Assembly: GCF_000165425.1 (NCBI RefSeq)
Contig: NW_001798978.1
Location: forward strand, 496,001-560,000
DNA: 64,000 nt
Source of the DNA: Paramecium tetraurelia
Lineage: Eukaryota; Ciliophora; Oligohymenophorea; Peniculida; Parameciidae
Reading direction: 5' to 3'
Part shown: positions 1-64,000 of the stretch, one piece after another
Layout of the letters: every line of letters begins with the position of its first letter
Numbering within the stretch: the stretch's first letter is position 1
The notes under the pieces: generated by a model
Told to the model about the DNA's origin: nothing
The model's database searches: none
What the model saw: only the letters and a program-made list of their open reading frames with translations
Position numbers and translations under genes: made by a program

Positions 1-97
1 TAGATAACTAATATAAATGCATTGTTTTAAATATTCTTAACGATGTTTTTAGCTAGAGATTTCTGATTAATAACATAAATTCAATTAAAATTTAATT

Positions 98-1533
98 ATG
101 AATAATGAATCTCACCAAATGAAATCGCCCATCATTTAAAGAAAAGTAGTGTTCTTATTAAATGAAGAGTTCTGAGTACGAACCTCAACGTATTCTTGTA
201 GGTGTTACGGGAGGATCAGCCGCTGGCAAAACTACTCTTTGCGAAACAATCAAAAGGGAAATCCAATATGATTCTGATGTAGATATGACTATTCTTTCTT
301 GCGATTCCTTTTACAAAGGAGTGGATAAATCATTCTATGACATTTCTTAATATAACTTTGATCATCCAGACTCATTGGATTTTGATAATGCCTTTGAAGT
401 CATTTCCACATTGCTTTCAGGAAGACCTGCTTCAGTACCAATTTATTGTTTTGTTAATCATAAAAGATTAGATCAATGTTCGATAATGCTGCCTGCTCAA
501 GTTATAGTCTTCGAGGGTATTATGGCACTTTATGATGAAAGAATAAGAGATTTGATGTCTTATAAAATATTTATTCATTGTGATGGTATTTATTAATTTA
601 AATAAAGATGATATTCGTTTATGCCGTCGTATACTAAGAGATGTCAAAGAAAGACAAAGAACTGTTGAAAGTGTGCTTTTTTAGTATACCAAATTCGTGA
701 AAAGAGCATTTGAGAATTTCATCGAGCCTTTGATGAGTTAAGCAGATTTAATTATACCTGGTCACAGATCAAACCATGTTTCTGTTGCATTCATAGTAAA
801 CCATTTGAAAAACATGGCAAAGTAAAATGGATTACTTAGAGAGAAATTAAATACTCTTATCTATTTCGGCGATTTATTATATTCAATTGATGGGTTCATG
901 AGAAATAGAACTAAAGTAGACTTTTCAAATCCAAATGCTACATTCAAATAATTATTCTTTCCTGAAGAAAATACAAAACCAGATTTTCTTTATATTACAC
1001 AGAATTTTGTAGCTGGTAAACTGGTCAATTAAAAATAGATATATAAAGTCATAAAGTAATGCTTTAAAAATACTTTACTTATGCTTGAAAAATGCTTACA
1101 GTAAGATAAATACGAAATCGATTAATTGTAATGTGTTCATCTTGATGAAATTCTATCAAGCAAATTTTAAGTTAAAGAGAACACTCAATTCATAGTATTG
1201 GCCATTCCAATATTATTTAAGAGTGGATTAAAAAAATTGCATTAAATTGAAGAAAAGATTAAATAGTATTAAGATGTATGATTCCTCATATTAATTTAGG
1301 TATAATTAATTGTTGTGAATGTATTTTCTGATATCAAGACCATTACAGATATAAATTGGACTTTTAAAAAATTGAGAATATATGTTAATGCATTTTTAGT
1401 TGGTAAGTTGGATAAGTTCTTTTCAATTATGAATGTATCCTCTTAATCTGAACCAGAATCGTATTATAAGCAAGATAAATTCTTTTAGAAGTTGAAGAGA
1501 TTTATAGAAAAAAGGTAAACAAAAAAGAATTGA
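98..1533 (+). CDS. Uridine kinase-like protein with C-terminal extension
   Basis: Phosphorylates uridine/cytidine with ATP or GTP in pyrimidine salvage (family role). The P-loop GVTGGSAAGKTT lies near residue 30, followed by the kinase core with the conserved stretch DIRLCRRILRDVKERQR and a YTKFVKRAFENFIEP block. The 463-residue model needs two 22-nt introns (146-167 and 586-607). The first moves the start from the ATG at 162 to the ATG at 98 and keeps the frame. About 190 residues follow the kinase core, where animal UCKL1 carries a phosphoribosyltransferase-like domain; I cannot recognise that fold here. TAA and TAG codons are read as Gln, and the gene ends at TGA 1531-1533. Kinase assignment is firm, the tail is unknown. 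Confidence 0.88.
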
Positions 1534-1906
1534 ATGTTGATATATGTATATAATTATATTGTATATAAATTTAATTCTAGCATTCATGGTGTATATAAAT
1601 GAATGCTAAAATTGAAAATAAAAACCTAGTATCACTTTATTGCAATCTGAATAATTAAAATAATATTAATTTGAGTATGTTTATAAATAAATTAATTTTA
1701 AATTAATTTGTTATTTATGATAAGGGGTTTTATGATCGAAACATGAATCACTAACTTTCATATCTTCAATTTTATTAGTTTCTGTTTAAGGATAAATAGC
1801 GAAATGTAATAATTATTAATTTCGATTAATCGATGTAATCTAAGATATGCCGTATTATTATTCTATTATTTTTTATCCATTCTTTTTTATATTAATTGTA
1901 CCTATA
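1534..1906. other. Intergenic, no gene seen
   Basis: AT-rich spacer between two plus-strand genes. It has frequent TGA in all frames and short runs of A/T. It should hold the 3' end of the kinase gene and the promoter of the histidine kinase, but no specific site is recognisable. Confidence 0.5.
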
Positions 1907-4461
1907 ATGGGATTTTCAAATTTTGCAAGGCTTATAGATAAAGAAATATTATTTTTTTTAAAACCCAGCTTTCCACTACATTAATTGATATCAACAATTA
2001 AGTTGAAAAATAAATAAATGTTTTAAAAAATATATCATTAGATATAATTATCTGGATACCATCTTGATTAAAAAAATCAATTCGCAAAAATATATTCTTA
2101 ATTGTAATTTAAATATTTATTATGCTTGCTCTTTGTAAAGCATTAAACAAAGAAAGAATTCTTTAGTTCTTTTTGATAATAGATGGCTTAATAGTTCATA
2201 TGTAGACTTACGTAACTCAAGACTTTAGCTTTTTGGTTATCGGCCTAACTTTAGCATGCTTTCATTTGATTATACTTTGTTTCGAGTACATGTGTTAAAA
2301 GAAATCTAACTTAATCTTGTTAATATGTTTGATTAAGGGAGTTGTAATCATAGGAGTGTCTTATCTACTAATGCCTTAATGGTAAATTTATACTGGGATT
2401 TAGATAGTGTTGATCATTCAACTGAACGAATAGTATTTAAAATTAACAACATTGTTTTTCTTTTTAGCATGCATTCCATGCATTTGCTTCGGAAATGTTT
2501 CTGAAATTACAGTGGAAATTTTGAGAGCAGTAGTTAATTTCTTTTTGATTCTCCAAATTTACAAAAAGAAAGGAAATCAATCCTTTATCAACATAAAGAG
2601 TCTTTTATCTTAAATTTCATCTGAGGAATTTTGTATATTGGATATGCAATACAATCCAGTTTATGAATCCAAATTATTTTATTCAATTATAAAAGAGTAG
2701 GTTATGAATATATCTGATCATTATTAAAGCAGAATTTTAACACCCAGAGATTAAACAACAAATCTTGTGAAACAATCAAATTGCTTGGAAAATATCACAA
2801 CAAGACCTTCATTATTGATTGGCGATATAATTGATTAATTAAAAAAGAAAATTCTTAAATTAGATCAAAAATTAATTTTTGAGCCAACCAACACTTCCCT
2901 TTATTAAGTGAGTGTCTAAAAATTACTAATAGAAAACCAAGAATTTATATTGCTCATCAAACATAAGTTATACAACATCGAGTCATTCAAACTGCAATCA
3001 CAACAACAAAAGGAATAAGTTTAAACAATGATTAAAACACTTCACAAAGTTTCACATGATATGAGAAACCCTTTGAATGCAATAATTAATATGCAAATGT
3101 GTTTGTCAGAATTGATAGACCCTAACCTCTTTCAAAAATTCTTAAAGCCTTCTCTAAATTCCTGTCATCTACTCTTAAATTTAATAAATGATATTTTGGA
3201 TGCAGCTCAAATTGAAAACAAATCCATAAGAATTGTGTGTCGTAAATTCAATCTAGCCAAATTAATAGACAAAACAATATCCCTCTTTGATTTACTTAAG
3301 GAGAAGAAGGGGCTCAATATCACTTTTAATTATGATCCTAAGTTGCCACTCAAAATAAATTCTGATAAACTAAGAATTCGATAAATCATTATGAATCTAT
3401 TGAGTAACGCTGTCAAATATACCCAACCAAAAGGATCTATTTTAATCGAATGCATTTAAAGTGAGTAAAAATCAAATTCAATTATTATTTCGGTTTAGGA
3501 TTCTGGAATGGGAATCAAGTCAGAAAATCTTAAAAAGCTCTTTTAAGAATTCTCTAAAGTGAATGATTTGGAAAATTAAAAAGCCAATCCCTTTGGAATA
3601 GGATTAGGTCTAATGATTAGTAATGAATTAGCCAAATTACTGTCTACAAATCATTCGATAGGAATTTAGGTTTAGTCAGAATACGGAACTGGATCTAAAT
3701 TTTATTTCGAAATCGAAAATGAAGAGCAACCTTCTGAAGACATTTCTGATTCACAGATATCTCAAAAATTAGCCTAGAAAATACCAACATTAGAATTTAG
3801 AATCCTTTAAAATATAATCTAATAAAAGTCGCCCACAGTTTCAATAGCCATTCCTATGGGAGAGAGTAGCAAAAGAATTATTTAAAAAAAGAATCTAAAG
3901 GCTATCAATTTCATGACTAGCTCATTAAATTACTAGGCAACTCTGAGGATTAGAAATGAGTCGGAAAGAAATTTATCGAATAAACCATCTATTCAAAGTC
4001 GTTTAATTCAAAATCTATTATAAAAATGGAATGAATTGACTTAGCAACATCCTCCCATTCTTATTGTTGATGATAATGAATTTAATATTTTAGCATTATA
4101 ATATTTACTAGAACTAAGTGGAATCAGTTCAGATTCTGCTATGAATGGAATCATTTCAATAGAGAAGGTAAATGATAGATTGAAAGATAACATCCCCTTT
4201 TAATTAATATTTATGGATTTGGAAATGCCACTCATGCTTGGTTTAGAGGCTTCAACTCGGATTCATAAATTAGATAGAAATGTTACGATTGTAGCATGCT
4301 CTGGTCATAAATTAACATAAGAAATAGTCGAATAATTCAAGGATTGTGGAATAGCTTTTGGTGTTGAAAAACCAATCACAAAGATTAAACTAAAAGATTT
4401 GCTTTTAAAGCTATCTGATGGAATCAGATGTGATAGTTCTTAATTTTCTTAATTATTTTGA
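1907..4461 (+). CDS. Membrane-bound hybrid sensor histidine kinase with receiver domain
   Basis: Two-component phosphorelay sensor of 840 residues with one 32-nt intron (2135-2166). Residues about 60-240 are strongly hydrophobic and look like five or six transmembrane helices. The H box SHDMRNPLN puts the phospho-accepting His at residue 373. The N box LLSNAVKYT (about 485), G1 box DSGMGI (about 521) and G2 box GIGLGL of the ATPase domain follow. A C-terminal receiver domain has ILIVDDNE and the phospho-acceptor Asp in LIFMDLEMP (residue 760). This is a complete hybrid kinase; the output would need an Hpt partner elsewhere. The ATG at 3028 is internal. No classical PAS or CHASE input domain is visible, so the signal sensed is unknown. 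Confidence 0.92.
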
Positions 4462-5905
4462 TTAAATTTTGTATATAAAATTAAGAAATTCTGCGATGAA
4501 TATTATCCTTATTTATTTTTTATTTTTATTTTATAATAGAGAATAAAGAGGTTGTATAAAATTATTATTAACATATATTAATTCATTTCTGAATTTTTTA
4601 AAGTTTAATGATTAACACCTTTCTGTAATGAAACTAATAGAAGGGAAGAGGGCAAGAAGAGGGCAAGAAATAATTAGTGTTTAGAATTATTTTAACTCAA
4701 ATAAAAGATTATGTAAATCAATATTGATTTATTATTATTTTCTTTTCTTTATGAATAGACCCAAATCAAATTAGATAAAATAAATTAAAATGATTTCATT
4801 TCCAGTTTCTGCTTGTAATATTCATATATAATATAAATGAATAAATGAGTCATTTCTTAAGAAGAGTTTGGCAATTAGAACTGATAATCTTAAATAAATA
4901 ATTAAAAGCTAAACCTCAAGTTTACTTTATAATGGATATATTCACTTTATAGTTGTGATAAAATAGAAACAATCATCTAAGAGTTAGGATCAATGTTTTA
5001 TTCATTTTATATATATTTTAATAGTGACGTAAAATTAGAAAATAAATTAATTACTTTTTGGTGACGTAAGTGGATTTAACTTAAAATACTCTATTAAATG
5101 AATTTATAAGCACTATTAATACTTCTAATTCTATCATTTAATGTGTTCTTGATCTTTTGGCAAAGAATATCAGATATTTCTATTATTCTTCAATCAAGAT
5201 TTTAATTCATCATAAAATAATATCAACAAATTAAATTATGGCAAAATTCCAATATATATAAATAATATTAAATCAAAGAATGTTATTCTATTAAAAGAAA
5301 TATACCTATATACTCAATAATTTGGAACTATATTAATTATAATCTAAAATAAATTCAATCATTTGAAATCTAATATTTTTACATTCACTATTTAAATAGA
5401 ATTATGGCAGAGCATTATAAAAATTTCAATTCTTATAATTATTTTAAGTTTTATTGAAATTATCAAATATTAAAAAAAAGTTTAGTTTAAATAAAGCACA
5501 ATCATTTTATTATTTCACAATTAAATAGAAATATTTAAACCTCTAATTCATCTCTCAATTTTATTAAAACCCGACTTACTTAATAATTAAAATTAATATT
5601 CTAGAGAAAATTTTTTTTAAGTTGATTTAAATCTCTGGTAGTTGCAAAGTTACATTAAATTATGATTGATTATATTCTATATTATAATGAAGATTAATAG
5701 AAAATTACAAATAATTATAACATTTCAAATTTATATGTTCAGCTTTATACAAATTATAAGGAAATTGATATTAAGCTTACTAAGCATATTGTAAATGTAG
5801 AGTTAATCTATATATAAGATTAAATCGATATCTTATTCAATTAAGCTCCTTTTGTAAATAGAATTATTTTTTATCTTGACCACTTAATTTTAAGAATTTT
5901 TTTTA
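4462..5905. other. Long AT-rich intergenic stretch
   Basis: About 1.4 kb of very AT-rich DNA without a convincing gene. A purine-rich direct repeat (two copies of agagggcaaga near 4646-4670) stands out. A frame open from ATG 5662 gives about 90 residues of protein-like sequence. It could be a 5' exon of the next gene, but every junction I tried needs an untypical intron. Confidence 0.45.
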
Positions 5906-6772
5906 ATGATTAAATTCCAGATTATAGATGTGGCTGCAAAGACTTATAAAGCTTATACATCATCCTAGCAATCCTCTGTTAACTTTAAATTCTTCACTAA
6001 CTACAGATTAGGTGAGAATAAGAAGCTGAGAATTTTTGATTTTTTTGAAGTTGTTATTTTTTGTGAGAAAGAGAGGAAGTTCATTATTACTAGATTAAAT
6101 GAATATAATGAAATTGAAATTCATTGTGCTTCTATTGATCTCATTTAGCAAAAACTTAAAGACTAATACATTTCCGATTCCTCTATAGTATAGATTGACA
6201 GTATTTAAAAAGAATGCATAGAGTTAAATGGGGAGCAGAAATTCCAAAAGATAGTTTCGGTCAATGTTAAAAATGACCATTTCATAATAGTCCTGATTGA
6301 TCGATTATTAGCGTACAGTCTTTATTCAATATGTGGAAAATCAAATGAAAAACCAACTCCTCTAGCACAAATTATGTTCAATCCAATTTTGGTCTCTAAC
6401 AGACCTTATATCTCAAGTTATGACGAAACAAAGCTCTATTTATTCTAAAGGAATGGCAGATACACCAATAAAAATAATCTGATAACTATAAATTACAAAG
6501 TTATAGACTGTTAGCATAGTGATAAAGCATAGTTAAATTCAAAATTTTCATTCTCAAGTCCCATAGTGGCTTAAAGTACAGAGACCATGTTATCATATAT
6601 TTAAGAAGTAAAAATTAGAGAGAAAAATATTTTCAAGATGAAGATTTACACAGAATTTTAGAAGAAATATTTCAAATAAGTAATTATTTTTGAAATTGGA
6701 CAACCTGTGGCTATTAAGAGCTCAAAAGAAGTTTAAAAACAACCTGAGGAAGGTCAAATCGAAATATTTTGA
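5906..6772 (+). CDS. Unknown protein
   Basis: Open frame of 288 residues ending at TGA 6770-6772. I do not recognise a domain. It alternates hydrophobic beta-like segments (EVVIFCEKERKFIITRL, FIIVLIDRLLAYSLY) with polar loops, somewhat like a repeat-propeller or coat-type protein. The start is uncertain. ATG 5906 is the simplest choice; an upstream frame from ATG 5662 could be joined by a 28-nt intron at 5791-5818. It converges on the first gene of the tandem array, with 125 nt between their stops. Confidence 0.6.
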
Positions 6773-6897
6773 GAAAAATCAGCAAATAAATAAAGATTTA
6801 AGTTTGAGAAAGCCTATATATATCTACACTTTATCAATTCTCCTTTGTTAATATTTTCAGATTAAAATTTTTTTATAAATAATATATAAAATATCAT

Positions 6898-8700
6898 TCA
6901 ATTGAATTTTTTTAATATATAGTATTCCTTCATAATCTATGAAAATTCTTTATCATTTGGTAATTAGAATATTTGTATGACTGGTATATGATTTTATTTA
7001 GAATCTAAGCTCTTGCTTTCCTTAAAAGACTTAAACCATAATAATTTTCTGTTTTGTATATATTATTCAATAACTTTGGACATGACAGATTTATCAATTT
7101 GAACTGTTTTGACTTAGGAAGTAGTAAACAACGGAGTCTCATTGTTTTGACCAAAATAATTTTTAATCAATCTCCAAAATTTATCTTTAAAGGCACGTTT
7201 CTAAAACTTTTTAGATTTAAAGACTTTAATAATCATTCTTACTACATTAAATATAACATACCTTTTGAAACCATTTTAGTATGAGCTATTACAGCAGTTT
7301 GAAAGATTAAAGTTTTTTTCAAAAAGTCAGTAGCAATTCTTTATGCTCTTAATTTACATTTTTCTTACAGATGGATACTCATTGTCTTTAATAGTAGCAA
7401 AGATTTATTGGTACATCTTTCAAATGGATTTTGTCCAAATTATTACACTTCTATCAATAATTTTGTTTTAATTCTCAATACTATTAACCTTGCTTTTGCT
7501 TGAATCCTAAGTTTTCTTTTCCTTTCCTATGTTATTTAGGAATAATTACATGTAAAATATTATACGCAAATCTCCCAATGTTTATTAAAGAAATTATTTT
7601 TTCCCAGTATTGGCATTAATTCTGTCTTTCTAGTTTTTATTATAAAATGCTTTTTTCAACTTTGCGAAATTCTTGAATTTAGGATTTTACCATCATTTTA
7701 ATACTTCTATCTTCTTATTTCTCTTTTACTAGTTGTTTTCCTTTTTCAACTACTGAAATCATCTTTTTAGCAGTCACTTCTAAATAGATTTTTATTTTTA
7801 TTTATACCTGCTCCCTTTAAAAATTCTTTAAGTTTATAAGTACTTTTATATCGAGATTAATCTAAGTTTTAAAGAATTTTGTCTTTTTTAGGCGATACAC
7901 TCTGTTTATCATCCCAATATTTGAAATGTCTTAAAGGTTCTTATTATTTCTCATTCAAAGTTGAATTATGTAACTCTCCAAATACTAAATGAATACTGAT
8001 GATGAAATCTGACTCAGCATATAATGTCATGAAAATATAATCCTCGAAAAATAATTTGGTTCCTGATTTAGTTTTCACTTTGATTGATCTACTCGATGTA
8101 GATTGCTCGCAATTAAATTTTGTTGGAAATTCAACGCTGGTTGATAAAAACACCTTGTATATCTAATTTTGTGAGTGGTTTGGAAAAGTAAAATATATTT
8201 ATAATGGACTTAGCTTATTTTTTACTCTGGCTCTAAAATAATAAAATTTAAATCTATAAATTTAGATTCGATTTAGCTTCTCAGCATTTAAATCGCACAA
8301 ATTTAGACCATCTGCTGTTTTTAGGAAATTAGGGTTGCTTATTTATACAATTTCTTGTTTAATTGGCTATGGTAATTCTTATTTGACTTTATTGAATTCA
8401 CTTATAACTCTAAAATTATCTTCAAAATCATTATAAACATTATTGAGATTTAAAGGTAGTAATCTTGAAATATCATCTTTGCTCCTATGAGTTTATTTTT
8501 AGGTGATTCTTTTAATTAGTTTTGCAGTTCCATTCTCTTCAATTTGTTTGTCCAATGAAAAATTGGATGATAACTTTCTAATACTGTTAACCCTATATAA
8601 ATAGAATAATTGATTACATAGTCATTGATTGGTTCATCAAGGAGGTTTAAGATTGTGTTAGTTTAGAAGAACTTCTTTAAAGTAATCTGCTTTTTATCAT
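6898..8700 (-). CDS. Tandem IQ-motif family, paralog E
   Basis: Last gene of the five-copy array, 564 residues, four introns (8593-8617, 7729-7750, 7527-7549, 7224-7261). Order of parts matches the other copies. A disordered N-terminus comes first, then KFYYFRARV leading into a beta-sandwich-like block with EFPTKFNCE. A basic helical region contains ARLIVLRIKTK, followed by an IQ-like segment FKSKKFQKRAFKDKFW and a conserved C-terminus (FQLPNDKEF). IQ motifs bind calmodulin or light chains; that role is inferred. The second intron starts GTTG rather than GTA. The start ATG lies 15 nt from the TGA of copy D. Confidence 0.82.
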
Positions 8701-8715
8701 ATTATATATATATAA

Positions 8716-10846
8716 TCAGAGTAATTTTTTAATTTTACCGTATTTTTCAATTATTTAAATCAACTCTTTTCTTTTAGGAAGTTCATATAATTAAGGTTCT
8801 TTCAAGTTGATAGCAAAATCTTTCATTTTCTAATTATTGAGTATTTAATACCTTATGGAAATCCTTTTCAAAGAATTTATTATTTATGTATTCATACCAA
8901 ATCTATTTTTTTTACTTCGAATATTCATCAATCAATTAATTTGCACAAATGCTAAATAATATTGTCTTTATAGTACGTATCCATTTGCTATACAGGTTTA
9001 TCATTATTATCATAAAATGTTTTTTTCCCATATTATCTTTAGAGCTCATCAATGGTTTAATTAATATTGTCTTTAATGAGTTTCAAGAATTTATCTCTAT
9101 AAGTTAATTTCTTTTATTTCAAAGTTCTAAAATTCTATTGGATCTAAATTACTTAAAGATATTAAATAAAGGATACTTTTTTTTAATGTTTTATCATGTT
9201 AATGTACTATAGTAACTGCCAATCTCATTTAAGTAAAATATTTAGCCAAAATTGCTTCAGACTTTTTTTTAATGCTGTGTTTTAAATTGATAGCGATCAT
9301 TTTTAAAGCAATACAACTTTTTGTAATTGTTCTTTCCTTAGTGGTATAACCATATTCTTTTGCTGAAATTAATGCTTTAGTTTTAATAGTCCAAACCAAT
9401 AATTTGCCTCTTGCTTAAACCTTGGACTTTTTCTTATTATCCTACAAATTAGAATACATCACATACTTTAATAGTATTAAATAATGAATCAATAAAAAGG
9501 ATATATTTTATTATACTACCCCAACTTAATGATACTTTATATGCATAAGCCTTTCGAATACTAAAGGAACGCTCTATCTCTCTAAATTGAGATATTTACT
9601 CTTATAGTAACAATCTATCTCTTCTAGATTACTATCGTTCACTATAATTATTTTTTTTATTTTGCTATACTAATTCAATTTTTTGTTTCTTAATTTTAGA
9701 ATGTTGTTCTATTTATACTTTTCTCTTTTCTAATTCATAGATAAATGTTTTTTATTTCTGTTGATAATCCTCTTCTAATTCCCTTCTTTTTTATATTTGC
9801 AGTTCTTCAATCTTCTTTATTCTCTCCTCTTTTGTAAGACCTTAAAATTCTTTGCCTATCTTTGTTAGTAGAGTGCTCAATTTAGATTACACAGGTTGAT
9901 GTATTTTAATAAATTTCCTTCTTTCAGAATTTTCAGTTTAAACTCTACTAGATTCTGCTTCTCTTTCAATTGATGATTAATAGATATGTGATTTGATATG
10001 GGAAAACCCTTTAGTGGCTCTTGCTTCATCAGAATGAACCATCATTAATTTGGGCGATCTGGATTCCTTTCCTCTTGATGGTGTTTTTTCAGTGTTAAAT
10101 TATCCAAAATGTACAGTAATTTTTAAAATAAAATCAACATGAGAATAGAATGTTAGATATAGAAATTCTTCTTTAAAGTAATGTGCTTGAGGATTACTTG
10201 AATAGACTTTTGCATAATTACTTTAAACGAATTAATCCGCATTGAATTTAGTTGGAAATTCAATTTTAACCGAGAGCATCAATTTAAATAGTAAGAATGA
10301 TAATGATTCTGGCAGTTATAAGTGAATGTGAACTGGCGTGGGTTTTTCTAAAATTCTTAACCTGAAATAATAAAATTAGTATCTATCAATTTAGATTTGA
10401 TTAACTCCATTTTGATCTAAGTCTGATAACTTTAACCCATCAAAAGTCTTGATCAGTTAATTATTTTATTTTTTGAATTCCACTGACAAATTTTCTTAAA
10501 CTGTCTTAATTCTGTCAAGTGATCCAAGTCCTTAATAATTTTGCTCATATTAATTATACAATTCTAATATCGCTTCTTCAACTTTAAAAAAAAGGTTGCT
10601 TTCTGATTTGTGTATATGTGTATTTTACGCTTTTATTTTTTCAAACAATGTATTCGCTCTGGACTTACTGTCTTAGAAATCTGAAAGTGTAAGTTAACTT
10701 CGATTGCTTTTCAGAAATTCCTTATTCGGTGTCTTTAATTTTTAGTTAAAGTAAAATCTTTGGTTCTACATAGAGCTTAAGGTAAGAGTTTTGGAACTTG
10801 ATTATCTCATTTAATCTGAGTTTATCATATTAATATATATCATCAT
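8716..10846 (-). CDS. Tandem IQ-motif family, paralog D
   Basis: Longest copy at 677 residues with four introns (9442-9466, 9152-9176, 8952-8976, 8830-8851). It has the family blocks QFYYFRLRI, EFPTKFNAD and HYFKEEFLYLTFYS, and an expanded Glu/Lys/Arg-rich coiled-coil insert (LTKEERIKKIEELQIQ and onward) absent or shorter in other copies. An IQ-like helix QNFRTLKQKKLTYRDKF and the closing NLKEPQLYELP complete it. The intron at 8952-8976 interrupts the protein at the same place as one in copy B (after an Asp codon), supporting common descent. ATG 10844-10846 lies only 4 nt from the TGA of copy C. Function unknown; calmodulin binding inferred. Confidence 0.82.
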
Positions 10847-10850
10847 ATTC

Positions 10851-12766
10851 TCAAATCATTTTTTTATGTTTTGCATACAACTCAATTATTTCAGCCACTT
10901 CATTAATTTGTGGAAGTTAGAACAGTTTAGGCTCTTGAAACTTAATCAAGGCTTTTCTAATCTCATCGCTTTTTCTCTCATTTAAATAAAGAGTCAGTTG
11001 TTTGTCTTGAATCTTTTGACGTATAAATGCCAACCACATCTGCTTTTGCCTACAATAATAATTATCTATCTAGAATTGCATTAATTGATTATCAATTTGA
11101 AAAGCATAAATTTATTTTTAACTCCTGCTCCTCTATTTTGGATTACTTTGACTTTGAGTAAGTCCCCTTATAACTTCCTTGTAGTTCCGTATTACCAATT
11201 GCCAAAACTCCTCGTAATACTTTTTCTTCTATCTCTAAAAGAATCTGAACTTGTTCTACAGGACTATTACTAAGTAAAAATAGATTTGTTATTATTACCA
11301 TAATGTCTAGTCTTGAGTAGTCTATGTCCCAAATGGATAATAGAGATACATTCCTTAATAAATGAAGTAGCAATGGCTTGGGCTTTCCGTTTTCTTAAAC
11401 ATTGAATTTAGGCAGTAAACATTTGAATTGCTAATAAGCTTTTACAAAATGATCTTCTCTCAGGTGTTGGTCCGAACTTCCTGATATTAATCAATAGATT
11501 TAATCCACATCTTAAAGCTTTAATTCTCCCATTGGCCTTAATGCTCATCTTGCATTTAAATTACTAATTATATTAATAAATTCTATTACTATCAATTTAG
11601 TTTTAAGTTGAGCAATAAACCTAATTAAATTGACAAGTTGGGCCCAAAACAATTCTCCTTATATTTTTTTATTCAACTTTAATTTATAAATCTTTTCAAA
11701 TAATCTGTAATCGTTTCTTAGCATTTAGGCACTGTATTATGTTTTTAATTTTATCTTTTGTTCGCAATCAATCTCTTATTTTTTTTAGATAACTTACTTC
11801 CTTTTCGATTCTCTTTCACTCTATTTTATATTTAATTGATTTTACAAGTAATCCAGCCAAGAGATCAGTTTTTTTTACCAATTGAAATTGACTTGTATCA
11901 AGATTCCTTTTAATTAAATCAATTTTTGTATTTGCTATCAGACCTGGGAATTTGGGATACTCTCTTTTTATTATTTACTTTTTGGGCGATTTACTCTATT
12001 GGACCCAACCAAATTATATTTTAATTCTTACAATTACATCAATTTCTGTATAGAAGGTTACGTAAAGGTAGTTTTCTTGAAATATGCCTTCCGGACTGCT
12101 TGTATAGATCTTACAAAAATTAGAGGTGAGATTATGTTCTGCATTAAATTTAGTAGGAAATTCATGCTGAGTAGAAAGATATAATTTATATTAGGCAGAA
12201 TTTATTTGATTTTCAAATTGAATTGTGAGTAATAGAGGAGATTATTATTTCGATATGGAAGCTCGGAAATAATAAAATTTAAAGCGATTAATATGTAATC
12301 TCTAATTCAACTCTTAATCAATATCACAAAACTATAAATTTGCAATTCGAGTTTCTGCTTGAGAAGGATTCTTTATTGAGTTTTAGCTTCTAACCTAACT
12401 CTAATGAGGTTTTTCCTCTGTCTTTATATCCAATGAGATATTGAGATCAGTTTTAATCTTCTACACAATTTTGTAATTATTCTCAAATTCATCATAAAGC
12501 TCCATGAAAGAAGGAGGTATAGCTTAAATCTGATTCTGTTCCTTTTTAACATCTTTGATATCAATAAGAGTAGGCGTTTAATTTAATACCTAACTTGTAT
12601 GCGTGTATGAAATTGATTATAGACTGCTGGTTGTAAGGAAGCTTAAAATATATTTAGAAGGCTACTTTAATTTTCTTTATGAATTTAGAAAATATGTATT
12701 GCTGCTTGTTGTTGTGGTTATTTGTCTTTACTTAGGAGCCTTAAATGATGATAGTTAGGGTATCAT
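10851..12766 (-). CDS. Tandem IQ-motif family, paralog C
   Basis: 611 residues, three introns (11821-11845, 11564-11589, 11270-11298). Family blocks are KFYYFRASI, EFPTKFNAE, FQENYLYVTFYTEID, a basic helix around ECISIIHLGHRLLKTRHY, the IQ-like VLQNKFRFFQRQKKKYYEEFW and the C-terminal IKFQEPKLFQLP. The N-terminal 100 residues are Ser/Thr/Gln-rich and poorly conserved, so divergence is concentrated there. Spacing to copy B upstream is 21 nt. Short open frames on the plus strand here are shadows. Confidence 0.84.
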
Positions 12767-12787
12767 AAAATAAAAATATAAGTAAAT

Positions 12788-14637
12788 TCATATTAAGTTT
12801 TTAATCAAAGCATACTATTCAATTATTAATGTTATATCATTTATTGAAGGATCTCGGAACAGCCTAGGTTCCTTGATCTAAAATGCAACTGCTTTCAATC
12901 TATCGAATTAAGAAGGAAATTAGAAGGAATAAATCGAGTATCGTTTAATTCTTTTGAAATGGATGTATTCAAGCCAATTCTTTTTTATCTTGAATAGATA
13001 AGACTCTACCAAGGGAATCATAGAATTTCTATTTCATAAATATTCAACAGTACGTATCGATCAAATAAATTGAGGGTCTTTTTAGCAACACTGGTTTCTC
13101 TGGCATTTATTTGCCTTTATTTTAGAGTTCAGTTAAAACCTAAAGATAAAGTTAATTAATGTTTTTCCAAAATCTATCATAAAATAATCTTTTTTAATTT
13201 TTTAACCATCTGAATTTGACTTAGACACTAAGAACAATTGATCTAACTTTAATCATCCTATTTTTTAAAGAAATCACTGGAAGCGTTTAAGTTAAAACTG
13301 AATGCAAAACTTAAGTTGCCTACAATCTTATTGTTTTTTTTATATGTCTTGCATGACTTTTCAGAACCATTTTGGCTTAATAAATGCTTCTCTCTTGGAT
13401 TGTATTTCCGTTTCTTTTGAGGACCAATAAAATGTTAAGTTTCCATCTCCAAGCTAAAAGCATTCCTGATGCCCTTATGTGATAGGCTTTTTTGATTTCA
13501 TTCAGACAGAGATTCAAAGAGTCCACCAATTGTAATACAAAGACTGTTTGTAACCAATTGATTTAAAGTTATTATAAGACACTATATCTTTGTTTAAATG
13601 TTCTCTCATATTTCCTATATTCTGGTATGATTTATCGAGCTTAATATTTTAATAATTTTGATATTTAGAACTCTCGAGATACAATTTTTTTATTTTGCAA
13701 GGCACTTTTTAATTTGCTTATTCTTTCAGACTATGTAGATAATTAGATATACTTATAAGTCAAATAAAAACTTAAACTTTTTATTCATGCAATTTTGTGT
13801 GACATTTAAATTTCTGACAATTTTATCTTTATTCGTAAATATGCTTCTTCTAAATTGACTTTCCTCAACTTGTATATCAGGTAATTATTCACTAACTTCA
13901 GATTTTTATTTTTTTGCAATATTTTCTGTTTGATTTAAAGATTGCTTTCCAAATTGAACTTTTATATTCAATCTCGTATCAGTTTCACAATGCAGAGAAA
14001 TATATAAATAATTTTCATGAAATTTTTTATGATTGTGTTAACTTTATAAAGTAGCATATTTTGATTAAACAAATTAATCTGCATTGAAAGATGAAGGGAA
14101 TTCTACCTTTGTAGACAAATAAATCTTAAGCCCCATCACTCTTTCTATAAAATTGAAGCATAATGACAAAGGAGAAGGTCTGCCCTTAATTTTCAGGCGA
14201 AAATAATAAAATTTAAATCTTGCGATAACTAACTTATTCTTCTGCTCACAAAATAGCTCTTCTGAATCAAATGACCTAGCACTCTTCACTGCTTGAATAG
14301 GCTGTGTCATAATCACTTCAAACTGGCTTTATTTTGAAGAAAAAGGTTCAGTTTAATTAATGTGTCCCAACAGTTTATAGTTTCTAGAAAAGTCATCATA
14401 AAGTTCTAAAATTTCCTCATCCAATGGGATCAATTCTGCTGGACTCAATTTCCTTCTCAATGCCAGAGGGTCTCTGTTCTAAACTTTGATCCTTGATTAA
14501 AATGCCATCGATGCTTATTCTTGACTTTACGAAAGAGAAATTTGACTTCTAGTCGATTATGCAGCCCTATTGTATAGATATGGAGTGTTACAATTGTGAT
14601 TTATAAGAGAAGAAATAGAATGCCTTTTGGTTTTCAT
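12788..14637 (-). CDS. Tandem IQ-motif family, paralog B
   Basis: 600 residues, two introns (13731-13752 and 13029-13053). Shared blocks are ELIPLDEEILELYDDFSRNY near residue 95, KFYYFRLKI, EFPSSFNAD and NYLYISLHCETD. A Trp-containing helix LLAWRWKLNILLVLKR and the IQ-like VKFRWLKNQKRLFYDRFW follow. The C-terminus FQIKEPRLFRDPS matches the other copies. The start ATG at 14635-14637 is in frame with conserved sequence; a nearby ATG two bases earlier is in another frame. It begins 28 nt after the small MGNAC gene. Confidence 0.84.
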
Positions 14638-14665
14638 CCATTTTATAATATATAAAAAAATAGTT

Positions 14666-15139
14666 TCATATCTAATAATTTTGATAGTGAGTTAAATTAA
14701 GGAAAACACTTAAATCACTATCCCATCTAACTGACTTTTGACTTTTGTTAGAGCTGCCTTTCCTAGAATTGATGGATTTTAATGAGGATTTGATCGGTTA
14801 TTTTGTCATAGATATTGTGTCTGAATCAATTTTATGAGAAGGTGTTCTACTTCTGACTATCTGCTTCTACGTTCTCTCATTAACAAAACTCAAAGTTCTT
14901 CTGTTTGGCTTAATTTAAGGGATAAACTAATCTGGTTCAATCAAGTCAAGATTGATGAGTTGAAGATGAATTAGAATTGGTGAGGAGTATGATTTATCTG
15001 GAACCTCAACATTCTCCTTTTTATAAATCTCATTGAATATAACTCTATCATTTGTCTCCTTTACTGTTTGAGGTCCTGTAGATTCATCACTGATTTCTGT
15101 TGGGAGACTATCTTGTGTCGCCTAACATGCATTTCCCAT
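14666..15139 (-). CDS. Small protein with N-terminal MGNAC lipidation motif
   Basis: 157-residue open frame inserted between paralogs A and B of the tandem array. It is unrelated to them. The N-terminus MGNACQ has Gly2 and Cys5, the usual pattern for co-translational myristoylation plus palmitoylation, so membrane anchoring is likely. The rest is polar and rich in Ser, Lys and Gln, with several RS/SR stretches (VRSRTPSHK, SSNKSQKSVRW), and is probably disordered and phosphorylated. No enzymatic domain is visible. It sits 20 nt below A and 28 nt above B. The lipid modifications are inferred from sequence only. Confidence 0.75.
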
Positions 15140-15159
15140 TTAAATAAATTATTTTATAG

Positions 15160-17011
15160 TCATAGTATTTTTTTCATTTTTGCATATTACTCTATCAGTG
15201 GGATTAACTCGTTTTTATTCGGTAAATCATAAATCTTAGGTTCCTTGAGATTTTTAGCGTATTCATGTATTTTCTATAATGATGATTAAATAATATTATA
15301 CTCTCTTTTAATCCTTTTCTAAAAACGTGTGTTATATATATTCGAGCCACAATACCCTTTGCCTTCTACAATAATCATCTATGACTATATTCATTGCAGG
15401 TCTAGATATGTTATTATTATGTACATGTCAATGTTAATTTATTATTTATCAAAGAAAAATTATGTTTCTTTTTACCTTCTCAGATCATAAATAATATCAG
15501 CTATGTTCTCTTTGATTAACTTCCAAAACTTATCTCTGAATTTTCTTTTCTTAGCTTTTAATAAACGAAATTTTCTTTGAATAAACATGACTATTTTTTA
15601 GTATACATTTAAAAATACCTTTGTTTAAAGTGCTTTAATGTTTATTTAGAATAGTTAGAAACAAAAGTATGCGTCCCATGAACTTGGTAACAACAAATTC
15701 TGCTTTGATTTTAGACTTATCTCTAATCATACATGCAAAACTTTAAACTACACATCTAGTTTTGAAAATGGTTCTTTCTTTTGCACTTTCTCCATATTCC
15801 TTCACATCTAACAAGGCTTTAGTTTTCATTGCCCAAACTAATAGTTTGCCTTTGGCTGCAACCTTTTATCTTCTCTTCTATTCTTACAGAGAATTCGAAA
15901 CATATTCAGTAATAAGCAGCAAACTAAAAAGTTGAAACCAGTTTTATTGGACGAATTGCATTTATAATTTTTTCAATTTGATCTATCTTTCTACTTCCCT
16001 AAAATGAAGTATTTAATCCTTAACCAGTAATTTAGATTTCTTATCTAATTTCTTATCTTCGAGCATTGATTATCTCAGAGATTTAGCCTATTTTTATTTG
16101 TGAGTTCTTTCTGATTGAACTGATAATATTTTACGCAATTTTTAGCTTCCTTGATATTAGGTTAAGGTAAGATTTTATATAATTTTGTCATTAGGAAGTT
16201 ACTTTTAGGTTGGAGAGCAATTTTAGGATATAAGGTCTAGAGACTCTGCAATTTGTTTGGGAGGTGATTTAGTGATTTGAGTGTTTCCAAACTGAAATGT
16301 TATTGAGAATTCGAAATCTACATCAGAATATATTGTTATGAAAAGATATTCTTCAGTAAAATAATGCTGATTTCTTTCAGAAAATATTTTAGCAAATCGA
16401 GAGTGAAGAATATATTCTGCGTTAAATTTAGTTGGGAATTCTGCTTTAGTTGATAAAAACATTTTTACAGCTGAACTTTATACTCTTTCTGGAATGTTGA
16501 AGAATACTTAAATTGGAGATACCTTCCCTCTTAGTTTAATACGAAAATAATAAAATTTGAATCTATTAATTCTAATTCTGTTCAAATTACCGAACTTTAA
16601 ATCTGATTACATGAGTCCATCATGCGTTTAAATTAAATTGTTTAGACTTTTTCTACTCACAAAAATTTATTGTTAACTAGCTTATGGAGTATATTCTAAT
16701 TTATCCAAATCATTGATCTATCTGTAATTCTTTTCGAATTCATTATATACTTCAACAATTTCTTCGTCTAAGTGCATTAATTTTGAACTAATATCAGCAT
16801 TGACTTGTTTCCTTCTGAATCTTGATTGAGCCGTAATGCAATCAAACGAATGCATAGAAGTGTTAGCGGATTAAGTCTAGAAATCAACATGCTAATTAAG
16901 AAGCTTATTTAATTCCTATTATTTATTAGTGATTTCCTTAATGCTTGACAATTATTTTTTTGGAGACGTTAGAAATACTGGCTACGTGTTACTATGATAG
17001 AAAATTCTCAT
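15160..17011 (-). CDS. Tandem IQ-motif family, paralog A
   Basis: 573 residues, three introns (15591-15618, 15402-15475, 15274-15301). The 74-nt middle intron is two to three times the normal length here. It has the clearest family layout. An acidic helix HLDEEIVEVYNEFEKNY is followed by KFYYFRIKLRGK opening a beta-rich block with MFLSTKAEFPTKFNAE and EEYLFITIYSDVDF. This block resembles a pre-peptidase C-terminal-type sandwich (inference). A basic helix KGKLLVWAMKTKALLDV comes next, then an IQ motif IQRKFRLLKAKKRKF, and the C-terminus LKEPKIYDLP. The start ATG 17009-17011 lies 85 nt below the FIG4 stop. Confidence 0.85.
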
Positions 17012-17096
17012 TACTTTCTAACAGGACTGTTGAGACTGGTCTAGGTTTTAGGAGTGATAGAAACTCTGCGTTCGTTGTATTTTATAATCATATTAT

Positions 17097-19652
17097 TCAT
17101 ATTTTATTAATTTTTAGTTTCTGCGATTAAGCAAAATTCTTTTTTAGCAAAGATTCTAAAAATTTCACTGATTTCTACTCCACCGGTATCTTCTTCGCCT
17201 GTTATACAGATACACCTTAGACTGTTTCCGAATGTGCAATCGATTGTTTCACTTCACTGTATTATTTTTAAACATCTAAATTTTTTTCAATTAGAGCAAC
17301 TTATTCTTTAGGCTATTCTCCATTCAGATATCTTTTTAAGTTGTTTCTAAGCTTTTCTTCATCATCGGATGAAAGATTATATTTTAGATATTTTCTTATT
17401 TGATTTGCCTCATCAGTCAATTCTTCGAATGTTTTGATTCTGGTGTATTTTTGGATCTCAAGGATTTCATCCCCCTTTAGAAAAGAAAATTGAGTTTTCA
17501 GATTCTATGGGTTTTATTTTGGAGATGATTAATGGGATTCACAAGGAGAATCATCCAATTATTCAGTTTCAAATATTTGAATGACATCGTTATATGGTTT
17601 CTTAAGTTTTTCTTCTAAATTAAGAGGTTTGGATATATAATTAGCTGGTTTTTCTCTCAACTTTGTGTAAGGGGATTAGAGTATAAATACATTTTTGGCC
17701 TTCAATTTTTGATTTGCCTTATGCTTCATCTTCTCAATAATGTCAAAATTAAAAGTTGTTTGTTTTCTCTCTATCTTCGTTTTCTAATCCTTTTTAGCCT
17801 ATTGACAAGCCTCTTTGCATCTTCTGCTAATTTCATCAATCAGAGATTTCTACTGAAACTCTAAATAAGGATTAACCCACCATTGTTTATGTTGAGTGTA
17901 TTATAATAAATATTTAGTATCTGGAAACAGACCTTTAGGAACCATTTCTCCATTAAAGGATTCCTCTGGATAAGGTCTGTGAATTCCTAAAAATAAATCT
18001 ATTTAATTTTGTTTCTAAGGATCTTCAATATTATTATTATAATGTCTTTTCAATGAAGTGAACAATTCTATTCTTTTAGATTTCTAACCAATGTTTTATT
18101 TATGTGCTAATGAACTACCATATTATTATGAAACAAAGTCACCTAATTGTTCATACATCTCTCTAAATTCTTATAGGATGGATTCATTTAATAATAGCAA
18201 ATTAAATTTCAAACTACTGTGATTAATTTTAGCCAATTGAATTCCAAGTGCCATTTCACCTATCAATTATTAAAATGCATTTGTTCTATCCAGACAATCA
18301 ACACAATTAGACCTTACAACTCCATTTTAGATTTCAATAATAACATTCTCATTGCATTTAGGCTCTTTTACAAATAGAAATACTCCTGTTTTCATAATAC
18401 AATAATATGCTAATGAATAGCACTTGTTAACAAATTCTTCTTTATCCTGTTTTAATTGAGCCTTCATATCGAATCCTAAATATCCTATTTCTATTTCTGT
18501 TTGATTCTGCATTTCCTCTTTGACGGTATTGATAGCTGAAAAATATTCTTCAGCTAATACTTATTCTCTTTTATTATGCTCATTTTATTTAACCAAATTC
18601 ACCATATAAATCTGTCTGCCATACGAAGAAATCAAATCACAAATATGTTTTTTAGTTGCATATAAGTAAGGATCACTCTAATTTATTTTAATTGGCAATT
18701 TAAATAAATACATTTTTGGTTCTTGATACCAATAAACAGGAGCAGAACCTCTGATTTATATGAATGAAGAACAAGCAGGTCTTTAACATGTCGATTTGTC
18801 TAATTCAATCACAATTTGTTCTGTTTCTACAAAATTAGCAACATACCCTTATTCGTTTATACCTCTAGTTAGATAACGAGCACCAGCATGCTTTATGGAT
18901 CTTCTAGCTAATAAAGTAATACTGAAATAGTTGGCAACAGTTTTAATTGTACTTTATTCGCAATAACCATGAATAATTGGAATCACCCATCTCTTATCTT
19001 TGATGATCTTATCGAATTCTGCTAATAGATAGTGATTCCACATAAATAGATTTCGGTATTATCCAATTTGATGATATTTTTGATTCTTGTTTTGAACATC
19101 TTCAGATGAGATGATATTCTTTGATAAAGAACTCGTGACATCATAAGTATAACTACTATAGAAACCAATTTCTAGATCATAATCCTATAGTTGTTTCTTG
19201 TATCTTGAATCCTAGGGGCCATCGAATAATTCCACTATTGATCTTTCTTCAATCGTGAAAATTTTGTGTTTGCCCAACTTGGCAATCGATTTGCGTCTCT
19301 TTATGAACATTACGTAATATCCTTATAGTAATTTTATGAATCCTATTATTCCTGATACAGTGTAGAGATAGGTCAAATTGTATTTTTATAAGTACAGTTT
19401 AGCATCCTCCAGGGTCTCAAACTAACGTTCTTCTTCATGGATATATTGCTTAAGCTCCTTCTGATAAAGATCCTGTCCTTTTAGGATATTCAAATATAGA
19501 ATGCAATACTATTATGATAATGTATGATTGCCAATTAGTATGTACTTCTAAGGGATTTTATGCTATCAAATTACCTCCTTTTAATGACTTCTAAAAACCT
19601 AAATATTCTTAAACTTTATTTTCTACACATCCCAAGGGTATTCTAAATTCAT
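17097..19652 (-). CDS. SAC-domain phosphoinositide phosphatase, FIG4 type
   Basis: 842 residues with one 27-nt intron (19548-19574). The catalytic CX5R motif is present as NCVDCLDRTN near residue 445. The FIG4-like block RYLTRGINEQGYVANFVETE occurs about 150 residues earlier. In yeast and animals FIG4 removes the 5-phosphate of PtdIns(3,5)P2 and partners with Fab1/PIKfyve and Vac14 on endolysosomal membranes. A similar role in vacuolar traffic is inferred. The tail after about residue 620 is charged and coiled-coil prone. Its start is 35 nt from the divergent Miro start, so the two share a very short upstream region. The assignment to FIG4 rather than Sac1 rests on the VANFVETEQ block and the absence of C-terminal transmembrane helices. 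Confidence 0.9.
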
Positions 19653-19687
19653 TAAAATAAAATATATATAATCAAGCAATCACTAAA

Positions 19688-21533
19688 ATGAGGAAAAGAG
19701 ATTTTAAAGTCGTTGTAATTGGGGATAGTATTCATATTTTATTTAATCGTTAATCCTAGGTGGAGTTGGCAAATCTACATTCATTTCAGCTCTAATTAAT
19801 GAAAGCCTCAACAAGCTCACTCATATTGATAAGCATCAACCTATTCAATTGCCTCCAGAAATGTTCAATCATCCATAATGCAACACCACTTTGATTGATA
19901 CGAAATGCCAGCCCAACTAACTTCCAGAATAAGTCAGAATTGCAGATGTTATACTCTTAATGTACGCAATTGATGATGATGGTTCTTGGGAAAGATTAAA
20001 TAAGTTCTGGCTCAGGGAGTTGAAGGAGAAGGAGTTTAAATAGCCAATCATTGTAGTAGGTAATAAACTTGATTTGATGGGTCTGGATGAAGATAGAGAA
20101 TATTGCAGAATTTTTAAAGTCATTAAACAATTGGTAAAAGATTTCAGTGTAATACAATTATATAACATAGTAAGTTGAAATGGGAATAGAATGCTCATCA
20201 ATTAAGTTGCAGGGGGTATAAGATGTAATTAATTGTGCCTAAAGAACCTATTTGTACCCTTTGGCTCCTTTGTACAATCTAGTAAACAAATCCCTAACAG
20301 AAGGGTTTAAAAAGGCATTGACTCGTATTTTTCGGATATGTGACCGAGATGGCGATGGAAAATGGAGTGATTTTGAGTTAGAACGATTTTAAAAGAAGGT
20401 GTTTAAAAAGCATTTAGATTCAAGTGACATTGCTGGAATAAAAGATTTGATTGAGGAGGAATTGAAAGATGATTCCAATAAAAAATCGTTTATTACTTTG
20501 CAAGGTTTCATGGTATTATAAAAGCGAGGAATTGAGTTGATGAAGATACAAATCAGCTGGACAATCCTTCGTTATTTCAATTACAAAGATGATTTAACAC
20601 TTGAGGAATCTTTATTTTAGGAGGAGTATTTAAATAATTACAACACTAGATTAAAATTCGATTAAAATGCAGGCCAAACCGTTGAATTAAGTGATTTTGC
20701 TTTATAGAAACTCAAATCAATCTTTTTATTGAATGGATAAACTTTAACTTAAACTCAGTTTAATTACATATTCTATCCAGTGATGTTCTAAACCAATTTT
20801 CCACTTCTCTAATAATATCGCTCAGAATCACAACAAATCACTTTGACATAGTGGTTGGCCTTATGGAAGTATGAATGAAATCCTATAATATTTTAGTGCA
20901 TTCTCTTTTTTTAACTACAAAGATGCATACAAATTGTTGAATTACATTGGAGTGGATATCAAAATAGTTGATGCATTCAAAGAACAAAATAAAAAAGATT
21001 CTTGGTATGCTGTCTAAAAAACAATTGAGAGAAAAGTATTTCACATAGCTATTATTACTAAAAACAACAAGGTAACTAGTTATTAATGCTATTTAGAAAA
21101 TCTTAGAATAATAATTCAATAATTTATCACCTAGAATAACAACAATAAAATCTAAAACTTATGTGATCAGCATTTACGATGAATTATAAGCAGAATAATA
21201 GATTGAGATTAGTAGATTGTGCATCGTTGATTTCTTAATGATTGAAAGTTCCTGCCGTTTTTAAACAGAATAACTTATTCCCATCACCTCATTTAATGAC
21301 GAGGAAGATGTCTATGCACAAATTTCGAAAGTTGCAGAAATTATTCATACAAAGTATTATATTACACTTATCCTCTAAGTAATTTTGGATATTCTGAGCA
21401 TCAAATTTAAGAATTAAAATCAAAGAACGGTGTATCTATCATTTAAATAACCAGTGGAATTGCCCTTCTAGTGGGTTTAACAACCGCTGGATATTATTAT
21501 TTCCAATATAAGCCATTTAAGAAAAGTAAATGA
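19688..21533 (+). CDS. Miro mitochondrial Rho-type GTPase
   Basis: 570 residues with five introns (19728-19759, 20149-20170, 20869-20896, 21072-21096, 21354-21379). The N-terminal GTPase has P-loop GDSGVGKST, NKLD and ECSSIKL. An EF-hand follows with DRDGDGKWSDFE. A second GTPase-like region starts VFHIAIITKNNK, and the C-terminus has one membrane helix (SGIALLVGLTTAGYYYF) plus a basic tail. Miro anchors in the outer mitochondrial membrane and links mitochondria to motors. The second GTPase has lost the G-x4-GKS signature and probably does not bind nucleotide. The first P-loop is split by an intron. Confidence 0.92.
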
Positions 21534-21571
21534 AATTAATATTATAATATTTGATTTATTACATAGTTTAT

Positions 21572-23707
21572 TCATTTTTTTCTTATCTAGGAATCTCTTC
21601 TTTCAATCTATGAAGTTCGAGTATGCACTTAGAATTCCTTGTTCACATATTGAAGATCTTCAAGCATAAAGATCTAATGATGCAAATGAGGTTTAATTTA
21701 AATCAATTTATTCAATATTGACTATAATTCCTAAATAAAATTAATCCACTCTCCAATTTCAAGACATTTTCTTTTTCTACCTGTCTGATAAACTCGAATA
21801 TAACGATCAAATAGTGCTTATGCATATTGTATGACTTGCAATTCATTATATTGATAATTGTAAAATGAGCATAATTCTTTTACAAACTAGAACATTCCTT
21901 CTCTTTACAGATTCAATTCAATATCCACACTCTTGAAATCGTCAATCAATTTTTTGAGTTGATGTTTTCGTTTATCACTTTCATTTTACAATATGAATAC
22001 CAAAATTTAAACAATTGTCTGCTATGAATTGACAACTTTTTCTGAGTAATCCAAAAATATTTAAGCACACAATTCATTCAAATTTTAAACAACAAAATTG
22101 TACCATTAGAATTTATTTTAATTTTAAGTTTATTCTTCTTAATTGGTTTACATTAGGCTTGAATAAAAAAATCGAATTCGATCATATGTTTACAAATCAA
22201 TCTCAATATTATTGATGTCGAATTGAAATATAACTCCAAAAAATATACAAAATTATCTATTGAATTTTTCTACTTTATTTAGTTAATTTAGATCACTAAC
22301 CTCCATATTTTAGCTTATATAAGCAATGCAGTTTTGTAATTGATTCAGATTCTCATTTTTAATTAAGAAATGTATAAAACTTTCAGCATTGGTTCTCCTC
22401 TCATAAGTGCTTATTTATTCTAATCTCTATTAAGCTGGATGAGTACCAAATTGAGGTTTCACACATTCCTAATTAAACCAATCTATAAGCAATTATTAAA
22501 GACGCTTTTCATCCTATTAATTATATTCATAATTTAAATCCAAATACTACACAAAAGGATGATTGAAATATTCTGAAGCAATTATACACTGTTTGGAATT
22601 TAAGGATTTTAATTAGTATCTATTAATTAACTTCTATGCCTTATTCATTTGACTATCTTTATCCATTTTATGTTATTAGACAACAGACTTCAATGTCTAA
22701 AATAATTAATTATCTCTATTGCTAATGTTCTCTTCGATTTTATTCAATATCTTATGAGTATCTTAGAGATTGAGTTCTACATCTTTAAGACTTCCAGTGG
22801 CATGCTCTAAAGTACTCAAGGCTTCTTAATTTTATTTATAATCATTAAATTCAACTCTGGCCATATTTAGTTAATATGTTAGAATATTGATTTCTTGCTT
22901 GTGTTATTGAGTTAATTTGTTATTTAATTCAGAGACTTCCATATATTTATGATAGATCTCTTCATTCTCTTATTTTAAATGCACAACTTCTTATTATAAT
23001 TCATTTAATACTTCTTATTGAATATATTCTTGTTCTGCCTTCCCATTTTGTAATATCATTTCTATTGCAACACAAATGAGTTTCCAAGCATTCTCTGTTA
23101 GTCTTGCCAAAGTCAAATCTCTTTTGGCAATAGAAGTTAACATCATATTGACAAACTCTTGCAACTGGTGTTCTATTTCAATGGCAGTTCTTCGATGAGC
23201 CTTTTTCAAGTCTGAGCGTTCGAGATTGTTTGCATTGATATATTGATGTATTCTTTCGATAGTGTTGCTTAACATTAATAAAATCTCTTAATAGATCTCA
23301 TCCAATTAGGCTGATGATTGTTATTTATCCTGCACTATCATTCTGTTGATTTCCAAGTTCTTACGTATTTTTAGATCAATTTCAAAAAGATTCATAAGTT
23401 TTTCATGCATTCCACAGTCATCCATTTCTGTAACATGTTTAAAGAGATCAAATCTGACACTGTTTTAAGAATTATTTCTTTTTTTAATGCTTTTAACAGT
23501 CTTAATAGATTATTACGATTATTAAATCGATACTCGAGAAGGCCCTCTTAATTTCACGATCTGAAATCCCTTGAGGGGAGTATATTATTCAGTATTTGAC
23601 TAACTGCGATATTTATAGAAGTTGTTATCAGAGAATACATCAGACAGTAATTAATGTTTGTAAGTACTTTGCTAAAGAGATTTCATTGTTTTTGTACTCA
23701 TATACAT
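21572..23707 (-). CDS. Coiled-coil protein, unknown function
   Basis: Intronless frame of 711 residues converging on Miro with 38 nt between the stops. After a polar N-terminus with KGFQIVKLRGPSRV, it is almost entirely helical heptad-type sequence (for example YMEVSELNNKLTQQHKQEIN). A more globular section HRRTAIEIEHQLQEFVNM lies near residue 150. No known domain is recognised. Three in-frame ATGs lie close together (23705-23707, 23699-23701, 23684-23686); I chose the first because an in-frame TGA lies 9 nt upstream. It faces the kinesin gene across a 458-nt divergent spacer. Confidence 0.8.
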
Positions 23708-24165
23708 TTTATTTCACTTTAATAATATCATCAATTTTCTATAATACCCTCAAATTTGGAGATATTGAAAATCCAAATTGTCTTCTAACTCATCTCCTTA
23801 TAGTTTCAAATCAAAGATATCTTCCATCCATGACATAGAATTTAATTTATTTTTTAGAATCCAATTTGATTTCTAAAATTCTACTAGTTATCGAATTAAG
23901 CATATGCTTAGTTATTTCCTTTAAAGTAAAGTTAATTCATAACTTAATCAACTTGAGTTTCCAAAAAATGATTTATCCTATAGTAATTGTATATTTTAAA
24001 ATCACCATTACTTTTTAGAAAGATTTGGACTACCAACTCATCAACGACTTCAATACATTAAAACTACTTGGCTTTTACAACTTAGGATGATATAAAATTA
24101 GCAAAATATAGATTCTAATATATTACATAAAACTAAGTTTAAAAGTAAATACAGCATTAAAATTA
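23708..24165. other. Divergent intergenic region
   Basis: 458 nt between the divergent starts of the coiled-coil gene and the kinesin gene, so it must contain both promoters. AT-rich, no defined motif recognised and no reliable coding frame. Confidence 0.5.
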
Positions 24166-26571
24166 ATGAAATAGAAAGAGAAAGAAGGTTCGAATGAAAA
24201 TCTTAGAGTTGTAATTAGGGTTCGTCCTCCTATGGCTAGAGAGATTAAGGATGGCAAATTCATATCGACTGTAAGGTTATGTGATCTACAATTTCAAAGG
24301 TACAAGTGGCTCCGGATAATCAATAACTTTGCATTTTCGATTATCATGCAATAGAGTTAGTGCCAGATGAGGAATTGGAGGCATTTGTATAAAACCCAGC
24401 TAATTACACCATTCATTAATTTACATTTGATTATGTATATGATTAAGAAAGCACTTAAGTGGAAGTCTACGAAACCACTGCCGCGTTGTCAGTTGATTCG
24501 ACACTTCAAGTATGAAATGAATAAGTATTCAAAAGGGATATAATTCAACGATTATTGCATATGGTTAAACAGGAACTGGCAAAACATACACAATGCACGG
24601 ATTCTCTTTCACTCCAAACTCTGATCAATTGGGTATCATCCCAAGATCACTGCATAACATCTTTACACATATACAGATGAAATCTAATTCGATGACAACA
24701 TTTATGGTGAGGGCATCATATTTATAAATTTACAATGAATCTATAAGTGATCTCCTAAGACCAGATCATTAGCAATTGAATATCAGAGAAGATAAGAAAA
24801 GAGGAGTTTTTGTTGAGAATCTATCAGAATGGGCAGTACGTTCTCCCCCAGAAATATATCAATTGATGAGACGAGGTAATGCCAAGAGAGTAACAGCAAG
24901 CACGAGAATGAACGACACATCATCGCGAAGTCATGCAGTTTTTATCATCACTGTTGAGTAAATTGAGGAAACTCCTGATGGAAAGAGAGCAAGAGTTGGA
25001 AAACTAAATTTAGTAGATTTGGCAGGCAGTGAAAGAGTTAGAGTCACTGGTGCAACTGGTATCAGATTAGAGGAGTCTAAAAAGATTAATTAATCCTTGT
25101 CTGCCTTAGGAAATGTCATTTCGGCTTTGACTGAATTAAAACAACCAAAATCGCATATTCCATATAGAGATTCTAAAATAACTAGATTATTGGAGGACTC
25201 TTTGGGAGGTAATTGTAAAACAACATTTATGGCAATGATATCACCAGCTATCGAAGCTTTTAGTGAATCTCTCTCCACTTTGAAATTTGCAAACAGAGCT
25301 AAAAATATTAGAAACACTCCTATGGTCAATTAGGATCAAGATCAAGGAGCCTTACTTAGAAAATATTAATTAGAAATCTAAAAATTAAAATAAGAGTTGG
25401 ATGAAAGAAGCAAAATGCCAATTGATTCTATGGTGGCTGAATTAGAAAAAGAACGATAAAAGGCTCTAGAAGACAAACAAGAAGTTATGAGTGCATATGA
25501 ATAAAGAAACAGAGATCTGGTTTAGGAAAGAGAAATGAGAAAACAATTGGAAGAAAAGATATCAGCCTTGAATTCACAAATGCTTGTTGGAGGGTAGAAG
25601 ATTGAAGAAACACCTTAGTTTTAAAATGCTCTTGAAAAACAGCAAAAGATCATACGACAACAATACTAGGAGAAATTGTAGGAGTTGGAAAAAGAAAGAT
25701 AGAATATAGAAGAAGATAAGGCTTAAACAGACAAATACAAATAATTATTACTAAAACAAAGAGATATAATGATTGCCTTAACTAATAGATTGAATGAAAG
25801 AGATGAGACAATTCTACAATTATAAGAGGAACTTGATGCCTATGAGAAATTGCAAAAAGAACTTGAAGATATCAACTAAACTAAGGAGTCTAGAATCCAA
25901 TAGTTGGTGGAACTTCTAAAGTAAAAGGATGTTGAAATCCCAATGAATTTAGATTTACCTGCCAATTCTATTATCAATAATGCAAAATAACAACTATTAT
26001 TAGCTGAAATGCCTTCTTCAAAAATGATTTTAGTTGCTGATCCCTCATCAAATAGTTATATTCAAACACTCCCTTAATAAGGTTCTTATCATCATTCTTC
26101 TGAAGCAGTCACTCAGTATGAACTCAAAAACTAAATTGATATCAATAAAAAACTAGAACTTGATTTAAAGATTAGCAGAATGGAGTAAGAAAGATAGAAA
26201 AAAGAGTTAGGTTCATTATAGGAACAGATTCAGAAATATGAAAATGATACCACCACTGATTAAGCTAAAAGTATCTTTATCTTCCATATTTAGAATCTGT
26301 TGATTTGATATTGAATTAACTCACCAAGCCTGCCAATGGAAACTCGCTAGCCACTGTGGCTTAAGAACTACAAAGGCTGCAAAAGATTCTTTCTGAGAAA
26401 GAAGGATCCCCTAAGAAGGCAGTTCAAAAGTTTTAACAGGAAACCTCCAATCTCAAGCAATAAGAGATTATAAACAAATTAATTATTAAACCTAGCAAAT
26501 CTAATAATTAGCTTAATCCTCCTCAATCTAAAAAATACAAATAGAAATCTGTTGAAGAGTTATGGAATTGA
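24166..26571 (+). CDS. Kinesin motor protein, N-terminal motor
   Basis: 775 residues, three introns (24271-24299, 24510-24535, 26271-26293). The motor starts [11 protein letters not shown] and has P-loop [12 protein letters not shown] near residue 115, switch [12 protein letters not shown], switch [11 protein letters not shown] and the microtubule-binding block [20 protein letters not shown] neck and long coiled coil follow ([20 protein letters not shown] onward), so it is probably a plus-end-directed dimer. The motor resembles plant and protist ungrouped or ARK-type kinesins, but no armadillo repeats are visible in the tail. The subfamily is uncertain. It ends 26 nt upstream of the pseudokinase gene. 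Confidence 0.92.
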
Positions 26572-26597
26572 TTTTATAAATAATTTTTTTATCGTTA

Positions 26598-27745
26598 ATG
26601 GGATAAGAATAAAGTACAACTGAAAAGACATAGGAGTACAAATAATTTCTATTGCAATACTCCTAAGAAAGAGAGGCTACACATCCTTAATTTGGGCCAA
26701 TTAAATTGTTTACACACATTTAAGTATGATCAAATTTAAAATAGACTAATGAATAAGTATGTCTTAAGAAGTATTTTACTAAAAGTGACAAAGAATTATC
26801 CAACCTAGTGACTCATCTCAGATAAAGAAACGCATTTGAATAAGACAACTTGCTTAAAATACTTGCAATACATCAATAAGATTAAATAAAAATCTGTTCT
26901 GACCAGACTTCAATAGCCATAATTATTTAATATTACTAAGAAAACTTATCAAGTGAGATCAACATAAGAAGACTTAACAATAAGCCCTACAATGAGGGAC
27001 ATATTTGGATTCTTTTACAATAAATTATTGATCCATGCACATATTTATCAGAAAGAAATGTTGTTCATGGGGATATCAAACCTTCTACACTTTATTTAGA
27101 TGAGAATGGATGCATTAAAATAGCTGAATGCAGCATGCTTAAAGATGAAATCAATGGATATTAAAAAATGATACTAAGTTAGGACAAAGCGTATCTTTCT
27201 CCTATTCTGCTGAAGTAATATAAAGAATTGATCGTAACTCCTACTCATGATCCATAAAAAAGCGATATTTATGCTTTAGGACTGACTGCTTTAAGTGTAA
27301 TCTTAATGGAAGAAGTTTATGATTGCTTTGATTATATTAAAGGTATTGTTTTAACAGATAAATTGGAACAAAAATTTAATCGAATAAAGTAATTGGGGTA
27401 CTCTTAAATCTTGATTGAATTTATCAAACAGTTATTATTAAATGATGAATAGGAGAGACCTTCCTGGCAAATGCTTAAAGATTTCATTGACAAATATAGG
27501 GATAAAATTTACAACATGATACCTTTCTACTAAAACCATTTAAATAGTTCAAAGTCCCCTAGATAATCCAATCAATTTAATATATCTCCCCTGAGATAGA
27601 ACATGATTTATCTTGTATTTATAATGTTTTAAAGTAGCCACTCAATAAATTGTAGCAATAGTAGTTTTTAAGTTCTTAACAATTCAACACAAACAGATCA
27701 GAGGGAAAGCCAAAATATGTACAAATAAGTAAAGAAAATTACTGA
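26598..27745 (+). CDS. Protein kinase-like fold, probable pseudokinase
   Basis: 368 residues, two introns (26724-26744, 27615-27634). The fold is recognisable from the catalytic-loop region NVVHGDIKPSTLYLDENG (HGD at about 150-152) and the later SDIYALGLTALSV (kinase subdomain IX). Key residues are changed. HRD is HGD, the Asn that should follow is Thr, and the DFG metal-binding triplet reads ECS (in KIAECSML). No glycine-rich loop is evident near the N-terminus, although a Lys (CLKKY) may match the ATP lysine. Catalysis is therefore unlikely; a scaffold role is inferred. Short Gln/Ser-rich tail. Start ATG 26598 lies 26 nt after the kinesin stop. Confidence 0.82.
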
Positions 27746-27774
27746 TATATATATATAATAACAAGTATACTATT

Positions 27775-30090
27775 TCATTCATAGTGGATTTTTTTCATTC
27801 CGTACTTCACAATTTCCCTATCACATCTAGCTCCTCCCACAAGACATGAAATCACTGTTATTGGATCTATGCTGAATCTTTTGCCATAGTTCTTATAATC
27901 AAATTCCTTGACTATTCTAATTACTTACTCATCTTCTGAATGTGATAACTAATACTAGGTTGAATTAATACCTTCAATTTGATTTTGTTTAATTATGTAT
28001 TGCATTTATCATAAGAATGTATTGCCTATTCTTTGAGAACAGCAGATTGATCATTGATTTATGAGACCTCCATTTGCCCTTTTTACTTGATTTACTATTT
28101 GATTCTTTTTTGAGTTTCTTTATAAATTAATGTGCCATTAGTAACTGGTTAATTCTTTTGGTTTAGTTTCGCTAACATATTTTCTAAGTTTTCAATATCC
28201 TCATTGGTCAATCCTAAAGTAATTGGTCCCAACTTTTCCAATGAATAGTTATTTCTGCAAGTCTTAGCAACATCTTGTCTTGCTTGATGTAAGTCTATTG
28301 AAGATAATTTATGACTATCAAAAGGAAATATTGAAGGCAATGAAGATGCTTCCAAGGAATCATTTTAGGATAAACTCTATTATAAAATAGCCAAACTACT
28401 ATCAAGGGATTATTCTTATTTATATTGCTTGAATGATTCGCTCAACTCTTTTTCTAGCTATTCGATGTCCGATAACATTGTTGCTTTCTGATATAAAAAT
28501 AATAAGTACTTGAAGTAAATATTCCTTAGCCTTTTAATCCAAATAATCAGGCAGAAATGAATAATGACATTTTTCATTTAATGAATTTAATTTTGAAATA
28601 ACCCATGCTATTCCTGTGGTTCTAACATCCTACCCATTTTTAAGCACTTGAAAATAAAAACTCACTAAGCATTTTTATAAGGACTTGTTTTCTTTCTTTT
28701 TAATATGAATATCCTAATCTATTTACTCCAAAGTCTTTTTATTGAATAATATCTTTTATTTATATGCCTTTTTGCTATCCCTGAGGATTTAGAGGTCTTA
28801 ATCCAATTCCTTTTATTTATTTTATTGATTCATGAATGAATTTACTAAAGACATTCTTGATTTACTCATTGAGAGACTACCTTAGCTTCTAGGATCCTTT
28901 AGATCTATAATTTCTTGAAGCAATTGTTCAGTGAGTTATTTAATTTATCCTATTTTTTCATGGTACTCATGGGTTTCTAATCTTAATTTTTCTTAAGCTA
29001 CCACTCTTGCTTCGATAATAATATTATTTTGTTTAATTTTGAAGATCAATTTATTGGAAATGAGTTGTGTTTGTTTTTTATAAAATTTGGCCTTTTCAGC
29101 TTCTGATTTAAATTGAGACATCTAGACTTTAACCAAAGTATTATACATTCTTTATACACCTTCGCTAGTAAAATCAAAATTAGTGGTTAATCCTTTTTCT
29201 TCATCAACATTAAGTTCTCCAATTTCCTTCAATTCACTTAAGGCTACTGCCGAAGCCTTTTAGATGTATTGTTCTACTGAGCGTTCTACACTTAGATCTT
29301 CATTTAAGTTCTTTAGTTGTTTAACTTTTTAAACAGCATTCTTCATAACATCTTTAAAGGATCTAGGCGTACTTTGGGAGGGGACTGAATTTTATGATGA
29401 ATTTTATCTTTCAAGAGGCAATTGCCTAACTGATTACTAGAATGGAATTTGTTTCTTGATTTCAGTTGACGCTCTTTGCTTATTTCTTTATGGAATTACA
29501 TTAAATTTACTACTATCCTCTTGTTTACTCTCCTCCTTCTTCTTTTGCTCTTTCAATCTTTTTGTCCACACTTTAAGATCTGCTGTTTGATCTTGTGATT
29601 CATCGTAATCCTCTTAGTGAGTAGCCAGAGACTCTTCTTTATTTTTTTGTTTCTTCTTTAGAACCTCTCCATCTGAATTATCTTCCAATTACTCGTAAAT
29701 CTCTGAAAGCAAAAGTTGTTTATCAGGATCCCTTGCCAATTGACTTCTGATTTATTACTCAAGTTGATTCCTTTCCTTTTTCTTATACAATTTCGTAATC
29801 TTCAAAGTTTACAAGTCGTACATATTATGCATCGACTTAAATGATTGGCCAGGTTTCTCTTCACCTTTGGCGATGTCATAACTCTTAATGGAGTTGAATT
29901 GGTCTTGCAACAGTTTCTTAGTTACATCTTGTATTGCCAATTCACCAATATTATTAGCAGCTGATTTACTCTTTCTAATTAATTCATGAGCATTTCCAGC
30001 TATTTTTATCGCTGTGTACCCTTTATGCTGTCCAACCTCTCCTTGAACCTGCATTATTTTTTTCATTCTCTATGCCCGAATAGATTACAT
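27775..30090 (-). CDS. Coiled-coil protein with conserved C-terminal block
   Basis: 756 residues, two introns (28488-28509 and 27949-27971). The N-terminal 80 residues are helical (GQHKGYTAIKIAGNAHELI). Charged linker and coiled coil follow, then a more conserved globular block VLKNGQDVRTTGIAWVISKL with FLPDYLDQKAKEYL. Coiled coil resumes, and the end is GKRFSIDPITVISCLVGGAR. The first in-frame ATG is at 30088-30090; a second is 24 nt downstream. It converges on the pseudokinase with 29 nt between the stops. I do not recognise the family. The mix suggests a ciliary or cytoskeletal scaffold, which is inference. Confidence 0.8.
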
Positions 30091-31255
30091 TAAAATTAAA
30101 TAAAAACTAAAAATTTCACTAAAATCTAAAGGATTATCAGATGCAAATATAGATTTCAATTTCTAAGGATACTTTTTCCTTACAAAACAATCTAGTATAT
30201 ATTTGTTATATCAATCTCTCTCCATATACATATACAGAATATTAAGCTATTTAACAATGACAAAATATTCAAAGATTCAGAAGTGTCTATTCTGTCTTAA
30301 GATTCTTTAATGAACAGAAAAAATTAACTTTTAATATAATTTCCTGAAAATTCTGATTTTAATTTAAATCATTAAATTATAGCTGTTTATACCATGTGAT
30401 TGTTAAGTTTGCATGAATATAAAGGTAAATTCCTGGGTAAATCTAAGTTCCCTGTATTTTATAATTTTTATTTGCTGATAGCAATTCTTTAGTTTAAAAA
30501 TAATTATCAAGGATAAATGAACACTATATCATTCTAAAAAGAAATTTAAATTAGACTTCAGATTCAATAATATTTCCAATATGATGAAAAAATGTAAATC
30601 TCTTAAGGATTTGTGAATCTATCTGATTTTAATGATTTTATTAAAATAAGAGAAAAAAAAACTAATTTAGTAAACAATTATTACACTATTTAGAATTCAA
30701 TTGAAATAAATGATTATTTTTAAATCATTATGTATATTAAAAGATATAAGTATAATTTTTATTGGCAAGGCTAATTTTATATAAATAAGATTCAAATTTT
30801 GAAGTTTTAAAATTAGTTATAATTTGAACCTATGAAAAAGACCTTAATATTTTTAGATCATCGCTCGCTCATTTCTAAATAATTAAATTGAACCTAAAAT
30901 TATTGATTCTATCGATAGTTAGTATTGATATTGATACAAACTGAGAGGATAAAGATACCAGCATAAACGATTAGAGTAAAAAATACATTTGGTGCACTTC
31001 AAAAGTTATCTAAGGTAAGACTAAAATATGACTAAGGACTATTTGGATTCAACCTTTAGGGTCATTAAATAATAGGATCAAATTTACATCAAATTGAAAA
31101 TTATATACATAATTTATGATTAATAATTAATATAATGAGGAGTCATATAAAGTAGTTAACAATTACACAAGAAAATCATTTCCAAAACTAAATCTTTGAA
31201 ATTACATAAAATATTCGTATTCTATTTCCTAATTCAAGGTTCTGGCAAGTATAGG
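30091..31255. other. Divergent intergenic region, about 1.2 kb
   Basis: Long AT-rich spacer between divergently oriented genes. No frame gives protein-like sequence; homopolymer A/T runs and scattered TGA codons dominate. It must hold the two promoters. Confidence 0.5.
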
Positions 31256-33110
31256 ATGGCATTTCAAAAAATTAACAAAGAATTTGAAAGATCATTGATC
31301 ATGTAAACAGGATGGCGCATTCGCTTGCAATTATTAAGAAGAGGAATTGTTTGTCTTATCAAAATTCTCAAATCATAGGCTAGAAATGGACTTAAAAATG
31401 AAAACTAATTACATTTATTGAGAAAGCTATAACAGTTTATTATGTTTTACTTTGAATTGCTTGAAAATCAAGCAAAAGAATATAGTATGATCTTATCCAC
31501 TATTTAATAGAAATATTTTATCTTAAGGATATACTTTATCGAATATCCTAAATTCAGCTCTTAATTTTTTAATTATCTAAACTTCATGAAGATGTTCGGT
31601 GTATGTTAATTTGGAAACCAGAATATTATTTTAAGGATTCTCGCTTCAATAAAACTAAGTTTGAATACAATTTATAAGTTGGCCATCTTCACTTCTAATT
31701 TAAAATATTTGATTCTGCAATATCATACTACAAGGAAGCCATTGAAGAATGTCAGCTAATACTTGCGGATATTTTAGATAAAGACTATCACCTGAAGAAA
31801 CTTTCTAGTCAGTATTAAAAAGTGATCACTTGGATCATTATAACCCTATATATCATGACGTTTATTTATGAATTGCAATCAAATTATAATAAACTATTAG
31901 AAACCTATAGAGTAGCTCTTTGGCTTTCAAGTTTCATTGATAATTTCGAATTATCAGTGTTTTTGGATGAGTAATATTATTTAAACCAAAACTAAGTATC
32001 ATAACATAATATTCTTATAGTATAAAGTCTATATGTTAGAAATTAAAGAAATAAATCAAATACTTGCTCCAATATTTCCTTAGCCCAAGGCAAATTAGAA
32101 TAAAACATCAAAAAATGATTATTGGACAGATACCAATACTAAATTCTACAAAAAATTCAATAAACAAATAAACGTGCAATTATACTCTATCCTTTAATAA
32201 CCAGAGGATACAACTTACAAAAAGAATTAATTTCGACTCACAGAATAAGAAACTACTATCCAATCAAATATTCACACACCTCGTTAACATGAGAAATGCA
32301 GAACATTAAATTCTTTGGATGAGATCAAGATTAGTAAATAACCCAGTGGGAACCCATCTTTTTAACACTCTCGTAGAACTATTGCTAGCATCAATCATGT
32401 TAAAACTAGATCATTTAAATATACAACTGATATTGATAATATTATGCAGAGGTTTCCAAAAAGAGAAATTGAGTCATTTTCGACTTTAAAAGCAAAAAAG
32501 GAATTGGATCTCTACTATTAGTAAAAAGTATTATCCTCCTTTGATAAGACAATACAGATTAAATCTCTAAAATCAGTGAAACAACAAATATCTTCTTAAT
32601 AAGAAGTAGATAAAGTTTGTTAATCTGATCTTGTTGTTGGTAAAAAACTATTAAAGTTCTAAAAATACACACATTAAAGAGTGGTTACAAATTCAAATAT
32701 AATGAAAATCATTTCAGACATTTCTAAAGAGCAGGAACATTTAGAAGGAGTCAATTCTGCTCGATTATTTGTTTAAGGATCTTAAGATATTGAATCCAAA
32801 ATACGAGTCCAAATGTAACAAATCATCAAATAAAAATCAATGCACAATGAAGGGGAATTGATGGTAAATTATAAAAAGTATCAAATAGAATCTCAAGACT
32901 TTAGTATCAGATTATGAACAAAATTTATCAAAAGCTCCTTCCAATCATGAATAATAAATTGAATAATCCTATATATCCAAATTTTTAAAAGAAAAAAACT
33001 ATTCCATCATAAGATCTATAGACTAATCAATTAAACGTACAGTTCCAGAATAAGCTAAAGTCAGAAAATCGTTTTTATCTCGGATTCAAGAAAGCCTGTT
33101 TAATAAATGA
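31256..33110 (+). CDS. Unknown protein with TPR-like helical N-terminus
   Basis: 589 residues from three introns (31444-31472, 31996-32020, 32904-32934). The first 250 residues are helical and contain a TPR-like pair, NLQVGHLHFQFKIFDSAISY followed by KEAIEECQLILADILD. The remainder is polar, Lys/Ser/Gln-rich and probably disordered, with scattered short basic motifs (RRTIASINHVKTRSFK). No catalytic domain is seen. The first intron starts GTTT instead of GTA; it was chosen because it alone restores the frame. The last exon ends SFLSRIQESLFNK. Function unknown. Confidence 0.75.
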
Positions 33111-33246
33111 GTATATTGGGTAATTTTTATATAAAGTTTTAATTTACTTGTCTTATTTCTTAACACTGGCAGATATAAATAGTACTATTATTATATTATA
33201 TACTAAAGATTTAAAATTCTTATAAATTTTAGCAAATTAATATCTC

Positions 33247-34160
33247 TCATTCCAATTAAATTCCTTACTGTTTTAAACCTCTGATAATTAGATCTTCATA
33301 ATCTATTAGGGATACTTTGCCGTCTTAATCTGTATCAGCCATTTCCATCCATAAATCAACATCCTCTTTGTTTGGCTCAATTGTCATTCCCATTTATTTG
33401 TACGTTTCAATAAGCAGTTAAGGTACTTCACTATTTTTTTATTTATTAAATTACGTTTCTGTAATATAACCACTTTAATCTGAGTCTATCATAGTAAATA
33501 TCCTCCTTGCCACTTTTAGTCTTTCTTGAACTTATTTTGTGTATTTTTTTTCTGGAATTGGTTGTTAGGGTTGTTCAGTACTTTTAGCTGTCTTTGCAAT
33601 CTCCGGCTAAGCAGGTTTTTAGACAGTTTAAATCGGTTTCTTCTCTTATTTTGGTTAAATTAATATTTGATTTTGTTCAACTTTGGGAGCTTCTTAAGTT
33701 TGTTCTTTCGTAGCTTTTGTAAATGAATTCTTTACTCTCTTAGTTGGACGATTGTAATAAGATTTCTTCCTAATTGGAATTATCAGTTGGTTATATTTTA
33801 ACATTTATCTCTTAAAGAGGTTTTTCTACTTTTAGTTAAGAATTATTGTTTGAAACCATTGTACAAAGGTATTTCATACATAAATTCTAGATAATTTTTT
33901 CATCTACTCTGCCTTAACCATTTGCTATAAAAGCTAATTATATTTTTACTATCCATTTTTCTTGTAAAAGCAGCAATGTCAGTAGGTGTTGGATTATAAC
34001 TCTTATTCATAGCTCTATAACAATCTTATAGCATTTGGCTTACGTCAAACAAATCTAATTATCCATCTTTGTTTTCATCAAATAAATCAAGAATTTTTTT
34101 TGAAAGTTATTCACATTATTCAGGGCTAAATAGACCACCTGCCTTTACTGAATCTGTCAT
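33247..34160 (-). CDS. EF-hand calcium-binding protein
   Basis: 289 residues, two introns (33925-33949 and 33811-33829, the latter only 19 nt). Four EF-hand-type loops are seen. DLFDENKDGQLDLFD and MADTDQDGKVSLIDYED are complete. DSDQSGYITETQF is nearly complete. MDTNGQGRVDEKI is shortened and may not bind calcium. A basic Lys/Gln/Pro-rich linker separates the two pairs. The arrangement is like a calmodulin-type protein with a stretched centre. Without the 19-nt intron the model would split into two EF-hand genes; I favour one because the frame is then continuous. Likely a calcium sensor in cytosol or cilia. Confidence 0.82.
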
Positions 34161-34803
34161 TTAATAAGGTTAATATTTTATGAATTTATTTGGATCCATT
34201 CCGATTATTAAATGATATTTTTATCAAAAATTAATGAAATGCAAAGCTATAAATTATGATATAAATATGGAATAATATTAATTTCACTCAATTTATGTTT
34301 TTCATTATCATAAATTATTTCATTAACTTATAAATACTAATTTAAATGCGATTGCACAAATGAGATCTTCAAGTTGGATAATCAATAAATTTTATTGTCA
34401 AAAAATATTAACATTTATTATCTTTATAAATAAATTAAGTGATAAGTTATGGTTTTTATGGAGCAACATCCTAAATTTCAAAATATCTTTAAATAATATA
34501 ACATTAATAAAGAAATGGTTTCAATTAAAAAACTTATATTAGAATAAATGAAAATTAAACTCAATATATTTAACATGAGAAGTATATTTAACCAAATTGC
34601 ATATAAGAGAAAATACAGATATATGGCTGCTCATTACTTACTAATTATTGATAAAATAATAGAACAAAAATGTTAAATACTTTCCATTCACATTACATCC
34701 ATTTACTTATTATGTATTATCATATAATTATTATATTATAAAACAAGCAGGGTCTTTTATTCATTATTTTATTCATATTTATAATTAATAAATTTATATA
34801 AAA
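34161..34803. other. AT-rich intergenic
   Basis: About 640 nt between divergent genes with very low GC. A 60-residue open frame at 34360-34542 is composed of Ile/Asn/Lys/Phe typical of AT-rich noncoding DNA, so no gene is called. Confidence 0.5.
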
Positions 34804-35205
34804 ATGTTAAACTAGGATTTTGATTTCCTTACAGTAACCCCAGAAGTTAGAGAATTATATTCTATACCAACAGAATAAAGGATAATTGAATCTTACAAAC
34901 TTAAACTTAATTCAGAATGCATATCCTTTAGTCAAAAATTTTTTAATTCTAATGTAATAAGGAAATACGAAAAAATTAGTACATTTCACCAATTGCTTCT
35001 GTTGTATCTGCAGGAATATGCACTATATCATACATATATTTGAGATAACCAGCTGGAGATGTTGCAAGATAAATCAAATTTGAGAGAATGAATCCAGCCA
35101 AAAGAATGGTTCTGTAATATATTTTAATTATTAAATAGCCGTGGAGTACCAGCTTTATCTTTGTTTGCCACAGTTTATTTTGCTAGATAATGCAAATCAT
35201 ATTGA
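34804..35205 (+). CDS. Small two-helix membrane protein
   Basis: 116 residues from three exons (introns 34954-34979 and 35114-35138). An acidic soluble N-terminus (FLTVTPEVRELYSIPTEQR) precedes a hydrophobic helix SPIASVVSAGICTISYIY. A basic loop RQIKFERMNPAKRM and a second hydrophobic segment ALSLFATVYFAR follow, then a short tail. The helix-loop-helix layout suggests a small membrane-complex subunit, for instance of mitochondria. No family is recognised and that location is inference. It is invisible without removing the introns, because each exon is under 160 nt. Confidence 0.7.
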
Positions 35206-35704
35206 TAAATATATAAAAAAAAGAATCAGAATTATCATTATTTAATAACTACTGTAGAAATGCTAATTTTAAATTATTTTGCCATAAAAGAGATTTAAGT
35301 CAAATTTTAGATTCATTATTATTGTTATATCTAAATTATTGAATTCAGTATTGATTGTAAGTGCAATGAAAATGGTAAATAATATCATAGTCTAAAGTAT
35401 CTCTATTTTCTATCTAAATTTATTCATACTTAATATTATTCAGGGTTGAAATATATTTTCTTTTGAATTTAAAGAGAACTTTCAACGCAATTACATTTAT
35501 TAAATAGTAAATCATTGATTTTTGTAATTTATAACTATTTTTACAGAAAAATATTATCATTTTTCTTTATTTTTGATTATTAAACCATTCGGATTTTCAA
35601 AAATCCTACTTCTTTATCTCTTTTTTGAGCCATAAAATAATTAAATAAGAAATTCTATGGTGATTTTATTTTACTTATAATAATATACTCATTTTTAATT
35701 AAAT
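35206..35704. other. AT-rich intergenic between convergent genes
   Basis: About 500 nt separating the stop codons of two small membrane-protein genes on opposite strands. Nothing coding or structural recognised. Confidence 0.5.
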
Positions 35705-36140
35705 TCATTTTTCCTAACTCTTTTTTAATTCACTCACATAGACTGCTTCACAAGCATCCAAATATGTATTTACTAAAGTTTTATACTTCACAAACATATG
35801 ATATTTAGCCAATTCATATTGAAATAAGCCTATAGCTCCTCCGACGCATGCTCCATATAATAACAAGGGAGGCTTTGCCATTTTCGACAGCCTGGTATAG
35901 AAGAGAGCGTTTCCTTCTGGAGACTGGCGAAATTATTTGGATGCTTACTTCAAGAGGGTTTCTGAAAAATTTTGGGAAACTCAAAAATCTAGTGCATGCG
36001 AGGATGGCAGCGGAAATGGCAAAGGCAGCTGTAGGATATGTAAAAACCAGACGATATTTTTCATTCAGAAATTCGATATCTAAAGATATAATTAGTGACA
36101 CACCTTCTTGAGAAATTTGATATTGAGTTTCAGTCTCCAT
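35705..36140 (-). CDS. Small membrane-associated protein
   Basis: 138 residues with one 19-nt intron (35962-35980, GTTTCC...CAG, untypical start). There are two hydrophobic stretches, PTAAFAISAAILACTRF near residue 40 and PPLLLYGACVGGAIGLF near 90. Between them lies a basic amphipathic segment (KTLLKQASKQFRQ). The C-terminus is polar and helical (AKYHMFVKYKTLVNTYLD). Alternatively a shorter protein could start at an internal ATG (MAKPPLLLYG). The resemblance in size and layout to the 116-residue protein on the other strand is only general. Family not recognised. Confidence 0.62.
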
Positions 36141-36188
36141 AAATAATTAATAAACAAAAAGAGTCACAACTTTTGAACAATCCAATTA

Positions 36189-36440
36189 TCAGCGTCGAAT
36201 TCCAATCAATTTAATTTCGTTATCTCTTTCTTCTTCTTCATTCTCTTCGTAAATGCTCCACATACGTGAGGCTTCCAAATATCTTGATGATCTGGGTGAA
36301 CTATTTCTGGGAGAACCCTATCGATGAGATTCTATATATTTTTTAATCTCGTGGACCATATATAGTTATTTTCCCTTTACAGACGAACGATAGATGGCCT
36401 GCAGTTAAAACATCAATTCAGATTGAGATTCGAGTACCAT
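36189..36440 (-). CDS. Small polar protein, unknown
   Basis: Uninterrupted 83-codon frame ending at TGA 36189-36191, starting 48 nt from the next minus-strand gene. The sequence begins MVLESQSELMFQLQAIYR and ends with an acidic run YEENEEEERDNEIK. GC content and codon use look like neighbouring genes rather than the surrounding spacer. A GT...AG stretch inside could also be an in-frame intron. No family recognised; small size makes this a tentative call. Confidence 0.5.
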
Positions 36441-37598
36441 AACTAACTTAAATTTTTGAAGTACATTTCAATTCATCCTTCTCTTATTTATTAATTAGAT
36501 CCTACTAAAACAGTAATGATATGATTTTGAACATATCGTAATAAAAATGGGATTATTGCATAAATATTTATAATAATTTTGTATATCATCTATTTAGAAT
36601 ATCAATTCCAATGTAGAATAGCAAAGAATTCCTACATAGTCGCAATCTTTAGATCAATTATTTTATGTTTTCTACCCATTTGTCCAAAATTTGAAGTTCT
36701 TAAGCATATAAACTTTTAGAAGATTTTGATCAATCCTTAATAGAATATCTGACATTTTTGAGGTAAGATCAGAATTTCTATTTTCATCTATTTCATTCAT
36801 TAGAAACAAATATTGTTCAAGACAAAGAAGTTAATCACTTTTACATAATAAATTTTTGAAGATACAGAACTTTAAAAGAGAGCATCTTTTAAAAATATTT
36901 AAATAAATTTTTTCTAATCAAGACTTAGAGACTGCTGTTAAAGCATAGAGTAGAGGTAGATTTCTAATCTATTTAATTTACCAAACTAGCATCCTTGAGA
37001 ATGATTTTTTTGGTTCAAAAAAAGTTCATATTTTTACTTAGGGTAGGATTTTAGAATTCTGAGTTTAGATTTTATATATTAATTACATATTCAATGTTCT
37101 TCTTTGTTCTAGGTAAGAAATTAAAATTTGTTTAAATCCCTGCAGTTAGCTGTTAACATTTGGCAATTTATTTAATCTCATAAGTTCTAAAAGATATAAA
37201 ACTATTTGGAATAACATTTATTCAGATAAGGGACTAATCAGTTCAAGGAAATTTTTGAAACTGCTTTTTTTGTCAGTATTTTTATCTATTGGCCTTCGAA
37301 TTAAAATAATAAACTTAATTTGGTCTTTGAAGATCCATTTAATTATAAAATTTCATATAGAATTAATATATTATAAATTTTATCATTTTCATATTAAAAG
37401 AGAGAGGATTTTATTACTCTTTCATTCGAATGTAATTTGTAATACGAATCATTCTTTCATAATAATTAATAAAATTTCTTTCTTAATGTCTCTCCAAAGT
37501 TTATTAAGTATAAAATATATTATTTTATGAGTAAAAATGTTATTAAGACTTCAAAAAAAGTAGATTATTAAATAACAATATCATTTATAATTCATGAT
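36441..37598. other. Intergenic with possible decayed coding sequence
   Basis: About 1.16 kb with no complete gene. Between roughly 36740 and 37060 the plus strand has an open frame of about 100 codons with protein-like composition (for example REHLLKIFKQIFSNQDLETA). It has no good start and no matching exons on either side, so it may be a gene remnant. The rest is AT-rich spacer; a plus frame at 37255-37530 is Ile/Phe/Leu-rich and unconvincing. Confidence 0.3.
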
Positions 37599-40435
37599 TC
37601 AGCTTAGTAATTCAGCTTCCAATCTCTTTTACTCTCCAAAAGGAACTGCATTTTCATCAACTGACAAAGTAGACATATGACATGGTAGATCAACAAATTC
37701 ATCATACTTTATGGCTTCCTAAGTAACTTGCTCATGCATTTGACGTAATATTAAGGCTGCACTTTTTCCAGTCATATCACAGGGTCTTACACAATGTTTG
37801 ATGGCATTAGCAGCATAGGAGCCTTCCTCCATACAAAGGATGCAACTTAAAAACAATGAATACTAATAGATACCCTCTTGGTAAAGGAACTGCAAATGCT
37901 CCATTGCAAAATCCATAGAATTGACTTCCAAAAGATAATCTGCAATCTGAGAATACTCTAATAGTAAAGATTGGTTGTTTGAATCTAACAGCATCATCAA
38001 AATGTTATGCTAATCCTTCTTTTCCATCATGATAAATATTGCAGGCAATAGAATTAATGAACTTTTTAGGAACTACATTATCATTTTCAAGTTTAGTAAT
38101 GAGATTTCTCATCCACAATGGAGGAGCTGAAACATCTCTTCTGACACCAGCAGCAACCTTGGAATGTGGTTCTGCTAATTGACATTTAGTCCACATATAT
38201 CTATAACCAAAAAAGAATTTTGTTCTACGTACACTTGAATGGTGATTCGATTAAGCATGTGAAATTTATGCAGTCATAGGTAAATAATGACCTTTAAAAT
38301 CATATATGTTTATATTACCATCAAATCCTTTTAGTTCCATTTCATAAATTTCCTTTTCCATTTACAATAGTTCTTCATTTGTAAAATAGCCAACATATGC
38401 ATGTGCACCTACTTAATATTCTGGGAACATTGGCAAAAACGACTTGAAATTACAAGGACAATTGTTGGGTTCAAAAAAGAAATCTAATCTAATTTTATGT
38501 AGATTTTAATTTAATACCTATCTACTAATCTATCTCCTAATTTAACCTTGGTTACTTTAGTAATTAAGTCAAATGCAAAGCTATCTCTAGTTGTTATACA
38601 ATATAATGGTTATTTAAGAAAACTTAATTCCTTCATTTTAAGGATGTCTAGAGATATTGGTTAGTATTTCTTGCTTAATTTAAATGTTGATAGATTTGTA
38701 AAGTTTTCAGGAGTAAATATAGATGTCCAATTAATTGATTTTTTGTTCTATTTTATCTACACATTATCAGTTTGAATTTCATAGATTTTATTGCTTCTTC
38801 TGATGATATAATCTTAGCCTTTTTCATTAGCTTTGAATCTTTTGTTCATCATTTTAATCAGGTAAGAATTTGTTACATGATGTTCAACTCTCTTGATGAA
38901 TGCATTAAGCAAATCTTTGTTGTGATCATTAGCTGATTTCCATTTCTCTTCGTTAACATACATCTCCATCCTTATACTACATGTATTAATATTATGATTT
39001 CCATCCTCTTTAATAAGATGATTTATCAATTATTCACTGGCTCCTCCATCTTTTCTTACATCTGTTGACGATAAGATCTTTGCTCTCTTTTTCTTCTTTG
39101 TTTCTTTTTCATTACTATGGGTTTATTACTGGGTTTATGGAATCTGAGTTTAAGATCTGGTTTCTAAAACATAATTTTCTTATTGTTAGATGATATGAGT
39201 AAATTCTTAGAATATACTTTGTGGGGTGGAATTGCTATTGATCGGAACTTTGGGAACAGATATAACAAATTTAGTTTATATATCCTCTCGTTGTGTTTCT
39301 GTGCAAACTGAAGAGTTGTCGTTGCCTTCATTCCACAATCCAACACTTTTCAAAAATGCTTTTCTGCCTGATACACTCTTTTTGAATAATAAACATATGG
39401 AGATTTCTGATTCACAAATAAAGTCGACTAATTATTGCTTTATATCATCCTATTCATTCAATTATATTGGTCTTAATAATTAATTTCTATTAATTATATT
39501 TTATTTTATACTCGTCATATTTATAGTGAATCACTAAACATAAAGCATCTTAAAATATCATCCATAAGTTTAGGAATTTTCTAGCCATCATAACTCTTTC
39601 TCTTGAAATCTTATTTCTAAGGTGTGGATACAATAAATATTCTCTCAACACACTTTCATCCTAAGAATTGAAAAGTGTAAACACTATCAGGTTCTTTCCA
39701 TTCAAAAGATTGTGAAATAGGTTATCAAAGGCCTCATCATATCCAGCTATTGGTTAACAACCTGATGAACATTAATAAACAAGTGGAGGAAGTCTTAATA
39801 AAATTCAATCAGTACTTTTTAAAAATATGATTAACATCCTTTTATTCACTCTCACTCTTCTTTACATATGAAACTCCACATGTTCTTTTCAAATTCAAAT
39901 TGGCTTATGATTGTTTTTGTCTAATGAAGTGTTATTTCTTTGAGTAATCTTCAGGATCCTTATGTCTATTTTAGATCTCAACTGGAGCATAACCAGATTG
40001 ATAATTGAGTTTATATCCTCCATATTTAAAGTGTTTATCTCTCTCCTTATAATCCATGCAGTTTGGTATAGCTTAAAACAACTGTTCAAGAGTTGGTTTT
40101 CCTTACAAATTTAATTTTTCCAAAGAATAAGCAGCAGGTCTGGATGGAACATCGATTAGTATCTTTTAATTGGTATTGGTGACCACTTCGAGTTTTTCAA
40201 AGGTTTCGTTGTGTCTGACAGCTTAGTCTGGAATAGGTGTTTTAAACAGATTCTCAAAGTCCAAAGAAGGTGGAAATTCTTATTTGGAAGTGATCCAAAA
40301 GGTTGGATTGACATTAAAATTGCTGATAATGCGTTTCTTAACGATGGTTTCTTCGTCTGATGATTTTGTTGGATAGACAATTTCAATGAAGGTTCCCTTT
40401 TTCTATAACTTAAGCTTAAGGCAATCTATATAAGT
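37599..40435 (-). CDS. Large protein with C-terminal AlkB-like 2OG-Fe(II) dioxygenase domain (5' end unresolved)
   Basis: About 910 residues, four introns (37846-37873, 38489-38517, 39487-39511, 39794-39815). The C-terminal 170 residues are an AlkB-type oxygenase. CNIYHDGKEGLAQHFDD carries the iron-binding HxD (HFD, codons 37996-38004), followed by RVFSDCRLSFGSQ. The distal His is in AIKHCVRPCD, with a downstream Arg in ALILRQ for 2-oxoglutarate. The family demethylates or hydroxylates nucleic acids or proteins; the substrate here is unknown. The N-terminal part is unrecognised. The 25-nt intron at 39487-39511 joins what look like two overlapping genes. No in-frame ATG exists at the 5' end before the inverted repeat, so the start given is only the limit of clear coding. 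Confidence 0.78.
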
Positions 40436-40743
40436 TAAGAATAGACGTTAATATATAGGGGATTTTGCAAGTGGTTTGTGTTAGGGGGTGTGTCTAGATT
40501 AAAGTAATTGTAATTGAAAAGCAATTAATAAATTAATTATTTGTAATTCAGACACACTCCTATCACAAACCTGAAAATGATGATGTTGTACCTCTTTTAT
40601 TCATGTGTCTCATTTGCATAATTAAAAAATTGTTATGCTTAGGGTCTTTGATGTTGGTCCCTTTTTTAGCAGTATATTTGTTAGAATACCCCCCTTCTGA
40701 TGAAAAAGATTTGAGTCTTATATTTAATTAATATATAAAATAA
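40436..40743. other. Spacer with inverted repeat upstream of the AlkB-like gene
   Basis: 308 nt between the lipase stop and the clear coding sequence of the AlkB-like gene. It contains the inverted repeat at 40473-40571 and may contain an unrecognised first exon; minus-strand ATGs occur only around 40597-40620. Confidence 0.5.
40473..40571. repeat. Imperfect inverted repeat (hairpin-forming)
   Basis: Left arm 40473-40495 (begins ggtttgtg, ends tgtgtct) pairs with right arm 40550-40571, with one substitution, one further mismatch and one extra base. The arms are 22-23 nt with a 54-nt AT-rich loop that is itself partly complementary next to the arms. The arms are clearly more GC-rich than the surrounding spacer. 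No coding capacity inside. It could be a hairpin transcript, a small mobile remnant or a retained germline segment. Confidence 0.75.
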
Positions 40744-41754
40744 TCATAATTTCTAGATGAGACGAAGTATGTCTGCTGAAAACTTATCTCTTACATCAAA
40801 GTGTGTGTATCCACTTTATTAGAACTAAGATTATTAACAATAGAATTACTGATTCGTCACTTCCAGGCACAATGCATGTGTTCTTTTGGTTCACAATGCA
40901 GTTGTACTTGATGATATCGTCATTTGGTGACCAGAATGAATAAACTTTGGCCCCTTCTCTACGAGTCTTTGAGTTCAAGGCAGTGAGCATTTGGGATGAT
41001 GGTGAAAATCCATTGTATGTGCTGCATGTGGGTAATCCAGTTGCGTAAGTGCAATCTACTAAACCATAGTTGGCTCCGGCTAATCCAAAGAAGGCAGCTA
41101 TAGAGTTGGTGATGGGGTCTCCAACTGTGAATTTAGCAAACAAAGATTCAGAATATGTTCCCCCAATGATGGCAGCTCTTGCCAAGGTGACTCCCATTGA
41201 ATGACCAATGACTATAACTTTGCTGGCCTTGGTGTAAGCAAGGACTCCTTCAATGAAACGTCTAGTAGTCATCACATATTTTTCACTGTGACTGTTTTGT
41301 GATGCCATATTTGGATTGGCAGGACCTAAAATTTTATTATTATAAAAATTACCCCAAGTTGTTACGTACAAATCAGCCTTTGTGTATCCTCCATTGGTTT
41401 ATAGATACTCAATAAGTTATGTGAATCCAGTCTACCATCCTACAGTTCCACCGTTACCAGCTCCAATATCGGAGTTTCCATGAATAAAAACAATGGGATA
41501 TTTGGATGGAGCAGTGGTTGGTCTAGTTTCGGCACCTCTAGTTGGAATAATAGGTTGATTGCTTACCCATATGTGGACCAAGTGATATCGGATCTAATGA
41601 AATCATATTTGGAATCAAAGGCTTTAATGAAGGATGCAAAATCTGCAGTGAACCCATGATCTATAGTGCTAACGTTGCCATCATAGTTCATGTAGGCTGT
41701 AGCTCCCAAAACCATCAGTACTCCCAAGGTTAACAACAGTGTTTATGATGTCAT
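40744..41754 (-). CDS. Secreted lipase, alpha/beta-hydrolase
   Basis: 318 residues, two introns (41538-41566, 40825-40849). An N-terminal signal peptide is evident (TLLLTLGVLMVLGATA). The oxyanion region IVFIHGNSDIGAG and the nucleophile elbow GHSMG (Ser176) are typical of bacterial/nematode class 2-type triacylglycerol lipases. The catalytic Asp and His probably lie in WSPNDDIIKYN and GYTHFDVRD; the second intron must be removed to recover that His. Paired Cys (CTYATGLPTC) suit an extracellular protein. Likely role is digestion in food vacuoles or secretion. The next gene upstream starts 135 nt away. Confidence 0.9.
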
Positions 41755-41889
41755 TGAATTCAAATAAATATCTAATCGCAGACCATATGTGTTATTAATT
41801 TGCGAACAAAGATATTTCGTCATCAATAAATGCGTAATATATAATTCTTTTGTCAATCATATTTATTATAAAATATTATTATATAAAAA

Positions 41890-44800
41890 TCATTAATGTT
41901 AACCAAATTCTTTAAACATTTGAGCCATATCTGCCAATTGATTTTTCTTGGGCATCACCATTCTTGGAGGTTAACTATCTTCTAAGCTGAACAATTATTT
42001 CTCAGCCAACTCTTTCTTAATATACATCAGATAAGTTGATCTGCTCATATCTGAAAACTTCGGTGTAAATTTCAAATAAGTTTTCTCATCATCATCTATA
42101 TATTATTTCTATCCTCCCTTTTGTTTGAACAGCATCTTGCTCAGTTCCTTATTCTCAATATCCATTTTCCTCTCCACTCCATCTATTATCATACCGATCA
42201 CTTGATGAGATTTCTTTTATTGCCTTTCAATCTGATCTCGCATCTATTTCTATGTCTTCTGTTGTTTCTCCTATTGTAAGATCAAATCTGTTCCTTAAGC
42301 CTCGAGATTAGTAATAGATTGACTCACTTACGAACTTTTTTAGATTTCAGACGGCTTCTTTAGAATTGGCTTCGGTATCGAGCTTGATTTTTATTGAGCA
42401 AGATTCTGAGTTGATTATATCTTGGTATCATCTAATCCGAGTAGAGAACTTCGACCCTGAGAGGGTTACAGAGATAATTAATGATTTAGAGGTTTCTTAT
42501 CAACCTCTTATACAAAAATCCTAACATTTTTTCTATGCTTAGTGGATGGCTATTGCACATTCTAATTCTCATGGACTTCCACTAATGTTTCCTTCTCAAA
42601 AGCTGACTTTAATCTTTATATCCTCTCCTTTTCCTTCTGTTCTCTATGCAAATTGGCAAAAAACTTTGATAATCCTAAAGCCTCACGATGTTTATAAATA
42701 AAATCTTTTAGTTTCTTCTTTTTACTTTTTTCCAAGACCTTCCTCAAATAAATAGTCTCCTCCTCGTCCTTCAAATCGATATTCACATTTGTTTATACTA
42801 TCTTTTTGCCTGCCACCATCTTATCAATCTTCTTCCTTTTTAATTCTTTCAACTCTTTCTCTGCTGTTATTTTACCATCCATAATGTGTGCTTAATCCCT
42901 AACCTTTGTGTCTATTTCCACTTTCACTGGGGGTGAATTAAATGACTCCTTATAAAACATGATCTCCTCTTTGGCCTTCAAATTTAACATTTTCCTCCCA
43001 AAGTAGAATTCCTTCTTGTCAAAGTCCTCCTTCTTCCTTAGATTAAATAACTATCCGAGAATGTCATTATAATCCTGAAATTCATTGGTTTCAATCTTCC
43101 CAGTAACCATCTTATTAACATAGACATCCAAATCTTATTTATGATGTTCATCTCGATCTGGATGTTCTCTATATTCAATATTTTCTAACTGTCTTTTCAA
43201 TAACCTCCCTGCATTACTTACACTCCTCTCTTCTTACTTTTTGGGCTTCTGAAATTCATTGAAATACTGGTTAGTTGTTAATATTTTAGATTTGTGATCC
43301 AACGGTCTTTCCAAGCCAATTTTAATCAAACCAACTGATTTCCCTAATTTTCTATTTAGTTTCAATAGTTTTCTGTTGTTTCTTATAGGTTTCTTGGCCA
43401 CTGACTATGTTCTTTTCATATCGAAGATATCATTATCAAATTATAAATTGTCTATTGAAGGAGCAAAGAAACTTCCATCGAAAAAACTATCTTAGCTATT
43501 CGAGTCACTATCAAATATGTTGATTGAAGCATCAGTTCCATGAGGTTATGATTGTTCGACGACTTTCTAATCAATTTATTTATTTATTTTCTGTTCTTAC
43601 TTCACCTATGTTTTTATATATAATTCTTAATTTAGAGGTTTGATTTGAAAGAGATGATACATATCATTATTAAATTTTTTGAGATATTGAGATTCTGATT
43701 ATTCCAATTTGTCTCTATGCTTCTTCCTGATCTTATTCAACTCTGAATCGAGTGTTGATTCAGCTATAAAACTCAAATCAGCCAAGTCTTTGAGATTCTA
43801 TTCTACTCGATGCTTCCCTTCACTGGCCAATTTTATAATATGCTTCTTGAACTCATCTATTCCCTATATATATTTTTCAGCTAACCAACTAGCTGTTGTT
43901 AATGACTCCACAATCCTATGATAATTATTTTGAGCTTCATAATTACACATCATAGTAACCAAAGCTGACAAAGTTGTAATAACACATCTTTTCATCCTTT
44001 TTCTCTCTCTGTTTTTGTACTTTCTTTATGCAAATTTCTCTTAATTTATTCTAATTCTCATTTCTCCACATAAAATTACAATGGCTTCTTCAGCAATATT
44101 CAATGATTCTTGATATTCGCTTATTTCAAAATAAAAATTAGCCAGATAAACCTTTGCTTTGGCACAAGCATTTATTAGATTTGGATTTGTCGTATTGAGG
44201 ATTTACTTAGCTATTCTTTGAGCTTCCAATAAATAATAGTAAGCGACTTTGGGTTTATTAGCTTTTTTAAACACCAAACTTGCCATTAATAGTAATTCAA
44301 TTAAATTATAGAAGTATTGATCTAATTCGAATTGTATGTTGAGTGGTTTTAATGTTTTGACTATCATATTTGCAATGCGACTTGACTCTGATACTTCTTA
44401 CTCAAAAAAGTTGACTTCTTTTGCTTACTTTTTGGTTCTCTCTTTTTTAGGCTTTTCATATTCGGTAATCTTGTAAAATAGTACAGTAACTTCATGTTCT
44501 TTTATTCTTTCTTCTCCTTCCTCATCAGAACTTGTCAGATGCGAAACCTCTTCCAATCTAACAATAGACATAATTTAATTACACGACTCCTTTCATTTCG
44601 TTTGGCATAACTTTCTGGATGTAGAGATTTATGTATTTGTATAATTCAAATATTGCTTTGGTTCCTCTTTGAACAATCAATATCATCATTTCAGGCCTAT
44701 CTTATTCGATGTCTGGTTTTAACAGTCCTTTTTTTAGGATTTTATTGATGCAATTTATTATCCTACGATTCAACATCACCATCTCACTCAATTCCAAATC

Positions 44801-45024
44801 TTTACGTTGACTTGAAAATTTATCCAAAAGTTAAAATGCTCGCTTGTAGAGTTTCTATTCAACTTAATAAATCAAGTTACTTTCTATATCATCTTGCCAG
44901 TTTCTCTGTGAATGTAATCATAGCTACCCTACAATAGACTTTTTAATTTACTCTCTTCTTTATTTTAATGAGATTGTTGTTATTAGTGAGATGTATTAAC
45001 AGAAGAAGTTTCTTTTTAATTCAT
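41890..45024 (-). CDS. Large TPR-like helical and coiled-coil protein
   Basis: 1027 residues, two introns (44855-44880 and 44558-44582). The N-terminal 350 residues are helical repeats of TPR type, for example ANKPKVAYYYLLEAQRIAKQ followed by KAKVYLANFYFEISEYQESL. The rest is very rich in Lys/Glu with coiled-coil stretches and short conserved patches (KKPIRNNRKLLKLNRKLGKS). No enzyme domain is visible. Proteins of this make-up in ciliates are often axonemal or basal-body associated; that is inference. The second intron removes a misleading internal ATG near 44570. Confidence 0.78.
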
Positions 45025-45175
45025 AAAATTAATGTTAATACTAATTTTTATATTTGATTCAATTCAGATATATTTCAAAAGATATTAATTACATTTTGAT
45101 TTTTGCTCCAATTTGGAATTCCCACTGTAATATTAATTTATATATATATTAATTATATATATAAAACATAAGGAT

Positions 45176-48021
45176 TCATTATTGTTTACTTTCCATCACC
45201 GTAGTGATATCTGATTCCAAACTTTTATATTGATCAGCCAAAAATTGAGGCAACTGTCCTATGTCCTTTAAAGAATTCATAAAATAGTCCAGCTCTTCCT
45301 TAATCCTCGTAAACCCAATTCTAATAAGTTCAATAACGTCCTTACTTAGAAGTTATATTGAGCTATTTAAATATCTTCACAAAATCTGAATTGAGAATCG
45401 ATACAATGTGTCCAAAAACCTTGCAAAGATCCTCCTTTGTAATGATGTCCTCTATAGCCACATATAAAGACCGCGTATTCTAACAGATCTGATTGGTCAT
45501 CTTAGTTGGAACAGTAATTTTAGTTTAAGAATCCTATAAGGTTACTTTCACAATATTACATTCCAATCTAATTTAGCAATGTCTTCGAAATGTTTATAAA
45601 ATCTATCCTGCACTATAGTCGTAAGTTTGGCCATTACTTCAGCATTGTGATTTTCATAGTCCACTTTGATCGTTGCAAAATCATTCTGGATTTGTTGTAG
45701 ATTAGTGAATTCGGTTTGTTATTATTGACTAATAAACAATTATGTTTAAATGCTTACTTGATCACTTTAAATAGTTTATTTGATAAGGGATCCAACAAGT
45801 ATAAGAATAACCTCAAACATATTGAGGAAATCGCTAAATTTTTAGCTGTAATCGTGGAAATTTTACCAAAATGCACAGCTCCAGCTCCCAAAATGTATTG
45901 TGTGGCTAAAGAATTGTAACATTTTATAAGTTCAACCAACTTTTAGGTCTGTTCGTAATTGATTACTGAGTAAGATTCAAATAAATGCAAATATTAGCTT
46001 ATAGCTTATAAAAAGAATAAGAATGCTTGTGTTACTTTATATTTAGAATTGTCCTTTAAGATGATAATTTCAGTTTTAATAATTTTGAAATGTGAATTAT
46101 TTACATAGGAAGGCAATAGATTCTTCCCTGCCATTGTGCTGTTATTAAGAAGAACACTTTCATCCAACTATTCAACCTATTTCAAGTCTTCCAGATCCAA
46201 TAGATATGTAATAATTTCATAGTTATCAAAGGACACATCAGATGCCAACCATGTCTCATTCTCCAGATATTTATTCAACTGTGTTTTCTTCTCTTTATGA
46301 AAATTTTAGAGATATTACTTTTCCTGAGCGCTACGCATATAAACTAATTGATTTATAGAACATTTCTAATATTATCCTCTAATTTTTTACATTATTTTAT
46401 CATTGATTTGTAAATCCTCATTAATTCTGGACATGTCCTATAAAAAAAATTAATCCCAAAATTTATAAACTTAAAGTAAATCTATAAAATCCTTGACTGA
46501 AGAGTCAGATGCAATTCTCTTTGAGGATAAGAGCAAGGCAACCTTTTCATTAGCAAATTTCAACATTGCCACTGGAATGGAAAAGTGTTCCTCGATAATC
46601 TCCATGTGTTTAGGTTGATCCAATACATTTTTGGCAATTGATTGTGCAAGTGCAATTTATAGATTAATAGTCTTCTTTAAATTTTCAGAAAAGAATTAAA
46701 CAATCTTAATAAAGATGCTTAACGGTTGTTCCTCCATATACTAAGATATTTATTCCATGATAGACTACTCATCGAATTTCATTTATTACTCAGCTTCCTC
46801 TTGATTGAAGAAATTCTTAAGTGCAATGAGAAACTCCTAATAATACCCTTACAATTCCTCCAGGACTTTCTATTTAAATATTTTGTCTGCCATATCAATA
46901 ATGCCTGAAGAAGACAATAGGGTTTTAATAAAACTATCATCTGATTGCTTATTAGGAGTGATCATTGATTGCTGTTACTATTCAAACCAACTATCATTAA
47001 CATAAGAATTGGCAAGCACAGAATCTTCATGATCATTCAATTGATGATTTATTTAATTAATAAGTTATTTGTTTGGTGCTAATAAAGATGTCATTTGAGT
47101 AAGCATTATTGATAGAAGATGATTCAAAATTGTGGTTTATAGAGTCTTCTGTAATTGTTCTAACTTTTAAGGTATAAACTTTAAGCCAGTGATTGATTTA
47201 ATAGTTTGATATGTCTATTCACTTACTTTTAGCAATTAGACTGCTTAGGAATATTTCTTAGTATTTATAAGTTCTGTTAATGTTACGAAACTCTTTTAAA
47301 TCGACTAAATGCGTTTAAGAGTGAACAAAATGTTTTCAACCTTTTCAATTGTCTAAACTCAATAAGAATTAATACTTGTTTCTTCTTTGTGATTTCAGTG
47401 CTCTTTTTAATCATATGCTCTCTAGTTTCACTGTAAATTTCACGTATTCTCTTGACTTTCTTAATATTCTAATCTATGATTTAATTCATCTCATTCAGAT
47501 TTAATATAACGCTGAGAAATTTGTCAAAGCGAGAATTAATTTAGAAGAATAAAGTAATCTCTACATCGTCTAAATGATCCTTGATCTCCTCTAAATACTG
47601 ATTAATTTTATCCTTGCCTAATGAGAATAGTTGATAATTGAATCGGAATGGTTAATCGAAGAAATATGCAGGCACTGTATTGTAGCATCCTAATACCATT
47701 TCATCTAAATCATCAGGAATATCTGAAGATTGTACTTTTTTTTGAAATTTTCTATACTCAACATAAACATCCCTTATAGATTGCAAGTAGCCAACAAAAT
47801 CTTTGAATCCTAATTCCTTTATTGACTACAAATCTGAAGATCGAGAAACAGTGTTCACGATTGCTTGAGCCTCCTTCAATGATATTGGATGTTAGGGTTC
47901 TTGGGTTTTTCTGAGTACTCTCTTAAGTAATTAATCGAAATAGCCTTCCTCTATTACAGAAAAGACCAATTGTTATTCTGACTTATTTTCCTCACTAATT
48001 ATTCCATTAAGAATACCTCAT
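45176..48021 (-). CDS. Vps54-like subunit of the GARP tethering complex
   Basis: 906 residues, five introns (47995-48016, 47353-47375, 45729-45757, 45534-45559, 45321-45345). The N-terminal signature region has CYNTVPAYFFDQPFRFNY followed by LDDVEITLFFQINSRFDKFL, as in Vps54/GARP N-domains. It is helical throughout. The C-terminus (KITVPTKMTNQICQNTRS, ending QYKSLESDITTVMESKQQ) resembles the Vps54 C-terminal domain. GARP tethers endosome-derived vesicles at the trans-Golgi. The first intron splits codon 2, so the start ATG 48019-48021 is followed by only two further coding bases before the intron. Vps54 is favoured over other CATCHR subunits by the FFxxxFxF block. Confidence 0.8.
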
Positions 48022-48103
48022 TTTGATTGCTTAAATATATCAATTTATATATTATAATATATCACTTAATTCAGATTATTTTAGTATTTCTTATAATTAA
48101 GGA

Positions 48104-51100
48104 TCATTTCGATATTTTTTAACAGACTTCAGCAATTTGAGTCTAAATCACAATAAAATAATACTTATTTGAATTATCGATATGATAAGATTTGGCATTG
48201 ATGATATCCGTATTTTCCGAATGTTCCAATAACTATCTTTACAATTATATATTCGACTCATTCTTGAAACTAAAGAAGCAACTTGTGTCTTTGACTTCAT
48301 CGAGTAAATTAAAAGGAGATTACTAGAGTTATTTAACTAATTGTTGATGTTCAATTTTTGAAGCAAATTTGATGTTTAATTTTTATTAAGGCTTTTTCAT
48401 TTGATTGAAATAATTAGCCAAATTATCACAGTAAGGAGGATCTAACGAATAGATGTCATTCTCACTCCACTTGCTAACCATCTGATTGATAATCTTATTT
48501 TTCAATTTGATGTTATTATCTATGCATTTATAAGTCTTGGCAAATGTTATATACACAACACTCAAAGTTCTGCTCCAACTGCATAGCACTCTAATAGCTG
48601 GATAATTAGTCATGTATTCAACTGGTCTTGTTTGGTATTGTAAGCATGAGTTGGTACCCCACCAATAAATCTTTCTTGTGTCCAAAATCACAATTGATTG
48701 CTTGTGACCTGCCATAACCTAAAGTACCTTTGATTCAAATGGCAACATCTTTGGAAATGCTTCATCTTTAAGGTTTCCATGTCCTAATTATCCCATTTGA
48801 CCCCAACCCCAAGTGTACACTTTTCCTAAAGTAGACTTGGCAATAGTATGCTTCATACCACAATGCACTTCTGCTATTTTATCAGATAATTCAATTAAAG
48901 TTAATTCATTTTTCGAATGACCTCTATTTATTCCTAGTTCTCCTACTGTATTTTCACCCATAGAGAACATCATCCCATTTGCAGACAACACTATGAAGAA
49001 TGATAACCCATGGGAAATTTGATGTACTTAAATCTTTTATTAAATCTAACTCATTCTTATGAATGCAGTCCATGATTTCAGTTCTATTGGATTTTTGTGT
49101 TTCTTTTTCCATATATAAATTAAATTGTTTTCATCTACAGCCACGTTATCGTCATTGTATACAGAGAACAATTTAACATTCTTTAAAATACTCTGTTTTT
49201 CATCTGTTGAATATAAAACATTTTCTTAACTTAAAATTAATCCATGATTAGCTCCAGATTTGATAGACTTTACTTTAAATGGAAATTGTATCGAATTAAT
49301 TTTGTTTGCATTTTATTTAAGCAATCCTTACTATAATGAATCATTCAATCCCCAAGAGTAGATTTTATTTTGTAATGTTCCAACATATGCATGACATTCT
49401 CCTATAGAGTATGTTGAAATATAATTCTATTTTTCATAACATTCTTTGAAACATCTCTTATATAAGGATGTCCATAATGTATCATAGATTTCACTTACAT
49501 CTGTCAATATCTCCAAATCTATTACTTAACTGAATAAATCAATTTTTTTGCCAGGAATATTTTCTTAGTCAGCATCCAATATATTCTCAATATAACTATC
49601 ATGCAAATTCATAAATTCTTATTCTCTTATCCTATTCAATTCATTCTCCAAAGGTTTCAGAACTAGATCTTCATACTTTCGTTGTTTTCTATATTAATTA
49701 TAATATTTCCTCACTCCTCTTTAAATTACGATTGCCGCATATCTGATCCTTTGAAATAGATTTCTCAACCACTTACTTCTAATCCACCCCTAAATGTAAG
49801 TAGTGGCTGCTCTCAATGATTAAAAATATCTTCTTTAATATTGTCTTCTAGCATATTTTTAAATAGTAATTGCAGCTTGATTGGCTGTTACTAAAAATCC
49901 TGCTAACTTAATAGATTGTATATTATCCTCATTTATTAAACGTGTAATGTAACCCTTCCATGTTTTCTGAATTTTAGTAGCAGCTCTATATACAATAACT
50001 TTCCAAGCTTAATCTGTCACTTTGTATAGTAATTTTTTTATGTCACTTTCAACTTATTAATCTTAATACTATTGTTTTTCTCTTACAAATCTTTGTATTT
50101 TTATTGCACATTATTCTTCAACTATCATCTACTTAATTGCACATATTCTCTTAAAATATGTTTGAACTACTTTGGCTGCCTATAAATTTCTTTTATACTG
50201 TATTTTCTTTAACCACTCTCTAATTTTAAATTATATAAACACAATAGATTGCATAAGTCTAACATGTCTTTGTCTTTCTAAATAACCTCTAATGTGAGCT
50301 TAAATGTATATAACTCTGCATTGAAATTCTCGAAATATCATTTTGTTTTTATAACAAATCCAAGCATTCTACAATTTGGATGCAGCCTAATGCTTTAAGT
50401 TATTTTATTTCTTAATTTCCTGTTAAATGATTTTATGTGTTTGATATTTAAAGAACACCATTCTATTTCCAAATAACACTTAATCATCTGTGAATGCAAA
50501 GTTTTTCTTCATGTAATTAATGACTGCTGTCTTGTAATCAACCTTTTTCTATTACACTACTGCAAAAAACTGAAAATAACACTATTAATATGTTCTTCTG
50601 TATGCATAACCTTCCTTCCTCATCTACAGACTCTCTACTATACAACAATACTTAATCTAATTTAGAACGAATGATTAATTAAATTGATCTTGTATCATTT
50701 AATCGTTTGATTTGATGCATCTTATGAAATAGTTGTTGCTATCTTTAAGAGAAGTAACTAAGCCTTGTAATTCAGTTCTTGCCACTGTTCCTACATACTT
50801 TTAAGTAATGATTTGCTAGTACATTGTTGATATATATTAATTCTTGGATTTTTAAAGCAGAATTTAAAACTATTTATTAACTTCATCTTTATTCTTAATA
50901 CGAAACCCAATAACATTATACTCAACTTCTCTTGCAAAATGTCGAACCTTAAATATTGGTTGGGATTAAGATTTTGGATATGTAATTATTTGATTGTTCA
51001 CAAAGGCATTCTTAACCTTAGTTAAAAAGGTTTCATCAGTGCCAGCCACAGTGCAACTATCATCTAATATATTCAAGATTCCCAAAGGAGGTCTCTCTAA

Positions 51101-52483
51101 ACTTTCCAAAATTGGTAGATTATTCATATAATTAATTGGCCCTTGATTGCTGCTCAATCCCTCCTATTAGAATATTTTTGAATCGCATAGAAAAGTATCA
51201 AAAAGATAAAATTAGTGCAACTTTTCTTAAGAATAGTTGATTAGTAATTACTCAAAACCATTTACAATATTTTATTCAAATCCAAAATAATCGATTATGC
51301 TGATTTAGTACTTATTTACTTATGTAGACATCTAACAATTAATTGAATCAATCAAGAATTCAAATAGTCTTTCATATAATTGCTTGATGATATTCTATTG
51401 TTGATTTATACATTCTATTCTACTTAATGGAGTATCAACCACTTCATTTTTCAGCAATTATCTCTGCTTATAACACAAACACCTTATTAATTCTTTGTCT
51501 GAAATCCCAAGCAATTGACTAATCTATAGAATGGATTTCAAATCTTGAATTGAACAATCACTATCATGATCGTCGAATTATATATTACCCAATTTAATTA
51601 TGCAAGCCAATATCCCTAAAATTACATCAATATTTATATTGAATAGTTTCAGAGCATCCAGTGTGTCTTAAAATTGTTGTGCTTCTTTCTAAGATTATTA
51701 TTAATATGCTTTGGAATTCAATGGATTTGGAATCAAGTTTTATTATTGATTAGTATTGATATTAAATAAAGCCAATTATCCATGATTTAAGAATTAATAT
51801 AATATGTTAAAATTGCATTCTCCTTATGGTACATTATATATGCGTGATTTTTCAAGGGAAACTGCACTTAAATGAACTCCGCATAACTTATAATCTTTAT
51901 CAAACAGCATTTTTGTGACTCTTCCATAACGAGATGAATTCGAATTTCTTTGTGTTTTGGCATTTCCAAAGGCTTCGATAATTTAATTGCAAGCCAGAAC
52001 TTTAGTGTGAAAATTCCCAAATTTGGACAGCTATAATTAAATTTATTTGCTGATTTCAGACTTTCCTGATCCTGATTCTCCAATCATTATAATTGATTAA
52101 GGTAGGTCAGTCATTTGATGATAAGCATTTTGAGCAATTTAATGCAGTTGTTGAGATTTTGTGTTTTCTTTATGAAAAGGATTGATGATGAGAAAAGATG
52201 CTCCGCAAAAAATTTGAAATTTTTTTTGTTAAAATTTATGATGCAAAGCGTTAAGAACTTCAGCCTCATTCAAAATCGATAGATCAATCAAATCCTCGAG
52301 TTCTTATAAATTATCTAAACTTCGTTAATACACATTTTTGGAATCAGCTATATTACCTTCAGCTGTGCTAATCAAGAAGGGGGAAACCTAAAGTATAACC
52401 CCAGGTATTAATTTATGGTCATTGAAAATCCAACAGGGAGTATCTAGCTTAAATCTTATACTAAATTACTAATCTAAGCCCAT
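48104..52483 (-). CDS. Myosin heavy chain with IQ neck and RCC1-repeat tail
   Basis: 1459 residues without any intron, notable here. The motor has P-loop GESGSGKSE near residue 135 (usual GESGAGKTE), NSSRYGRV (switch I), DYFGFEQNIVNGFEQLL (switch II/relay) and the actin-cleft block PPLGILNILDDSC. AREVEYNVIGF and NNYFIRCIKSND complete it. A neck of several IQ motifs follows (KIQRFVREKQ, KIQKTWKGYI). The tail carries RCC1/ATS1-type repeats such as IYSWGLNDSL, FSMGENTVGELGINRG and VYTWGWGQMG. RCC1-tailed myosins are a ciliate/alveolate type. The substitutions in the P-loop (Ala to Ser, Thr to Ser) are conservative. Likely role is actin-based transport; cargo unknown. Confidence 0.92.
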
Positions 52484-52585
52484 TTGATAGGTTAAAGCAT
52501 TTGCTTGTTATATATATATAATTTAAATATAATATTTGAGATTGTTATATAATTTTAATTAGTGTTTTTCAATAAATCTTAAAAT

Positions 52586-52994
52586 ATGGCAAACCCATAA
52601 AATTCATTCCTTCATTCAGTAAGTGAGATGATTATTGAAAGATTTAAGGATATTAGATGAAAATTATGTATTTTATTATAATCAATGGCACTCTTCTTTC
52701 ATCAATCAATACCTCCAATTTTAAGGTACTGATGTCATTAAAAAAGTAATGGAATGTCAATTACTTTTGGAAGGTACCATTGAGGTTATGATTATCTTTC
52801 TCATCCTCATGAATATTTTGGAGCTTGAGCTGCCATAGATGGGGATGGACTTTGTCTAATTTAGTCATCTTAGAGGGGCTCTAAAGATAGAATATACATT
52901 CACCTCGATCCTTTTTAAACCATCCTTTGATTTTTTGGAAAGTGCTAGCTATGCAATTGATTAATACTCAACACATTAAAATTATAAATAATGA
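52586..52994 (+). CDS. Small unknown protein
   Basis: 129-residue model with one 19-nt intron (52623-52641) and a stop overlapping the start codon of the prefoldin gene. The N-terminal part (DENYVFYYNQWHSSFINQYL) looks like real protein. Downstream, another frame also gives protein-like sequence (DGDGLCLIQSSQRGSKDR) and is interrupted by TGA, so the 3' exon structure is doubtful. I cannot assign a family. It may be mis-spliced in my model or be a decaying gene. Confidence 0.4.
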
Positions 52995-53426
52995 AATTTA
53001 CAAGTACTGACAACATAGAAGTGGATAGACAAGACCAATAGAAAATAAACACTTTTAGCAGATTGAATATGCAATACCATGAACTTATTCGATTGAATTA
53101 AGCGTATAGAATAATAAAAATAGTGGTGTAGTCGAAAAGATGAGTTAACACGTTTGTCAGATGGTAAAGATGAAATGGAATTGATGGATGATGACGAGAA
53201 GATTCCATTCAAATTCGGTGATTCTTTCATTCGAGTGAGCGTTGATAAAGTAAGGAACTTAACTATATAAAAGGCAAGAACATTGATTGATGAATAAGTA
53301 GCAAATGTTAAGAAATAATTTGAAGAAGACACCAAGAAAATAGAAGAAACACATAAATAGATGAACAATTTGAAAGCCAAGTTGTATGCCAAATTTGGTA
53401 GTCAAATTAATCTGGATGATTAATGA
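52991..53426 (+). CDS. Prefoldin subunit 4
   Basis: 135 residues with one 28-nt intron (53104-53131). Typical beta-type prefoldin. Two coiled-coil helices flank a hairpin, with the family signature DDDEKIPFKFGDSFIRVS and the C-terminal helix ending NNLKAKLYAKFGSQINL, which closely matches the end of PFD4 in other eukaryotes. Prefoldin is a hexameric chaperone that hands nascent actin and tubulin to CCT. Length fits the family (about 130). The ATG overlaps the preceding stop (ATGA), and the gene ends 44 nt before the PIWI stop on the other strand. Confidence 0.93.
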
Positions 53427-53470
53427 GCATCTAAGAAAAATATATATATATATATATAAATTTAAATTAT

Positions 53471-55785
53471 TCAAATGTAAAATAATACTCCTTTTTTAAC
53501 TAATTCTTCTACAGGAACAAAGGGATCCTTATCATTTCTTTAGTATCTAGAACCAATAAATTCACCCAAACAATGAGCATATCTAACAGGAGCAGGAATC
53601 TTTATAGGACCAGCAAAATTGTAATACAACCAACACAATTTGTAGGTAAGTACTTTGATATCATTTTCAATATTAGGTATATCTGAATGCAATATCTTAT
53701 AAAGTGTAGGTTGAGATGTGCCTTATCTAGTAATTTGGGAGATCAAATAAAAGTTAGGTTGTTATCCTTCGCAAATCTCCTTGGTATCAACAATCGTTCC
53801 TGAAGCAGGATTATCAGGTCTATGTCCAGCTTGATAGAACTTTCCTGCTACTCTTTTATTGCAGACTACAAGCACCAATTTACTTTAAGGATTTATCTAT
53901 TTGATTGCTTAATCATATTGAGGAAATTCATCTCCAAGAACCACAGGGATTTGACCATCAGAAACACCATCTCTGTAAATAATGATTATTTGTGGAAAAA
54001 CATTATTTTTTTCTTTGTAAACTTCCATGGCAGTAATTAAACTCTTCTTTAAATTGTCTCCTTTATAGTCAGCCCCTTTTAATATTTGACTATGATATTT
54101 AGTCATATTTTTATCAACAGTTGAACAGAAAGCTAAATGTTTAATTTGATGTAATCTATCGTAACATTCAGCTGCACAGATCATCGTGTGCTATTATTAA
54201 AAGAGTTTAGGTAATTTATCAATTGCCCATGGAACTCCTCCTAATTTGGCGCAAATTTAAACCATTATTTTATTAACTATAGAGCGTGTGTTTTTAGCTA
54301 AGGTGTCCTCTAAGACAACTTGACTTGGACAACCAATCTTTTATAAGGATATGAATTTAGCACATCTATATAGACGACTATTCTTCTTTTATCCTGGTAA
54401 TAAGAAGATTATGAATTCTATCTTTTATTATTTTTATTAGCATTCCTTATTTATGTCATCACATAGTAGCAACAATGCCTTGTCTCTCTCCTCCTATAAT
54501 GGTCTAACCAAGGGTTAAGAGTAAAAACCATAAAATTAATATTCAGAAATCGCTTGTTTCATATTATCAAGTAATAGTTTTTTGGCTTCTTGTCCTTTTT
54601 CTTTGTAATAATGAATAAGAACCCAGACTAACTTCTAATCTGGGACTTAATACATCTTCTTCTATGTTTATTGATCCAGGTTCAGATTTTATTATGATAA
54701 ATCAATATTGTCATTGCCCATGATTAATGTGCCAGGACGAACAGTTTTAGCTTCAACATTCATTGAAACACTGTTTAATTTCAAACCCCAAGTATCTAAT
54801 AAATTTATATTGGATCCCTTCTTAACAGTTGAATTTATTTATTTAGCAAATTTCTCGGATTAATCGATTCTGTCATAAGCATTCGGTTTTGTTATTTTAG
54901 CTACTTCTCTCATTACTGAGAAATTCTAACATATATATTATTTTATACACTCTTAACAGTATCACTCAATCCAGTCAATTGACATAGTTCTGGTATTAAG
55001 TATATAACTTTTTCTTCTTATTTCCCTTTAATTTTGAGAGTAGTCTTAATTAAAGGTTATTTTTCATTTAATTTTAAATTATATCTTTGTTTATAATATT
55101 CCTTAAAGGTTGTTTCTTCTCCGTTTTCTGTTATAAATATATCTTTGGGAGACATCCCAATTTCTATTAGATCCACTCTATAGAATTTCTGATTGTATTT
55201 TGTCATCACTATCATTCCTTCATAACGATCTGCTTCTTTGGTAACAGAAAGATCGTCAAGTAAGGTATTCTATCTCAATATTTTATAAGCACAATCTATG
55301 ACTACTCCGAATTGTTTTTGTACAATTTGGACTCCCTCCCAGATCTCAAACTTATAATCATGAAATGAATGAGATTTCTTAGGCCAAAATAATTTGTCTT
55401 TACCTATTTAAACCATCCCTTGTTGTGTGCTCATTATTTACTTTACTATTCTTGCTAATATTTATTAAAGTTTCGGCCCTCCATCTACAGATTCAACAAG
55501 CTTCAATGATGCAACATTCTATATCTCTTCACCATCATTCAATGCTCCCAAAACCTAAGTGGCAAGTTTTGTTGGAGAATAAATATTCAAATTTATGCAA
55601 TAAAATGTAATTAGACATTCTATTATCTTCTGTCTATAAGTGGTAATTGCTTTTTATGCAAAGATTTCTGAATAATTAGTCAATTCTATTTTGTATCTAT
55701 GGATTTAACGATTTGGTAATAATTGGAATTGATGGAAATTTGATTTCACTTTCACCGTTTTGAATTATTAATCTTGCTGTTACAT
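53471..55785 (-). CDS. PIWI-subfamily Argonaute with altered catalytic tetrad
   Basis: 763 residues, one 23-nt intron (54926-54948). The N-domain starts with KSNFHQFQLLPNRQIHRYKI. PAZ is marked by IPELCQLTGL, MID by GCPSQVVLEDTL, and PIWI by QICAKLGGVPWAIDKLP. In the RNase H-like PIWI core the first acidic position, normally Asp in GIDVYH-type sequence, reads AAECYD (Glu532). The second Asp is intact in YRDGVSDGQ (Asp598), and the final His is intact in YAHCLGEF (His730). Ciliate PIWIs bind 23-31 nt RNAs for genome rearrangement or silencing; which pathway applies is unknown. Slicer activity is doubtful given the Glu. The ATG at 55433-55435 is internal; the frame runs on to 55785. Confidence 0.92.
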
Positions 55786-55996
55786 TTTAAATTATAAATT
55801 ATATATTTCTTCTTTAAAATTGAACTATTTAGAAATTGTTTCATATCATAGAATCAATTTATCGATTTAATGGTCATTTCTTATGTTACTTTTTCAATCA
55901 TTTTACATTCATTTATGTACAAAATTCGAATATTTAATTATTTATTCAATGCAATAAAATAAATTACAAAAGTAGAATAAAAACAAATAAATTGAT

Positions 55997-56640
55997 TCAT
56001 CTTACTAGACTTAATAGGTACTCATCAAAAGTTTTTGTATTTTCAATTGCTTTGTCAATCATTTCCTTCAATTATTATGATTATTGTTGAGTTGATTATC
56101 TCACACTGAAGCTTCTGGATTTCGGTAACGCTGTTGCCTATTCATTAGTTGAATCCATTGATTAGAAAAATGTACTATTCCCTTGTTATTTTCTATATGA
56201 ATACTCCCATTCCCTGTTCACAACCTTATAACAATTATTAAAATTACCTACTGTTTACGCCTAGTCTATGTTGGAGATGTTATTTCTTAAAGCACATCCA
56301 TTAATTGATTCTTAGAGACTCTTGAGATTTTATTGTTACTTCTCATCTTAGAATTTAGATGGAAAGAATTGGTTTTTTTAAGTACTACATCAATAATTGG
56401 TTATTCTTTGTTCTCTTTAGCTTGATCGGAACTTTAATAAAATGTGCTGAGATTGCTGATTTCTGATTGCTAAGACTGCATTTTTGCATCTGTTTAGCTT
56501 AAAGTCAAGGATGTGTCAACACTCTCTCTTGTCTGTAACAAATGCTAAACCTTAACAAACATTGTGCGAGGTTGATATCTGATGACTGGAGGATCAATTT
56601 TTTTTAAACAAATGTACTTTGGAGTGCGGAATTCGATCAT
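55997..56640 (-). CDS. Unknown polar protein
   Basis: 206 residues with one 23-nt intron (56225-56247). The N-terminus (MIEFRTPKYICLKKIDPPV) is compact. The remainder is rich in Ser, Gln, Lys and Thr and probably disordered, with a C-terminal amphipathic helix (KEMIDKAIENTKTFDEYLL). No domain recognised. The frame is clean across both exons and ends at TGA 55997-55999. It starts 211 nt upstream of the PIWI start, in the same direction. Confidence 0.65.
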
Positions 56641-57505
56641 TCCGTTATTATTATATTTTAATATGAAAACTTTTTTACTCAAAGGTATTGTAAAACAGGT
56701 TCTAGACTTCCAAATAAAATTAATTATTTGTTTGTCTAGGCAAACCTAAAACCATCTTGCATTAAGAAAGCTTGGAGAAATTAATCTAACTAAATAACGA
56801 TGTCAAATTAAGGATAAATTATCATTCATATCAAAAGAACTCTTTTAATTTCTAAAACTGTTAAAACAAAACCATTTGTAGAAATCGATTTCAATTTTCA
56901 AAGGTATTTCGATGATTTCATTTTTGATTTCTATTTTAAATCTAAATTTAATATGTTATTTCTACCAATTACAGTATAATTGTCCAAGATCTTCATGAAT
57001 AGTGAACAATTAATAACTCTTATGACTGCTCAGTACTATTCTAAAGTCTAAATAGAAAAGTTTCAAAGAAATCAAAACTTTAACTACAGCATTTCTAACT
57101 ATATTTTAATTGTAGTAGTTTAAATATAAGAAGGAGTTACGTATCAAATATTTTTTAACTTAATTTGAAAATCCTACATCTTATAATCTTAATCGAATTT
57201 ACAAAACACTTTAAAAAATAAAATATCATTTTCGATATATAATAACTGTAAAATCATTATTATTTTCTATTAAATCTTCTTATAATGTAAAACTAGAATA
57301 TAGATAAATACTATTATTTAGTAAAGTACAAGAGAAATAAAATATAATTATTTTTTTCTAAAATTACAAACTGTGAAATTTCTTGAATGACCATTTATTA
57401 GAAGAATTCTAATAATAATCAATAAGAAAATAAGAATTTAGGATCAAAAAAATAGAGGAATTCCTCAGGCATCTTCTTTTTAATTGAATTTTTTAATTAT
57501 ATATA
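56641..57505. other. Divergent intergenic region
   Basis: 865 nt of AT-rich DNA between divergent starts; must carry both promoters. No coding frame or repeat recognised. Confidence 0.5.
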
Positions 57506-60500
57506 ATGTTTGTATCTCAAAACAAAATTACGGATCAGCTTATTCGAAATTAAGGGGAGGAGCCGGGTAAAACCACAAAATTGTCGTTGCGTTCTATGAA
57601 ATTGACTGTAATCTAAATATTTTACATAGAAAATAGAAAATTTAGATTAATTGGTGCTTTTGTAGGAATTGAACTTAAGTCATAACAATATTACAAAAAT
57701 AGAGAATTTAAGATTGCCAGCACTTAAAGAACTTAATCTTTCAGATAATTTTATAAAATCAATGCATGGATTAGAATTTCTGCCATCTTTGATTAATTTG
57801 AATTTGAATGGCAATTAAATAACTGAGATTAGTTTAACAAATCATAGTTTAGAAACCCTCAAGCTATCTAGAAATTAAATTAAAGATCCATTGTAGTTAT
57901 TAAACCTTAAACCCCTTTTAAATTTGAAAATCCTTTCTCTCAGTGATAATCCTTTTTGTAGAACATTCAGTTACATAGAATATCTATGTTTTCTAACTCC
58001 TACCCTTTAAGTCTTAGACAATAAGGTGATTTCAAATTAGCATGAAATCGCAAGACAATTGTATGGAGAACCAATTCCCAGTGATCATTAACAACTACTC
58101 TAAAACATTAGATTGGTTTAATTAAAAAAGCAAGAGATTGACACTGAAATAGCGTAAATAGAGAATAAAATGTAGAGAGCGACAAATTTACTTCAAACCT
58201 ATTAGAATGATTCTGATAGCGAAGATGAAACAGACAGATAATTAACGAACAAAGCTTTTCTTTCTCTGAAATCTTAGTTAGAAGAACACTACTAGGTTCG
58301 TTAAGAAACAGATGATGCTTTGAAGGAATTAAAATAATAGCTTGAATCATATAAGTCATAACCAAAGGAAAAATTACCAACTGAACAATTGAATCGAATC
58401 AATTCTCTTTTTGTTAGACTACAAGCAGTACTTTAAACAGATTTGACATAATGTTAAAGAACTCTATTTGAAATGGCTTTGCAGGGAAGCATTGAGTAAG
58501 TGTTGTAAAGTATAGTCGATTTATTAGAAACAGTGTTAGAAAGAATACCCTTGTTGCCATAAGAAAGTGTTCTTGAGGAGGTGGCTGCTCAAGTTCATGA
58601 TTAAATCTAGGAATTATACTCGAGAGTTTCTACTAATTCTCTAAATTCAATAGGAATTTAAGATAAACCTATTGAGTCTTCTATTGTTCTATTGAAGAAG
58701 CTATTTAGGAGGGCAGAAAAGAAATACAAGAAGATTGATGAATTCTATGCAATAAAGGCATAATTTATTAAAGATTTTGAAATAGAAACACAATAATTGG
58801 CTGAGAAATGGAAAGATTATGAAAGTAAGAAGGCATAATTGCTCCAAGAAAAAGAAACAATAAGTAAAGAGTTGGAAGAGTAATTTGAATAGATTATGCA
58901 ATAGAAAGAAGAATTGAAAATGCAACATCAATAAGTGGAAGTCTAATTCTCAAAATCTAATGAAGATTTTAAAATATTTAGAGCCAAACAAAATGAAGCT
59001 AGGAAATGTTTAACTGATGAAATTACTAGACTTGGAAGATAATAGGAACAATTGGTAATGATATAAATAATTATTTAGTGTGAAGAAGTTTAAGAACTGT
59101 AGAGTGAAATGGAAAGACTAAAGGATACAAATGCAGAGAAAGAAGAATCAATAAGGTTGTTAAATGAAGAGATTGAAATGTTATAATAGAGAATCTAGGA
59201 TCAATATTAAGTTAGTTTTTAGATTAGAGAAGATCAACAAAGAGCGCTGAATAACATAGAATATTTGAATTCATAGAAAGAATTATTAAGCAAGGATATA
59301 GAGGATTTACAATTTGAACATGCTAAAAAAGAATAGGATACTATGGATTTATAAATCAAATATCAAAATGAACATAACAAAATGAAATTGTTACTCGAAG
59401 AATTGGATACTTGTCATTCAAAATTAAAAAATACAGAATAATTATGTAGAGAAGCAGATAGAGTGTTAAAATAATTAAATGGTGCCGTGGCTGATAAAGA
59501 GTAAGAAATGTAAAAGTATGAAAAAATCATGTAAGAAGCAAATATTGAAAAGGAAAAAATAAAATAGACTAAGAATGAGAATTTATAAATCAAAAAAGAA
59601 TCATAGAAATTAAGGACAGAATTGGACAACTTGGAATATTAAATGTAGGTTGGTCAGGATAATTTATTAAAAGGCAAAAAAAATCTTTAATAAGTTACAC
59701 AACTAACAATAGAGAAGGAATAAGAATTGTTATAAATAGAGAAATAATTAATCAATACTGAAAAATAGATATAGGATTAAATGAAATAAAAAGACATGTT
59801 GGGTAATGATTTCGACATATTGCAAAAGGAAATGAAAAAATTAAATATCGAAAAAGCAAAATTACAATAACAAGTGGATGATGCTACTATTGATTTGTAG
59901 AGCATTAAATAAGAGTTTCAAATTTAATAATCTAATTTACAATCCTTAAATAAATAAATTGAGTAGAAAGTAACAGAATTATCAACTTAAACACATTATC
60001 AGATGCATTAAGGGTAGGAACAAATCATCAATTTTTAATTTCAATTGTAAAAATTACAAGATGGAATAGAAATCAAAGGACAAGAATTTAAATTATTAGT
60101 TGATCAAATTGATTAATTACAATAAAAGCGTGATCATCTAATTTAGAGTGTTTAGCAATTATAATCATCTGTTTTACAAGAGGATTAGAACACTAACTAA
60201 AAACCATATGTAAATATTAAATTAAATTAGATTGTACACGATGAAGAATCCTTGCATTCTTAAAGTTATGATAAATTAAAGCCTGATTGGTTAAAACCTA
60301 CAAAAAACTCTGCGATTAAAAGTCAAACCAACTTTGGCTTGTTAAGCGATTTAAGTAAGAAATTTTAGCCAAGATCTGCAAATTAATCCATACTTAGGAA
60401 ATCTCCTTTGGGCAAAGATTAATCAGTTTAATCTGTTATTTAAAATCTAGAGGAATTAAACTAAAATTTAGATAGAATGTATATGGAAAGTCTTGAAAGA

Positions 60501-60512
60501 TTTGAATCCTGA
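57506..60512 (+). CDS. Leucine-rich-repeat plus long coiled-coil protein (centriolin-like layout)
   Basis: 994 residues, one 22-nt intron (57608-57629) that must be removed to see the first LRR. Five or so SDS22-type repeats at the N-terminus read LQELNLSHNNITKIENL, LKELNLSDNFIKSMHGLEFL, LINLNLNGNQITEI, and so on. They end in an LRR cap (NPFCRTFSYIEYLCFLTP). From about residue 150 onward it is nearly continuous heptad coiled coil, ending in a short Ser/Lys tail. This layout matches centriolin/CEP110 and LRR-containing ciliary scaffolds, so a basal-body or axonemal location is likely (inference). The plus frame is matched by numerous mirror open frames on minus, which are shadows. Confidence 0.87.
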
Positions 60513-60547
60513 ATATTTATTAAAAATCATACTCATACCCATCTTTT

Positions 60548-61044
60548 TCAATAAAAACGAAATGCTAACTTTCCTAAAATAACAGTAGCTAAAGCATATT
60601 TTTACCAATTTTCTAATGCTTTGAAATAAAAAGTTATTCTATTAAAAAATGACAAAATGTATTTTTTATAAAAAGGATAACTTGAAGCTAAAATAAGAGA
60701 AGCAATTATTATGTATTAAATATTTCCATATAATGAATTGGAGCTACACGTTTACTAAAGTTTTTTTTTCTCCATCTCCATTTTTATTTCTCTTTACATT
60801 GGGAATTGTTGTAAAAATATTGTATTGTATTCACGATTAATCGATGGCTTAGCAGAGTGTTTACTTTCTCTTTAGATTGAATATTCTACCTTTTATTAAT
60901 TTATTTTAATAGATCTTATAAAATCTGATTATTAAGTTCTTCAATCTGATATTTTAGTTTTTCTTTCAGATTATATAGTTCTTCAACATATTGTTCCATT
61001 TATTAAATCTCAGCTTCTTCTCTTTTAATTTCATTTTTCATCAT
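60548..61044 (-). CDS. Small coiled-coil membrane protein
   Basis: 158 residues, one 20-nt intron (60870-60889). An N-terminal helix (NEIKREEAEIQQMEQYVEEL onward) forms a short coiled coil. A Lys/Glu linker and then a hydrophobic region NIQYIIIASLILASSYPFY lead to a C-terminal segment YALATVILGKLAFRF that could be a second membrane span. It may be tail-anchored. The start is uncertain: another frame opens at an ATG near 61199 and gives helical sequence, but no standard intron joins it. It converges on the LRR gene with 35 nt between the stops. Confidence 0.58.
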
Positions 61045-61418
61045 TTAAATAAAATATTTCCTTCTTTAAATCTGATGTTAACAAGAATTATCATTTATAT
61101 TTAGTAGAGTTTACTATGTTATTGTTTTAATTATTCTATTGAAAATTCAATTTTGATAAATTTCCATCTTAATTCTCTCAAATTAATCAGAGGATTCATT
61201 TTTTGTAGATTGAGATACTCTTAATTGCTCATCTTAAGTTAATTAAACCTTTTAATAAAATCCATTAATATTTTATAAGACTATCATTAATCAATATTTA
61301 AATTCAAATCAAGACATTCAAGCGAGAATATAATATTTAATATTAATTTAATTCTATGATATAAGATTGAAATATATATCTCAAGGTAGAATTTATATAA
61401 TCCTTAATTAATAAAAAT
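61045..61418. other. Region upstream of the small membrane-protein gene
   Basis: 374 nt between two minus-strand genes. A minus frame from an ATG at 61197-61199 encodes helical sequence (LRELRWKFIKIEFSIEQ) and may be a 5' exon of the downstream gene. I found no GT...AG pair that joins the frames. Otherwise AT-rich. Confidence 0.35.
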
Positions 61419-63401
61419 TCAAACTGTGATAATGATATATTTCCAGAGCTTTATTGCGTCAACCATCCACAGCAATGAAGTATCATACTGCTTTATAGCT
61501 TTTTCAATAAGATGGACAAATTTTTGAAATAAATGTTCACTAATTTTGAGTCTAGAATGAATAGCTTGAATGTCAGATCTTTTAAAATATTTTCTACCTG
61601 ATAACAAGTATTCAAATTTTTTTAAAACAATTTTATCTATATTTGCATCATTGCTATCAAATATGTTCTTGATTTCAACATTTGATTTCAACTCATCGGA
61701 TATTAATGGAACAAATTCACATAATCTCTATTAGCCTACAATATCACAAGGTAATTGTTAATTGGTAATGTATGGAAGTATCAAATCATATTCATCTTCA
61801 AAGTCTTAGAATATTATTCTTTGGGGATTCAATTTCGACAATAAGATCATCATTTTTTCTTTGATACTTTGATAGAGATTTAGACTAATCGAATGTTAAC
61901 AATGAAATAAGTGCAGATCTTCAAGCGTAAAACAGTTATTTTATTTATTAAAAGCATAATGCAAAAAATATTTAGTGTGCTCTACAAATTGATCATATCC
62001 AACTTTATGAATGAAATTCTTATTTATAAGTTAATCTTGCTAACATAATTTGATAAATTCACTAGTAAGATTATCGAATCCTTATTATTTATACACCAAA
62101 TCTTTAATGCTATCTTAGTTGATAACAGCTGCTTTATATGCATCAGTTTACTCTAAAACATACCAAATGACTTCCTTTTGAGTATGTTTGGATAAAGATC
62201 CTGATAAATAGTATTTAAAAATAGAGTATTAAACAGAGGTAATTTCAAAAGCCTTATGAAAATCTCTCATGGAATCCATCACATAATTAGTAGATTCTGC
62301 TGATCCCAAAATAAATCCAAATATTCTGCTGAATTTGATTGCTTATTCCTCTTGCTTGGTTCCTTTAAATAATGGACTTAAAGAGAAATCTTCGAAGATT
62401 TGACTATACATATTTTTAGCTATAATTCTGATGTTATCCTTAACATTTTATACAGACCGAGACTAGTGGATTAAATAAGGAAAGTACCTTAGAAACGATA
62501 GCCCCTCTGTAGGATTCAACAGTTTAAGCACATTTGAAGACTGCCTCCATGTTTATCTTTAATGAAATCAAGTACTTAAGATATAGATATTTGAATCTAT
62601 TGAACATTTGATCAGTTATATTTAGAGTAGAATGTAATTGCTTCAAGGTTTCAAAATGATAGGTAAGTTTATTGCCATTGCTTAGATCTATGAGTGATTT
62701 AACCACTCCTTTCATTTCAATGACTTCTTTGAGAATTGGTCCTATGAGATCATCATCATTTAAAATAGAGCCTAATTCTTTGGTGTAATCATCCAATCCT
62801 TCCATTTTTTCAAATTCACTATGACGAGTCATACCATTTTTTGATCTAAATAAAAGTAAATTAATTACTTTTTATCTTTAAATGATGAAATAATGTCTTT
62901 GATTGATTTCCCAGCTGAAAATGGACATTGTTGTTATTGGACTGAAGATTAAGTTTACTATATTTATGATGCTTGATGATAATGTGATTTTTTTTAAGAA
63001 ACTAGATTGGTAATGATACTTGTGTTATCTTCTCTTTGAGTTTTTACACTGCCAGTAGATGATTTAGGATGATTTTTTATGGTGAATAATCTTTAAAAAT
63101 TTCGACTAGAACCAAGATCAAATTAAGTGGTCTCCTCAATTTATATTGTTTAATTTTTTTTCTTTTTATACTGCTAGGGTGTAAGTGATTTCTGCGCTGT
63201 ATTTACTCTTTCTGTGTCTATGTAATTAGCAGAACCTCCTTTCTTAACTTGCCAAAAATTATTCGACTGAGTAGAATCTAAGGAAGGCAATTTTTAGAAT
63301 AAATATTCTTTTCTGGAGGATTTAATATCTTTAGTTGATTTGCTGAAATTAGGTTGGCTAAAAGTATGTTATTACATTTCACCAGAATCTCTACGAATCA
63401 T
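61419..63401 (-). CDS. Four-domain truncated-globin-like protein with disordered N-terminus
   Basis: 644 residues, two introns (62846-62868 and 62463-62487). About 180 residues of Gln/Ser-rich disordered sequence precede four repeats. Each repeat has the truncated-haemoglobin F-helix pattern (His, then L-x-I, then a phenylalanine/tyrosine helix). The motifs are KQLHSTLNITDQMFNRF, RDFHKAFEITSVQYSIF, LHLFHCQHSISLNLYQS and QAIHSRLKISEHLFQKF. The putative proximal His residues fall at about 249, 366, 484 and 599, a 115-118 residue period. Domain 2 also shows a typical AB/E region (MYSQIFEDFSLSPLFKG). Truncated globins bind haem and gaseous ligands. Whether all four do so is unknown. The first intron joins what look like separate genes. 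Confidence 0.78.
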
Positions 63402-63451
63402 AAGAATTAGATAATTAATATTTAATAATAATTTGTTAAGTAATAATAATA

Positions 63452-64000
63452 TCATCTGAGAAATAAATTTTTACTGGAACACATCTCCTATTTATTTTGA
63501 TTATTTTGTTCTGTGCCCAGCCTCCAAAATATCAATGTCTCATCTCCTGCAGCCGAACACAGCATAGATTGATCAGGAGATATTCCTAAGTGCAAAACTC
63601 TCGATTTATGAGCCTGTAATTCCTATACTAATTTGGCTTACTAAATTTAATCAGCATTCCATATACTAATTTAAAATTTAGAAAAGCCATGAGATGATAT
63701 CAATTCTCTATATCTTGGCAAAAATTGCAGAGCACAAACTTGCGATCCTGTGTCAATGCTCTTAAAACAAGTGCCAGTATCAGCATTCCAAAATTTGATA
63801 GTTTTATCATTTGATCCACCTCCACTGACAAGAGTATTTTGTAACCAAGGACACCAGGCCATTGCTTTGACAGCAGCACAATGACCTTGGCAAGATTAAC
63901 GTAAGGACATTTATCGTCTATCCCAAAGCAATAATTAATTATCATTTGCTCCACTACTCAAAGTACTACCAGACGAATTCCATTTCAATCCACAAACCTC
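63452..64000 (-). CDS. Cdc20/Cdh1-family APC/C activator, C-terminal part
   Basis: WD40 propeller blades of a fizzy-type protein, truncated by the window edge; the N-terminal C-box and start lie beyond 64000. Diagnostic blocks are GLKWNSSGSTLSSGANDNQL, the next blade VKAMAWCPWLQNTLVSGGGS and HKSRVLHLGISPDQSMLCS with AAGDETLIFW. These activators recruit destruction-box substrates to the anaphase-promoting complex. The protein ends LFLR; the family usually ends in Ile-Arg, so the terminal residue fits but the penultimate is Leu. No intron in the visible part. Cdc20 versus Cdh1 cannot be decided here. Confidence 0.92.

Follow-up and report, generated by a model that had tools for sequence, protein, structure and literature searches.

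Truncated haemoglobins (trHbs) were originally described as single-domain proteins (PMC7082302), and the first two eukaryotic members to be isolated came from Paramecium caudatum and Tetrahymena (PMC4304232). The P. caudatum haemoglobin (1dlw) and the Tetrahymena pyriformis trHb (3aq5) are described as having the group-1 fold with Tyr B10, Gln E7 and His F8 (PMC7082302), in one domain of about 116-121 aa. Several 2/2Hb domains per polypeptide have also been reported already, and THB5 of Chlamydomonas reinhardtii is listed with four consecutive ones (PMC7082302). Among other large protist chains, two chimeric globins of Guillardia theta are reported to carry six globin domains between them (PMC4101818). 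Globin families in Paramecium are large, with published counts of 21-46 genes and only 2 in P. bursaria (PMC6474222).

The gene described here encodes four such domains in one chain. Since tandem and four-domain trHbs as well as large Paramecium globin families are already known, it is a Paramecium variant of that kind, and the designation 'unusual architecture' in the earlier note on this DNA needs tempering in view of THB5. The two are likened by domain layout only: THB5 is a green-alga protein, whereas the Paramecium architecture is that of a 19-gene family in five clades. In contrast to the single-domain 1dlw and 3aq5, the Paramecium chain has four domains, the second of which (D2) shares their Tyr B10, Gln E7 and His F8. 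Unlike this chain, the Guillardia proteins have a 3/3 fold, more than 1000 residues and a putative cytochrome b5 N-terminus. The literature searched yielded no account of ciliate trHbs with four domains; its coverage mostly excludes subscription papers, which makes this weak evidence of novelty. Multidomain truncated haemoglobins with tandem units were reportedly treated by Hade et al. 2017 (IUBMB Life, doi 10.1002/iub.1630) and may include ciliate members.

Gene structure

The window, i.e. the whole stretch of 64,000 nucleotides that was analysed, contains a gene for a 644-aa protein at 63401-61419 of the minus strand, which is split into three exons by short introns of 23 and 25 nt.

61419..63401, minus strand: whole gene, 644 aa, genetic code with TAA/TAG=Gln and TGA stop
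62869..63401, minus strand: exon 1, N-terminal low-complexity tail, aa 1-177
62846..62868, minus strand: intron 1, 23 nt, GTA...TAG
62488..62845, minus strand: exon 2, end of the tail and D1
62463..62487, minus strand: intron 2, 25 nt, GTA...TAG, separating D1 and D2
61419..62462, minus strand: exon 3, D2, D3, D4 and stop

Introns of about 23-25 nt and TAA and TAG read as Gln mark the stretch as Paramecium DNA, as does a single-domain globin of the same genome (see below). A custom codon-usage gene finder recovered both introns and the same gene model; its intron scores were set by hand, and its codon table was compiled from long ORFs in the window (23 in all, exon 3 of the gene itself among them). 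The coordinates, strand, protein length and 23-nt intron (62868-62846) given in the earlier note are all borne out by this model. The note names this one intron; the 25-nt intron at 62487-62463 is required too and is already implied by a count of 644 residues. Likewise, the regular period of 115-118 residues stands, with His spacings of 117, 118 and 115, whereas the motif from which it had been read, H-x3-L-x-I, has no literal match in the protein. Its place is taken by H-x2-[L/F/H]-x-I, which matches exactly four times (249, 366, 484 and 599).

The gene lies between an LRR gene (57651-60512) and the C-terminal part of a CDC20/Fizzy-type WD40 gene (63452-64000), which extends past the end of the window. 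We draw no functional hint from these neighbours.

Domain identity and putative haem pockets

Residues 185-644 form four tandem domains that resemble group-1 trHbs.

62488..62826, minus strand: D1, aa 185-297, trHb-like
62115..62459, minus strand: D2, aa 299-413, canonical group-1 trHb pocket
61758..62114, minus strand: D3, aa 414-532, predicted trHb fold
61422..61754, minus strand: D4, aa 534-644, trHb-like

When the profiles of D1-D4, built from the paralogues, are aligned to one another, the four proximal His coincide. The inter-domain scores lie well above those of reversed and column-shuffled controls, the pair D2-D3 only moderately so. The comparison of D1 with D2 gave 1.4e-13, and D3 matched D1 and D4 at 5.2e-6 and 5.8e-6, respectively. 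The globin assignment had been put forward as something to be tested, and D2 bears it out most directly: its profile matches solved trHbs in the PDB at E 3.5e-10 over profile positions 9-110. Weaker trHb matches head the PDB results for D4 (E 5.4e-4) and D1 (E 0.0037), and D3 is connected through the D1 and D4 profiles and through a structure model.

The Pfam Bac_globin profile, proposed earlier as a check, gave a mixed outcome. It matches all 19 D2 copies at E<=0.1, with 4.8e-9 as the best value; the D2 copy of the gene described here scores 15.5 bits and falls short of the 21-bit cut-off. It matches none of the 18 D3 copies, in which no other Pfam globin family was found either. In D4 it matches 2 of 12 copies and neither of two further ones; in D1, three of five submitted copies from clades c/d exceed the Pfam cut-off, and none of 13 from clades W/a/b is hit. 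When the D2-D4 exon was searched whole against Pfam, no family was returned. Searching the genome with PF01152 brought up several paralogues and missed the window locus and its three nearest relatives, so single-sequence profile searches alone would not reveal this gene.

For D3, the PDB sequence match to a trHb, the cyanoglobin GlbN of Synechocystis, is at chance level (E 0.38, rank 3), and the F8 His of the two proteins are not paired in the HMMER alignment. The top match was a ferritin chain (E 0.078); it was set aside because it spans about 80 positions and because D3 matches the D1 and D4 profiles far more strongly. The structure model of D3 favours the 2/2 fold of a trHb (pLDDT 82.5), although trHbs were present in its input alignment; a trHb fold is likely for D3. 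That the chain as a whole belongs to the trHbs is, in our view, nearly certain.

Several other candidates were discarded. Matches to Rgg_C (4 of 13 D1 copies, best E 0.0015), REGB_T4, EnY2, DUF4751, HAND and others were below the cut-off or confined to few copies and are attributed to chance. A fold of D2-D4 predicted without an alignment was unusable (pLDDT 40). A set of 27 predicted proteins of 110-140 aa, selected by length and perhaps including non-globins, was left out of the results. A search of the contig collection for D2 relatives with one pattern found none, which is uninformative given the single-pattern design.

The positions on which the pocket assignment rests are as follows.

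62632..62634, minus strand: His249, F8 of D1
62406..62408, minus strand: Tyr316, B10 of D2
62367..62369, minus strand: Phe329, CD1 of D2
62343..62345, minus strand: Gln337, E7 of D2
62334..62336, minus strand: Lys340, E10 of D2
62256..62258, minus strand: His366, F8 of D2
61977..61979, minus strand: His459 of D3, aligned with E10, invariant in 18/18 copies
61902..61904, minus strand: His484, F8 of D3
61557..61559, minus strand: His599, F8 of D4

His F8 is kept in 74/74 domain copies (19 of D1, 19 of D2, 18 of D3 and 18 of D4; D3 of C128 and D4 of C40, whose frames are disturbed, were dropped before counting). Invariant columns are few, amounting to 5 of 111 in D1, 14 of 115 in D2, 6 of 114 in D3 and 3 of 109 in D4. 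Tyr B10, Phe CD1, Gln E7, Lys E10 and His F8 of D2 all occur in each of the 19 copies. Among the ligand-stabilising residues of group-1 trHbs, Tyr B10 is described as the most conserved, and Gln E7 is said to bond the ligand as well in the proteins of Paramecium and Tetrahymena (PMC7082302). In Chlamydomonas THB1, Lys E10 provides the sixth ligand; in THB11 it is directed away from the haem (PMC7082302).

The other pockets differ. D1 and D4 retain His F8 and have no invariant distal polar residue. In the window gene, D1 has Gly and Leu at the positions aligned with Tyr B10 and Phe CD1. A 12-row alignment places a Lys in the E10 column of the window's D1 and D4, with spacings of 22 and 21; this Lys is not invariant in the paralogues. 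In D3, HMMER pairs His459 with an E-helix His of GlbN in the weak alignment mentioned above; we take this GlbN residue to be His46, at E10, the internal ligand. With MAFFT, His459 falls in the column that contains the E10 Lys in eight prokaryote trHbs, and the F8 positions line up too; it precedes His F8 by 25 residues, as compared with 24 in the prokaryote proteins. GlbN itself is known to be hexacoordinate (PMC7082302, PMC2323109).

From these residues we infer that D2 very probably binds haem, and there is a reasonable case, with somewhat better than even prospects, that all four domains do so. Alternatively, haem may be confined to D2, with D1, D3 and D4 as pseudo-globins for structure or protein contacts, in which case the chain would amount to a helical rod carrying a sensor or enzyme with one haem. 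Such a scaffold would account for the complete canonical distal set being found in D2 alone and for the missing Tyr B10 and Phe CD1 in the window's D1. It sits poorly, on the other hand, with an F8 His that is invariant in D1, D3 and D4 too (55/55 copies; 19+18+18) and is one of just three invariant columns in D4, and with the two His retained by D3. We consider it somewhat unlikely.

The paralogue family

In the genome searched (69 Mb, 231 contigs), 18 paralogues share the four-domain layout, two of them with disturbed frames, so that the family comprises 19 genes in five clades. The same genome also has a single-domain globin close to P. caudatum haemoglobin (E 1.5e-61). A tree of 58 domains separates the copies of each domain from all others by a single branch, supported at 31 for D1, 95 for D2, 100 for D3 and 91 for D4. 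The input comprised 13 of the 19 proteins and six single-domain globins; long branches were flagged, and the D1 grouping is weak (31). Since the tree groups copies by domain, the four-domain chain most likely arose before the clades diverged. This topology, with weak support for the D1 group, and the domain-specific pocket residues agree with the earlier proposal of an old duplication followed by specialisation of the domains.

Between the window gene and its closest paralogue (C166), dN/dS is 0.071, 0.025 and 0.063 for D1-D3, at dS of 0.87-1.2. For D4 only the pair of the window gene (W) and C219 was computed, for which dS is saturated.

Four loci (L054, L055, L056 and L058) each contain two adjacent tetra-globin genes that point the same way; tandem gene duplication therefore probably preceded later copying of the pairs. 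The disturbed frames affect D3 in one member (L053, C128) and D4 in the other (L064, C40), which may be decaying duplicates or assembly errors. At L018 (G000:C204), a kinase-like gene, labelled by eye, is located immediately upstream of a trHb gene, and the gene finder merged both; a kinase-globin fusion is possible.

Three further loci lie outside the 19-gene count. Fragments at G000:C51:46603-47104 are 43-46% identical to the C174 protein and contain an internal TGA; they are probably the relic of an additional family member. A distant relative is found at G000:C159:279304-279789 (25% identity, E 7.2e-5). The third, C187 (L073, G000:C187:380100-381500, E 4.5e-10), is a distant tetra-globin relative, whose gene model was predicted from 1.4 kb with an incomplete D4. 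Its layout can be aligned, yet most of the aligned ligands seem to be missing in D1-D3, which favours the reading in which those domains other than D2 serve as scaffold. At the aligned F8 position it has K in D1, S in D2 and N in D3. Its D2 retains Tyr B10 and has L, F and F at CD1, E7 and E10, and its D3 has Q at E10. D1 and D3 are only loosely aligned, and other His lie near the lost F8 of D2.

Judged by these residues, C187 is possibly a haem-free branch that has lost the aligned ligands in D1-D3. If the alignment holds, their joint loss is what would be expected if they serve haem in the other members. The earlier suggestion that domains may have lost haem fits C187; for the window gene it is disfavoured because His F8 is present in all four domains.

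The N-terminal tail and the proposed function

Residues 1-184, ahead of D1, make up a low-complexity tail rich in Q, S, K and T, and the tails of different clades align poorly. The earlier note described about 180 disordered residues before the repeats; the tail is not featureless, however, as it carries a recurrent motif.

62919..62927, minus strand: CPF motif, aa 159-161, recurring across the family

Cys-Pro occurs in the tail of 16 of the 19 members, and in 15 of these 16 the next residue is F, I or V. Pro follows 18 of 46 tail cysteines. The corresponding count is 1 of 128 for cysteines of the globin part, and 1 of 172 for those of 22 further long ORFs in the window. When each clade is represented by a single protein, chosen by the analyst, the tail count is 5 of 11 (Fisher p 1.7e-6, for a motif chosen post hoc).

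Cys-Pro is known from haem regulatory motifs and is reported to be commoner among mammalian haem-regulated proteins (PMC10377097). Together with the enrichment in the tail, this is compatible with a haem buffer or haem-responsive regulator, in which the tail Cys-Pro and open-sided globin sites would bind haem for short periods and signal haem or redox state. However, three of the 19 tails have no Cys-Pro at all, the motif was selected after inspection in proteins that share kinship, and Cys-Pro may have other uses. This reading appears quite improbable, and docking or localisation is as possible a role for the tail motif as haem regulation.

Taken together, the data are best explained, with fair though not strong confidence, by a four-domain group-1 trHb that would bind several haems and carry out O2/NO chemistry with specialised domains; whether O2/NO chemistry as such is the role appears evenly balanced. 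Each domain would hold haem b via His F8. D2, with Tyr B10, Gln E7 and Lys E10, would provide the ligand-binding, O2/NO-reactive site, its activity most likely being NO dioxygenation or O2 binding, and Lys E10 could act as an internal sixth ligand. D3, with His E10 and His F8, may be a hexacoordinate domain of the redox type. D1 and D4, which have no invariant distal polar set, might be differently tuned haem sites or structural elements, and the low-complexity tail with its CPF might mediate docking, localisation or haem/redox regulation.

A quite unlikely extension would turn the chain into a four-haem wire, in which the cytochrome-like D3 (His E10/His F8) and the bare-distal D1 and D4 relay electrons to the O2-binding D2. 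Such a chain would carry its own re-reduction path for NO dioxygenation, and the Cys-Pro tail might serve as a docking site for a reductase or as a sensor of haem or redox state. Re-reduction is said to be the step that limits haemoglobin NO dioxygenases in vivo (PMC2323109).

A different use of four globin units per chain would be to raise O2 capacity in hypoxic water, as an O2 store or cooperative carrier comparable to the polymeric haemoglobins of some invertebrates. Tandem globins serve O2 storage and carriage in animals. P. bursaria, which harbours photosynthetic symbionts, has 2 globin genes as compared with 21-46 in other Paramecium (PMC6474222), which would be in line with such a store. 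A carrier would nevertheless be expected to have similar domains, whereas the four pockets differ here and D3 looks hexacoordinate; we regard this use as improbable.

For the genus, the published globin-gene counts (21-46 versus 2; PMC6474222) may partly count four-domain chains. The genus that yielded one of the first eukaryotic trHbs also has an old, tightly constrained four-unit family whose domains have conserved residues of their own. Paramecium is amenable to RNAi by feeding. The family offers a natural domain set for asking what the extra globins per chain are for, be it storage, sensing or electron supply to one site, with C187 and its apparent loss of haem ligands in D1-D3 as a built-in control.
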